A model generated the notes under the pieces. That model was not told the DNA's origin. It saw nothing but the letters and a program-made list of their open reading frames with translations, and did no database searches. Below, one piece after another: positions 1 to 39,870 of a stretch of DNA of 39,870 bases (position 1 is the stretch's first letter; each line of letters opens with the position of its first letter). The DNA comes from an uncultured Clostridia bacterium (GTDB taxonomy: Bacteria; Bacillota; Clostridia; UMGS1883). A program made the position numbers and the translations under genes. Location: positions 1-39,870 of the forward strand of contig CANRJP010000014.1 of the NCBI GenBank assembly GCA_947630975.1. The letters run 5' to 3'.

Positions 1-342
1 AACGAGCTGGCGGTGGAGGCCGTGGACGGAGCGGTAAACGCCGGCGGCAGCGCGGGGCTTTACACCGTCAACAGTCTTGATGTCGAGAAAGCGGGCGCTA
101 GCCTTCGGGTAAAGGCCGACGTCACCAAGAACGGCGAACGTTCCGGCGAGGACGCCATCGTCATCGCCATGTACAAGGACGGAGCTTTGGTGGATATGCT
201 GTTCATGGAGGCGGAGTTCGCCCAAGGACAGACGGCCCGCTTCGGCGGAATGATGACCGCCGTCGAGGGGGCCACGGTCAAGGCCTTCGTCTGGGACGAT
301 TTGACCACCATGACCGCCCTGAGTAACACCGTGGAGAAATAA
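1..342 (+). CDS. C-terminal part of a secreted/surface protein (partial)
   Basis: The reading frame is open at the left edge and ends with TAA at 340-342, so the start lies outside the window. The visible 113 residues form a small beta-rich domain with alternating polar and hydrophobic residues. It ends in the motif VKAFVWDDLTTMTALSN, a C-terminal signature I associate with many secreted Clostridia proteins (carbohydrate-active enzymes and surface proteins). No membrane anchor or sorting signal is visible. The gene is followed at once by a strong intrinsic terminator. The catalytic part, if there is one, cannot be named from this fragment. Confidence 0.7.
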   Translation, partial: NELAVEAVDGAVNAGGSAGLYTVNSLDVEKAGASLRVKADVTKNGERSGEDAIVIAMYKDGALVDMLFMEAEFAQGQTARFGGMMTAVEGATVKAFVWDDLTTMTALSNTVEK

Positions 343-353
343 TAACACGTATA

Positions 354-392
354 AAAAAGCGCCTCCCGCGCATATGCGGGGGCGCTTTTTGT
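354..392 (+). terminator. Intrinsic terminator of the partial upstream gene
   Basis: A GCGCC-TCCCGC stem closes over a CATATG-containing loop and is followed by a run of T. It starts about 10 bp after the stop codon at 342. Confidence 0.85.
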
Positions 393-443
393 GTGCATAC
401 AATTAGATACTGACAGTAACAATGACAAAAACATAAAAAAATC

Positions 444-472
444 TTGCATTTTGCCGGAATATGTGTTATAAT
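444..472 (+). promoter_or_regulatory. Sigma-A promoter of toxin module 1 mRNA
   Basis: TTGCAT (444-449) and TATAAT (467-472) are separated by exactly 17 bp. The same promoter with the same spacing recurs upstream of the peptide genes at 23049, 27852 and 28287. Confidence 0.8.
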
Positions 473-539
473 ACCCCTTGGATAGAGCGCAAGTAGTGGG
501 ACGGTTAGCCATCTTCCTTGTGAAAGGAGGTGGTTTGTG

Positions 540-635
540 ATGCTTGATGTGTTCACATTGTTTTTTATGCTCGCATTAGCTTGGGGCATAAACATAGCGT
601 GTTGGATCATCATTTACTACACCACAAAAAAATAA
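540..635 (+). CDS. Small hydrophobic peptide, putative type I toxin (module 1)
   Basis: A 31-residue peptide starts with ATG at 540, preceded by an exceptionally strong ribosome binding site (GAAAGGAGGTGG, about 522-533). It starts MLDVFTLFF, has one membrane-spanning core that includes LALAWGINIACWIII, and ends in a basic tail (KK). This resembles TxpA/BsrG/holin-like type I toxins in architecture, which insert in the membrane when overproduced; I claim no sequence family membership. Its 5' leader (from about 479) carries the invariant motif GATAGAG...ACGGTTAGCC shared with the other modules. The stop codon sits in the first arm of a terminator shared with a convergent RNA. Toxicity is inferred from the layout only. 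Confidence 0.65.
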   Translation: MLDVFTLFFMLALAWGINIACWIIIYYTTKK

Positions 636-670
636 CTGCCCCCACAGCTAAAGCGGGCAGTTATTTTTAA
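627..670. terminator. Bidirectional terminator shared by toxin mRNA and antisense RNA, module 1
   Basis: AAATAACTGCCC pairs with GGGCAGTTATTT across a loop containing AGCTAAAG. A-runs and T-runs on both sides let it work in both directions. The stem is nearly invariant in all copies of the module. The loop in the toxin sense contains GCTAA, complementary to TTAGC in the leader. Confidence 0.85.
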
Positions 671-712
671 CCAAACGCTTCGGCTAACCGTTTTACGGCC
701 TTGCCTCTATCT
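627..712 (-). ncRNA. Convergent antisense RNA, putative type I antitoxin (module 1)
   Basis: An RNA of about 86 nt is predicted from the minus-strand promoter at 719-747 to the shared terminator. It begins GATAGAGGCAAGGCCG...ACGGTTAGCC and can fold GGC/CCGT with ACGG/GCC. It overlaps the toxin mRNA only over the terminator and the last codons, as in TxpA/RatA and BsrG/SR4. No open reading frame with a ribosome binding site is seen in it. Confidence 0.65.
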
Positions 713-718
713 ATTTTT

Positions 719-747
719 ATTATACACGATATTTTTTGCTTTGTCAA
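719..747 (-). promoter_or_regulatory. Promoter of antisense RNA, module 1
   Basis: Read on the minus strand, TTGACA (747-742) and TATAAT (724-719) are 17 bp apart, a consensus sigma-A promoter. It is stronger on paper than the toxin promoter (TTGCAT), as expected for an antitoxin made in excess. Confidence 0.85.
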
Positions 748-776
748 GTGATTTTAATTGAAAATTTTACTTTTAC

Positions 777-846
777 GGGGCGGTGACGCCGCCTTACATT
801 ATATTCCTCATTCCTCATTCCTAATTTCTAATTCCTCATCTTCCCC
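777..846. repeat. Fragment of the heptad/GGGGCAG repeat family
   Basis: CGGGGCGG-type end sequence is followed by heptads of the ATTCCTC/ATTCCTA type. The fragment lies between module 1 and the minus-strand gene ending at 808, and it supplies that gene's last codons and stop. Confidence 0.6.
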
Positions 847-2535
847 ATATCCGAAGTCCATCCTGATATAGGGCTGTGCCCGGTCGGCATAGTCGGTGAT
901 GAGCTTTTTCCGTTCCATATTGTCCACCGCCTCGGCCAGCTCCAATATCCGCTGATAGCAGCGGTTGGCGGCGACGCTGCCCTTCTGAGTAGTCTCGATA
1001 AGAGAGTAGAGATGTCCGGCGGCCCTGACCTTGGCGTCCTCCCACAGGGGGGACAGCTCCATGGCTTTGGCGTCCGTATCCACAGCCGAGGCTAATTTGC
1101 CCCCAAGGGCCTCGATCTCGGCGTACTCCGCCAGATAGGGGCCTGTCTCGCAGCCCCGGTCTATGGCCTCCTGTATGTAATACTCGGCATAGGCCAGATC
1201 GTTCCTCGAGCCTGACTCGCCGTAGCTCTCATGATAGGCCAGCGCCGCCCGGTAGCAGCAATCTCCGTCGAAGGGATCGAGCCTCGCCGCAAGGGCCAAG
1301 GCTCCGCCGCTGCCGGTCTCTATTCCCCGGGCCTTTATTCCGGCGGAAACTCCAAGCACACAGCCAAAGACCGCCAACGCCCCCAAAATTCCCGCAACCA
1401 CAAACCTGACGGGTCTGATCCGCACCGAAAGGGTGCGCCCCTGTCTCCACTCGCCATATGCCAGCACTCCGGCCAGCATCATCAGTGCGCCCAGACTGTG
1501 CTCCGCCCCGGTAAGGAACGCGAACACCGCGATAGCCCCGCCGAAGCCGCAGAACAGGCTCTTTTTTTTCACGGCCATGTGAACCGTCCACGCGACGGCC
1601 GCCAGAAAGGCCAGCCCTCCCGGCAGTCCGAGGGAGGAGACGAGCTCCGCGCCCAGTCCCGCCGAGGCCGCGTCATAGTAGACCGACTGGAACTCTCCCT
1701 GACGCAGCAGAAATCCGCCGCCGCCCAGACCGCCGATGTTCTTCAGCCCGCAGAGTACGCCGTCGGCAAAGGGTCTCAGTCCGCCGCCGGAGCCGCGTAC
1801 GGCCATGATGATCATGGCCGCGGCGGAAAGCGCCGAAACTGCGGCGCCCGAAACACAGGCCGCAAGGTTCCGCCGGCCCAAGGACACGAACACCAGAAAA
1901 ATTCCGCCGGCCAGCGCGGTCAGCAGGCTGCGGCTCATGACCAGCACGAAAAGCAGGGGCAGACCCGCTACAAAGGCCGAGGGCTTCAGCTTGCCGTTTT
2001 TGCCGCGCAGAACGGCCTGACAGCACCACAGACCCGCGAGCATGAACATTCCCACCAGATGCCGGTCGCCCAGACCGGCGGCGAAAGCCCCGTCAAGGGA
2101 GAACCGGCGTATTATGATCCAGTCCAGAATGTTCCACGCCCCGCAGATAAGGGCGGATATCAGCACCAGCCCGGTCAGGCGGGAGCCGATGTCCTTTTCC
2201 TGAGCAAAATAGTCCGCCGCCAGCATGGCCGTCAGCAGAACCGTGAGCAGGACGAAGCACAGCCGAAGGTGCCCCGCCCGGTCGTCGGCCCATATCAGCA
2301 CAAAAAGGGCGTACGCCAGCATGACCCCGCCCACGGCAATATTGACGGAAAGATGTATTCTGCCGGTCTCAAACAGCCGCGCGGCGAACACAGCCGCCGT
2401 CACGGCGAACACGGCGTACAGTCCCCAGCTCCCGACGGCGGCCCCCAGCACGGTGGGCCCCAGCAGGATAAAGGCCGCCGCCAGCAGCTCCAGCAGCAGC
2501 TTGCCGGAAAATGGCCTTCTACTGTTCTTCCTCAC
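808..2535 (-). CDS. O-antigen ligase/polymerase-like polytopic membrane protein with C-terminal helical repeat region
   Basis: A long N-terminal part (residues ~12-390) holds about ten hydrophobic segments in the style of the Wzy/O-antigen ligase (Wzx/Wzy pathway) superfamily, including a long region between segments with GLGDRHLVG. The last ~160 residues are soluble and TPR-like (LAYAEYYIQEAIDRG, ELSPLWEDAK). Such proteins join or polymerise lipid-linked glycans at the outer face of the membrane. I chose the GTG at 2535 because AGGAGG lies 12 bases upstream; a TTG at 2559 has no ribosome site. The gene overlaps the end of the upstream CNNM gene by 17 bp, so the two are probably co-translated. 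Oddly, the last residues (EIRNEE) and the stop codon come from a dispersed heptad repeat. The substrate is unknown. Confidence 0.6.
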   Translation of the reverse strand: MRKNSRRPFSGKLLLELLAAAFILLGPTVLGAAVGSWGLYAVFAVTAAVFAARLFETGRIHLSVNIAVGGVMLAYALFVLIWADDRAGHLRLCFVLLTVLLTAMLAADYFAQEKDIGSRLTGLVLISALICGAWNILDWIIIRRFSLDGAFAAGLGDRHLVGMFMLAGLWCCQAVLRGKNGKLKPSAFVAGLPLLFVLVMSRSLLTALAGGIFLVFVSLGRRNLAACVSGAAVSALSAAAMIIMAVRGSGGGLRPFADGVLCGLKNIGGLGGGGFLLRQGEFQSVYYDAASAGLGAELVSSLGLPGGLAFLAAVAWTVHMAVKKKSLFCGFGGAIAVFAFLTGAEHSLGALMMLAGVLAYGEWRQGRTLSVRIRPVRFVVAGILGALAVFGCVLGVSAGIKARGIETGSGGALALAARLDPFDGDCCYRAALAYHESYGESGSRNDLAYAEYYIQEAIDRGCETGPYLAEYAEIEALGGKLASAVDTDAKAMELSPLWEDAKVRAAGHLYSLIETTQKGSVAANRCYQRILELAEAVDNMERKKLITDYADRAQPYIRMDFGYGEDEELEIRNEE

Positions 2536-3811
2536 CGTTTTCAGCTTCCTCCTCGACAACGCAGACCAGAACCCTCTCTATTCTGCGGTCCTCAATTTTC
2601 ACTATTTTCATGGCCAGTCCGTAGGCCTCTATCTCAAAGGTGGAGCCGTCCTCGGGTATGGTGTCCATCTGAGCGAAGATAAGGCCGCCGATGGTGTCGT
2701 ACTCCTCCACGGGCAGCTTGACGCCAAGCTCCTCCGCCACCTCGTCCAGAGGGGCGGTGCCGTCTATCTCCCAGGTGTTCTCATCCAGCCGGACTATCGG
2801 CTCGGGCTCTACCTGTTCTTCCTTTTCGTCGTTTATCCGGCCCACAAGCTCCTCCAAAAGGTCGTCCATGGTGACGACGCCGCTGAAGCCGCCGTACTCG
2901 TCCACCACCACGGCCATGTGGTTCTTTTCCTGCTGCATATTGCGGAAAAGCACGTCCGTGGACACGGTCTCGGGCACGATATAGGCCTTATGGATTATGC
3001 TTTTGACGTCGCCGCTGCCGTCATAGAGGAACTCGTAAAGCTCCCGGGCGTAGACGATGCCCTCGATATTGTCGATGGTCTTTCCGCATACGGGAAAGCG
3101 CGAAAAGCCCGTGTCCCGCACCTGCTTTTCCCACTCACGGGGGTCGTCCCCAAGGCGGAGGACGGCCACGTCGATACGGTGGGTCATGACGTCGGCGGCG
3201 GACATACTGTCGAACTCAAATATATTCTGAATGAACTCCTGCTCCTCGGGAGCTATGACGCCGGTCTCGGTGCCGATGTCCACCATCATGCGGATCTCCT
3301 CCTCGGTCACGTCCTCCAGCTCCTCGTCGGGAGCCACGCCGAAGAGACCGGCGCAGAGCCTCGCCAGCCACAGGCAGGCCGCCACCGGCGGCAGACTTAC
3401 GAAGTAAAAGCCCTCCATTACCCAGGTCATTTTGCGGGACACGGCGGCAAAATACTTGCGCCCCACCCGCGCTGGGGCCAGACGGCCGACTATGACCGAG
3501 ACCATTGCGACGGCCACCGCCAGCAGGCAGGCCAATACCGGGCCGCTGTAATCTATGACCGCGCCGATGTAAACCGTTGTCAGCATACCCACGCAGATAT
3601 AGAGGAGAGTGGTCCAAAAGCGGTAGCCCACCGCGAAACGGGCCTCGTTTTCCTTCAGCTTGAGAAGGCGGCGGCTGGCCGGGTCGCCGTCCTCGGCGTC
3701 CTTCCGGAGAGCGGTTATGTTCAGCTCCTCAAGAGCCACGTTCAGGACGGTAAAAAGTCCGCATATGACAAGCAGCCCAAGCTGCGTAATACTCGCGGGG
3801 AGAGGTTCCAA
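2519..3811 (-). CDS. CNNM/CorC-family membrane protein with CBS pair (hemolysin-C type)
   Basis: The product is 430 residues and has the usual order for the family. A DUF21/CNNM transmembrane domain with four hydrophobic stretches spans residues ~10-165. A CBS pair follows (~190-315; motifs DVMTHRIDV, GFSRFPVCG, VVVDEYGGFSGVVTMDDLLEELVG), then a CorC/HlyC C-terminal domain (~330-410; GTAPLDEVAEELG, YDTIGGLI). Family members take part in magnesium/cobalt homeostasis. The start is TTG at 3811 with GAAAGG about 10 bases upstream; a TGA lies just upstream in frame. It sits 22 bp downstream of the hemolysin III gene and overlaps the following gene, so all three probably form one transcription unit. 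Confidence 0.9.
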   Translation of the reverse strand: MEPLPASITQLGLLVICGLFTVLNVALEELNITALRKDAEDGDPASRRLLKLKENEARFAVGYRFWTTLLYICVGMLTTVYIGAVIDYSGPVLACLLAVAVAMVSVIVGRLAPARVGRKYFAAVSRKMTWVMEGFYFVSLPPVAACLWLARLCAGLFGVAPDEELEDVTEEEIRMMVDIGTETGVIAPEEQEFIQNIFEFDSMSAADVMTHRIDVAVLRLGDDPREWEKQVRDTGFSRFPVCGKTIDNIEGIVYARELYEFLYDGSGDVKSIIHKAYIVPETVSTDVLFRNMQQEKNHMAVVVDEYGGFSGVVTMDDLLEELVGRINDEKEEQVEPEPIVRLDENTWEIDGTAPLDEVAEELGVKLPVEEYDTIGGLIFAQMDTIPEDGSTFEIEAYGLAMKIVKIEDRRIERVLVCVVEEEAENGEEEQ

Positions 3812-3833
3812 GATCCATCAACCTTTCTTTTAA

Positions 3834-4490
3834 TTATCTTATCACGTACAGCAGCACGGCGAAAAAGTGCAGAATGCTGCCGGCCAGCACGAAAATGTGC
3901 CATATGGAGTGCATATACGCCACTTTTTTCATGCAGTAGAACACCACGCCCAGCATATATACCACGCCGCCGGCCAAAAGGAGGGCGATTCCGCCGGGGG
4001 CCAAAGATGCCTTAAGGGTGCCCCACATAGCCACCACCGCCCAGCCGAGGACGATGTAGCTGACAAGGCTGACTGCCTTGAATTTCTCCATATTAATGGC
4101 GTTAAGGGTTATGCCCAGCGCCGTAACGCCCCAGACTACGCCGAAAAGCACCCAGCCGCCGTGCTGGCGCAGGGAACAAAGGGCGATGGGGGTATAGGTT
4201 CCGGCGATGAGCAGATAGATGCTGCAATGATCCAGCACCCGGAACACCTTTTTGGCGCCTTTGGCGCTGATGGCGTGATAGAGTGTGCTCATGGTGAACA
4301 GCACTATCATTGTCGCGCCGTATACGGCCCCGCCGACCACGCCGTAAACGTTGTGGGCCTTGGCCGCGAACACCACCAGCAGCACCAGCGCCGCCACGCC
4401 CAGCAAAGCGCCTATGCCGTGGGTCACCGAGCTGAATATTTCCTCCCCGAGAGAGTAAAGCTTTCCCTTGCGTCTCGCCGCCGTAGTCAT
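3834..4490 (-). CDS. Hemolysin III / PAQR family membrane protein
   Basis: 218 residues with seven hydrophobic segments. The PAQR signature is complete: TMSTLYHAIS early, DHCSIYLLIAGTYTP in the middle, and HSIWHIFVLAGSILHFF at the end, supplying the Ser, Asp and His residues that bind a metal in this hydrolase-like fold. Its biological role in bacteria is not established. A longer open frame extends upstream to 4655, but that part lies in a MITE; the ATG at 4490 has GGAGGG six bases upstream and matches the family's N-terminus. The insertion means that the gene's promoter lies in or beyond the MITE. Confidence 0.88.
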   Translation of the reverse strand: MTTAARRKGKLYSLGEEIFSSVTHGIGALLGVAALVLLVVFAAKAHNVYGVVGGAVYGATMIVLFTMSTLYHAISAKGAKKVFRVLDHCSIYLLIAGTYTPIALCSLRQHGGWVLFGVVWGVTALGITLNAINMEKFKAVSLVSYIVLGWAVVAMWGTLKASLAPGGIALLLAGGVVYMLGVVFYCMKKVAYMHSIWHIFVLAGSILHFFAVLLYVIR

Positions 4491-4512
4491 GATTATCCCT
4501 CCGTCTCGTTTA

Positions 4513-4690
4513 TTAAGGCAATACCGCACAGAGATTGTGCCCATATTACGCCACAGATTTTTTGACGGAATTACGAAAACGACGAAGGAATACTGTCGTA
4601 TTTCAAGGAGTTTTCGTAATAAACGTCGGAAAAGATGCAAGCAAGATGGGTACAAAGCTCACTTGCGGTCTCTGTGCGGTATTGCCTTAA
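4513..4690. mobile_element. MITE-like element with 21+ bp perfect terminal inverted repeats
   Basis: The ends TTAAGGCAATACCGCACAGA (4513-) and its complement (-4690) are perfect. The 178-bp body is a long imperfect palindrome with a central GGAATACTGTCGTATTTC hairpin and no protein. A clear target duplication is not visible. It separates the divergent hemolysin III and Rrf2 genes. Its centre resembles that of the element at 22670-22830, so both probably belong to one broad MITE class. Confidence 0.75.
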
Positions 4691-4796
4691 ATTACAGTAT
4701 AGCATAATTTTTCCCGCTCCGCAACGGATTTAATAAAAATGTTACATTTTTTTAAAATTATCTGTGCGAAATTGTGTGAAATGTTTCGGTTTAGAC

Positions 4797-4825
4797 TTGA
4801 CAAATAAGAAAAACCGTGATAAAAT
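4797..4825 (+). promoter_or_regulatory. Promoter of the Rrf2 regulator gene
   Basis: TTGACA (4797-4802) and TAAAAT (4820-4825) are 17 bp apart. Downstream, in the leader, GTACATAA occurs twice in tandem (about 4862-4877), a possible operator for autoregulation. Confidence 0.75.
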
Positions 4826-4892
4826 AAAATCATAGAAATTAAATATGATTTTTATAAATTTGTACATAAGTACATAAAGGGAGAGTGACAGC

Positions 4893-5336
4893 ATGAAGAT
4901 CTCGACTCGGGGGCGGTACGCCCTGCGCACCATGATAGACATCGCCGTGAATTCCGACGGCGGCAGGAACATAACCATAAAGGAAATTTCCCAGAGACAG
5001 AATATCTCCGTCAAATATCTGGAACAGATAGTCAGCGTGCTGTCCAAAGCCCGGCTGCTGCGGAGCATAAGGGGAGCGCACGGCGGCTACCGGCTGAGCC
5101 GGAGGCCCGAGGACTACACCGTGGGGGAGATACTGCGGCTTGCCGAGGGCGGTCTCGCTCCGGTGGAGTGTCTGGACACCGAGGAAAACCTCTGTCCCCG
5201 AAGGTGGAGCTGTTCCACCCTTGCCTTTTGGGAGGGGCTGGACAAGGTGATACGGGACTATGTGGACAGCGTCACCCTGGCCGACCTGACCCGGAAAGAA
5301 CGGGAGGCGCGCTCCGGAGGGGAGTACTGCATATAG
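4893..5336 (+). CDS. Rrf2/IscR-family transcriptional regulator
   Basis: 147 residues. The N-terminal winged helix-turn-helix has the family pattern MKISTRGRYALRTMIDIA, ISVKYLEQIVSVL and SIRGAHGGYRLSR. Three cysteines follow in the pattern C-x7-C-x5-C (VEC...NLC...WSC), where Rrf2 proteins such as IscR and NsrR bind an Fe-S cluster, so a redox, iron or sulfur signal is likely. Relatives include CymR and IscR. No cysteine-desulfurase or isc gene lies beside it, so the regulon cannot be read from context. A GGGAG ribosome site precedes the ATG at 4893. Confidence 0.9.
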   Translation: MKISTRGRYALRTMIDIAVNSDGGRNITIKEISQRQNISVKYLEQIVSVLSKARLLRSIRGAHGGYRLSRRPEDYTVGEILRLAEGGLAPVECLDTEENLCPRRWSCSTLAFWEGLDKVIRDYVDSVTLADLTRKEREARSGGEYCI

Positions 5337-5527
5337 TAATTAGGAGGAGTTAGGAATGAGGAATTAGGAATACTGGCGGGGCAGCTACGGCGTTTTGTCG
5401 TTGCTGCGGCGGTGATGTAACCTCGATACCGTAGGGGCGCCCATCGGGCGTCCGCAATTAAGCGTTTACAGCGGCAATAACAAACGAAACTATCAATCGA
5501 ATTTTTCTATACCGCCTTACGTCAGCA
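5337..5527. repeat. Heptad-flanked dispersed repeat, right end missing
   Basis: Heptads (TTAGGAA/TGAGGAA) from 5339 lead into TACTGGCGGGGCAG at 5371. The middle carries CGTAGGGGCGCCCATCGGGC, a short palindrome common to several copies. The mirror-image right end is absent. No gene is seen in this stretch. Confidence 0.75.
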
Positions 5528-5532
5528 ATGAC

Positions 5533-5568
5533 AAAAAAAGCCTTCCCCTTTGATGGGAAGGCTTTTCT
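5533..5568 (-). terminator. Terminator of the aroQ-efp side operon
   Basis: AAGCCTTCCC pairs with GGGAAGGCTT around a short loop. On the minus strand it ends in seven T (complement of 5533-5539), just past the stop of the gene at 5595. Confidence 0.85.
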
Positions 5569-5594
5569 GCCATATTTCGGGTTTTCAAATTCTA

Positions 5595-6032
5595 TTACTT
5601 ACAGTCGTCGCAGTCGCACTCGTCGTCGGTGAACTCGATCTCTATCTCTTCCTTACAGTTAGGGCAGGTGATGGTGCTTTCACCGCTCTCCAAAAGCGAC
5701 GCGTCAAGGTAGATGGTGTCGCCGCAGTGGGGACACTCGACGGCCAGCTCGTCATCGTCGTCGAAATCCCAGTCGTCATCGTCGTCATCACAATCGTCGC
5801 AGTCACACTCGCCGTACATTTCTTCCTCGACGTCCCCAAGTGCCTCGTCTATCTCGTCCACCAGATCCTGAAGCTCGTCTACGGTGTCGGTCAAAGACTC
5901 TATCTCGTCGGACATATCGCTCACAAGCTCGATTACCGCCTTGAGGATCTTGCCTTCTTTTGTGGTGAGGTCAAGCTCCGCGCCCTCCATAAGGCCCTTG
6001 AGGTATGACGCTCTTTCTGTTAAATAGCTCAT
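5595..6032 (-). CDS. CD1247-type protein with acidic linker and C-terminal zinc ribbon
   Basis: 145 residues. The N-terminal half is helical and probably coiled (SYLTERASYLKGLMEG, then a heptad-like ELVSDMSDEIESLTDTVDE), matching what I know as the CD1247 N-terminal domain in Clostridia. The middle is a nearly pure Asp/Cys stretch (CDCDDCDDDDDD). The C-terminal half is a zinc ribbon, CPHCG...CPNC, closed by CDCDDCK. The function is unknown. It lies 39 bp downstream of efp with its own AAGGAGG site at 6039-6045 and is probably in the same transcript. Confidence 0.8.
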   Translation of the reverse strand: MSYLTERASYLKGLMEGAELDLTTKEGKILKAVIELVSDMSDEIESLTDTVDELQDLVDEIDEALGDVEEEMYGECDCDDCDDDDDDWDFDDDDELAVECPHCGDTIYLDASLLESGESTITCPNCKEEIEIEFTDDECDCDDCK

Positions 6033-6071
6033 GCTGCCGCCTCCTTAATGATAATGTTGTTTTTGAAAAGC

Positions 6072-6629
6072 TTACGCTCTGGACATATACTCGCCGGTGC
6101 GGGTGTCGATGCGTATGGTCTCGCCCTGATTGATGAACAGGGGAACCTGCACCTGAGCGCCCGTTTCAAGAGTGGCGGGCTTTGTCGCGCCCTGAGCGGT
6201 GTTGCCGGCAAAGCCGGGCTCGGTATCGGTAACCGCGAGTTCCACAAAGTTCGGCGGCTCAACGCCGAAGATGTTGCCCTTGAAGGACAGGATCTTGACC
6301 TGCATATTCTCCTTCACAAACTTAAGGGCGTCGCCCAGCTTGTCGCTGCCGATGGGTATCTGCTCGTAGGTCTCGGGATCCATAAAGTAGTAGAGATCCC
6401 CGTCGCTGTAAAGGTATTCCATATCCTTTCGCTCAATATGCGCCTTGGGCATCTTGTCGGTGGGGCTGAATGTGCGCTCGACAACGCCGCCGGAAATAAC
6501 GTTTCTGATTTTTGTCCGCACAAAAGCCGCGCCTTTGCCGGGCTTAACGTGCTGGAACTCTATAACCTGATAAACGCTGCCGTCAAGTTCAAAGGTCACA
6601 CCGTTTCTGAATTCGCCTGCGGAAATCAT
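6072..6629 (-). CDS. efp: Elongation factor P
   Basis: 185 residues, the standard length. All three domains are present: KOW-like N-terminal (1-65), the central OB domain (66-128) and the C-terminal OB domain (129-185, with [13 protein letters not shown] and the closing [21 protein letters not shown]). The modifiable tip lysine is Lys32 in [12 protein letters not shown]. The protein relieves ribosome stalling at polyproline motifs. No gene for a lysine-modifying enzyme is in the window. GAAAGGAAG precedes the ATG, and it lies upstream of the zinc-ribbon gene. Confidence 0.98.
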
Positions 6630-6670
6630 TTCATATCTTCCTTTCGTCTATTAAATAAAAAGCAGTCACC

Positions 6671-6702
6671 ATTATAATACTACAAAAGAGGAAAATAATC
6701 AA
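6671..6702 (-). promoter_or_regulatory. Possible promoter of efp
   Basis: On the minus strand TATAAT (6676-6671) lies downstream of TTGATT (6702-6697). The 20-bp spacing is longer than ideal, so only the -10 box is convincing. Confidence 0.4.
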
Positions 6703-6783
6703 GTCTTTTTTCAAAATAGTTGGAAAAATTTTACCGTGGCAACGGAAGCGGGGAGCAAACCGCCGCCGGAAAACCGGCCGCGC

Positions 6784-7854
6784 TCACATCACCTTGATCT
6801 CGGCGGGGGTCTTTGTCAGACAAACGGCCCCGTCCGGCGTGATAACCGCGGTGTCGGTGATCCTGACGCCGCCGTAGCCTCCCCTGTAAGCGCCCACGCC
6901 GACGCTCACCGTCATATTGGTACACAGCGTGTCCGAGCTTTGAAGGCTGATCTTGGGCAGCTCCCGATCCGAAAGGCCCACCCCGTGGCCCACACAGTGG
7001 AGATACCCGTCGCCGCAGCCCTTTTCCGTCAGGACGGCTCTGGCTCTGGCGTCCACATTGCGGCAGGGATTGCCCGTCCTTGCCTCGGCCAGCACCTCGT
7101 TCCGGGCGCTCAGCACGGCTCCGTACATATTCCGCGCTCCCTCGTCGGCGCTGCCCATGAAATAGGTTCGGCTGCAATCGGTGCAGTAGCCCTTGTATAT
7201 TATACCCATATTTACCACGACTATGTCGCCGAAGGCTATTTCCTTGGGAGCCGGATTGGCGGAGGGCATGGCCGTCCGCACTCCCGAAACTATCACGGGA
7301 GGAAAGGCGAAGCCATCGGCGTCAAGGGATCTGAAGTGCATTTCGGCCTTCAGCGCCAGCTCCTTTTCGGTGACGCCCACTCTGAGCAGCTGCTCCACTC
7401 GGGCCATGCCGTCGTCGGTTATTCTGGCGGCCTCGGTGAGGATCTCTATCTCGGACCGATCCTTGACCGCCCGAAGTCGGAGCATAACGTCCCCGGCGGG
7501 TATGAGCTCCTCATAGCGCAGCCGCTTTTCCAGAGAACGGAACTGATTGACGGTAAAATAGTGATCCTCATAGATTATTCTCTTGACCCCGTCGCTGATG
7601 ATGGAGTCGTTGATGCTGTTATAAAGTCCGCCGGTGGTGCTGACTATGTTGTAATCTCTGGTCTCCATGGCGGCCTGAAGGGCGTAGCGCGGCTCCACAA
7701 AGAGGGTGCGGCCCTTTTCGGTGATGAGGATAGCGCCGGTGTCGCCGGTGAAGCCGCTCAAAAAGATGCGGTTCTCCCGGGACGCGATGAGCACGGCGTC
7801 CGCTCCCCGGGCGCTCATTGCGGCCAAAAGCCGCTCCACTCTTTCCTCATACAT
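6784..7854 (-). CDS. M24-family aminopeptidase P-like protein, metal site degenerate
   Basis: 356 residues with the full Xaa-Pro aminopeptidase layout: a creatinase N-terminal domain (~1-125) and a pita-bread M24 domain (~130-350). Of the five metal ligands of PepP/YqhT-type enzymes, only Asp226 (TDCSRT) and His290 (GHGVGL) remain. The first Asp is Asn215 (VVVNMG instead of VDFG). The Glu of TVEPG is Gly319 (SVGVGAY), and the Glu of GVRIED is Thr333 (GVRITD). The second catalytic His is Arg. It is therefore probably not a normal dinuclear aminopeptidase. I start it at ATG 7854 (GGAGGG upstream); the ATG overlaps the end of aroQ. The aroQ-M24-efp order is common in Firmicutes, with an active peptidase. 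Confidence 0.85.
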   Translation of the reverse strand: MYEERVERLLAAMSARGADAVLIASRENRIFLSGFTGDTGAILITEKGRTLFVEPRYALQAAMETRDYNIVSTTGGLYNSINDSIISDGVKRIIYEDHYFTVNQFRSLEKRLRYEELIPAGDVMLRLRAVKDRSEIEILTEAARITDDGMARVEQLLRVGVTEKELALKAEMHFRSLDADGFAFPPVIVSGVRTAMPSANPAPKEIAFGDIVVVNMGIIYKGYCTDCSRTYFMGSADEGARNMYGAVLSARNEVLAEARTGNPCRNVDARARAVLTEKGCGDGYLHCVGHGVGLSDRELPKISLQSSDTLCTNMTVSVGVGAYRGGYGGVRITDTAVITPDGAVCLTKTPAEIKVM

Positions 7855-8299
7855 GGCTTCTTCCCTCCAGATAGTCAACTAATCTTTCCACGCCCACGGC
7901 GTAGCTCTCCTTGCCCAGGCCCGCCACCTGGCCGATGCAGTAGGGCAGGATCACGCTCTTGCGGCGGAAGCTCTCCCTGCTGTGAATGTCGGACATATGT
8001 ATCTCTATTGTGGGTATGGCCACGGCGCTGACGGCGTCGGCCACGGCGTAGCTGTAATGGGTAAAGGCGGCGGGGTTCATGACGATGCCGTCAACCTTGC
8101 CGTAGGCCTCGTGTATTTTCTCCACCACGGCCCCCTCGTAATTCGACTGGAAGCATTCGCACTCGTAGCCCAGCTCCCGTGCCCGTTCCACGGTCAAATT
8201 CTCTATGGTCCCGAGGGTGTCGCTGCCGTAAATTTCCGGCTGGCGTATGCCCAGCATATTCATGTTGGGCCCGTTTATCAAAAGCAGTTTTTTGCGCAT
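7847..8299 (-). CDS. aroQ: Type II 3-dehydroquinate dehydratase
   Basis: About 150 residues, typical of the dodecameric type II enzyme that converts 3-dehydroquinate to 3-dehydroshikimate in aromatic amino acid synthesis. Conserved elements are LLINGPNMNMLGIRQPEIYG (catalytic Arg and Tyr in the lid), CFQSNYEG, NPAAFTHYS, and EIHMSDIHSRE with the catalytic His. An ATG at 8308 touches the ribosome site, so the second ATG (8299), nine bases past AAAAGGA, is the better start. The stop codon overlaps the start of the M24 gene. Confidence 0.96.
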   Translation of the reverse strand: MRKKLLLINGPNMNMLGIRQPEIYGSDTLGTIENLTVERARELGYECECFQSNYEGAVVEKIHEAYGKVDGIVMNPAAFTHYSYAVADAVSAVAIPTIEIHMSDIHSRESFRRKSVILPYCIGQVAGLGKESYAVGVERLVDYLEGRSHV

Positions 8300-8431
8300 T
8301 GGTCTCATTCCTTTTCCGACTGTTTATATTTCTTTATATCATATTTTACACTGTATTGTATACAATTCTAAAACAAATTTGTAAATAATTTATTAATAAT
8401 TTCAATATTTTCGCGGTGATGAATTTTTCTC

Positions 8432-8460
8432 TTGAAATCCGGCCCGAAATCTGGTAGAAT
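8432..8460 (+). promoter_or_regulatory. Promoter of rodA
   Basis: TTGAAA (8432-8437) and TAGAAT (8455-8460) are 17 bp apart, about 65 bp before the rodA start. The aroQ operon diverges from the same intergenic region. Confidence 0.75.
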
Positions 8461-8523
8461 AACTGTATAAATACCGCTCACAGACAAACCGGCGCCGCCG
8501 CGGGCGGCAGATAGGAGACCGAC

Positions 8524-9630
8524 ATGAAAAAAGGGCTTTTTTCCGACACCGTGGATCATCCGCTGTTAATATATGTAATAATCACCTCTCTGCTGGGCAT
8601 AGCGGCGGTCAACAGCGCCACGGCCAGCATCGAGCACCACTACCGTTTCGTCATAGTGCAGTCGGCGGCCTTTCTGCTGGGAATGGCGGCCATGACGGCG
8701 CTGACGTTTTTCAACTATAAATATCTCTACAAATTGAGGTTCGTTTTCTTCGGTCTGGCGGTAGCCCTGCTGGCGGCGGTGCTGGCGGTGGGCAAGATAA
8801 GGGGCGGCACTCAGGGCTGGATAGCCCTCGGCCCGGTCAACCTCCAGCCCGCCGAAGTCACAAAGCTGTGCTTCATCATCACCATGGCCTGTCACCTGAC
8901 AAAGGTGAAGGATAAAATCAACCGGCCCCTGACGCTGCTCCTGCTGCTGGTCCATCTTTGCGTATACGTGGGCCTTATCCTCATGCAGCCGGACTTCGGC
9001 ACCGCCATGGTCTTTGTCGTCATTTTCTGCGCGGGTCTGTTTTTCGCCGGAATAAGTCTTAAGTACGTGTTCGGCGCCCTTGGGGCGGCGGCGGTGGCGT
9101 CGCCTGTGATATGGTTCCTGCTGGAGCCTCACCAGAAGAACCGCATTCTCAGCTTTCTCGACCCGGAGAGCGACCCCACCGGCACGGGCTATCATGTGCT
9201 CCAGTCCAAGCTTGCCATCGGCAGCGGCCAGATCCTGGGCCGGGGCTATCTGAAAGGGCCTCAGACCCAATTCGGTTATCTGCCGGAGCGCCAGACGGAC
9301 TTCATCTTCTCCTCCATAGGGGAGGAATTCGGCTTTCTGGGCTGCGCGGTGATAACCGTCCTCCTCTTTCTCATAATATACCGCTGTTTCAGGGACGCCA
9401 TGGAAAGCGAGCACGAGCCCCTCGGTATGTTTATCTGTGTGGGGGTTGGGGCCATGATGTTCTTCCACACCTTCGAGAACATAGGTATGTGTCTGGGGCT
9501 CATGCCCATCACCGGCATCCCCCTGCCCTTTGTGAGCTACGGCGGCAGCAGTATGCTCACCTGCTGCGCCGCCGTGGGACTGGTTCAGAGCGTCGTCACA
9601 CGGCGGCGGAGGACGAAGTTCGATATATAA
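8524..9630 (+). CDS. rodA: SEDS peptidoglycan glycosyltransferase, RodA type
   Basis: 368 residues with about ten membrane segments. SEDS hallmarks are in order: GTQGWIALGPVNLQPAE, LMQPDFGTAMV, a large outer loop with PERQTDFIFSSIGEE (Asp259 matches the catalytic Asp), and GIPLPFVSYGGSS near the end. SEDS proteins polymerise lipid II together with a class B PBP. I call RodA rather than FtsW because of its length and the GTQGW/QPAE form; no PBP2 or mre gene is adjacent. TAGGAGA precedes the ATG. The heptad repeat begins six bases after the stop. Confidence 0.9.
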   Translation: MKKGLFSDTVDHPLLIYVIITSLLGIAAVNSATASIEHHYRFVIVQSAAFLLGMAAMTALTFFNYKYLYKLRFVFFGLAVALLAAVLAVGKIRGGTQGWIALGPVNLQPAEVTKLCFIITMACHLTKVKDKINRPLTLLLLLVHLCVYVGLILMQPDFGTAMVFVVIFCAGLFFAGISLKYVFGALGAAAVASPVIWFLLEPHQKNRILSFLDPESDPTGTGYHVLQSKLAIGSGQILGRGYLKGPQTQFGYLPERQTDFIFSSIGEEFGFLGCAVITVLLFLIIYRCFRDAMESEHEPLGMFICVGVGAMMFFHTFENIGMCLGLMPITGIPLPFVSYGGSSMLTCCAAVGLVQSVVTRRRRTKFDI

Positions 9631-9635
9631 AGCAA

Positions 9636-9880
9636 ATTAGGAATGAGGAGTGAGGAATGAGGAATACTGACGGGGCAGATACGGCGTTTGTCATTGATAG
9701 TGTAACTGACGTAATAAGCATAAATGACAAAAACCGGTGCGCCGCTATACTTTTTATGTAACCTTTCCTCCGTAGGGGCGCCCATCGGGCGTCCGCAATC
9801 AAACGTTTGCAGCGGCAACGGCAAACGAAATTATAACTGCGCGTCAATATTCCTCATTCCTCACTCCTAATTCCTCATTT
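9636..9880. repeat. Complete heptad-flanked dispersed repeat
   Basis: Heptads (ATTAGGAATGAGGAG...) at the left are mirrored by heptads at the right (ATTCCTCATTCC...). The body starts TACTGACGGGGCAG (9664) and ends with the degenerate complement ACTGCGCGTCAATA. It contains CGTAGGGGCGCCCATCGGGC. It fills the whole rodA-AEC gap, so no separate promoter for the next gene is apparent outside it. Confidence 0.8.
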
Positions 9881-9889
9881 TAACACGGG

Positions 9890-10825
9890 TTGGTGTTCAC
9901 TTTGTCAGTAATTTACTCAAAAATATTTTATCTGGGCCTGATGATAGTTATCGGCTTTGTCTGCGAAAAGACCGGATATGTGGAAAACATCTGCGACAGA
10001 ACCGGCAAGCTCATCAAAAACGTGACCCTGCCGCTGATGGTGCTCACCAGCGTCACAAGCCAGACCCTGAGCCGCGGGGTCATCGGCGAGGCGGGCATCG
10101 TGGCGGCCTTCGCCTTTGGCGTAATGGCCTTTCTGGCGCTGTCGGGGCTGGTCACGGCCCGGCTGTTCCGGCTGAGCGAAAGAGAAAGACCGGTTCACGT
10201 CTATCTGGGCATCTTCGGCAACGTGATTTTTCTCTGCTACCCGCTTGTTCAGGCGGTATTTGGCGATCGGGCCATACTTTTCGCCGCCTTTTACGCCATA
10301 GCCAACGACTCCATGCTCTGGACCGTGGGCGTGGCCGGGGTCAGCGGCGAAAAGGGCATAGAAAAGCTGAAGCATCTGGTGAACCCCTGCACGGTGTTTT
10401 TCACCGCCGCGCTGATAATGCTGTTTTTGGGGCTGCGTCTGCCGTCGGCAATACACGAGGTGTTCGCCACGGTTGGCTCCGCCACAACTCCGCTGTCCAT
10501 GCTGTTCATAGGGGCGACACTCAGCGGCATCAGCTTCGCCGGCGCCCTGAAAAAGCCCCAGATATACATACTGAGCGTCATGAAAATGCTGGTGGCTCCC
10601 ACGCTGGTCATGCTCATTATACGGGCGCTGAGCCTGCCTCTGAGCGGCGCCGCCGCCGGAGCCCTCATCTTCGAGGTTGCCATGCCGTGCCAGACCATTT
10701 TTGCCGTTATAGCGGCGGAATACAAGCTGGACTCGGCCTACGCGGCGGAGATAATATTCATAACGACTGCCTTTTCCGCCGTAAGCCTGCCCATAGTTTA
10801 CAAGCTGATGGAACTCATTCTTTAG
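9890..10825 (+). CDS. AEC-family (auxin efflux carrier-type) transporter
   Basis: 311 residues with about ten hydrophobic segments in two inverted halves, the AEC/BASS-like fold. Typical elements are an N-terminal IFYLGLMIVIGF, VTLPLMVLTSV, FGNVIFLCYPL, TPLSMLFIGATLSG and a C-terminal EVAMPCQTIFAVIAAEY. Bacterial members export or take up small organic anions such as malate; the substrate here is unknown. The start is uncertain: TTG 9890, GTG 9893 and TTG 9902 are all possible and none has a clear ribosome site. The S24-like gene follows after 13 bp, so they are probably co-transcribed. Confidence 0.85.
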   Translation: MVFTLSVIYSKIFYLGLMIVIGFVCEKTGYVENICDRTGKLIKNVTLPLMVLTSVTSQTLSRGVIGEAGIVAAFAFGVMAFLALSGLVTARLFRLSERERPVHVYLGIFGNVIFLCYPLVQAVFGDRAILFAAFYAIANDSMLWTVGVAGVSGEKGIEKLKHLVNPCTVFFTAALIMLFLGLRLPSAIHEVFATVGSATTPLSMLFIGATLSGISFAGALKKPQIYILSVMKMLVAPTLVMLIIRALSLPLSGAAAGALIFEVAMPCQTIFAVIAAEYKLDSAYAAEIIFITTAFSAVSLPIVYKLMELIL

Positions 10826-10838
10826 GGGGGACCGCTTC

Positions 10839-11480
10839 GTGAAATACGACATAAGAACATCACGGCTCTGGGCACGGCTTCACGGCATAGCGAAGGAGCA
10901 GGGTCTGCGGATGGAGGAACTGGACGCCCGGCTCTGTCTGGCTCCCGGCACTCTGGAGGTCATGGAGGAGTACGGCATTATCCCCGAGGGCGAGGTGCTC
11001 GTCAGGCTCCGGCGCTATCTGGGCGCACGGGCGGCGGACATGACCCGGGCCGACGAGAGCACCCTCCCTCTGGAAACTTCGCGGGATCTGTTTATATTGC
11101 ATGAGATCAAGCCCGAGGAGATGCTGTACAGTCCGGAGAATATCGCCGACAAAAAAATAATAGAATGCGATCCCGACGACGACCGGGAATACGTGGGCTG
11201 GATAGCCCGGGACGACTCCATGCGGCTGGCCCGCATAAACAAGGGTGACATGGTTGTGGTACGCCGTCAGGGCATAGCCCAAAACGGCGAAATTGTGCTG
11301 ATCAGCTTGGACGGCGAGACCGTGCTGCGCCGCTACTTTCGGTTCAAAGACCTGGTCTGGGCGGAGACCGCCGGCCGCGCCAACGACGGAAAGCACCTTG
11401 TTATCGAAAACATTCACGAGCCGTCGCCCCGAATAAAGGTATGGGGCAAGGTGATCTCCGTCATGCACGTTTTTAATTAA
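10839..11480 (+). CDS. HTH/S24 (LexA/CI-like) regulator with altered catalytic dyad
   Basis: 213 residues. The N-terminal ~70 residues are helical and look like a divergent HTH (LHGIAKEQGLRMEELDARL...). The C-terminal part matches the S24 LexA/CI fold: the Ser127 motif RDDSMRLARINKGDMVVV, NGEIVLISLDGE and TVLRRYFRF. In self-cleaving members the second motif has Lys (TVKR); here the aligned residue is Arg164, so autocleavage is doubtful. It starts at GTG 10839 behind AGGGGGGA, 13 bp after the transporter gene. Confidence 0.75.
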   Translation: MKYDIRTSRLWARLHGIAKEQGLRMEELDARLCLAPGTLEVMEEYGIIPEGEVLVRLRRYLGARAADMTRADESTLPLETSRDLFILHEIKPEEMLYSPENIADKKIIECDPDDDREYVGWIARDDSMRLARINKGDMVVVRRQGIAQNGEIVLISLDGETVLRRYFRFKDLVWAETAGRANDGKHLVIENIHEPSPRIKVWGKVISVMHVFN

Positions 11481-11493
11481 CCGCGAAGCGGTA

Positions 11494-11521
11494 ATATTTT
11501 TCCGCCTCCCCGGCATATAAT
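11494..11521 (+). promoter_or_regulatory. Candidate sigma-E promoter of yabP
   Basis: ATATT (11494-11498), 15 bp, then CATATAAT (11514-11521) resemble the mother-cell sigma-E consensus (ATATT, 13-15 bp, CATACANT). That fits yabP, a sporulation gene of the sigma-E regulon in B. subtilis. Confidence 0.5.
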
Positions 11522-11544
11522 AGTAAGGCTGAGGGGGTGTTTTT

Positions 11545-11799
11545 GTGTCCGAATACGGAAATCTAATACTTGAAAACCGGGAAAAGCTCTGCGTTTCGGC
11601 GGTGACCGACGTAGAGAGCTATGACGACCGGAAAATCGTGTTGAGGATAGGCGACGAGCGGCTGACGGTCACCGGCAGCGGGCTGAGGCTCAATCAGGTG
11701 AACGTGGAGGACGGAGAGGCCGCCGTGGCCGGTCTGATAGACGGCTGTGCCTATTCCCGGCCGGCCAAAGGCTCGTTCTGGGGGCGCCTTACGAAATGA
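11545..11799 (+). CDS. yabP: Sporulation protein YabP
   Basis: 84 residues; a YabP/YqfC-type small beta-rich protein (ILENREKLCVSAVTDVESYDD, VLRIGDERLTVTGSGLRLNQVNVEDGEA). YabP/YqfC proteins act in the mother cell during sporulation in some Clostridia and Bacilli. It starts at GTG 11545 after GAGGGGG. The stop overlaps the yabQ start (ATGA), so translation is coupled. Confidence 0.93.
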   Translation: MSEYGNLILENREKLCVSAVTDVESYDDRKIVLRIGDERLTVTGSGLRLNQVNVEDGEAAVAGLIDGCAYSRPAKGSFWGRLTK

Positions 11800-12281
11800 C
11801 GGTGTCCACCGGCGTCCAGCTCATGTCCCTGCTTTTGGGGCTGCTGACCGGAGGGGCCTGCGGTGCGCTGGCTTCGGTGATGAACGCCGTACGGGAACGG
11901 CTCCGCTTCGGCCGGGGACTGTCCATGCTCTGGGATCTGCTGTTCTGGCTCCTGTCCGGCCTTACGGCGGTATGGGCGGATCTGCGTTTCGGTGAAGAAT
12001 CCGTCCGCGGGCTCCAGCTTGTCACGGCGGTCTGCGGCCTTGTGCTCTATGTGCTGATTTTGGGCCGGCCCACCGAATGGGCCGCCGGTCTGGTGCTCAA
12101 GGGCTTGGGCATCGCCCTCTCGCCGGTGTTTTTTCTGGGCCGGGGGCTGGGGCTGTATCTGGGCGCGTGGGCGGGAAAGGCGCACGCTCTCGGCGGCCTT
12201 ATCCGCCGAAGGCTCCGCCGCCGTGCTTCCGCCGGCAAAATTCGAAAAAAAATTCAAAAAAACTACAAAAAAATGCTTTAA
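11796..12281 (+). CDS. yabQ: Spore cortex protein YabQ
   Basis: 161 residues: an N-terminal half with about four membrane segments (MSLLLGLLTGGACGALAS, LLFWLLSGLTAVW, VCGLVLYVLILG), then a strongly basic tail (RRRLRRR...KIRKKIQKNYKK). YabQ localises to the outer forespore membrane and is needed for cortex formation in B. subtilis. It lies directly between yabP and divIC, as in Bacillus. Confidence 0.93.
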   Translation: MTVSTGVQLMSLLLGLLTGGACGALASVMNAVRERLRFGRGLSMLWDLLFWLLSGLTAVWADLRFGEESVRGLQLVTAVCGLVLYVLILGRPTEWAAGLVLKGLGIALSPVFFLGRGLGLYLGAWAGKAHALGGLIRRRLRRRASAGKIRKKIQKNYKKML

Positions 12282-12286
12282 AACCC

Positions 12287-12315
12287 TTTACAAAACAAAA
12301 AATTTGTTATATACT
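12287..12315 (+). promoter_or_regulatory. Promoter of divIC
   Basis: TTTACA (12287-12292) and TATACT (12310-12315) are 17 bp apart. It would allow vegetative expression of divIC and yabR apart from the sporulation genes upstream. Confidence 0.65.
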
Positions 12316-12424
12316 ATTATATGAGCGATTTTCCCGCTCTTGTCGGCGACCGCAATTTTCCTGACCGGGGCCGCCTTGACTCGGGGAACGGATCGGAGAA
12401 AAGGATCCGAGGGGAGTGATACCG

Positions 12425-12721
12425 ATGAGACTTTTTGGCAGACGCATATCGAAAAAACGTTTCCGCCGACTTTTGATCGGTGGCTTTACGAGTGTGTTTG
12501 TGGCGGTCTTTATTTTCATGGTATGCAGCACCTGGATTCACATTCTTCACGTGCGCCGCGACATCAGCCGGTGCAATGAGGCAATCGAGCTGAAGAAGAG
12601 CGAGCTCAGTCAGCTTAAACAAAAAAAGGCCTACTACGAAAGCGACGAGTTTTTCGAGGACGCCGTCCGCGGCGGCGGCTATGTGGGCGAGGATGAAACG
12701 GTTTTTGTTGTGACGAACTGA
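12425..12721 (+). CDS. divIC: Septum protein DivIC/FtsB
   Basis: 98 residues with a short basic cytoplasmic start, one membrane segment (~residues 18-37) and an extracellular coiled coil (EAIELKKSELSQLKQKKAYYES). It ends in the family motif DEFFEDAVRGGGYVGEDETVF. It works with FtsL and DivIB in the divisome. I choose ATG 12425 (GAGGGGAG nine bases upstream) over GTG 12416, which touches the ribosome site. Position after yabQ supports DivIC. Confidence 0.9.
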   Translation: MRLFGRRISKKRFRRLLIGGFTSVFVAVFIFMVCSTWIHILHVRRDISRCNEAIELKKSELSQLKQKKAYYESDEFFEDAVRGGGYVGEDETVFVVTN

Positions 12722-12759
12722 ATCGCTAATTTACATTTTGAAAGGGGTCTCGTACCTTT

Positions 12760-13170
12760 ATGGCTCTGGAAGTTGGAAGTATTGTGGAAGGCAAAGTTTC
12801 GGGCATTACGGGGTTTGGAGCCTTTGTGGATCTGCCCGATAAAAAAACGGGACTGGTACATATTTCCGAAATAGCCCGGGATTATGTGAAGGATGTGCAT
12901 GACCATCTCACAGTGGGGCAGACCGTCAAGGTCAAGATTTTGACCATGGAGCCCAACGGCAAGATAAGTCTGTCCATAAAGAAAGCTATAGAGCCAAAGC
13001 CCAGGAGCGCACCTTTTTCAGGCCGTCCCGCCGAGGTGACCTTTCCCGCTTCCTCAGGGGGCGCCGAGCTGTCCTTTGAGGACAAGATGGCGAAGTTCAA
13101 GCAGAGCAGCGACGAGCGTATGCTGGACATAAAGCGCAACGTGGAGTCCAGACGCGGAAGAAGAAAATAG
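12760..13170 (+). CDS. yabR: S1-domain RNA-binding protein (YabR-like)
   Basis: 136 residues: one S1 OB domain at 1-72 (VGSIVEGKVSGITGFGAFVDL, GLVHISEIA, GQTVKVKIL, KISLSIKKA), then a low-complexity linker and a basic tail (SSDERMLDIKRNVESRRGRRK). It probably binds RNA or ribosomes. The gene order yabP-yabQ-divIC-yabR is that of B. subtilis. Confidence 0.92.
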   Translation: MALEVGSIVEGKVSGITGFGAFVDLPDKKTGLVHISEIARDYVKDVHDHLTVGQTVKVKILTMEPNGKISLSIKKAIEPKPRSAPFSGRPAEVTFPASSGGAELSFEDKMAKFKQSSDERMLDIKRNVESRRGRRK

Positions 13171-13217
13171 AATTGGGCTGCCGCTGTGATGAAAAGTAAA
13201 ATTTTCAATTAAATCAC

Positions 13218-13246
13218 TTGACAAAGCAAAAAATATCATGTATAAT
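13218..13246 (+). promoter_or_regulatory. Promoter of orphan antisense RNA
   Basis: TTGACA (13218-13223) and TATAAT (13241-13246), 17 bp apart, identical in design to the antitoxin promoters of the modules. Confidence 0.85.
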
Positions 13247-13252
13247 AAAAAT

Positions 13253-13346
13253 AGATAGAGGCAAGCCCGTAAAACGGTTAGCCAAGGATGTTTGATGATT
13301 TCAAAAAATAACTGCCACACTTAGCTATGGGGGCAGTTATTTTTTT
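13253..13346 (+). ncRNA. Orphan antitoxin-type small RNA without a toxin partner
   Basis: It starts GATAGAGGCAAG...ACGGTTAGCC and ends at the same type of terminator (AAATAACTGCC...GGCAGTTATTTTTTT). On the opposite strand beyond the terminator there is no leader, ribosome site or peptide. Its 5' flank (AAAATTTTCAATTAAATCAC) equals that of module 1, so the two are close relatives. Confidence 0.65.
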
Positions 13347-13364
13347 GTGACGATAATGACGTTT

Positions 13365-13672
13365 GATAACGCCGCAACAAACGGATAAACGTGTATAAAA
13401 TTTATTTGTCGTTATTGTCATAATACGGCGCGGGGGATTTGATTGACAATTTCGTTCATCGTTGTTGCCGTAAACGATTGATTGCGGACGCCCGATGGGC
13501 GCCCCTACGGAGTAAAGGTTACGTTTACGGTTTTCGGTGCGCCGGGAGACTCGTCTCCTCGCCGCGCCCTACGGGTGTTTTGTCATTTTTAATTTACGGT
13601 ACACACACGCCAACGCCGTAAATGCCCCGCCGGTATTCCTAATTCCTCATTCCTAATTCCTAATTTTTAAAC
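13365..13672. repeat. Heptad-flanked dispersed repeat, left end diverged
   Basis: It carries GATGGGCGCCCCTACGG, a GGAGAC/GTCTCC palindrome (~13550-13561) and the right end AATGCCCCGCCGGTATTCC followed by heptads to 13670. No gene is supported here; an open frame of 60 codons is only repeat sequence. Confidence 0.75.
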
Positions 13673-13710
13673 ATTCCTCCAACAAGCTCGCATTGCTGTA
13701 ATCAAACAAG

Positions 13711-13749
13711 CCCCCTCGGTAATACATTTTACCAAGGGGGTTTTTATTT
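13711..13749 (+). promoter_or_regulatory. Terminator-like hairpin containing the ribosome site of the next gene
   Basis: CCCCCT-c-GGTAA (13711-13722) pairs with TTACC-a-AGGGGG (13729-13740), followed by TTTTTATTTT. The 3' arm AAGGGGG is also the only ribosome binding site for the TTG start at 13749. Folding would therefore block translation and could also terminate transcription. Confidence 0.6.
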
Positions 13750-14876
13750 TGAAAAAAATCATTTCCGCACTTACCGTCCTTGCCCTTATCGCCCTGTCCA
13801 TGCCCGTGCTGGCCGACCCGGCGGTCGACGCCAAGGCCGCCATACTCATGGACTTCGGCACCGGCACCGTGCTCTGGGAGCTGAACCCCGACGAGCCTCT
13901 GCCGCCCGCCAGCGTCACCAAGGTCATGACCATGCTGCTGACAATGGAGGCCATTGACCGGGGCGAAATAGGCTACGACACAGTCGTCACCGCCAGCGAG
14001 CGGGCCAAAAGCATGGGCGGCAGCACTATTTTTCTGGACGCGGGCGAACAAATGACCGTTGACGACCTGCTCAAGGGCATAGCCGTGGCCTCGGGCAACG
14101 ACGCCTGCGTGGCCGTGGCCGAGCATCTGGCCGGCAGCGTGGAGGCTTTTGTCGAACGAATGAACCAACGGGCCGCCGAGCTGGGCATGAACAACACCCA
14201 CTTCGTCAACTGCAACGGGCTGGACGCCGAGGGACACTATTCCTCGGCCCGCGACATCGCCATAATGAGCCGCGAGCTCATGAGGCACCCCGACATCTTC
14301 CGCTACACCACCATATGGATGGACTCCCTTCGGGGCGGGGCCTTTCAACTGGCTAACACCAACAAGCTCATACGCTTCTACGACGGGGCCACCGGCCTCA
14401 AGACCGGCTCCACTGACGGAGCCCTCTGCTGCGTCAGCGCCACCGCCCGACGGGACGATCTGCACCTCATAGCGGTGGTGCTGGGCAGCCCCGACTCGAA
14501 GAGCCGCTTCGCCTCCGCCAGGGAGCTGCTGGACTACGGCTTCGCCAACTATCGCAACGTGCGTCTGGGCGAAAAGGATAAGACCGTCACCTCGGCGCCC
14601 GTGAAAAAGGGACTCAAGGATCAGGTAACGCTGGTTTCCGCCGACGACGCCTTCGCCCTCATTTCCGCCGACAGGGTAAACGCCGTAAAAACCGAGACAA
14701 GGCTGGAGCCGGACATCTCGGCCCCGATAAAAAAAGGCGACAGTCTGGGCGAGGTCGTAACCACCCTTGACGGCGAGGTGATAGCAAGCTGCCGCCTTAT
14801 CGCCGCCGAAAACATTGGGCGGCGGACGGTGTTTTCATACTTTAAAAGCTTGATGGAAGAGTTCATGTCGGTCTGA
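13749..14876 (+). CDS. dacF: D-alanyl-D-alanine carboxypeptidase (PBP5/DacF family)
   Basis: 375 residues with a signal peptide (MKKIISALTVLALIALSMPVLA). The penicillin-binding motifs are complete: SVTK (Ser55, Lys58), SGN (115-117) and KTG (218-220). A PBP5 C-terminal beta domain follows (~265-360) and an amphipathic tail (SYFKSLMEEFMSV) that could attach to the membrane. It trims the terminal D-Ala of peptidoglycan stem peptides; the dacF name is by similarity to the sporulation-linked Firmicute enzymes. The start is TTG directly after a hairpin and U-run, so expression may be controlled there. feoB starts 48 bp downstream. Confidence 0.9.
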   Translation: MKKIISALTVLALIALSMPVLADPAVDAKAAILMDFGTGTVLWELNPDEPLPPASVTKVMTMLLTMEAIDRGEIGYDTVVTASERAKSMGGSTIFLDAGEQMTVDDLLKGIAVASGNDACVAVAEHLAGSVEAFVERMNQRAAELGMNNTHFVNCNGLDAEGHYSSARDIAIMSRELMRHPDIFRYTTIWMDSLRGGAFQLANTNKLIRFYDGATGLKTGSTDGALCCVSATARRDDLHLIAVVLGSPDSKSRFASARELLDYGFANYRNVRLGEKDKTVTSAPVKKGLKDQVTLVSADDAFALISADRVNAVKTETRLEPDISAPIKKGDSLGEVVTTLDGEVIASCRLIAAENIGRRTVFSYFKSLMEEFMSV

Positions 14877-14924
14877 ACACCCGCCGGCTCCGCCGCATAA
14901 TATATGTGTGTGGAGCGTGATGTT

Positions 14925-16949
14925 ATGACCAAGACTCTTGCCCTTGCGGGCAATCCCAACGTGGGCAAATCCACGTTGTTCAACGCCCTGACCGGCGCCC
15001 GCCAGCACACCGGCAACTGGGCCGGCAAGACCGTGGAGCTGGCCGAGGGGAGCTTCGGCTTCGGGGGAGAAAAAATAAAAGTAACCGATCTGCCGGGTAC
15101 CTACAGTCTTTCGGCCCGCAGCGCCGACGAACGGGCGGCCCGGGACTACATATGCTTCGGCGGCGCCGACCTGACCGTCATAGTCTGCGACGCCACCTGT
15201 CTGGAGCGGAACCTCATTCTGGCGGTGCAGACGCTGGAAATAACGGGCCGTGCCGTGGTCTGCCTGAACCTGATGGACGAGGCGGCCCGAAAAAAAATCA
15301 AGGTCGATCCGGAGGAGCTGTCCCGCCGGCTGGGGGTGGAGGTGATCCCCATGTCCGCCCGGAGCGGAAAGGGCCTCGACCGGCTGAGAGAGGCGGCTCT
15401 TGCCCCTCCGTCAGGCCGTCCGTTGAGGGTGGATTACGGCCCCGAGGCCGAGGCGGCCATCGCTCCGGTGGAGAAGGCCGTGGCCGGTAAGCTCTGCCGC
15501 GGCCTTGAGCCCCGATGGATAGCCCTGAAGCTGCTGGAAAGGGACGAGGATCTCATCAAGCGTCTGGACGGCTATCTGGGGTACAGCATCACCGCCTTCG
15601 ACGACGTGGCCCACGCTCTGAAAGAAGCCCGTGAGACCGGCCCCGAACCCGAGGACTTCCGCCGGAGAGTGGGTCGGGGCCGCATCGCCCTTGTGGAGGA
15701 CATCGCCGCCGGTGTGATACGGGAAAAAGGCAGCTTCGACGCCGACAGGCGGCTGGACAGGATATTCACGGGCCGTGTCTTTGCCGTGCCCATAATGCTG
15801 GCGCTGCTGCTGGCCATAATGTGGCTCACGGCTCAGGGAGCCAACTATCCCTCCGCCGCTCTCAGCGCCCTCTTCGGCCGGGCGGAAAATCGGCTTTATG
15901 AGCTGCTCTCCGGCTGGGATCCGTTTTTGCGGGATATGCTGGTGCGGGGAATGTTCCGGGTGCTGGGCTGGGTAGTGGCGGTGATGCTGCCGCCCATGGC
16001 AATATTCTTCCCCCTGTTCACGCTGTTGGAGGACTTCGGCTATCTGCCCCGGGTGGCCTTTAATCTGGACGGCTGCTTCCGCCGGTGCGGCGCCTGCGGC
16101 AAGCAGGCCCTCACCACCTGCATGGGCTTCGGCTGTAACGCCGTGGGGGTCACGGGCTGTCGGATAATCGACTCGCCGAGGGAAAAGCTCATGGCCATGC
16201 TCACAAATTCCCTCGTTCCCTGCAACGGCCGGCTTCCGGCCTTAATAACCGTCACGGGTCTGTTCCTTGCGGGGAGCGGCTCGGTACTGAACGCCCTGCT
16301 GGTGACGCTGACGGTGGTTTTCGGCGTGGGCCTGACCATGGGGGTCTGCGCCCTGCTGAACAAGACCCTGCTCCGGGGCCTGCCCTCCTCCTTCACGCTG
16401 GAGCTGCCGCCCTACCGCCGTCCCCAGGTGGGCCGGGTGATCGTCCGCTCCGTCCTCGACCGCACGGTACACGTGTTGGGACGGGCGGCGGCGGTGGCGG
16501 CTCCAGCGGGACTGCTGATATGGCTCCTGGCCAACGTCAGCGCCGGAGGAATGACTTTGCTTGCCCGTCTGGCGGCGATATTGGATCCTCTGGGACGGCT
16601 CATGGGTCTGGACGGCGTCATTCTAACCGGCTTTCTGCTGGGTTTTCCGGCCAACGAGATAGTCCTGCCGCTGGTGCTCATGGGCTACACCGGGGGCGGC
16701 ATCCTCACCGACTGGGCCGGAACGTCGGCTTTGGGGCGGGTGCTGACCGCTCACGGCTGGACGCCCGTCACCGCCGTCTGCTTCATTATCTTCACCCTGT
16801 GTCACTTTCCCTGTTCCACCACGGTGCTGACGTTCTATAAAGAGAGCGGCAGTCTCCGCTGGACGGCATGGAGCGTCCTCGTTCCGCTTTTGACCGGAAT
16901 TGTCCTTTGCGCCGCCGTAAATTTTGTCGCCGGAACTATTTTTGGGTAA
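14925..16949 (+). CDS. feoB: Ferrous iron transporter FeoB
   Basis: 674 residues. The N-terminal G domain has G1 GNPNVGKS (9-16), G3 DLPG (55-58) and G4 NLMD (115-118), then a helical GDI-like linker. The C-terminal membrane domain contains the Gate regions with family cysteines (CGACGKQALTTCMGFGCNAVG) and a second gate near SLVPCNGRLPAL. It imports Fe(II). I use ATG 14925, nine bases after GGAG, rather than the GTG at 14904. No feoA is adjacent, which is unusual but not rare in Clostridia. The heptad repeat begins three bases after the stop. Confidence 0.95.
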   Translation: MTKTLALAGNPNVGKSTLFNALTGARQHTGNWAGKTVELAEGSFGFGGEKIKVTDLPGTYSLSARSADERAARDYICFGGADLTVIVCDATCLERNLILAVQTLEITGRAVVCLNLMDEAARKKIKVDPEELSRRLGVEVIPMSARSGKGLDRLREAALAPPSGRPLRVDYGPEAEAAIAPVEKAVAGKLCRGLEPRWIALKLLERDEDLIKRLDGYLGYSITAFDDVAHALKEARETGPEPEDFRRRVGRGRIALVEDIAAGVIREKGSFDADRRLDRIFTGRVFAVPIMLALLLAIMWLTAQGANYPSAALSALFGRAENRLYELLSGWDPFLRDMLVRGMFRVLGWVVAVMLPPMAIFFPLFTLLEDFGYLPRVAFNLDGCFRRCGACGKQALTTCMGFGCNAVGVTGCRIIDSPREKLMAMLTNSLVPCNGRLPALITVTGLFLAGSGSVLNALLVTLTVVFGVGLTMGVCALLNKTLLRGLPSSFTLELPPYRRPQVGRVIVRSVLDRTVHVLGRAAAVAAPAGLLIWLLANVSAGGMTLLARLAAILDPLGRLMGLDGVILTGFLLGFPANEIVLPLVLMGYTGGGILTDWAGTSALGRVLTAHGWTPVTAVCFIIFTLCHFPCSTTVLTFYKESGSLRWTAWSVLVPLLTGIVLCAAVNFVAGTIFG

Positions 16950-16952
16950 AAA

Positions 16953-17165
16953 TGAGGAGTGAGGAATGAGGAATACTGACGGAGCAGCTACTTTATTTGT
17001 CATGATGGGGGGATTTGATTGACAATTTCGTTTGCTGTTGCCGCCGTAAACGCTTGATGGCGGGAGCGAGGTAATACGGTCACACTGAACAAGCTACATT
17101 ATCGGTATGCACAAGCAAACGCCGTAAATGCTCCGCCAGTATTCCTAACTCCTCATTCCTAATTA
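16953..17165. repeat. Complete heptad-flanked dispersed repeat with clear terminal inverted repeats
   Basis: The body runs from TACTGACGGAGCAGCTAC (16974) to the complement ATGCTCCGCCAGTA (ending 17141), about 168 bp, with heptads outside on both sides. It is the clearest case for a MITE-like unit in this family. Confidence 0.8.
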
Positions 17166-17166
17166 C

Positions 17167-17198
17167 AGAAAAGGACGGCCCAAAGACCGTCCCTTTTT
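17167..17198 (-). terminator. Terminator of the tRNA transcript
   Basis: GGACGG pairs with CCGTCC over a short loop, followed on the minus strand by TTTT. It lies five bases beyond the tRNA-Val 3' end. Confidence 0.75.
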
Positions 17199-17202
17199 GT
17201 GC

Positions 17203-17278
17203 TGGTGGGAGTTATAGGGCTCGAACCTATGACCCTCTGCTTGTAAGGCAGATGCTCTCCCAGCTGAGCTAAACTCCC
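17203..17278 (-). tRNA. tRNA-Val (anticodon TAC)
   Basis: A 76-nt cloverleaf including an encoded CCA. The acceptor stem is GGGAGTT/AACTCCC. The anticodon stem TCTGC/GCAGA holds the loop CTTACAA, and the T arm has GGTTCGAGCCC. It is co-transcribed with the tRNA-Met three bases upstream. Confidence 0.96.
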
Positions 17279-17281
17279 ATA

Positions 17282-17358
17282 TGGTAGCGGCGAGTGGGCT
17301 CGAACCACCGACCGTCCGGGTATGAACCGAATGCTCTAGCCAGCTGAGCTACGCCGCC
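17282..17358 (-). tRNA. tRNA-Met (anticodon CAT, elongator type)
   Basis: A 77-nt cloverleaf including CCA. The acceptor stem is GGCGGCG/CGCCGCT with a G-T closing pair, the anticodon loop is TTCATAC, and the T arm has GGTTCGAGCCC. The first acceptor pair G-C argues against an initiator. A lysidine-modified tRNA-Ile(CAT) is the alternative, but the stem sequences look like elongator Met. Confidence 0.9.
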
Positions 17359-17386
17359 ATATCAGCCTTATGCGCTGACAAGCTGT

Positions 17387-17415
17387 ATTATAACTCAAAA
17401 TTTACCTCTTGTCAA
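17387..17415 (-). promoter_or_regulatory. Promoter of the tRNA-Met/tRNA-Val transcript
   Basis: On the minus strand TTGACA (17415-17410) and TATAAT (17392-17387) are 17 bp apart, a perfect consensus as expected for stable RNA. Confidence 0.88.
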
Positions 17416-17456
17416 GAGCTTTTACAAATTTTTTCACAAATATTTTTCCGCCACAC

Positions 17457-17485
17457 TTGCATTTTCCGCCGCTTTGGTATATAAT
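17457..17485 (+). promoter_or_regulatory. Promoter of the SpoVB-like gene
   Basis: TTGCAT (17457-17462), 17 bp, TATAAT (17480-17485), followed by GAAAGGACGG before the start. Confidence 0.8.
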
Positions 17486-17516
17486 TATAAAATATGATAT
17501 GAAAGGACGGATGAAG

Positions 17517-19139
17517 ATGGCGGAAAAGAAAAAGCCCTCGTTTATGATGAACGTGCTGACCATAATTTTCTCCCAAATTGTAGTGAAGCTCCTGGGCTTT
17601 GTTTACAGAATGGTGATAACCAACGTCCCGGGCTTCGGAGATGAGGGCAACGGCTATTACAACTTCGGCTTCCAGATATACACCCTGCTGCTGGCCTTGA
17701 GCTCCGTGGGCATCCCCAACGCCATCAGCAAGCTGGTTTCCGAAAAATGCGCTCTGGGCAATTATCGGGGGGCCTTGAGGATATTCAAGATCAGTCTCGG
17801 CCTCTTCGCCGTTATCGGCGGGGTCTGCTCCTGTGCGCTGTTTTTCGGGGCGGACTTCATCTCCACCTACATATTTAAGGCCTCCAAGGCCGCGTATTCG
17901 ATGAGAGTGCTCTCGCCGTCCATCTTCTTCGTGTCCATATCCAGCGTAATAAGGGGCTTCTTTATGGGCCAGCACAACGCCAAGGCAACCAGCACCAGCC
18001 AGATGCTGGAGCAGCTTTTCAAGACCGTCACCACCGTGGTCATAGTTATCTGCATGACCGGCCAAGCTCCCGAGTACATGGCCGCCGGCGCCACCTTGGG
18101 CACCACGGTTTCCACCGTGCTGAGCCTGATCTACCTCTTCGGCTTCTGCAAGGCTCACGGCAGGGAGATAAAAGAGAAGTACGACGCCGCTCCGGCATTG
18201 GTCGAGACGCAGAATGCTCTTTCCGTGGCAAAGACCGTCCTCTGGGTGTCCGTCCCCATCTCCCTCGGCTCCATCGTCACCTCCCTCAATCGGGTGCTGG
18301 ACATCGCCACCGTGAACCGCGGCCTGTATAAGGCCTTTGCCGGTGTGATAACCGACCCGGCGGTCATGGAGAAGAACGCCGTCACTCTGAGCGGCATACT
18401 GAGCAAGACCGACGTGCTGATCAACCTGCCGCTGGCCATCAACATCGCCTTCGCCACCGTCCTTGTGCCCACCATCGCCGGTGCTCTGGCGGTAAAGGAC
18501 TACGACACAGCGGCCCGTCGGGTGACCTTTTCGCTCCTGACGTCGATCGTCATCGCCCTGCCCTGCGCCGCCGGTTACGCGGTGCTGGCCGGGCCCATAC
18601 TCAAAATGATCTATCCCGCCGTGTCCGACGGGGCCCTGCTGTTCATGATGCTGACGCCCACGGTGTTCTTTTCGGCCATGAGCCAGACAATTTACGGCAG
18701 CCTTCAGGGCATGGGTAAGATTTTCGTCCCTGCAATCAGCATTCTCTGCGGCGGAGCGGCGAAGCTCATTTCCAACCTTGTGCTGATACCCATTCCCGGC
18801 ATAAACATATACGGCGCACCGGTGGGCAGCGTCCTTTGTCAGGGCATCGCGTTCTTCATAAGCTTTTACGTGCTGCGCAAGAACCTGCCCATGAAGATAC
18901 CTTACGCCCGTTACTATCTGCGGCCCATGGCCTGTACGGCCATCATGGCCGCCGCCGTCTGGGCGGTGCATCGCTTCGCCGCACCTCTGGCGGGCAACAC
19001 CGTTGCCACTTTGGCGGCCATACTCGTGGGCGTCGCCGTGTATTTCGCCGCCGTCTTCCTCCTGCGGGTGTTCACCGCCGAGGAGCTGTCCATGCTGCCC
19101 TTTGGGAATAAGCTTAAGAGGTTCGCGTTTAAAAATTAG
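17517..19139 (+). CDS. SpoVB/MurJ-like lipid-linked oligosaccharide flippase (MOP superfamily)
   Basis: 540 residues with about fourteen membrane segments throughout. SpoVB/MurJ-type motifs are seen: SFMMNVLTIIFSQIVVKLLGFVY at the start, GNGYYNFGFQIYTLLLALSS, VGIPNAISKLVSE, and SQTIYGSLQGMGKIFVPAISI in the second half. The family flips lipid II or related lipid-linked glycans; SpoVB acts in spore cortex synthesis. The start at ATG 17517 lies nine bases after AAAGGA; the open frame extends upstream without a ribosome site. The last codons reach the heptad repeat. Confidence 0.85.
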   Translation: MAEKKKPSFMMNVLTIIFSQIVVKLLGFVYRMVITNVPGFGDEGNGYYNFGFQIYTLLLALSSVGIPNAISKLVSEKCALGNYRGALRIFKISLGLFAVIGGVCSCALFFGADFISTYIFKASKAAYSMRVLSPSIFFVSISSVIRGFFMGQHNAKATSTSQMLEQLFKTVTTVVIVICMTGQAPEYMAAGATLGTTVSTVLSLIYLFGFCKAHGREIKEKYDAAPALVETQNALSVAKTVLWVSVPISLGSIVTSLNRVLDIATVNRGLYKAFAGVITDPAVMEKNAVTLSGILSKTDVLINLPLAINIAFATVLVPTIAGALAVKDYDTAARRVTFSLLTSIVIALPCAAGYAVLAGPILKMIYPAVSDGALLFMMLTPTVFFSAMSQTIYGSLQGMGKIFVPAISILCGGAAKLISNLVLIPIPGINIYGAPVGSVLCQGIAFFISFYVLRKNLPMKIPYARYYLRPMACTAIMAAAVWAVHRFAAPLAGNTVATLAAILVGVAVYFAAVFLLRVFTAEELSMLPFGNKLKRFAFKN

Positions 19140-19200
19140 GAATTAGGAATACTGACGGGGCAGTTAAATTATTTGTCGTTGGTAACGTAACTGTCAGGAT
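19133..19200. repeat. Left-end fragment of the heptad-flanked repeat
   Basis: Two heptads then TACTGACGGGGCAGTTA and ATTATTTGTCG; the rest is missing. It overlaps the stop of the SpoVB-like gene. Confidence 0.7.
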
Positions 19201-19203
19201 AAG

Positions 19204-19237
19204 GAAAAAAGGCTTCCCATCGAAGGAAGCCTTTTTG
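19204..19237. terminator. Bidirectional terminator between SpoVB-like gene and apgM
   Basis: AAAAAAGGCTTCC pairs with GGAAGCCTTTTT. It lies between two convergent genes and has A/T runs on both sides. Confidence 0.85.
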
Positions 19238-19268
19238 TGTGGCAGTTACATCACCTGATAATCAGAGA

Positions 19269-20471
19269 TCACTTCCCAAGAAACTCTCTCATAAGCTCAT
19301 GCCCGACGGTGCGAACCTGACCGTGCTTCTCGGCGCAGGCCTCGGAGTAAACACAGCCGGTCTTATTGTCCTCGCCCCTGCGGTACATGACGCAGGGTAT
19401 GCTTTCGCCGCTGTGGGTCTTGATGGACACGGGAGTGGGATGGTCGGGCAGCACCATGAACTTGTAGTCCTCGCCGCTCTCGTCCAGACGGGCCTTAACA
19501 TAGCCGATTATCTTTTCGTCTATGAGCTCGAGGCTCCTCTTCTTGCCCTCGGCGTCCCCCTGATGGCCGCACTCGTCCGGTGCCTCCAAATGGATATATA
19601 CAAGATCGCAGCCCTCCTTAAGCAGGGCGTCGGCGGCGGCCTTGGCCTTGCCGTCAAAGTTGGTGCTTAATGTGCCGGTGGCCCCCTCCACGTCGATGCT
19701 GCGCATACCGGCCAGAATGCCGATACCCTTGATGAGATCGACGGCGCTGACTACGGCGCCCTTTACGCCGTAAAGCTCCTCGAAGCTTGACAGGGCGGGC
19801 TTTTTGCCCTCGCCCCATATCCACAGGGAAGTGGCGGGGTTCTTGCCGGCGGCTGTGCGAGCCTTGTTCACCGGGTGCTCCCGGAGTATCTTTTCGCTTT
19901 TCTTCATCAGGTCGAGAATGACCTCGTTGTCGGGCAGATACGGCCCGACCTTTTTGTCGGAAATGTCGTGGGGCGGGGTGAGCTTAAAGCTCTCCGGCGC
20001 GTCGTCCCAGACGAACAGATGGCGGTAGCTGACGCCGGGGTAAAAGTGAATTCCGCCGCCGCCAAGCTCCGCCTCCACGGCTTGGAGGAGCTGTGAGCTC
20101 TCGACGGTGGTTATCTCGCCGGAGCTGTAGTCCACCATGGTCTTGTCGGCGTAATTTTCCTCATCGCTGAGAGTGACGGTGTTGGCACGGAAGGCCGTCT
20201 GGTTGGGCAGCAGCTCCACGCCGATGGAGGCGGCCTCCAGCGGCGAACGTCCGGTGTAGTACAGATGGGGGTCGTAGCCCATGACCGAGAGATTTGCCAC
20301 GTCGCTGCCGGGCTTCATGCCGGTGGGCACAGTTTGGACAAAATAAAGGCTGCCCCTGTCGGCGAAGCTGTCCATGTTGGGTGTATAAGCGGCCTCCAAC
20401 GGGGTCTTGCCCCCCAGAGACTCCACGGGACGGTCGGCACAGCCGTCCGCCAGAACTATTACGTATTTCAT
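19269..20471 (-). CDS. apgM: Archaeal-type cofactor-independent phosphoglycerate mutase (ApgM family)
   Basis: 400 residues, the usual length, of the alkaline-phosphatase-like superfamily. Seen are the N-terminal metal motif YVIVLADGCADRP, the Ser motif PGSDVANLSVMGYDP, IHLEAPDECGHQGD and VLPDHPTP with metal-binding Asp/His, and a late THSGESIP. It interconverts 3- and 2-phosphoglycerate. Closely related bacterial proteins have been proposed as homoserine kinases, and no thrB is in view, so that alternative stays open. The ATG at 20471 has AGGAAAGG upstream. Confidence 0.88.
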   Translation of the reverse strand: MKYVIVLADGCADRPVESLGGKTPLEAAYTPNMDSFADRGSLYFVQTVPTGMKPGSDVANLSVMGYDPHLYYTGRSPLEAASIGVELLPNQTAFRANTVTLSDEENYADKTMVDYSSGEITTVESSQLLQAVEAELGGGGIHFYPGVSYRHLFVWDDAPESFKLTPPHDISDKKVGPYLPDNEVILDLMKKSEKILREHPVNKARTAAGKNPATSLWIWGEGKKPALSSFEELYGVKGAVVSAVDLIKGIGILAGMRSIDVEGATGTLSTNFDGKAKAAADALLKEGCDLVYIHLEAPDECGHQGDAEGKKRSLELIDEKIIGYVKARLDESGEDYKFMVLPDHPTPVSIKTHSGESIPCVMYRRGEDNKTGCVYSEACAEKHGQVRTVGHELMREFLGK

Positions 20472-20495
20472 GAAATCAATCCTTTCCTGCTGATT

Positions 20496-20524
20496 ATAAT
20501 ATCATTTCCCGAAAAAAATTGCAA
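20496..20524 (-). promoter_or_regulatory. Promoter of apgM
   Basis: On the minus strand TTGCAA (20524-20519) and TATTAT (20501-20496) are 17 bp apart. Confidence 0.6.
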
Positions 20525-20582
20525 CCTCGCCGCATAAATTTAACAAAAAACATTAAAAATAACAGGGATTAGGAGGATGGAT

Positions 20583-21896
20583 ATGAGCAAATTCAGGCAA
20601 TACGGACAACACATAATTCTTTCGCTGCTACTGGCGGCTCTGACGGTATTCGGCCTTTGGCAGTTCGGGCGGGCAAAAAAGCTGGAGTACGCTCAAGACA
20701 TGGCGTACCGCCAGATATTTACGGAGTTTACCGGCTATGTGGACGACGTCCAGACCCAGCTCATGAAGAGCCGTCTGGTCAGCGATCCGGGGCGGCTGGT
20801 GGATCTGAGCGGCGAGCTGTACCGCAGCGCCGCGGCGGCCAAGGCCAGTCTATGTTCCCTGCCGCTGGGGGAGGTGTCGGTGGCACGGACGGCGGAGTTT
20901 CTGTCCCAGGTAGGGGATTACGCCCACAGTGTCTCCATGCGGGTGCTTAAGGGCGGCGAAATGACCGACGGCGAGCTGGACACCATCGCCGGACTGAGCA
21001 AGTACGCACGGGAGCTTCAGTCCGGCCTTGACAATCTGCTTACCGAAATGAACAACGGCAATCTCAGCCTCAGTCGGGAGAGCGCCCGCCGACTGAACGG
21101 CGGGGCCACGGCTCTGGCGGGGAGCATGGCCGATTTGGAGGAGGAGATACACGACTATCCCTCGCTGGTCTACGACGGCCCCTTTTCTCAGCACGTGATG
21201 AACAAAAGCCCGGTCTGGCTCGAGGGCAGGGCCGACGTGAGCGAGGAGACCGCGCTGGAAACGGCCCGGAGCTTTATCGGCCCGGAAGCCCGGCTCACCG
21301 GTACCGGCGAGGGAAAGATACCCTCCTATTACTTTGAAAACGGTACGCGCCGGCTGGAGCTTTCCAAGGCGGGGGGCTGTCTGCTGTGGCTGCTGGACGA
21401 CCGGCCCGTGGGAGAGCGCACCCTCGAGCTGGAGGAGGCGAAGCGGTACGCCGCCGACTTTCTGCGGAGGAACGGCTACTATGACATGACCGAGAGCTAC
21501 TACGACTTAAAGGACGACTGCGCGGTGCTGAACTACGCCTGGACCCAGAACGGCTACACCGTTTATCCCGACCTTGTAAAGGTGAAGGTGGCCCTTGACA
21601 CCGGCGAGGTGGTGGGCTTTGAGGGCAGGGGTTTTGTGATGAACCATCAGGCCCGAACCATTCCCGAGCCAAAGATAACTCCGGAGGAGGCGGTAAAAAT
21701 GGTGAGCCGCGGAGCCCCCATCGAGAGCACCTCTTACGCCGTAATCCCCCTTGACGGCGGGGACGAGGCCTTCTGTTACCAGCTTCGGGGCAGTCTGGAC
21801 GGGAAAAATTTTCTCATTTATATTAACACCCAGACCGGAGCCGAGGAGGACGTGATGATCTTGCTGGAGAGCGACACGGGCGTGCTGGCGGTGTAG
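20583..21896 (+). CDS. ypeB: Germination protein YpeB
   Basis: 437 residues: one N-terminal membrane anchor (IILSLLLAALTVFGLWQFG), a helical domain (~30-200), then PepSY-type domains (~215-430) with APIESTSYAVIPLDGG and FLIYINTQTGAEEDVMIL. YpeB helps place and control the cortex-lytic enzyme SleB in spores. In Bacillus the two genes are adjacent, but here no sleB is beside it. I use ATG 20583, six bases after AGGAGG; the ATG at 20577 abuts the ribosome site. Confidence 0.93.
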   Translation: MSKFRQYGQHIILSLLLAALTVFGLWQFGRAKKLEYAQDMAYRQIFTEFTGYVDDVQTQLMKSRLVSDPGRLVDLSGELYRSAAAAKASLCSLPLGEVSVARTAEFLSQVGDYAHSVSMRVLKGGEMTDGELDTIAGLSKYARELQSGLDNLLTEMNNGNLSLSRESARRLNGGATALAGSMADLEEEIHDYPSLVYDGPFSQHVMNKSPVWLEGRADVSEETALETARSFIGPEARLTGTGEGKIPSYYFENGTRRLELSKAGGCLLWLLDDRPVGERTLELEEAKRYAADFLRRNGYYDMTESYYDLKDDCAVLNYAWTQNGYTVYPDLVKVKVALDTGEVVGFEGRGFVMNHQARTIPEPKITPEEAVKMVSRGAPIESTSYAVIPLDGGDEAFCYQLRGSLDGKNFLIYINTQTGAEEDVMILLESDTGVLAV

Positions 21897-21897
21897 A

Positions 21898-22080
21898 TTT
21901 CAATTAGGAATGAGGAGTTAGGAATATTAACCCGTAGGGCGCGGCGGGGAGACGTGTCTCCCGTCGCGCCGAAAACCGTAAGCATAACCTTTTCTCCGCA
22001 GGAGCGCCCATTGGAATTCCGCAATCAATCGTTTGTGGCAGCAACAACGATGAACGGAATTATCAATCAAATTTCATGTG
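21898..22080. repeat. Heptad-flanked repeat with a perfect inner palindrome
   Basis: Heptads follow the ypeB stop. The inside holds a strong hairpin (21938-21953 with 21956-21970; GGGGAGAC/GTCTCC core) and a degraded form of the GGAGCGCCCAT core. The right end is diverged. Confidence 0.65.
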
Positions 22081-22091
22081 CCTTATTACGG

Positions 22092-22137
22092 CAAAAAATA
22101 ACTGCCCCCTCGCCAAAGTTGGGCAGTTATTTTTATC
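22092..22137. terminator. Terminator of the same class as in the toxin modules
   Basis: AAAATAACTGCCC pairs with GGGCAGTTATTTTT. On the minus strand it directly follows the stop codon of the decayed toxin gene at 22136, so here it ends the type III locus. Confidence 0.8.
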
Positions 22138-22311
22138 AAAGCCCTAATTCATTGTGAAAGTATTGCAAAGCTGTATATTTGTAACGCCTTGCTAAGTATG
22201 GATTGTGCGTCCCGTTCACAAAAGAAATATATCCTCTAACATATTCTTTGAATCTTTTGATTATCGCATAATAATTCCGTCATTTAATTGGTAATGTCGG
22301 CTTTTGTTCAT
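22136..22311 (-). pseudogene. Decayed toxin gene of a type III toxin-antitoxin locus
   Basis: The start is ATG 22311 with GGAG seven bases upstream (MNKSRHYQLNDG), but the frame stops after 16 codons. In a shifted frame, about 46 codons remain intact to the stop at 22136 (…IIKRFKEYVRGYISF … KYTALQYFHNELGL). The total is about 58 codons, whereas ToxN/CptN/TenpN-type toxins have roughly 150-200, so the middle has probably been deleted. I do not recognise the remnant's sequence with certainty; the call rests on the repeat RNA upstream. Confidence 0.5.
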
Positions 22312-22329
22312 AACTTTTCTCCATATAAT

Positions 22330-22480
22330 GAAGTTGCCCCTGTACAATGTACAAGGGCCAATCTTCTGTTGGGACTTCTTTATGAAGGTGCTACCCTCGC
22401 ACCTAATCTTTGATGGGGACTTTTTTATAAAGGTGTTACCCTCGCACCTATCTTCGTATAGGGAGATGAACTCCCTTCAT
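22330..22480 (-). ncRNA. Type III antitoxin-like RNA with two pseudoknot repeats
   Basis: Two 45-nt direct repeats (22449-22405 and 22404-22360) begin AGGTGCGAGGGTA. In each, AGGTG(C) pairs with (G)CACCT, and the GGG in that loop can pair with the CCC of AAGTCCC downstream, an H-type pseudoknot. Differences between the repeats keep the pairing. A GGGAG/CTCCC hairpin leads (22461-22475). A GCCC-TGTAC/GTACA-GGGGC hairpin (about 22335-22358) separates repeats from the toxin gene, as in toxIN and cptIN loci. Confidence 0.65.
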
Positions 22481-22484
22481 ATAT

Positions 22485-22513
22485 AGTATAGCATAAGACG
22501 AAAAGAAATGCAA
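22485..22513 (-). promoter_or_regulatory. Promoter of the type III locus
   Basis: On the minus strand TTGCAT (22513-22508) and TATACT (22490-22485) are exactly 17 bp apart, just before the leader hairpin and repeats. Confidence 0.75.
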
Positions 22514-22546
22514 TATTTTTATATAAAATTTTAAGAAATTTTTGCA

Positions 22547-22609
22547 ATGTTCAGTATATTTTTTGTTTTGGTAATGATACTTTTGATTATCGCCATCACA
22601 AAAAAATAA
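22547..22609 (+). pseudogene. Remnant of a module toxin peptide (module 2)
   Basis: ATG 22547 opens a 20-residue hydrophobic frame that ends ...IIAITKK just like the module peptides, immediately before the shared terminator. The usual leader, promoter and GGAGG site are absent, so it is probably silent. Confidence 0.5.
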
Positions 22610-22848
22610 CTGCCCCCTCGGCCAAAGACGGGCAGTTATTTATAACTAAACAACTTGGCTAACCGTTTCAGTAAACACTGAATAAGTACAGGGCGGCGAT
22701 TGGCGAGACACAATTTTCTTTAAACAAGGAAAAAAGCGCAGAAATACTTGTTGTATTTCGAGCATTTTTGACGCAGTGTAAAGGAAATTTGGCCGTCAAG
22801 CGTCGTGCTGTATTTGTTCAGCGTTTACTTGTGGTCTTGCCTCTATCT
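22600..22848 (-). ncRNA. Antitoxin-type RNA gene split by a MITE (module 2)
   Basis: The promoter and first bases (GATAGAGGCAAG) are intact at the right, and TTGGCTAACCGTTT plus the terminator are intact at the left. About 160 bp of foreign palindrome lies between them, so the transcript would be about 250 nt instead of 90. Confidence 0.6.
22670..22830. mobile_element. MITE-like palindrome inserted in module 2
   Basis: The ends AGTAAACACTGAATAAGTAC and AGTAAACGCTGAACAAATAC (complement of the right end) are about 30-bp imperfect terminal inverted repeats. The centre has GAAATACTTGTTGTATTTC. The whole element is an imperfect hairpin and encodes nothing. Confidence 0.7.
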
Positions 22849-22854
22849 ATTTTT

Positions 22855-22883
22855 ATTATACACGATTATTTTTACTTTGTCAA
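22855..22883 (-). promoter_or_regulatory. Promoter of antitoxin-type RNA, module 2
   Basis: On the minus strand TTGACA (22883-22878) and TATAAT (22860-22855), 17 bp apart. Confidence 0.8.
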
Positions 22884-22941
22884 GCGATTTTGCGTAAATT
22901 TATATTTCGTCAGCGTTATTCCTGCACACGCAAAAAAAATC

Positions 22942-22970
22942 TTGCATTTTGTCGGATTATGTGCTATAAT
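22942..22970 (+). promoter_or_regulatory. Promoter of toxin module 3
   Basis: TTGCAT and TATAAT, 17 bp apart, followed by the invariant leader GATAGAGCGCAAGTAGTGGG and ACGGTTAGCC. Confidence 0.8.
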
Positions 22971-23048
22971 ATTTCTTGGATAGAGCGCAAGTAGTGGGAC
23001 GGTTAGCCACCAACACCTTCATTACATAATGAAAGGAGGTGGTACGTG

Positions 23049-23120
23049 ATGACTGAACGGGAGTTTTTATTATTATTTTTAATAATAGTTCTCTTTATCA
23101 TAATCATCATAAAAAAATAA
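23049..23120 (+). CDS. Small hydrophobic peptide, putative type I toxin (module 3)
   Basis: A 23-residue peptide beginning MTEREFLLL, with an almost pure Ile/Leu/Phe core and ending IIIIIKK. GAAAGGAGGTGG lies upstream. The leader is as in module 1 but has a different insert between the GGTTAGCC motif and the ribosome site. The stop codon lies in the shared terminator. Confidence 0.65.
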   Translation: MTEREFLLLFLIIVLFIIIIIKK

Positions 23121-23153
23121 CTGCCCCCGTAGCTAAAGCGGGCAGTTATTTTA
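23111..23153. terminator. Shared bidirectional terminator, module 3
   Basis: AAATAACTGCCC pairs with GGGCAGTTATTTT; the loop contains AGCTAAAG. Confidence 0.85.
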
Positions 23154-23203
23154 AAGAATAACTAATCAATTTGGCTAACCGTTTTACGGTCTTGCCTCTA
23201 TCT
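23111..23203 (-). ncRNA. Convergent antisense RNA, putative antitoxin (module 3)
   Basis: About 93 nt, starting GATAGAGGCAAGACCG...ACGGTTAGCC and ending in the shared terminator. The leader matches module 1 except for one base. Confidence 0.65.
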
Positions 23204-23209
23204 ATTTTT

Positions 23210-23238
23210 ATTATACACGATTGTTTTTGCTTTGTCAA
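23210..23238 (-). promoter_or_regulatory. Promoter of antisense RNA, module 3
   Basis: On the minus strand TTGACA (23238-23233) and TATAAT (23215-23210), 17 bp apart. Confidence 0.85.
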
Positions 23239-23275
23239 GTGATTTCGCATAAATTTATATTTCGGCGGTGCGCCT

Positions 23276-23885
23276 TAATGAGGAATGAGGAGTTAGGAAT
23301 TAGGAATATTAATGTGACAGTTACATTATTTGTCGTTTTTACCGTAAGACGGCACAAGAAGTTTGATTTGAAAATTCGTTCATTATTGTCACCGTAAACG
23401 TTTGATGGCGGACGCCCGATGGGCGCCCCTACGGAGTATAGGCAACATTACCGGTACAGCCACGCCAAACAAGGTCACATTTACGGTACATACACGCCAA
23501 CGCCGTAACCGCCCCGCCGGTATTCCTCATTCCTAATTCCTCATTCCTAATTAACAGCGTCACGCCCTACGGGTATTTTGTCATTTATAATTTACGGTAC
23601 ATACACGCCAACGCCGTAAATGCCCCGCCGGTATTCCTCATTCCTAATTCCTCATTCCTAATTAACAGCGTCGCGCCCTACGGGTATTTTGTCATTTATA
23701 ATTTACGGTACACACACGCCAACGCCGTAGCTGCCCCGCCGGTATTCCTCATTCCTAATTCCTCATTCCTAATTAACAGCGTCGCGCCCTACGGGTATTT
23801 TGTCATATTTAATTTACCGGTACACACAAGCAAACACCGTAAATGCCCCGTCAGTATTCCTCATTCCTCATTCCTCACTCCTAAT
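23276..23885. repeat. Heptad-flanked repeat expanded into a 111-bp tandem array
   Basis: A left end (heptads, TATTAATGTGACAG) and the core GATGGGCGCCCCTACGG are followed by right-end units. The TATTCCTCATTCC anchor falls at 23521, 23632, 23743 and 23855, so the period is 111-112 bp. Each unit has GTCGCGCCCTACGGGTATTT, TTTACGGTACA, CGCCAACGCCGTA and TGCCCCGCCGG. No gene is present. Confidence 0.85.
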
Positions 23886-23887
23886 TT

Positions 23888-23928
23888 AACAAAAAAGGCC
23901 CCGAGCTTACGCCCGAGGCCCTCTTTAA
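23888..23928 (-). terminator. Terminator of the secreted-protein operon
   Basis: GGCCTCGGGC pairs with GCTCGGGGCC across TTAA-like loop bases. On the minus strand it ends in TTTTTTG, 17 bp past the stop at 23945. Confidence 0.85.
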
Positions 23929-23944
23929 ATTTTCAGTTTGCGAT

Positions 23945-24124
23945 TTATTTCGCGCTCCAGTAACCGAAGTTGTCGGCGGGCACCGAAGTGGTGTCCTTTA
24001 CTACTACAGCGTCAGTGGAAACTGTAGTTTCAACACTGGTGGCCGCGCTAAAGAGGCCCATTACCTCTGTCTCGGGAGACAGAGACTTAACCTCGATGGC
24101 GGGGCTGGTAAATAACTTTTTCAT
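23945..24124 (-). CDS. 59-residue protein of unknown function
   Basis: ATG 24124 with GAGGAGG nine bases upstream. The product starts MKKLFTSPAIEVKSLSPETE, has a Val/Thr-rich middle (ETTVSTDAVVVKDTTSV) and ends DNFGYWSAK. It has no cysteine, no signal peptide and no membrane segment. The opening MKK-x-[FY]-x-x-P-x-[IL]-EV is a pattern I associate with short, poorly understood Firmicute proteins. It follows the 1068-residue secreted protein by 19 bp and precedes a terminator, so the two are one operon. I cannot assign a role; a peptide precursor is only one possibility. Confidence 0.7.
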   Translation of the reverse strand: MKKLFTSPAIEVKSLSPETEVMGLFSAATSVETTVSTDAVVVKDTTSVPADNFGYWSAK

Positions 24125-24143
24125 ATCTGTCTACCTCCTCTAA

Positions 24144-27100
24144 TTACAGCTCGGGAATGAAGTCGACAGCGGCGTCGGCACCGTCGGCGTCAACGTCGGC
24201 CATCTCGGTGGCTACGAACTCGATCTCTACGCTGTCAAGGCTGAGGGTAACAGCGCCGTCAGCGTTCTCAAGAGTAACGGTGTCGCCATCTATGGTGATC
24301 TTGGAGTAAAGCTCCGCCTTATCCTCAGTGGCAACAACCTTACTGGAGGGGCCGGCCTTAACAATGCCCTTGAAGCCTATACCCTTCTCAAAGAGCTCGG
24401 GAGCAACGGTGATGGTAGTAACGCTATCGGCTACTTCGACGGTGATAACCTCGTCACGGCCATCGCCGAACTTATTCTCGGCGTTGTAAACCGCACCCAT
24501 GTCGGACAGAGCCTTAACGGCCTGATCGATATGAGCAAGAGTCTCATCGGTCTTATATGCGGCCGCGTTGGCGGTAAGGTCGGCTACAACGGCATTGGAC
24601 ATGGCCTTGGCGGTCGCCCAGTCAAGGATATAGCCGGTATCGGTGTCTACTATGTAAGCGGTGTAGTCAACGTTGAAGCTGTTGGGCACAACGGCAACCT
24701 TGGTCTGACCGTCCTCAAGCACAACCGGATCAAGAACGGTATCTTCTATACCGTCACTACCGGTACGGGGCTTATGAGCATCCTCGGCGACTACCTTGAG
24801 GGTCTGGCCGGCATATTCGCCGCCAAGCTCAAATACATGAGCGAGAACCTCGGTCTCGCCTTCGGCGAGGTAAGTGATGCCGGCGGCCTTAACGGTGGCG
24901 GCGGCGGGAACCTCTTCCGCGGTAATCTTGTCGGTGTTGATCTGGATGTTGGTGGCAGTAAACCGTCCGTCTGCATTGGCGTCGCCGGCGCAGGAATTGC
25001 TTACAAATGCTATACCGTCAATGGGGCCACTGGCACGGAACGCCTTGTCGGCGGCCTTGGCAAGCTGCTTGCCGGTCTCGTCAAGTATTGTAAGGCTGTA
25101 CTTATTATCAGTAACGTTTATCTCAAAGAGCAGTATATAGGGCTTTCCTGTTTCGATGGAAAGGATAGAATTCTCCGTAGCACTGCCGTTTCTGGGGCAG
25201 AAACCGGTGCCATTGCAAACAATCTGCACGCCGGCATAAGTAAACACATTTCCGCTCTTAACTGTACCGTTGGGTTCGCCGGTTTCTTCATCTGTACCGG
25301 GCTCAATCGCGTCATGGTCAAGGAACAAAATCTGTTCATCGACATTCGCACTAAACTGAACGGTCATCTCGGCATTGACGGTGCCCTCGGTAATCTCCTT
25401 GGGGAAGAGCACGGTGGCGTCCTTGGTTCTTATCTGGTTATTCTGAACGCGGGCGGAAACAACGTCAGCCATGTCAAAGGTCTTTGCACGAAGACCGTCG
25501 GCGGCCTTAACGGTAATGCCTATCTCTTTCTCATCAGCGTCAACGAGAGTACCGGTAGCACCGTCTTCGGCCCACTTAACCGTGAAGCTTTCGGGAGCAA
25601 GACCCTCGACCGGTTTGTCAAGAGTTGCGGTAACTGTTTCGGGAACAACGGGAGTATAGTCGCCTACGGCGGTGACAAAATCGGCGCCGGTAATTGTGGC
25701 TACTAAATCGGCCTTTACATAGTACTTATCCGTTCCGGCAACAAGGGTAACATCAGCGGCGGGGTTGGTGTAGTAATTCAAATCTACACGCTTATTTTTA
25801 GCGAGTGCGCCGGCTTCAACCTTAACCACTTCGTCCGCCTTGCCTTCGCCCTTAATTTCACCGAGTACGGTACCGTTGGCGGTGCCGTCGGTGGTGGCGA
25901 TAATGCTGTAGCTTACATCGCCGGAAAGGTCTTCCAACTCATATACGGCGAAGTTATCCCAGATGGGAGCGCCGTCATTGAAGTAAGAACCGGCAAAACC
26001 GATAACAGTCTGATCAGCCTCGGTCTCGACAACAAAAGTCTTGTCGATGAACTGATCGAGCACGAGATTGATGTGACCGCCGCCGCTGCCTGCGCCGTAA
26101 TCAGCCACATTGGTTCCGCTCTTGATTATATCTGCCGCATCGGCCTTATTGGCATAAATCCAAGCATACTGATTGTAGCGGTCTGCGCTTCCTTCACTGT
26201 TCTGACCGTTGGACTTTGTAGCCATAGCGTCAAAGGTAACGACATACTTCTTGCCACCTGTAACAGTCCAAGCGGTATGAATCGGTACATCACTGCCCAT
26301 ATCCAATGTCTGGAAAGCCTGATTTCCTTCGCTGACCTTTTCAGTATCGGTAATGAGGGCGTATCTGTCACCGGCGACGATATCCTTACCGTCTTTGTCA
26401 AGCACGCCGGTAAGGCCGTCCTCAAAGCCGGGGTTGTTATCTTTAATAAGATTGTCGCCCACGATGTTCTTGTACACAGTCACGGGAATCTCAGCCGTAT
26501 TTTCGCCGGATTTAAGAGTGATAGTCTGAGGCTCGCCCACCTTGTACACGTGCTCCGCATCAGCCGTATATATATCGCGTACCAAGGGAGTGAATTCGGC
26601 GTTGGGATAGAGACCAGTCTGAGTGTAAACTGACTCGTCCACAACATCATTGCCGCAAACATACTTTACGGTAACGCTGGCATCGGGCTGAATTTCCTCA
26701 ACCTCGTAAATCTCGATGTCATCAAAGAGATAGTTTTCGGAATAGCGCGGGAACACTTCCAGACAAACGGTCTGCTGGGGGACAGTCTTAACAACAGCTA
26801 CGGCTCTGTTCCACTCACCTGACGTTAAAGCCTGGTCGGAACCCTGAGTGTTGTTATTACCCCATTTTCCGGTAAGATTGCAATCATTGTTTACATCCTT
26901 GCCGTCTTTATTATCCGAAGCGCCCATGGTAAGCGTTATTTTATTCTTAGTCGGCTTAATCCACATGCTTATGGCATAAACCTTTTCCTCTTCCACGGGC
27001 TCCCCGCCGTTCAGCATATACTGATAGACGAAGCCGGCTGTGGGATCGCCGGTGCCCTTATCATTGGTTACTTTCATAGAATGGGTACCGGTTTTAGCAC

Positions 27101-27350
27101 CTTCCTCAACAACGGAAATAGAGGGATCCAACTCAATCAGTGCAGAACCATCCCAGCTGTGGTAATTTGCGATGTTGCCATCTTCAAATGTACCGTCGGT
27201 AACGACATTATCTGACAGCAGTTTGTACCCTTTGCCATCGACAAAAATTACATCGTCCTTTGTTTCCGCAAAGGCAGCGGGCATAACGGCCATTACCATT
27301 GCCACAACGACGATCAGAGCAAGTATCTTGCTCATCTTAATTGTGTTCAT
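24144..27350 (-). CDS. Large secreted multi-domain protein with carbohydrate-binding-like modules
   Basis: 1068 residues. A signal peptide (SKILALIVVVAMVMAVMPAAFA) ends near residue 28. Two jelly-roll modules of CBM4/9 type follow: ~45-215 (NVVTDGTFEDGNIANYHSW ... YLFDDIEIYEV) and ~320-480 (NLIKDNNPGFEDGLTG ... IWDNFAVYELED). Between and after them lie Ig-like or beta-sandwich segments; ~690-830 resembles a third concanavalin-like module with three cysteines. No catalytic domain, LPXTG motif, SLH domain or dockerin is visible; the C-terminus is acidic (ADVDADGADAAVDF). It is probably released, or held at the surface by an unseen partner, and binds glycans. Regulation may act through the ~150-nt GC-rich leader. 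Confidence 0.75.
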   Translation of the reverse strand: MNTIKMSKILALIVVVAMVMAVMPAAFAETKDDVIFVDGKGYKLLSDNVVTDGTFEDGNIANYHSWDGSALIELDPSISVVEEGAKTGTHSMKVTNDKGTGDPTAGFVYQYMLNGGEPVEEEKVYAISMWIKPTKNKITLTMGASDNKDGKDVNNDCNLTGKWGNNNTQGSDQALTSGEWNRAVAVVKTVPQQTVCLEVFPRYSENYLFDDIEIYEVEEIQPDASVTVKYVCGNDVVDESVYTQTGLYPNAEFTPLVRDIYTADAEHVYKVGEPQTITLKSGENTAEIPVTVYKNIVGDNLIKDNNPGFEDGLTGVLDKDGKDIVAGDRYALITDTEKVSEGNQAFQTLDMGSDVPIHTAWTVTGGKKYVVTFDAMATKSNGQNSEGSADRYNQYAWIYANKADAADIIKSGTNVADYGAGSGGGHINLVLDQFIDKTFVVETEADQTVIGFAGSYFNDGAPIWDNFAVYELEDLSGDVSYSIIATTDGTANGTVLGEIKGEGKADEVVKVEAGALAKNKRVDLNYYTNPAADVTLVAGTDKYYVKADLVATITGADFVTAVGDYTPVVPETVTATLDKPVEGLAPESFTVKWAEDGATGTLVDADEKEIGITVKAADGLRAKTFDMADVVSARVQNNQIRTKDATVLFPKEITEGTVNAEMTVQFSANVDEQILFLDHDAIEPGTDEETGEPNGTVKSGNVFTYAGVQIVCNGTGFCPRNGSATENSILSIETGKPYILLFEINVTDNKYSLTILDETGKQLAKAADKAFRASGPIDGIAFVSNSCAGDANADGRFTATNIQINTDKITAEEVPAAATVKAAGITYLAEGETEVLAHVFELGGEYAGQTLKVVAEDAHKPRTGSDGIEDTVLDPVVLEDGQTKVAVVPNSFNVDYTAYIVDTDTGYILDWATAKAMSNAVVADLTANAAAYKTDETLAHIDQAVKALSDMGAVYNAENKFGDGRDEVITVEVADSVTTITVAPELFEKGIGFKGIVKAGPSSKVVATEDKAELYSKITIDGDTVTLENADGAVTLSLDSVEIEFVATEMADVDADGADAAVDFIPEL

Positions 27351-27505
27351 TATGTTTGTCCTCCTTATAAATTATTTGTTTTTTTGTTCATACCCCTCGC
27401 ACACCGCCGCGGCAGCCGCGCGTGCCCGGTGTTTCGGTCGACCTCCGGCGTTCCGGCGCCGCCCTCCGCCCCAACGGTACACAAAGGATATTTTAACATA
27501 TCTTC

Positions 27506-27534
27506 ATATTAGCACGATTTGTGCGTTTTGTCAA
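27506..27534 (-). promoter_or_regulatory. Promoter of the secreted-protein operon
   Basis: On the minus strand TTGACA (27534-27529) and TAATAT (27511-27506), 17 bp apart. The leader to the ATG at 27350 is about 150 nt and contains GC-rich palindromes (about 27405-27475), then AAGGAGG. Confidence 0.8.
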
Positions 27535-27611
27535 GAGATTTTGTGATTTTTGCCACAAAAATTTAACACTTTTTTTATTTTGCGGCGGCGGGGCAACGTC
27601 GCACAGGGAGA

Positions 27612-27750
27612 TTTAATGAGGAATGAGGAGTTAGGAATTAGGAATTAGGAATATTAATGTGACAGTTAAACTGTTTGTCGTTTTTACCGTAAGACGGCAC
27701 AGGAAGTTTTGATTTGTAATTTTTACAATAAACCCGCACAGATATATAAA
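27612..27750. repeat. Left half of a heptad-flanked repeat, joined to module 4
   Basis: Heptads, TATTAATGTGACAG and TTTACCGTAAGACGGCACAG as at 23300, then AATAAACCCGCACAGATATA running straight into the module 4 promoter. Confidence 0.7.
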
Positions 27751-27756
27751 AATTTC

Positions 27757-27785
27757 TTGCATTTTGTCGGATTATATGTTATAAT
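27757..27785 (+). promoter_or_regulatory. Promoter of toxin module 4
   Basis: TTGCAT (27757-27762) and TATAAT (27780-27785), 17 bp apart. Confidence 0.8.
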
Positions 27786-27851
27786 ATGGAAGGATAGAGC
27801 GCAAGTAGTGGGACGGTTAGCCATCTTCCTTGTGAAAGGAGGTGGTTTGTG

Positions 27852-27923
27852 ATGACAGAACGAGAGTTCATTATTTTATTTTTAATAATGATGCTTTTAA
27901 TCTTAACCATCATAAAAAAATAA
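27852..27923 (+). CDS. Small hydrophobic peptide, putative type I toxin (module 4)
   Basis: A 23-residue peptide starting MTEREFIILF and ending LTIIKK, clearly related to the module 3 peptide. The leader and GAAAGGAGGTGG match module 1 base for base around the ribosome site. Confidence 0.65.
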   Translation: MTEREFIILFLIMMLLILTIIKK

Positions 27924-27955
27924 CTGCCCCTCTGGCCAAGGTTTGGCAGTTATTC
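27913..27955. terminator. Shared bidirectional terminator, module 4
   Basis: AAATAACTGCC pairs with GGCAGTTATT; the loop contains GGCCAAGG. Confidence 0.8.
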
Positions 27956-28001
27956 TTAACTGAAGCTTTTGGCTAACCGTTTTACGGCCTTGCCTCTATC
28001 T
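27913..28001 (-). ncRNA. Convergent antisense RNA, putative antitoxin (module 4)
   Basis: About 89 nt, with the GATAGAGGCAAGGCCG...ACGGTTAGCC start and the shared terminator. Confidence 0.65.
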
Positions 28002-28007
28002 ATTTTT

Positions 28008-28036
28008 ATTATACATGATTGCTTTTATTTTGTCAA
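28008..28036 (-). promoter_or_regulatory. Promoter of antisense RNA, module 4
   Basis: On the minus strand TTGACA (28036-28031) and TATAAT (28013-28008), 17 bp apart. Confidence 0.85.
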
Positions 28037-28053
28037 GTGTTTTTGCGTAAATT

Positions 28054-28150
28054 TAATGAGGAATGAGGAATATTAATGTGACAGTTGCATTATTTGTCGT
28101 TTTTACCGTAAGACGGCACAGGGAAATTGGATTTGTAATTTTTACAATAA
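28054..28150. repeat. Left half of a heptad-flanked repeat, joined to module 5
   Basis: The same arrangement as at 27612, with two heptads, TATTAATGTGACAG, and AATAAACCCGCATAGATATA running into the module 5 promoter. Together with module 5 it is a tandem copy of the unit at 27612-28053. Confidence 0.7.
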
Positions 28151-28175
28151 ACCCGCATAGATATATAAAAATTTC

Positions 28176-28204
28176 TTGCATTTTGTCGGATTATATGTTA
28201 TAAT
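28176..28204 (+). promoter_or_regulatory. Promoter of toxin module 5
   Basis: TTGCAT (28176-28181) and TATAAT (28199-28204), 17 bp apart. Confidence 0.8.
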
Positions 28205-28286
28205 GTTTTTTGGATAGAGCGCAAGTAGTGGGACGGTTAGCCACATTCCCCATCACCATTTTATATGGAAGGGAGGTGGCCCTTGT

Positions 28287-28361
28287 ATGATTGAGAAGCT
28301 CATGACATGGATAGTCTTATTCGTGATATTTGTGATACTTAATGATACAAAGAAAAAATAA
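28287..28361 (+). CDS. Small hydrophobic peptide, putative type I toxin (module 5)
   Basis: A 24-residue peptide: MIEKLMTWIVLFVIFVIL followed by a polar basic tail (NDTKKK). Its sequence is unlike the other peptides although the leader and terminator are the same. The ribosome site is GGAAGGGAGGTGG. Confidence 0.65.
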   Translation: MIEKLMTWIVLFVIFVILNDTKKK

Positions 28362-28394
28362 CTGCCCCCTTGGCTAAATGGGCAGTTATTTTTT
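28352..28394. terminator. Shared bidirectional terminator, module 5
   Basis: AAAATAACTGCCC pairs with GGGCAGTTATTTT; the loop contains TTGGCTAAAT, the best match to the TTAGCC of the leader. Confidence 0.85.
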
Positions 28395-28443
28395 ACAGAT
28401 AATTTGCACATTGGCTAACCGTTTTACGGCCTTGCCTCTATCT
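28352..28443 (-). ncRNA. Convergent antisense RNA, putative antitoxin (module 5)
   Basis: About 92 nt, with the same conserved start and the shared terminator. Only the middle stretch between GGTTAGCC and the stem differs from the other copies. Confidence 0.65.
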
Positions 28444-28449
28444 ATTTTT

Positions 28450-28478
28450 ATTATACATGATTGCTTTTATTTTGTCAA
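28450..28478 (-). promoter_or_regulatory. Promoter of antisense RNA, module 5
   Basis: On the minus strand TTGACA (28478-28473) and TATAAT (28455-28450), 17 bp apart. Confidence 0.85.
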
Positions 28479-28548
28479 GTGTTTTTGCGTAAATTTAATG
28501 TTCAACGGCGTGCCGTGGTCGTCGCGCCCTACCGATAATCTTATCATA

Positions 28549-29250
28549 TCAACTGCCCTGTCCGGTAATGACCACGCCGACCGTGCGGAGAATGAGCTTG
28601 AAGTCCACCCAAAAGCTCCTGTCGCGTATATATTGGACATCCATGTCCACCCAGTCGTCAAAGCCCACGTCGTCACGGCTCTTGCAGGTCTGCCAGTAGC
28701 AGGTCAGACCCGGTGTCACCGTCAGGCGTTGATTTTCGTAGTCGTCATATTTCGCCACCTCGTCGGGGAGGGGGGGTCTGGGGCCAACTATGCTCATGTC
28801 GCCCTTGAGCACGTTCCAAAGCTGGGGCAGCTCGTCAATGGAGGTGCGGCGAATGAACCGTCCCACGCGGGTTATGCGGGGGTCGTCCTTTATCTTGAAA
28901 ACAGGGCCGTCCTTTTCGTTGTCCTTCTCCAGCTCTTTCCGAAGCTCATCGGCGTTGACCACCATGGAGCGGAACTTCCAGAAGCGGAATATCCGCCCGC
29001 CCCGGCCCACTCTTTCCTGAGAATAGAAGGGGCTGCCGTGGGGGTCGTCAATAAAGACCGCCAGCGCCACCAGAGCAAAAAGCGGACTCAGACACACAAG
29101 GCCCAAAAAAGAAACCGTTATATCAAACAGACGTTTTACCGTCAGATAACCCAGACCTTTTTTCACATCATTCCGACTCAGCAGTTTTCGCCGCCCGGTC
29201 GAAGCCTCATCCGCGCCGTCCCGGAAAACCGTATCCACTTCCGGCGTCAT
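28549..29250 (-). CDS. Bacterial sugar transferase (undecaprenyl-phosphate sugar phosphotransferase, WcaJ/EpsL type)
   Basis: 233 residues. One membrane or re-entrant segment (~38-66; VKRLFDITVSFLGLVCLSPLF) leads into the catalytic region with SPFYSQERVGRGGRIFRFWKFRSM, DPRITRVGRFIRRTSIDELPQLWNVLKGDMSIVGPRPPLP and TPGLTCYWQ. It transfers a sugar-1-phosphate to undecaprenyl phosphate, the first step of capsule, exopolysaccharide or glycoprotein glycan synthesis. ATG 29250 with GGGGAGGT seven bases upstream is a far better start than the TTG at 29301. No other glycan gene is adjacent, so it is isolated from its pathway. Confidence 0.93.
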   Translation of the reverse strand: MTPEVDTVFRDGADEASTGRRKLLSRNDVKKGLGYLTVKRLFDITVSFLGLVCLSPLFALVALAVFIDDPHGSPFYSQERVGRGGRIFRFWKFRSMVVNADELRKELEKDNEKDGPVFKIKDDPRITRVGRFIRRTSIDELPQLWNVLKGDMSIVGPRPPLPDEVAKYDDYENQRLTVTPGLTCYWQTCKSRDDVGFDDWVDMDVQYIRDRSFWVDFKLILRTVGVVITGQGS

Positions 29251-29331
29251 ACCGGCGACCTCCCCTCTCTGGGATTTTTGAGATATATCAAAAAAACTCA
29301 AAATACGTCACAAAAAATCTGTTACGAATAG

Positions 29332-29360
29332 ATTATATCACATTAAATGCGGTTAGTCAA
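29332..29360 (-). promoter_or_regulatory. Promoter of the sugar transferase gene
   Basis: On the minus strand TTGACT (29360-29355) and TATAAT (29337-29332), 17 bp apart. Confidence 0.8.
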
Positions 29361-29362
29361 TA

Positions 29363-29430
29363 CCCCCCCCCGATTATTTTGCTGGAAGATGTACAATTTT
29401 TCGCATATCTTCCAACAATTCGGGGGGGCT
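29363..29430. other. Nested palindrome with C9/G7 arms between gatB and sugar transferase
   Basis: A run of nine C followed by CGA is mirrored by TCG and seven G (to 29428). Inside, GGAAGAT pairs with ATCTTCC. It follows the gatB stop by about 40 bp and may act as its terminator, but a clear U-run is lacking. The G-run strand could also form a G-quadruplex with other runs, though only two runs are seen. Confidence 0.5.
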
Positions 29431-29468
29431 GTACATTTTTTTGATATCCTTCGGTTTATCACTCTGCG

Positions 29469-30902
29469 TTATCTCAGCTTTTCCAGCTCGGCGTCCAGAA
29501 TTTCCTGTATCATGTTGGGGTTGCCACGGCCGCCGGTCTTGCCCATGGCCTGACCCATAAGGGCCTTGACGGCCTGAAGCTTGCCCTTGCGGAAGTCCTC
29601 CACGCTCTTGGGATTTTTGGCGATGACCTCGGCGATTACGGCGGCGAGAGCTTCGCGGTCGTTTATCTGGCCAAGGCCCTCCCGTTCCACGATCTCAGCG
29701 GGGTCGGCGTTCTCCTCCCAAAGGCGGGACACCAGCTTTTTGGCGGTGCCGCTGTTGATAAGGCCGTCGCCGTACATATCGGCAATTTTCGCCATATTGG
29801 CGGCGGAGATGGGTATATTCACGCTGTCCTGGGGCAGCAGACGGAAGATTTCGGAGATTATCAGGTTACCCAGAGTTTTGGGGTGTTTTGTCAGCTTCGC
29901 CCCGGCCTCGAAGTAGTCGGCTATCTCCACCTGAGCGGTGAGCTGCTCGCCGTTATAGGGACTGAGGCCGTACTTTTCCACATATTCCCGCTTGCGCTGG
30001 TCGGGCAGGACTGGTATCTCGCTCCTGAGACGCTCAAGCTCCTCCCCGCTCATGACGATGGGGGGCAGGTCGGGGTCGGGGAAATAGCGGTAGTCGTTGG
30101 CGTCCTCCTTGGAGCGCATGGCGGAGGTCTTGCCGGTGACGGAGTCGAAGCGGCGGGTCTCCTGAATTACGGTCTCGCCCTTCTCGATTGCGTCCACCTG
30201 ACGCTTGAACTCATACTCGATGGCCTTGGCGATGAACTGGAAGGAGTTGAGGTTCTTCATTTCGGTTCTCGTGCCGAACTCCGTATCGCCCACCTTCCGG
30301 ACGGAAAGGTTCACGTCGCAGCGGAGGGAGCCCTCCTGCATTTTACAGTCGGAGACGCCGGTGTAGAGTATGATGGCCCGGAGCTTGCGGAGGTAGGCCA
30401 CGGCCTCCTCGGCGGAGCGCATATCGGGCTCGGAAACTATCTCGATAAGGGGCACGCCGCAGCGGTTGCAGTCGATGAGGGTGCCGTGCTCGTCGTCGTG
30501 AACCAGCTTGCCGGCGTCCTCTTCGATGTGGATGCGGGTGATGCCGATGCGCTTCGTGCCGGTCTCGCTCTCGATGTCCAGCCAGCCGTGCTCGCACAGG
30601 GGCAGATCGTACTGGGAGATCTGGTAGGCCTTGGGCAGGTCGGGATAGAAGTAATTCTTCCGATCCTCCTTGGAATACCGGGCGATGGTGCAGTTGGTGG
30701 CCATACCGGCCTTGACGGCGTATTCCACCACCTTGCCGTTGAGCACGGGCAGGGTGCCGGGGTAGCCCATGCACACCGGACAGACGTGGGTGTTTGGCTC
30801 CGCCCCGAAGGTGGTGGGGCAGGAGCAGAATATTTTGGTGTCGGTCTTGAGCTCCACGTGGGTTTCCAGACCTATAACCATTTCGTAGCCCTTGTATGTC
30901 AT
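29469..30902 (-). CDS. gatB: Asp-tRNA(Asn)/Glu-tRNA(Gln) amidotransferase subunit B
   Basis: 477 residues, full length. The cradle domain has VIGLETHVELKTDTKIFCSC and HVCPVCMGYPGTLPVLN with zinc-binding cysteines, RKNYFYPDLPKAYQISQYD, and HIEEDAGKLVHD. A helical and YqeY-like tail domain follows (~400-477). GatB holds and phosphorylates mischarged tRNA for amidation. The ATG overlaps the gatA stop (TGATG), so the two are translationally coupled. Confidence 0.98.
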   Translation of the reverse strand: MTYKGYEMVIGLETHVELKTDTKIFCSCPTTFGAEPNTHVCPVCMGYPGTLPVLNGKVVEYAVKAGMATNCTIARYSKEDRKNYFYPDLPKAYQISQYDLPLCEHGWLDIESETGTKRIGITRIHIEEDAGKLVHDDEHGTLIDCNRCGVPLIEIVSEPDMRSAEEAVAYLRKLRAIILYTGVSDCKMQEGSLRCDVNLSVRKVGDTEFGTRTEMKNLNSFQFIAKAIEYEFKRQVDAIEKGETVIQETRRFDSVTGKTSAMRSKEDANDYRYFPDPDLPPIVMSGEELERLRSEIPVLPDQRKREYVEKYGLSPYNGEQLTAQVEIADYFEAGAKLTKHPKTLGNLIISEIFRLLPQDSVNIPISAANMAKIADMYGDGLINSGTAKKLVSRLWEENADPAEIVEREGLGQINDREALAAVIAEVIAKNPKSVEDFRKGKLQAVKALMGQAMGKTGGRGNPNMIQEILDAELEKLR

Positions 30903-32368
30903 CAGAAAGCCCCCCTTTCCAAATGGTAGGCGCCGTTTTCGGCCTCGAAGGCCGCGCCTGCGCGGTACAGCGTCGCCTCGTCGAAGTGACGGCCCATGAG
31001 CTGCATTCCGATGGGCAGGCCGTCGGAATCGCTGCCGCAGGGCAGGGACAGGGAGGGTATGCCGCCGATGTTCACCGGAACGGTGTAAATGTCGCCCAGG
31101 TACATTTCCAGCGGATTTTGGGACTTTTCGCCTATTTTGTAGGCCACGGTGGGAGCCACGGGCGAAAGTATGACGTCGCAGCTCTCAAAGATACGCTCGT
31201 ACTCGTTCATGATTATGGTGCGCATCTGGAGGGCCTTTTTGTAGTAAGCGTCGTAATAGCCGCTGCTCAGGGCGAAGGTGCCCAGCATTATGCGGCGCTT
31301 GACCTCGGGGCCGAAGCCCTCGCTGCGGCTGTTCCGGTACAGCTCGGTGATGTCGCTGTAATTCTCGCTGCGGTAGCCGTAGCGCACTCCGTCGAACCGG
31401 GCCAGATTGCTGGAGGCCTCGGCGGAGCTGATAACGTAGTAGGCGGGGAGGGCCTTTTCCAGCGAGGGCATGGACAGCTCGACTGTCTCCGCCCCCAGCT
31501 TTTCAAAGACGCGGGCGGCGTTCAGCACCGAGGACTTGACCTCGCCGCTGATGCCCTGACCGAAGGACTGCTTCAAAAGGCCGATTTTCAGGCCCTTCAC
31601 GTCCCGTCCTATCTGAGAGGTGAAGTCGGGGTATTCGTTGTTCACGCTGGTGGCGTCCCGACGGTCGTAACCGGCGATGGCGTTGAGCACAAGGGCGTTG
31701 TCCTCCACGTTCTTGGTTAAGGGGCCTATCTGGTCGAGGGACGAGGCGAAGGCCACAAGGCCGTAGCGGGACACCCGTCCGTAGGTGGGCTTCATGCCCA
31801 CCACGCCGCAGAAAGCCGCGGGCTGGCGTATGCTGCCGCCGGTGTCGCTGCCCAGGGCGAAGGGGGCCTCGTTGGCCGCCACGACTGCGGCGCTGCCGCC
31901 GCTGCTACCGCCGGGCACCCGCTCGGTATCGCGGGGATTGTGAGTTATCTTAAAGGCGCTGTTTTCGGTGGAGGAGCCCATGGCGAACTCGTCCATGTTC
32001 ACCTTGCCCAGCACGGGCACGGTTTGGGCGTTGAGCTTTTCCATAACGGTGGCGTCATAAGGGGGCACGAAATTGCCCAGCATCTTTGAGGCGCAGGTGG
32101 TTTTCAGCCCCTTGGTGCAGATATTGTCCTTGATGGCGGCAGGCACGCCGAGGAGAGGGGCGTTTTTCCCCTCACGGCGGGCCTTGTCCGCGGCCCGGGC
32201 GGCCTCAAGAGCGGCCTCGGGAGTGACGGTTATGTAGCCGTTCACCTTTCCGTCGTTTTCATCTATCGAAGTCAGGTAGCTCCGGGTTATCTCCTCGGAG
32301 GTGAGCTGTCCGGCCTCCATCGCCCGGCTCAGCTCCCTGACGGTCATTGTCGTTATTTCGGTCATCAT
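30902..32368 (-). CDS. gatA: Asp-tRNA(Asn)/Glu-tRNA(Gln) amidotransferase subunit A
   Basis: 488 residues with the amidase signature intact: Lys80 (PAAIKDN), Ser155 in GGSSGGSAA, and Ser179 in [12 protein letters not shown] form the Ser-cisSer-Lys triad that frees ammonia from glutamine. GGAGG lies just before the double ATG (32368/32365). It starts eight bases after the aspS::gatC fusion gene, in a three-gene operon. Confidence 0.98.
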
Positions 32369-32376
32369 ATTGCCTC

Positions 32377-34461
32377 CTATTCGACCACTCGCGGAACGCT
32401 GACATAAGCTTCCGTACGGGTGGGGGCGTTGGCCAGCATGGTCTCCCGGTCAAACTCGCTGACGGGGCTGTCCTGATGGAACACGTTGTTCAGGGGAATG
32501 ACGTGGGCGGTGACCTGAGTGTCGCCGGTGTCCACCTCGGAGAGCTGGTTTGCAAAGCCGATTATGGCCTCCATATCATTAGCCATGGCCGCCTTTTCCT
32601 CGGGGGAAAGGCTAAGCCGGGCCAGCTTTGCCACGTTTTCCACGTCTATCTTCGGGCCCTTTTTCTTTTTGCCGGGACCGGTCTCGGCGGAGCCCTCGGA
32701 GAAAGCCTGACCCAGCCGCAGAACCTCAAGCTGCTTGGGATCCACGAAGTCGGGGGCTCCGGTCATGGGGCAGGAGGCGTCCTTTATCTTGGGGAAGGCG
32801 ATAACCTCGCGGAGGCTGTCGGCCCCCAGGAGCATCATCACAAGCCTGTCAAGGCCAAAGGCGAAGCCGCCGTGGGGCGGAGTGCCGTACTTAAAGGCGT
32901 TTACCATGAAGCCGAAGCGGTTCTCTATCTCCTCGTCGTCGAAGCCCAGAGCCTCGAACATCTTCTGCTGCACGTCGCTGCGGTGTATTCTTATGCTGCC
33001 GCTGCCCAGCTCGATGCCGTTGAGCACCACGTCGTAGGCCTGGGCCCGGACACGGCCGGGGTCGGTGATGAGGAACTGTATATCCTCGGGATAGGGCATG
33101 GTAAAGGGGTGGTGCATAGCCATATAGCGGTTTTCCTCGTCGCTCCACTCGAACTGTGGAAAGTCGGTGACAAAGAGGAACTTGTACTCGTCCTTGGGAC
33201 GCAGGCCCAGCATATCCCCCAAATCAAGGCGCAGCGAGCCGAGAGTGCGGTAAACGGTGGCGGGCTTGTCGGCGCAAAAGAGTATGAAATCGCCGGGGAC
33301 GGCGTCCATGCGCTTCAAAATGGCGTCGATGTCCTCCTTGGTGAAATACTTGGTGAGGATGGAATAGACCTCGCCGTCGGGGCGGACGGCTATCCACGCC
33401 ATGCCCTTGGCCCCGTAGCTCTGAGCCTTTTCGGTGAGCTCCTCGATGGTGCCGCGGGAGAAGTCGGCGCGGCCCTTGACGTTGATGGCGCGGACTATGC
33501 CGCCCTTGTCAACAACGCTGCGGAAAACGGAAAAGCCGCAGGTCTTCATGATGTCGCTCAGATCCACTATGGGCAGGCCGAAGCGGATGTCGGGCTTGTC
33601 GCTGCCGTATTTATCCATGCACTCCTGCCAGGTCAGGCGGGGGAAGTCGTAATCTATCTCGCTGCCCATGACGGTCTTGAAAATGTATTTGAACAGCCCT
33701 TCAAGGTGGCGGAGTATGTCCTCCTGATCCACGAAGGACATTTCCATGTCCACCTGGGTGAACTCGGGCTGGCGGTCGGCCCTGAGATCCTCGTCGCGGA
33801 AGCAGCGGGCTATCTGGTAGTATTTATCGACGCCGCCCACCATGAGAAGCTGTTTGAATATCTGGGGAGACTGGGGCAGGGCGTAGAAGGTGCCGGTGTG
33901 GACGCGGCTGGGGACAAGGTAGTCCCGGGCGCCCTCGGGGGTGGACTTGCAGAGCATGGGGGTCTCTACATATATAAAATCCTTGCTGTCAAGGTAGTCG
34001 GAGGCGGCCTTCTGCACCGCGTGGCGGAAGCGGAGGTTCCGCACCATGGAGGGCCTTCTCAGGTCTATGTAGCGGTAGCGCAGGCGCAGATCCTCCCGGA
34101 CGGGCTGGTCGTCCTCGGGACTGAAGGGCAGGGCGGCGGAGGCGGAAAGCACCTCCAGCTTTGTGGCCATCAGCTCGATGGTGCCGGTCTTGAGCTTGGG
34201 GTTGTAGGTCTCCTCGTCCCGGTGGCGTATTTTGCCGGTGACGGCGATGACCGACTGGTTGCGCAGTCCCTCGGCGGCGGCAAAGTCGGCGGGGCTCAGG
34301 TTCTGCATATTGAACACCACCTGAAGCACGCCCTCGCGGTCGCGGAGGTCGATGAAGATAACTCCGCCCATGTCCCGCTTTGTCATTACCCAGCCGCAGG
34401 CGGTCTGTTCGGTATCTATCTGGGCCTCGGACAGAAGCCCGCAGTAAAACGTTCTGTACAT
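32377..34461 (-). CDS. aspS: Aspartyl-tRNA synthetase fused to GatC
   Basis: 694 residues. Residues 1-~585 are a bacterial AspRS: anticodon-binding OB domain ([19 protein letters not shown]), class II motif 2 [14 protein letters not shown] (221-234), a GAD insert (~295-410), and motif 3 [14 protein letters not shown] (534-547). A lysine-rich linker (~586-604) leads into a complete GatC (~605-694; [14 protein letters not shown] ... [19 protein letters not shown]). The frame is continuous with no stop between the parts. I use ATG 34461 (CAGGAGT upstream). Together with gatA and gatB it makes a compact Asp-tRNA(Asn) transamidation operon and implies a covalently tethered transamidosome. Confidence 0.95.
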
Positions 34462-34494
34462 AGGAACCACTCCTGTAGAGATTATATCTATATT

Positions 34495-34524
34495 ATATTA
34501 ACTCAAAACCACCCCTTTTGTCAA
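34495..34524 (-). promoter_or_regulatory. Promoter of the aspS-gatC-gatA-gatB operon
   Basis: On the minus strand TTGACA (34524-34519) and TAATAT (34500-34495), 18 bp apart. The leader is too short for a T-box. Confidence 0.65.
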
Positions 34525-34661
34525 TAGAAATGTGATTTTTTTTTGAAAAAAGAGGCCGTAAAAAAAGTCGCGCAGATCGTTCAAGGGCTGAATGACTTGA
34601 TTTAAGGCAAATTTAAGTGTTATATGAACAGTCAATAAAAACAAAATAATTGCATAATGTA

Positions 34662-34935
34662 GAAAATTCGCCCTTATGAGCGAATTTTCTCATTTTTATG
34701 CCCTTGAACTACGAACGAAAATCACCCTCGGCGTACCTATGTACGCCGTCGGGAGGGCTTTCTCGGCGGCAGGCTTCGCCTGTCGCCTGCGAGAGCTGAT
34801 TTTCGTCCGTTCTGCACGATTTTTTCGACCGGCTCCTATCGGCCGACTGATGAAGTGTAGCCGCCGCATAGGCGGCGCCATTTTTTACGGCTCCTTAGGC
34901 CCTTAAAATTTCGGCATAACGCCGGATTTTTTCTC
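34662..34935. other. Dense multi-hairpin element of unknown function
   Basis: Six hairpins stand in a row. A perfect 10-bp stem GAAAATTCGC/GCGAATTTTC lies at 34662-34689. A three-way junction at 34715-34806 has outer stem ACGAAAATCA/TGATTTTCGT and inner hairpins GGCGTAC/GTACGCC and GCGGCAGGC/GCCTGTCGC. Then come TCGaCCG/CGGcCGA, GCCGCC/GGCGGC, and CGGC/GCCG before a T-rich run. A 76-codon open frame spans it but has no ribosome site. It may be a structured RNA, a repeat, or an integration scar. The stretch 34525-34661 shows nothing else. Confidence 0.55.
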
Positions 34936-34967
34936 TTTTTTCCTTCTTTTCTGTAAGGATTTGCGGC

Positions 34968-34996
34968 TTTACAGGGAAATTTTGGGATGATATTAT
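34968..34996 (+). promoter_or_regulatory. Promoter of the tail-fibre/holin cassette
   Basis: TTTACA (34968-34973) and TATTAT (34991-34996), 17 bp apart; AAAGGAGG follows before the start at 35069. Confidence 0.55.
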
Positions 34997-35068
34997 TTTC
35001 TCGGCTCCGGAATTTGTGCGCTTTCGGAGCGATTACAGGAAAATCAAAGGGAAAAGGAGGAAAATGAA

Positions 35069-36430
35069 ATGATAATCCAACTCAGGATCGACAACGATAC
35101 CCTCACCGTCAACGATCCCAACGCTATCGTCAGCGGCAGCAAAAACTACTACCGGCTCCAGGCGTCGTTCACTCCGGACTGGAACGGTCTGAGCAAGTAC
35201 GTGGTGTTTCCGGCGGAGGAGTGCAGCGTGGCCATGAGCGGCGACGCCGCCACGGTGCCCGAGGCCATTGTGGCCGAAAGCGGCATCCTGACTTTTGGCC
35301 TCATCGGACTGGACGGGGACGGCAATCTGCGCGTCACAACCAACTACGTCCGGTTGAGGATACTGGAGGGCGCCCGTGAGATACACGCTCTGCCGCCCTC
35401 TCCCTCCGACGACGCCACCTGGGAGGGCTACATCGGCGCGATAGCCCGCCGCTATCTGGACGAGCTGAAGGACGCGGGCAGCGGCTTCGTCAAGGGTCCC
35501 GCCTCGGCGGCGGATAACCGTGTCGCCGTCTACGACGGGGCCACGGGCAAGCTCATCAAGGACAGCGGCGTCCTTATCGGCGCACTGGCCAAGCTGGCCT
35601 CGCCCACCTTTACCGGCGCACCGAAGGCTCCCACCGCCGCCGAGGGCGTCAACACCACTCAGCTGGCCACCACGGCCTTTGTTGAAACGGCCACCCATAT
35701 GGGTTCCGCCTCGGAGGTGATGGCGGAGGCTTTGGGCGGCCTGCCCGCCGGCACCGACATCAAGGGCATGGACGTAAAAGACATACTGAAGGGACTGCTC
35801 ATCAAGTACATTCCCCCGGCGGTAAGCCTGACCGCCACGGCCAACGGCGGCGGCGTATACGAGCTTGGCGTTTCCGTCACTCCGGTATTCAACGTGACCG
35901 TGACGAAAAAGTCCAAAAGCATAACCTCCGCCGGTCTTTACAACGGGAGCGCTCTCATAGCGTCCAACATGACGGTTCGGGCCGACGGCGGCAGCCAGAC
36001 GGGCGTAAAGCCCTCCGCCCCGCTGACCGGCGACGCCGTTATAACCGCCAAGGCCGGCGACGGACAGGGCACAGGCGTCTCGGCCGCCATAACCTATACC
36101 TTTGTGAACCCGTTCTATTACGGAGCCGCGGCCTCGGCCCCCTCGGGCAGCGCGGGAGTCAAGGCCCTGACAAAGCTGGTCGCGGCCAAGGGAACAAAAA
36201 CGGCGGCCTACACATTGACCGCGGAAAAGGGTCGACCCTGCTTCGCCTACCCTAAAAGCTACGGAGCGCTTACGTCTATTCTCGACCAAAACAGTTTTGA
36301 AAATATCAACGACTTCACGCGGTCGGAGGTGTCCGTCGCCAACGCCGGGGGCGCAAATGTCCCCTACTACGTTTACACGTACGGGAACACCGTGACGCCC
36401 GGCACAATGAAAATGACTTTCAAATTCTGA
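35069..36430 (+). CDS. Phage baseplate/tail-fibre-type protein
   Basis: 453 residues. The N-terminal ~110 residues look like a baseplate upper-protein (BppU-like) attachment domain (QLRIDNDTLTVNDPNAI ... YVRLRILEG). The middle has the tail-fibre repeat motif SPTFTGAPKAPTAAEGVNTT followed by QLATTAFVETA. The C-terminal half consists of Ig-like beta segments and ends ...TPGTMKMTFKF. Such proteins link a receptor-binding tip to a phage or phage-like tail. The second ATG (35069) sits eight bases after AAAGGAGG. The next gene starts 13 bp downstream. Confidence 0.75.
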   Translation: MIIQLRIDNDTLTVNDPNAIVSGSKNYYRLQASFTPDWNGLSKYVVFPAEECSVAMSGDAATVPEAIVAESGILTFGLIGLDGDGNLRVTTNYVRLRILEGAREIHALPPSPSDDATWEGYIGAIARRYLDELKDAGSGFVKGPASAADNRVAVYDGATGKLIKDSGVLIGALAKLASPTFTGAPKAPTAAEGVNTTQLATTAFVETATHMGSASEVMAEALGGLPAGTDIKGMDVKDILKGLLIKYIPPAVSLTATANGGGVYELGVSVTPVFNVTVTKKSKSITSAGLYNGSALIASNMTVRADGGSQTGVKPSAPLTGDAVITAKAGDGQGTGVSAAITYTFVNPFYYGAAASAPSGSAGVKALTKLVAAKGTKTAAYTLTAEKGRPCFAYPKSYGALTSILDQNSFENINDFTRSEVSVANAGGANVPYYVYTYGNTVTPGTMKMTFKF

Positions 36431-36443
36431 CGGAGGTAAAATA

Positions 36444-38159
36444 ATGGCTATTGAAACTGGAACCAACTTTCATGTAAAAACCAATTTGCCGCTGGACAGC
36501 CGTTCGGTGGCGAAAACCGCCGCCGAACGGGACGCTATCCCCGAGGGCGAACGTTACGAGGGCATGAGGGTCTATGTGGAGGACGAGCATAAGTTCTACA
36601 CCGCCAAATACTACACCACAGACAACGGTAACAGTTGGATATGGACGGACTCGCCGCAGATGACTTACGCGGGAAGGGTCAATCCCAACGCGCTCATGCT
36701 GATGATGAGCGTCGAAAAAAACGGCAAAGCCGGAATGACCGTCGTGGCCAACAGGGACGAGATGTTACAAAACCCCATTACATCCGCGGATATTATGCCC
36801 ATTAAATGCAACGACATCCTTATTTTGAAAAAGGACGTCATAGGGGACGGCGTTAATACGGTATTCGTCAACAAGGATACTTTCCTGGAATACTTCGACA
36901 TAATACCCTGCCTGTACGACGAGCTGCTCGACAAGATTGCCTCTACCGTGGGTTCTTACACCTGGTATCTCGACACCGACGAGGTGAAGGATCTTGACGA
37001 CAAGTCCTACGGCACCATGGCGAGCTGTCAGACCGACGCCTTCGTGGGCAAGTGGTTCTATCTTTGCACCACAAATTCCCGGTCGGGCAGCGGCCCATAT
37101 CCGTCGAAGTACACCGTCGCCGGGGCAAACGGCAAGGTCAGCTACGGCGACTACGTTATGTGGACGGGCAGCAGACTTGTGCATATCAGCATTAACGAGG
37201 CCAAGTCCAGCGACGTAAAGAACGGCGACGGACACTACAGCTCCACCGGCGGCGTGGACGGCCTGATGAGCTCCACGGACAAGGCGTACCTCACCGACCT
37301 GATAAACTCCTTCTGGGGCAAGACGCACATCCCCGTCCGCCACTGCAAGGACAGCACGGACGCCAACATGAAAAACGGCTGGCTGGTGAACTGGTGCCGG
37401 GAGGACGGCTGGTACATCGGCGGTTTGGGCGCGGACTGCGTGAACCATCCGCCCTACACCGGCGGCAACAAGGTGAACTGGCTGCTGCTGGTGGTCAACG
37501 GCATGAAGGGCGCGGAAAACGAGGACTGGTACAATCTGAGGGTGCAGATAGCCTTCGACATAAAGAACAGCCTCATCTATATGCGCCGGGGCTGGATAAG
37601 CGGCAACACTTGGACCACGGACGGCACAGACGGCTGGACCAAGGTCGGCGCCGTACCCAACGCCACACAAAGCGGCGCCGGACTGATGAGTGCGGAGGAC
37701 AAGAAAAAGCTGGACGGGCTGGGTGCGCCCAGCATATGTCTTGGGACGTCAAAAATAACCGTTGACAAAACTTCCGACACAACGGTTACCTTCCACTGTC
37801 CGGGCTATTGCTTCATCGACGGCGGAGAAAGCACCAACTACTCCGTTACAGGAACTGTCAACAAGCTCAGCGACAGCGGGGCCGACCTGACGCTGGACAC
37901 CGACCTTGAAACAGTCACTCTGACGCTGCACGACACATTTTCATATCCGTTGTTCCTGATCTACTTCGGATTCGTGCCCGACTATCTACCAAACGGCAGA
38001 GTCGCTCTCGGATTTTATGCGGACGTAAGGCCGTATCCCGAAGGCCTCACGGGGGCCGTGCCGTTAGGCAGGGTTCAGGCAAGCGGCCTCAAAACATTTG
38101 AGAAAGCTCCGGAACCCTTCGACCAACGAGTGTCTGTGGGTTCCGGCTGGGAGCAGTAA
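36444..38159 (+). CDS. Phage tail-fibre / receptor-binding-type protein
   Basis: 571 residues. The start (MAIETGTNFHVKTNLPLDSRS, then AERDAIPEGERYEGMRVYVED) is a typical phage fibre opening that describes a tail head-binding segment. Twice it has the G-[AV]-D-G-L-M-S-x-x-D-K spacer (VDGLMSSTDKAYL ~275; AGLMSAEDKKKLDGLG ~415), a known fibre motif. The middle (~300-400) is a Trp/Asn-rich binding module (GWISGNTWTTDGTDGW). The tip is probably the receptor-binding part. GGAGG precedes the ATG. Confidence 0.75.
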   Translation: MAIETGTNFHVKTNLPLDSRSVAKTAAERDAIPEGERYEGMRVYVEDEHKFYTAKYYTTDNGNSWIWTDSPQMTYAGRVNPNALMLMMSVEKNGKAGMTVVANRDEMLQNPITSADIMPIKCNDILILKKDVIGDGVNTVFVNKDTFLEYFDIIPCLYDELLDKIASTVGSYTWYLDTDEVKDLDDKSYGTMASCQTDAFVGKWFYLCTTNSRSGSGPYPSKYTVAGANGKVSYGDYVMWTGSRLVHISINEAKSSDVKNGDGHYSSTGGVDGLMSSTDKAYLTDLINSFWGKTHIPVRHCKDSTDANMKNGWLVNWCREDGWYIGGLGADCVNHPPYTGGNKVNWLLLVVNGMKGAENEDWYNLRVQIAFDIKNSLIYMRRGWISGNTWTTDGTDGWTKVGAVPNATQSGAGLMSAEDKKKLDGLGAPSICLGTSKITVDKTSDTTVTFHCPGYCFIDGGESTNYSVTGTVNKLSDSGADLTLDTDLETVTLTLHDTFSYPLFLIYFGFVPDYLPNGRVALGFYADVRPYPEGLTGAVPLGRVQASGLKTFEKAPEPFDQRVSVGSGWEQ

Positions 38160-38175
38160 TGAGGGAGTGAAAAAA

Positions 38176-38604
38176 ATGAAAAAGTTCATATGCGCGGGCT
38201 TGGGGCTTGTGGGAGCGGCATTGGCCTCGGCCCTCGGCGGCTGGGACACCGCTCTGGGGACGCTGCTCATCTTTATGGCGGCGGATTTTCTGACCGGAAC
38301 AGCGGCGGCGGCCTTCGGCAAATCGCCCAAAACACCAGGCGGCGGTCTTGACAGCCGCGCCGGCTGGCTGGGTCTTTGCCGCAAGGGTCTGGTGCTTGTA
38401 CTTGTACTGGTGGCCCACCGGCTGGATCTGACCTTGGGCACGGATTACGTCCGCAACACCGTGATAATCGGCTTCATGGCGAACGAGCTGCTGAGCGTCA
38501 CCGAAAACGCCGGCGTCCTTGGTGTGCCCATGCCGGAAATAATAAAGAAAATGATCGAGCTTCTGAAAAACGAAGAAGAAAGCGGCGGGCGTAAGGAATT
38601 GTAG
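38176..38604 (+). CDS. Phage holin (toxin-secretion/phage lysis holin family)
   Basis: 142 residues with three to four hydrophobic segments and the family motif MAADFLTGTAAAAFGKSPKTPGGGLDSRAGWLGLCRK. It then has HRLDLTLGTDYVRN and EIIKKMIELLKNEE. This is the family of TcdE-like holins found in Gram-positive phages and toxin loci. ATG 38176 lies eight bases after GAGGGAG. No endolysin follows, so the cassette is incomplete for lysis. Confidence 0.88.
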   Translation: MKKFICAGLGLVGAALASALGGWDTALGTLLIFMAADFLTGTAAAAFGKSPKTPGGGLDSRAGWLGLCRKGLVLVLVLVAHRLDLTLGTDYVRNTVIIGFMANELLSVTENAGVLGVPMPEIIKKMIELLKNEEESGGRKEL

Positions 38605-38620
38605 ATAACAGACAGTTTTC

Positions 38621-38685
38621 AGGGGGCCGTAAAAAAAGCCGCCCTGTAATTTAGAAGCACGAGGCTGCCCCCTTTTATTTTTGTC
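38621..38685 (+). terminator. Terminator of the tail-fibre/holin cassette
   Basis: AGGGGGC pairs with GCCCCCT over a long arm that itself has AGCC/GGCT; TTTTATTTTT follows. Confidence 0.6.
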
Positions 38686-38714
38686 TTGACTAAACCTAAC
38701 CTTTGAGATATAAT
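38686..38714 (+). promoter_or_regulatory. Promoter of the sirtuin gene
   Basis: TTGACT (38686-38691) and TATAAT (38709-38714), 17 bp apart. Confidence 0.8.
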
Positions 38715-38738
38715 TATATCAAAGGGAGAGTGAAAACC

Positions 38739-39446
38739 GTGAAAGAGTTCAACGAAATAATAAAAAGCCACAACAACATCGTGTTTTTCGGGGGAGCCGG
38801 CGTGTCCACCGAAAGCGGGATCCCCGACTTTCGCAGCGTGGACGGCCTGTACAACCAGAAGTACGACTTCCCGCCGGAAACGATCCTGTCCCACAGCTTC
38901 TTCCTGCGGCACACAGAGGAGTTTTACCGGTTCTACCAGGACAAGATGCTCTGTCTTGACGCAAAGCCAAACGTGACTCACACCGCTCTGGCCCGTCTGG
39001 AACGGGAAGGAAAGCTCCGAGCCGTGGTGACCCAGAACATAGACGGTCTGCACCAGATGGCCGGCAGCAAGCGTGTCTACGAGCTCCACGGCAGCGTCCA
39101 CCGGAATTACTGCACCAAATGCGGCAAGTTCCACGGGATAGAGGCCATAGTGAATTCCGACGGCGTCCCCCGCTGCGAGTGCGGGGGCGTGATAAAGCCC
39201 GACGTGGTGCTGTATGAGGAGCCCTTGGACGGGGACTGCGTGGACGGAGCAATAAGCGCCATTTCGGCGGCGGAAGTGCTCATCGTGGGCGGAACCTCGC
39301 TGACGGTGTACCCCGCCTCGGGCCTGATACGCTACTTCAACGGCGACAAGCTGGTGCTGATAAACAAGTCGGCCACGGATTATGACCGCTCCGCCGATCT
39401 GCTCATCAACGACAGTCTGGGGAGGGTATTTTCCGAGCTGGATTGA
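38739..39446 (+). CDS. NAD-dependent protein deacylase (sirtuin, Sir2/CobB family)
   Basis: 235 residues. The NAD-binding motif [16 protein letters not shown] starts near residue 18. TQNIDGLH (~98-105), the catalytic His117 in YELHGS, four zinc cysteines (125, 128, 146, 148) and [13 protein letters not shown] complete the core. It removes acyl groups from lysines using NAD. I start at GTG 38739, ten bases after AAAGGGAG; upstream in-frame codons lie in the promoter. Confidence 0.95.
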
Positions 39447-39458
39447 CGTTTGCCCACA

Positions 39459-39497
39459 AAAATAACCGGCCCTATCGGGTCGGTTATTTCTCTTTTC
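39459..39497. terminator. Bidirectional terminator between sirtuin and 5S rRNA
   Basis: AAATAACCG pairs with CGGTTATTT; A-run and T-run on opposite sides serve both convergent transcripts. Confidence 0.85.
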
Positions 39498-39498
39498 A

Positions 39499-39615
<117 letters not shown>

Positions 39616-39870
39616 AGCGTGACATCAGCCCTTTTCGGCCCGACACACACTCTATCTTTAAAAGTACCATTGGATCCCCCTCAAAAGCATCCCCTCTCAA
39701 TAGGGACCCCCGCAAAACGGCGAAGCCGCTTTTTCGGTAAGTATCCTTCCGCCGCCTTCCTCACAGCATTAACTTTCAGCAACGCCGTAAGGCCATCGAT
39801 CCAACGGAACGTTGGTACTCTCAAAATTGAATAATATTCTACTCCGGATTTTCTCTTAAACTCACTTTCT
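39616..39870 (-). other. Spacer upstream of 5S rRNA (23S-5S internal spacer)
   Basis: No tRNA or open frame is seen. The minus strand reads TTCAATTTTGAGAGTACCAA, a sequence type common in rRNA spacers, and has an AAAGCGGCTTCGCCGTTTT hairpin. The 23S gene should lie to the right of the window. Confidence 0.6.

Follow-up and report, generated by a model that had tools for sequence, protein, structure and literature searches.

The window analysed here, a stretch of 39,870 nucleotides from an uncultured Clostridia bacterium, carries four genes on one strand in the order aroQ - M24 - efp - CD1247, the second of which encodes a member of the M24 peptidase family (Table 1). Its coordinates, strand and residue numbering proved to be as first read: the ATG start codon occupies 7852-7854 and is preceded by GGAGGG, which resembles a ribosome-binding site. 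The end of aroQ overlaps this start by 8 nt, and the start context is similar in all eight species of the genus. The four-gene order is present in the window and at seven of the eight genus loci, so the M24 gene does stand in its usual place before efp, as had been claimed; the eighth contig ends in between. The aroQ-M24-efp order is old. Of 128 M24-bearing loci scanned, aroQ and efp both adjoin the M24 gene at 68, those of Pelotomaculum, Brevibacillus and many Clostridia among them, and the window order corresponds to yqhS-yqhT-efp of Bacillus subtilis. YqhT is also named PapA (PMC4993169).

Two minor features accompany the downstream genes. Between the M24 gene and efp lies a promoter-like TTGATT-17-TATTAT (6674-6702, minus strand), a weak match to the consensus only, from which efp might be transcribed separately. 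The CD1247-type protein has an Asp run between its helical and zinc-ribbon parts; its gene adjoins efp throughout the order, even where M24 and aroQ are gone.

The M24 gene is of the short PapA/YqhT (PepQ-like) type. Creatinase_N (PF01321; residues 5-130, E 6.4e-22, 78.9 bits against a cut-off of 22) is followed by Peptidase_M24 (PF00557; residues 138-340, E 7.5e-51, 173.3 bits against a cut-off of 23), the architecture of M24 subfamily B, which spans the whole protein, and the best NCBIfam match is PepQ-type (193.5 bits, versus 53.3 for MetAP). AlphaFold (58 sequences) predicts the full-length pita-bread fold of prolidases with a pLDDT of 95.1, and the solved structure nearest to the model is the B. 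anthracis Xaa-Pro dipeptidase 3q6d (TM 0.97, Z 46.1); non-peptidase enzymes of the fold are matched as well (creatinase Z 39, DoeA Z 40).

Table 1. Features of the M24 locus; the residue rows compare the eight genus species with the other orthologues.
Feature	Position	Strand	Evidence or observation
aroQ, type II 3-dehydroquinate dehydratase	7847..8308	-	TIGR01088 over cut-off
Predicted M24-family pseudopeptidase (YqhT/PapA orthologue), 356 aa, ATG start	6784..7854	-	Pfam, AlphaFold, structure match
N-terminal (Creatinase_N) domain, residues 1-122, now most constrained	7489..7854	-	Invariant-residue counts
Helix 77-88 (LYNSINDSIISD), candidate binding surface	7591..7626	-	Densest cluster of newly fixed residues
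Ser198 codon, catalytic His198 lost	7261..7263	-	Genus: S 7, A 1; H in essentially all others
Asn215 codon, ligand Asp1 lost	7210..7212	-	Genus: N 5, S 1, G 2 species; D in all 182 other orthologues
Asp226 codon, ligand Asp2 kept	7177..7179	-	D in 6/8 genus species, E in 2
His290 codon, ligand His kept	6985..6987	-	Invariant across genus
Arg297 codon, second conserved His lost	6964..6966	-	Genus: R 6, V 2 species; H elsewhere where covered, except L032
Gly319 codon, ligand Glu1 lost	6898..6900	-	G in 8/8 genus species; E elsewhere where covered, except L032
Thr333 codon, ligand Glu2 lost	6856..6858	-	T in 8/8 genus species; E elsewhere where covered, except L032
efp, elongation factor P	6072..6629	-	TIGR00038, 261 bits
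CD1247_Nterm zinc-ribbon protein, last conserved cluster member	5595..6032	-	NF045650, 72.4 bits; order conserved across Clostridia

Loss of catalytic residues and its spread

In the prolidase Phdpd of P. horikoshii, the metal ligands are Asp215, Asp226, His290, Glu319 and Glu333, and the catalytic His is His198 (PMC2814137). The residue numbers of the window protein coincide with those of Phdpd, and at these positions it has N215, D226, H290, G319, T333 and S198, with R297 at the second conserved His. Of the five metal ligands, only Asp226 and His290 remain; the other three are replaced, as are the two further catalytic His. The original prediction had named the three ligands and the Arg at the secondary His, and the Phdpd numbering and the alignment agree with it; the loss of His198 had been missed. 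The D, D, H, E, E set of an active Xaa-Pro peptidase (PapA/YqhT, PepQ) is incomplete in all eight genus species, and the catalytic and substrate His at 198 and 297 are absent from the window protein. Losses are concentrated at the catalytic residues: replacement in all eight species affects 5 of these 7 versus 9 of 54 other family-conserved columns (Fisher p = 0.005), and the changes at those nine columns are mostly conservative. Around the former metal site, the second-shell pocket residues His286, Glu298, Tyr323, Arg331 and Asp334 are invariant within the genus. In human aminopeptidase P, the equivalents of Arg331 and Tyr323 (assigned by motif position) make up a proton relay, and the Arg has a second role in dimer stability (PMC5774706). 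Because three ligands and both His are lost jointly, we infer that the window protein is no longer a metal-dependent peptidase. One metal ion might still be held by the retained Asp226 (or Glu) together with His290, and the invariant second shell leaves room for ligand binding in the old pocket.

The loss is a property of the genus. The check proposed at the outset, an alignment of orthologues, was carried out on 191 sequences (8 genus members, one from a sister genus and 182 others, partial and a few near-duplicate sequences included), and it places substitutions at 198, 215, 297, 319 and 333 in each of the eight species, whose pairwise identities range from 60 to 93%. Eight independent genomes agree, which excludes an assembly or strain artefact. 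All 182 other sequences retain every ligand that they cover. A widespread loss among Clostridia was not seen in 103 further class-level orthologues, the best-scoring ones, which are all canonical. The sole exception outside the genus is the sister-genus orthologue L032 (same locus as L089, JAUNBL010000009.1), and it is broken differently: Asp215 is kept, but Lys226, Asn290, Ser297, Ala319, Ala333 and Tyr198 occupy the other positions. Its predicted fold is confident as well (pLDDT 94.9).

The genus clade has a support of 100/100 and L032 is its sister at 99/89, to be read with caution given a long branch. The L032 gene still lies behind aroQ, but efp is elsewhere, which weakens a strict tie of the dead gene to efp. 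Three other genera of the family have no detectable orthologue, yet efp and CD1247 are present and, in most cases, aroQ too. Since aroQ thus mostly outlasts the M24 gene, co-occurrence does not support a functional link between the two. In these other genera, a tblastn search of the DNA following aroQ turned up no decayed M24 remnant, and canonical copies are kept in a third family of the order. The simplest history would be a single inactivation in the family ancestor, after which the dead site drifted and some genera lost the gene; two separate inactivations are the alternative history still to be reckoned with.

Purifying selection and a shift of constraint

The genus M24 gene has a dN/dS of 0.052 under a codon model, against 0.061, 0.045 and 0.060 in three catalytic orthologue clades and 0.076, 0.018 and 0.063 for its neighbours aroQ, efp and CD1247 in the genus; pairwise values agree with these figures. 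All eight proteins are 355-356 aa long and no frame break occurs in the eight genomes. Decay is ruled out by the dN/dS and the constant length, and the combination that defines a pseudopeptidase, catalytic residues lost under purifying selection, is what the locus displays. Together with the genus-wide fixation and the predicted fold, these data support the earlier proposal of selection for a non-peptidase role as opposed to random decay. The accompanying statement that the fold and the remaining motifs are well kept stands in its first half only: the predicted fold is intact, but the remaining motifs are no longer specially conserved within the genus, where 48% of the positions in the catalytic-motif segments are invariant versus 62-85% in catalytic clades.

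Constraint now weighs on the other domain. Across the eight genomes of this one genus (mostly metagenome-assembled), 73 of 122 N-domain residues are invariant (60%) versus 89 of 229 in the C-domain (39%; odds ratio 2.34, p 2e-4), whereas each of five catalytic clades conserves the C-domain better (odds ratios 0.34-0.46). Substitutions counted on trees give the same picture, with an N/C ratio of 0.58 in the dead clade versus 1.22-1.79 in seven catalytic clades, a value as low as 0.58 being reached in at most 1 of 5000 shuffles. Identity to the window protein runs in the same direction for the sister pseudopeptidase (38% in the N-domain versus 28% in the C-domain) and in the opposite direction for catalytic orthologues (27-32% versus 33-37%). 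Mean fourfold-site divergence is about equal across the domains (0.52, 0.54), and constraint therefore acts on the protein; nucleotide-level constraint in the 5' part is not supported on this basis, although in the closest genus pair (93% identity) fourfold differences are lower in the N-domain (14/56 versus 57/122).

Newly fixed residues number 47 in the genus. The N-domain holds 33 of them, and they are densest at 75-91, which includes helix 77-88, and at 106-126. In the helix, L77, Y78, N79, S80, N82, D83, I86 and D88 are invariant in the genus and variable in catalytic orthologues, and 17 of the 47 residues, including Leu77, Tyr78 and Asn82, are also found in the sister pseudopeptidase.

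Proposed function, alternatives and known systems

We propose that the window protein is a pseudopeptidase acting as a dimeric scaffold whose N-terminal domain binds a macromolecular partner, the old cleft being mainly scaffold, a reading from sequence that we consider probable. In an ancestor of this gut Clostridia family, the operon-encoded Xaa-Pro peptidase of PapA/YqhT type would have lost the two catalytic His along with its dinuclear metal centre, and the folded protein would then have been kept for another job. The stable pita-bread dimer, itself predicted, would be retained, in keeping with the kept Arg331 and Tyr323, while the Creatinase_N domain would contact the partner, chiefly through helix 77-88 and residues 106-126, and the former active-site cleft would serve mainly as scaffold. 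We regard this as the best reading because the N-domain is now the most constrained part of the protein. Two example roles had been put forward in the original prediction, binding of proline-containing peptides and binding of a partner; the second is favoured, since the segments that once formed the pocket have lost constraint and the N-terminal domain has gained it. Since the gene belongs to the aroQ-efp operon, the partner may have to do with protein synthesis. A link to EF-P in particular is a guess, because the sister-genus copy sits away from efp.

The small-ligand role deserves attention nonetheless. A metal-free sensor could use the old cleft to bind Xaa-Pro peptides or some other small ligand, with the N-domain signalling and no cleavage taking place. 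The invariant second shell (His286, Glu298, Tyr323, Arg331, Asp334) would suit such a function, as would the neighbouring EF-P, which serves polyproline translation, with YqhT, according to one proposal, removing the peptides that result (PMC4993169). The reduced invariance of the catalytic-motif segments speaks against it, as do the changes of His198 to S/A and of His297 to R/V, the replacement at 297 being itself not conserved, and we judge a sensor unlikely. A narrower version of partner binding, a bacterial counterpart of Ebp1, derived from the prolidase of the aroQ-efp operon, that would act as a translation-associated factor, with its N-domain binding EF-P, the ribosome or nascent proline-rich chains, seems to us unlikely as well, a little below the sensor in plausibility.

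Alternatively, the dead protein might control an active M24 enzyme in its cell by forming a heterodimer with it, an arrangement proposed for the C. elegans pair PID-5 and APP-1 (PMC10377022). A candidate target exists: the search for a second, active PepP suggested with the original prediction turned up a long aminopeptidase P of about 600 aa, predicted to be active, with all ligands present in the genus members. For Xaa-Pro peptides the genome has enzymes other than the window protein; besides the long aminopeptidase P, it encodes a second M24 protein of 416 aa, in which Asp occupies the Glu1 site, as well as a methionine aminopeptidase. These proteins differ from the window protein in architecture and are 25-33% identical to it over the peptidase domain, and for this reason a shared dimer interface is not expected; moreover, the dead protein has replaced the PapA-type enzyme, with no duplication. 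Regulation of this kind is thus improbable. As an observation on the 416 aa protein itself, Asp stands for Glu1 (FCVDVGIY) in all seven genus members examined (L004, L020, L022, L025, L026, L028, L031), and the protein may represent a subfamily apart, with a metal chemistry of its own.

New catalysis in the cleft, metal-free or mononuclear, as in creatinase and DddP, appears improbable to much the same degree, if not slightly more so. Asp/Glu226 and His290 are retained and the fold does include non-peptidase enzymes, among them creatinase and DoeA, but position 215 varies between N, S and G and position 297 between R and V among species, no new conserved polar cluster is seen in the motif segments, and the His and Glu at creatinase-type positions are gone. 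Here we equate the position of the catalytic His of creatinase with 198 and its cleft Glu with 319 and 333, where the window protein has S198, G319 and T333.

The frame could also be a passive remnant, an operon spacer or a means of translational coupling to aroQ, as the 8-nt overlap with its similar start context in eight species and the survival of efp and mostly aroQ in family genera without the M24 gene might suggest; this is very improbable, with a dN/dS of 0.052 over the whole protein, a constant length of 355-356 aa and a confident, complete predicted fold, and since the gene can evidently be lost, the remaining copies are under selection. Equally hard to credit is a surviving Xaa-Pro peptidase whose metal site is weak or unusual: two ligands, the fold and the second shell remain, but the loss takes in Asp1, the two Glu ligands and the two catalytic His at once, and negligible activity is reported for relatives mutated at the His198 position (PMC2814137).

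A binding scaffold derived from an M24 enzyme is not unprecedented, and a binding-platform role comparable in principle to that of Spt16 or Ebp1 is the most likely. Of the nearest known systems, two groups are catalytic: (i), B. subtilis YqhT/PapA and B. anthracis 3q6d (M24B) resemble the window protein in length, domain order, fold (TM 0.97, Z 46) and orthologous gene place (aroQ/yqhS - yqhT - efp), but keep five ligands and both His, of which it has only Asp226 and His290; (ii), creatinase, the ectoine hydrolase DoeA and DddP share the fold and have non-peptidase functions (Z about 39-40 for creatinase and DoeA), with catalytic residues of their own at positions that the window protein has lost. 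Among the dead relatives, Ebp1/PA2G4 is an M24A pseudopeptidase that binds the ribosome and retains two of the five ligands (PMC11266112). It is, however, a eukaryotic protein of the methionine-aminopeptidase lineage that lost other positions and lacks Creatinase_N, a domain that the window protein has. The N-terminal domain of Spt16 (FACT) is likewise a dead Creatinase_N plus pita-bread module (Z about 36), and residues of its N-lobe bind a histone tail (PMC4741192); it is eukaryotic, set within a large chaperone, about 20% identical and of no common recent origin with the window protein. The aminopeptidase P-related domain of C. elegans PID-5, is an inactive M24B homologue for which a retained fold and regulation by binding are predicted, but it is of aminopeptidase P type, fused to an eTudor domain, and has lost other ligands.

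M24 pseudopeptidases are known mainly from eukaryotes, as in Ebp1, Spt16 and PID-5, and in the open-access literature searched we found no description of a bacterial one, or of one at an efp-linked prolidase locus. As far as that literature goes, what is new here is a bacterial M24 pseudopeptidase that has become fixed at such a locus and in which the relocation of constraint can be measured. The measured shift from the active site to the N-terminal domain points to where the new function should be sought. It also bears on a wider question: a prolidase gene precedes efp in much of Bacillota, and in B. subtilis yqhT and efp mutants are both impaired in sporulation (PMC4703394), which links YqhT with EF-P. 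A naturally dead version of YqhT could reveal whether part of the YqhT role is non-catalytic.

Elsewhere in the window, two long open frames at 808-2559 (minus strand, 583 aa) and 36444-38159 (plus strand, 571 aa) are putative genes without a Pfam match, and 24144-27350 (minus strand) encodes a protein of 1068 aa in which an N-terminal CBM_4_9-like domain alone is recognised.
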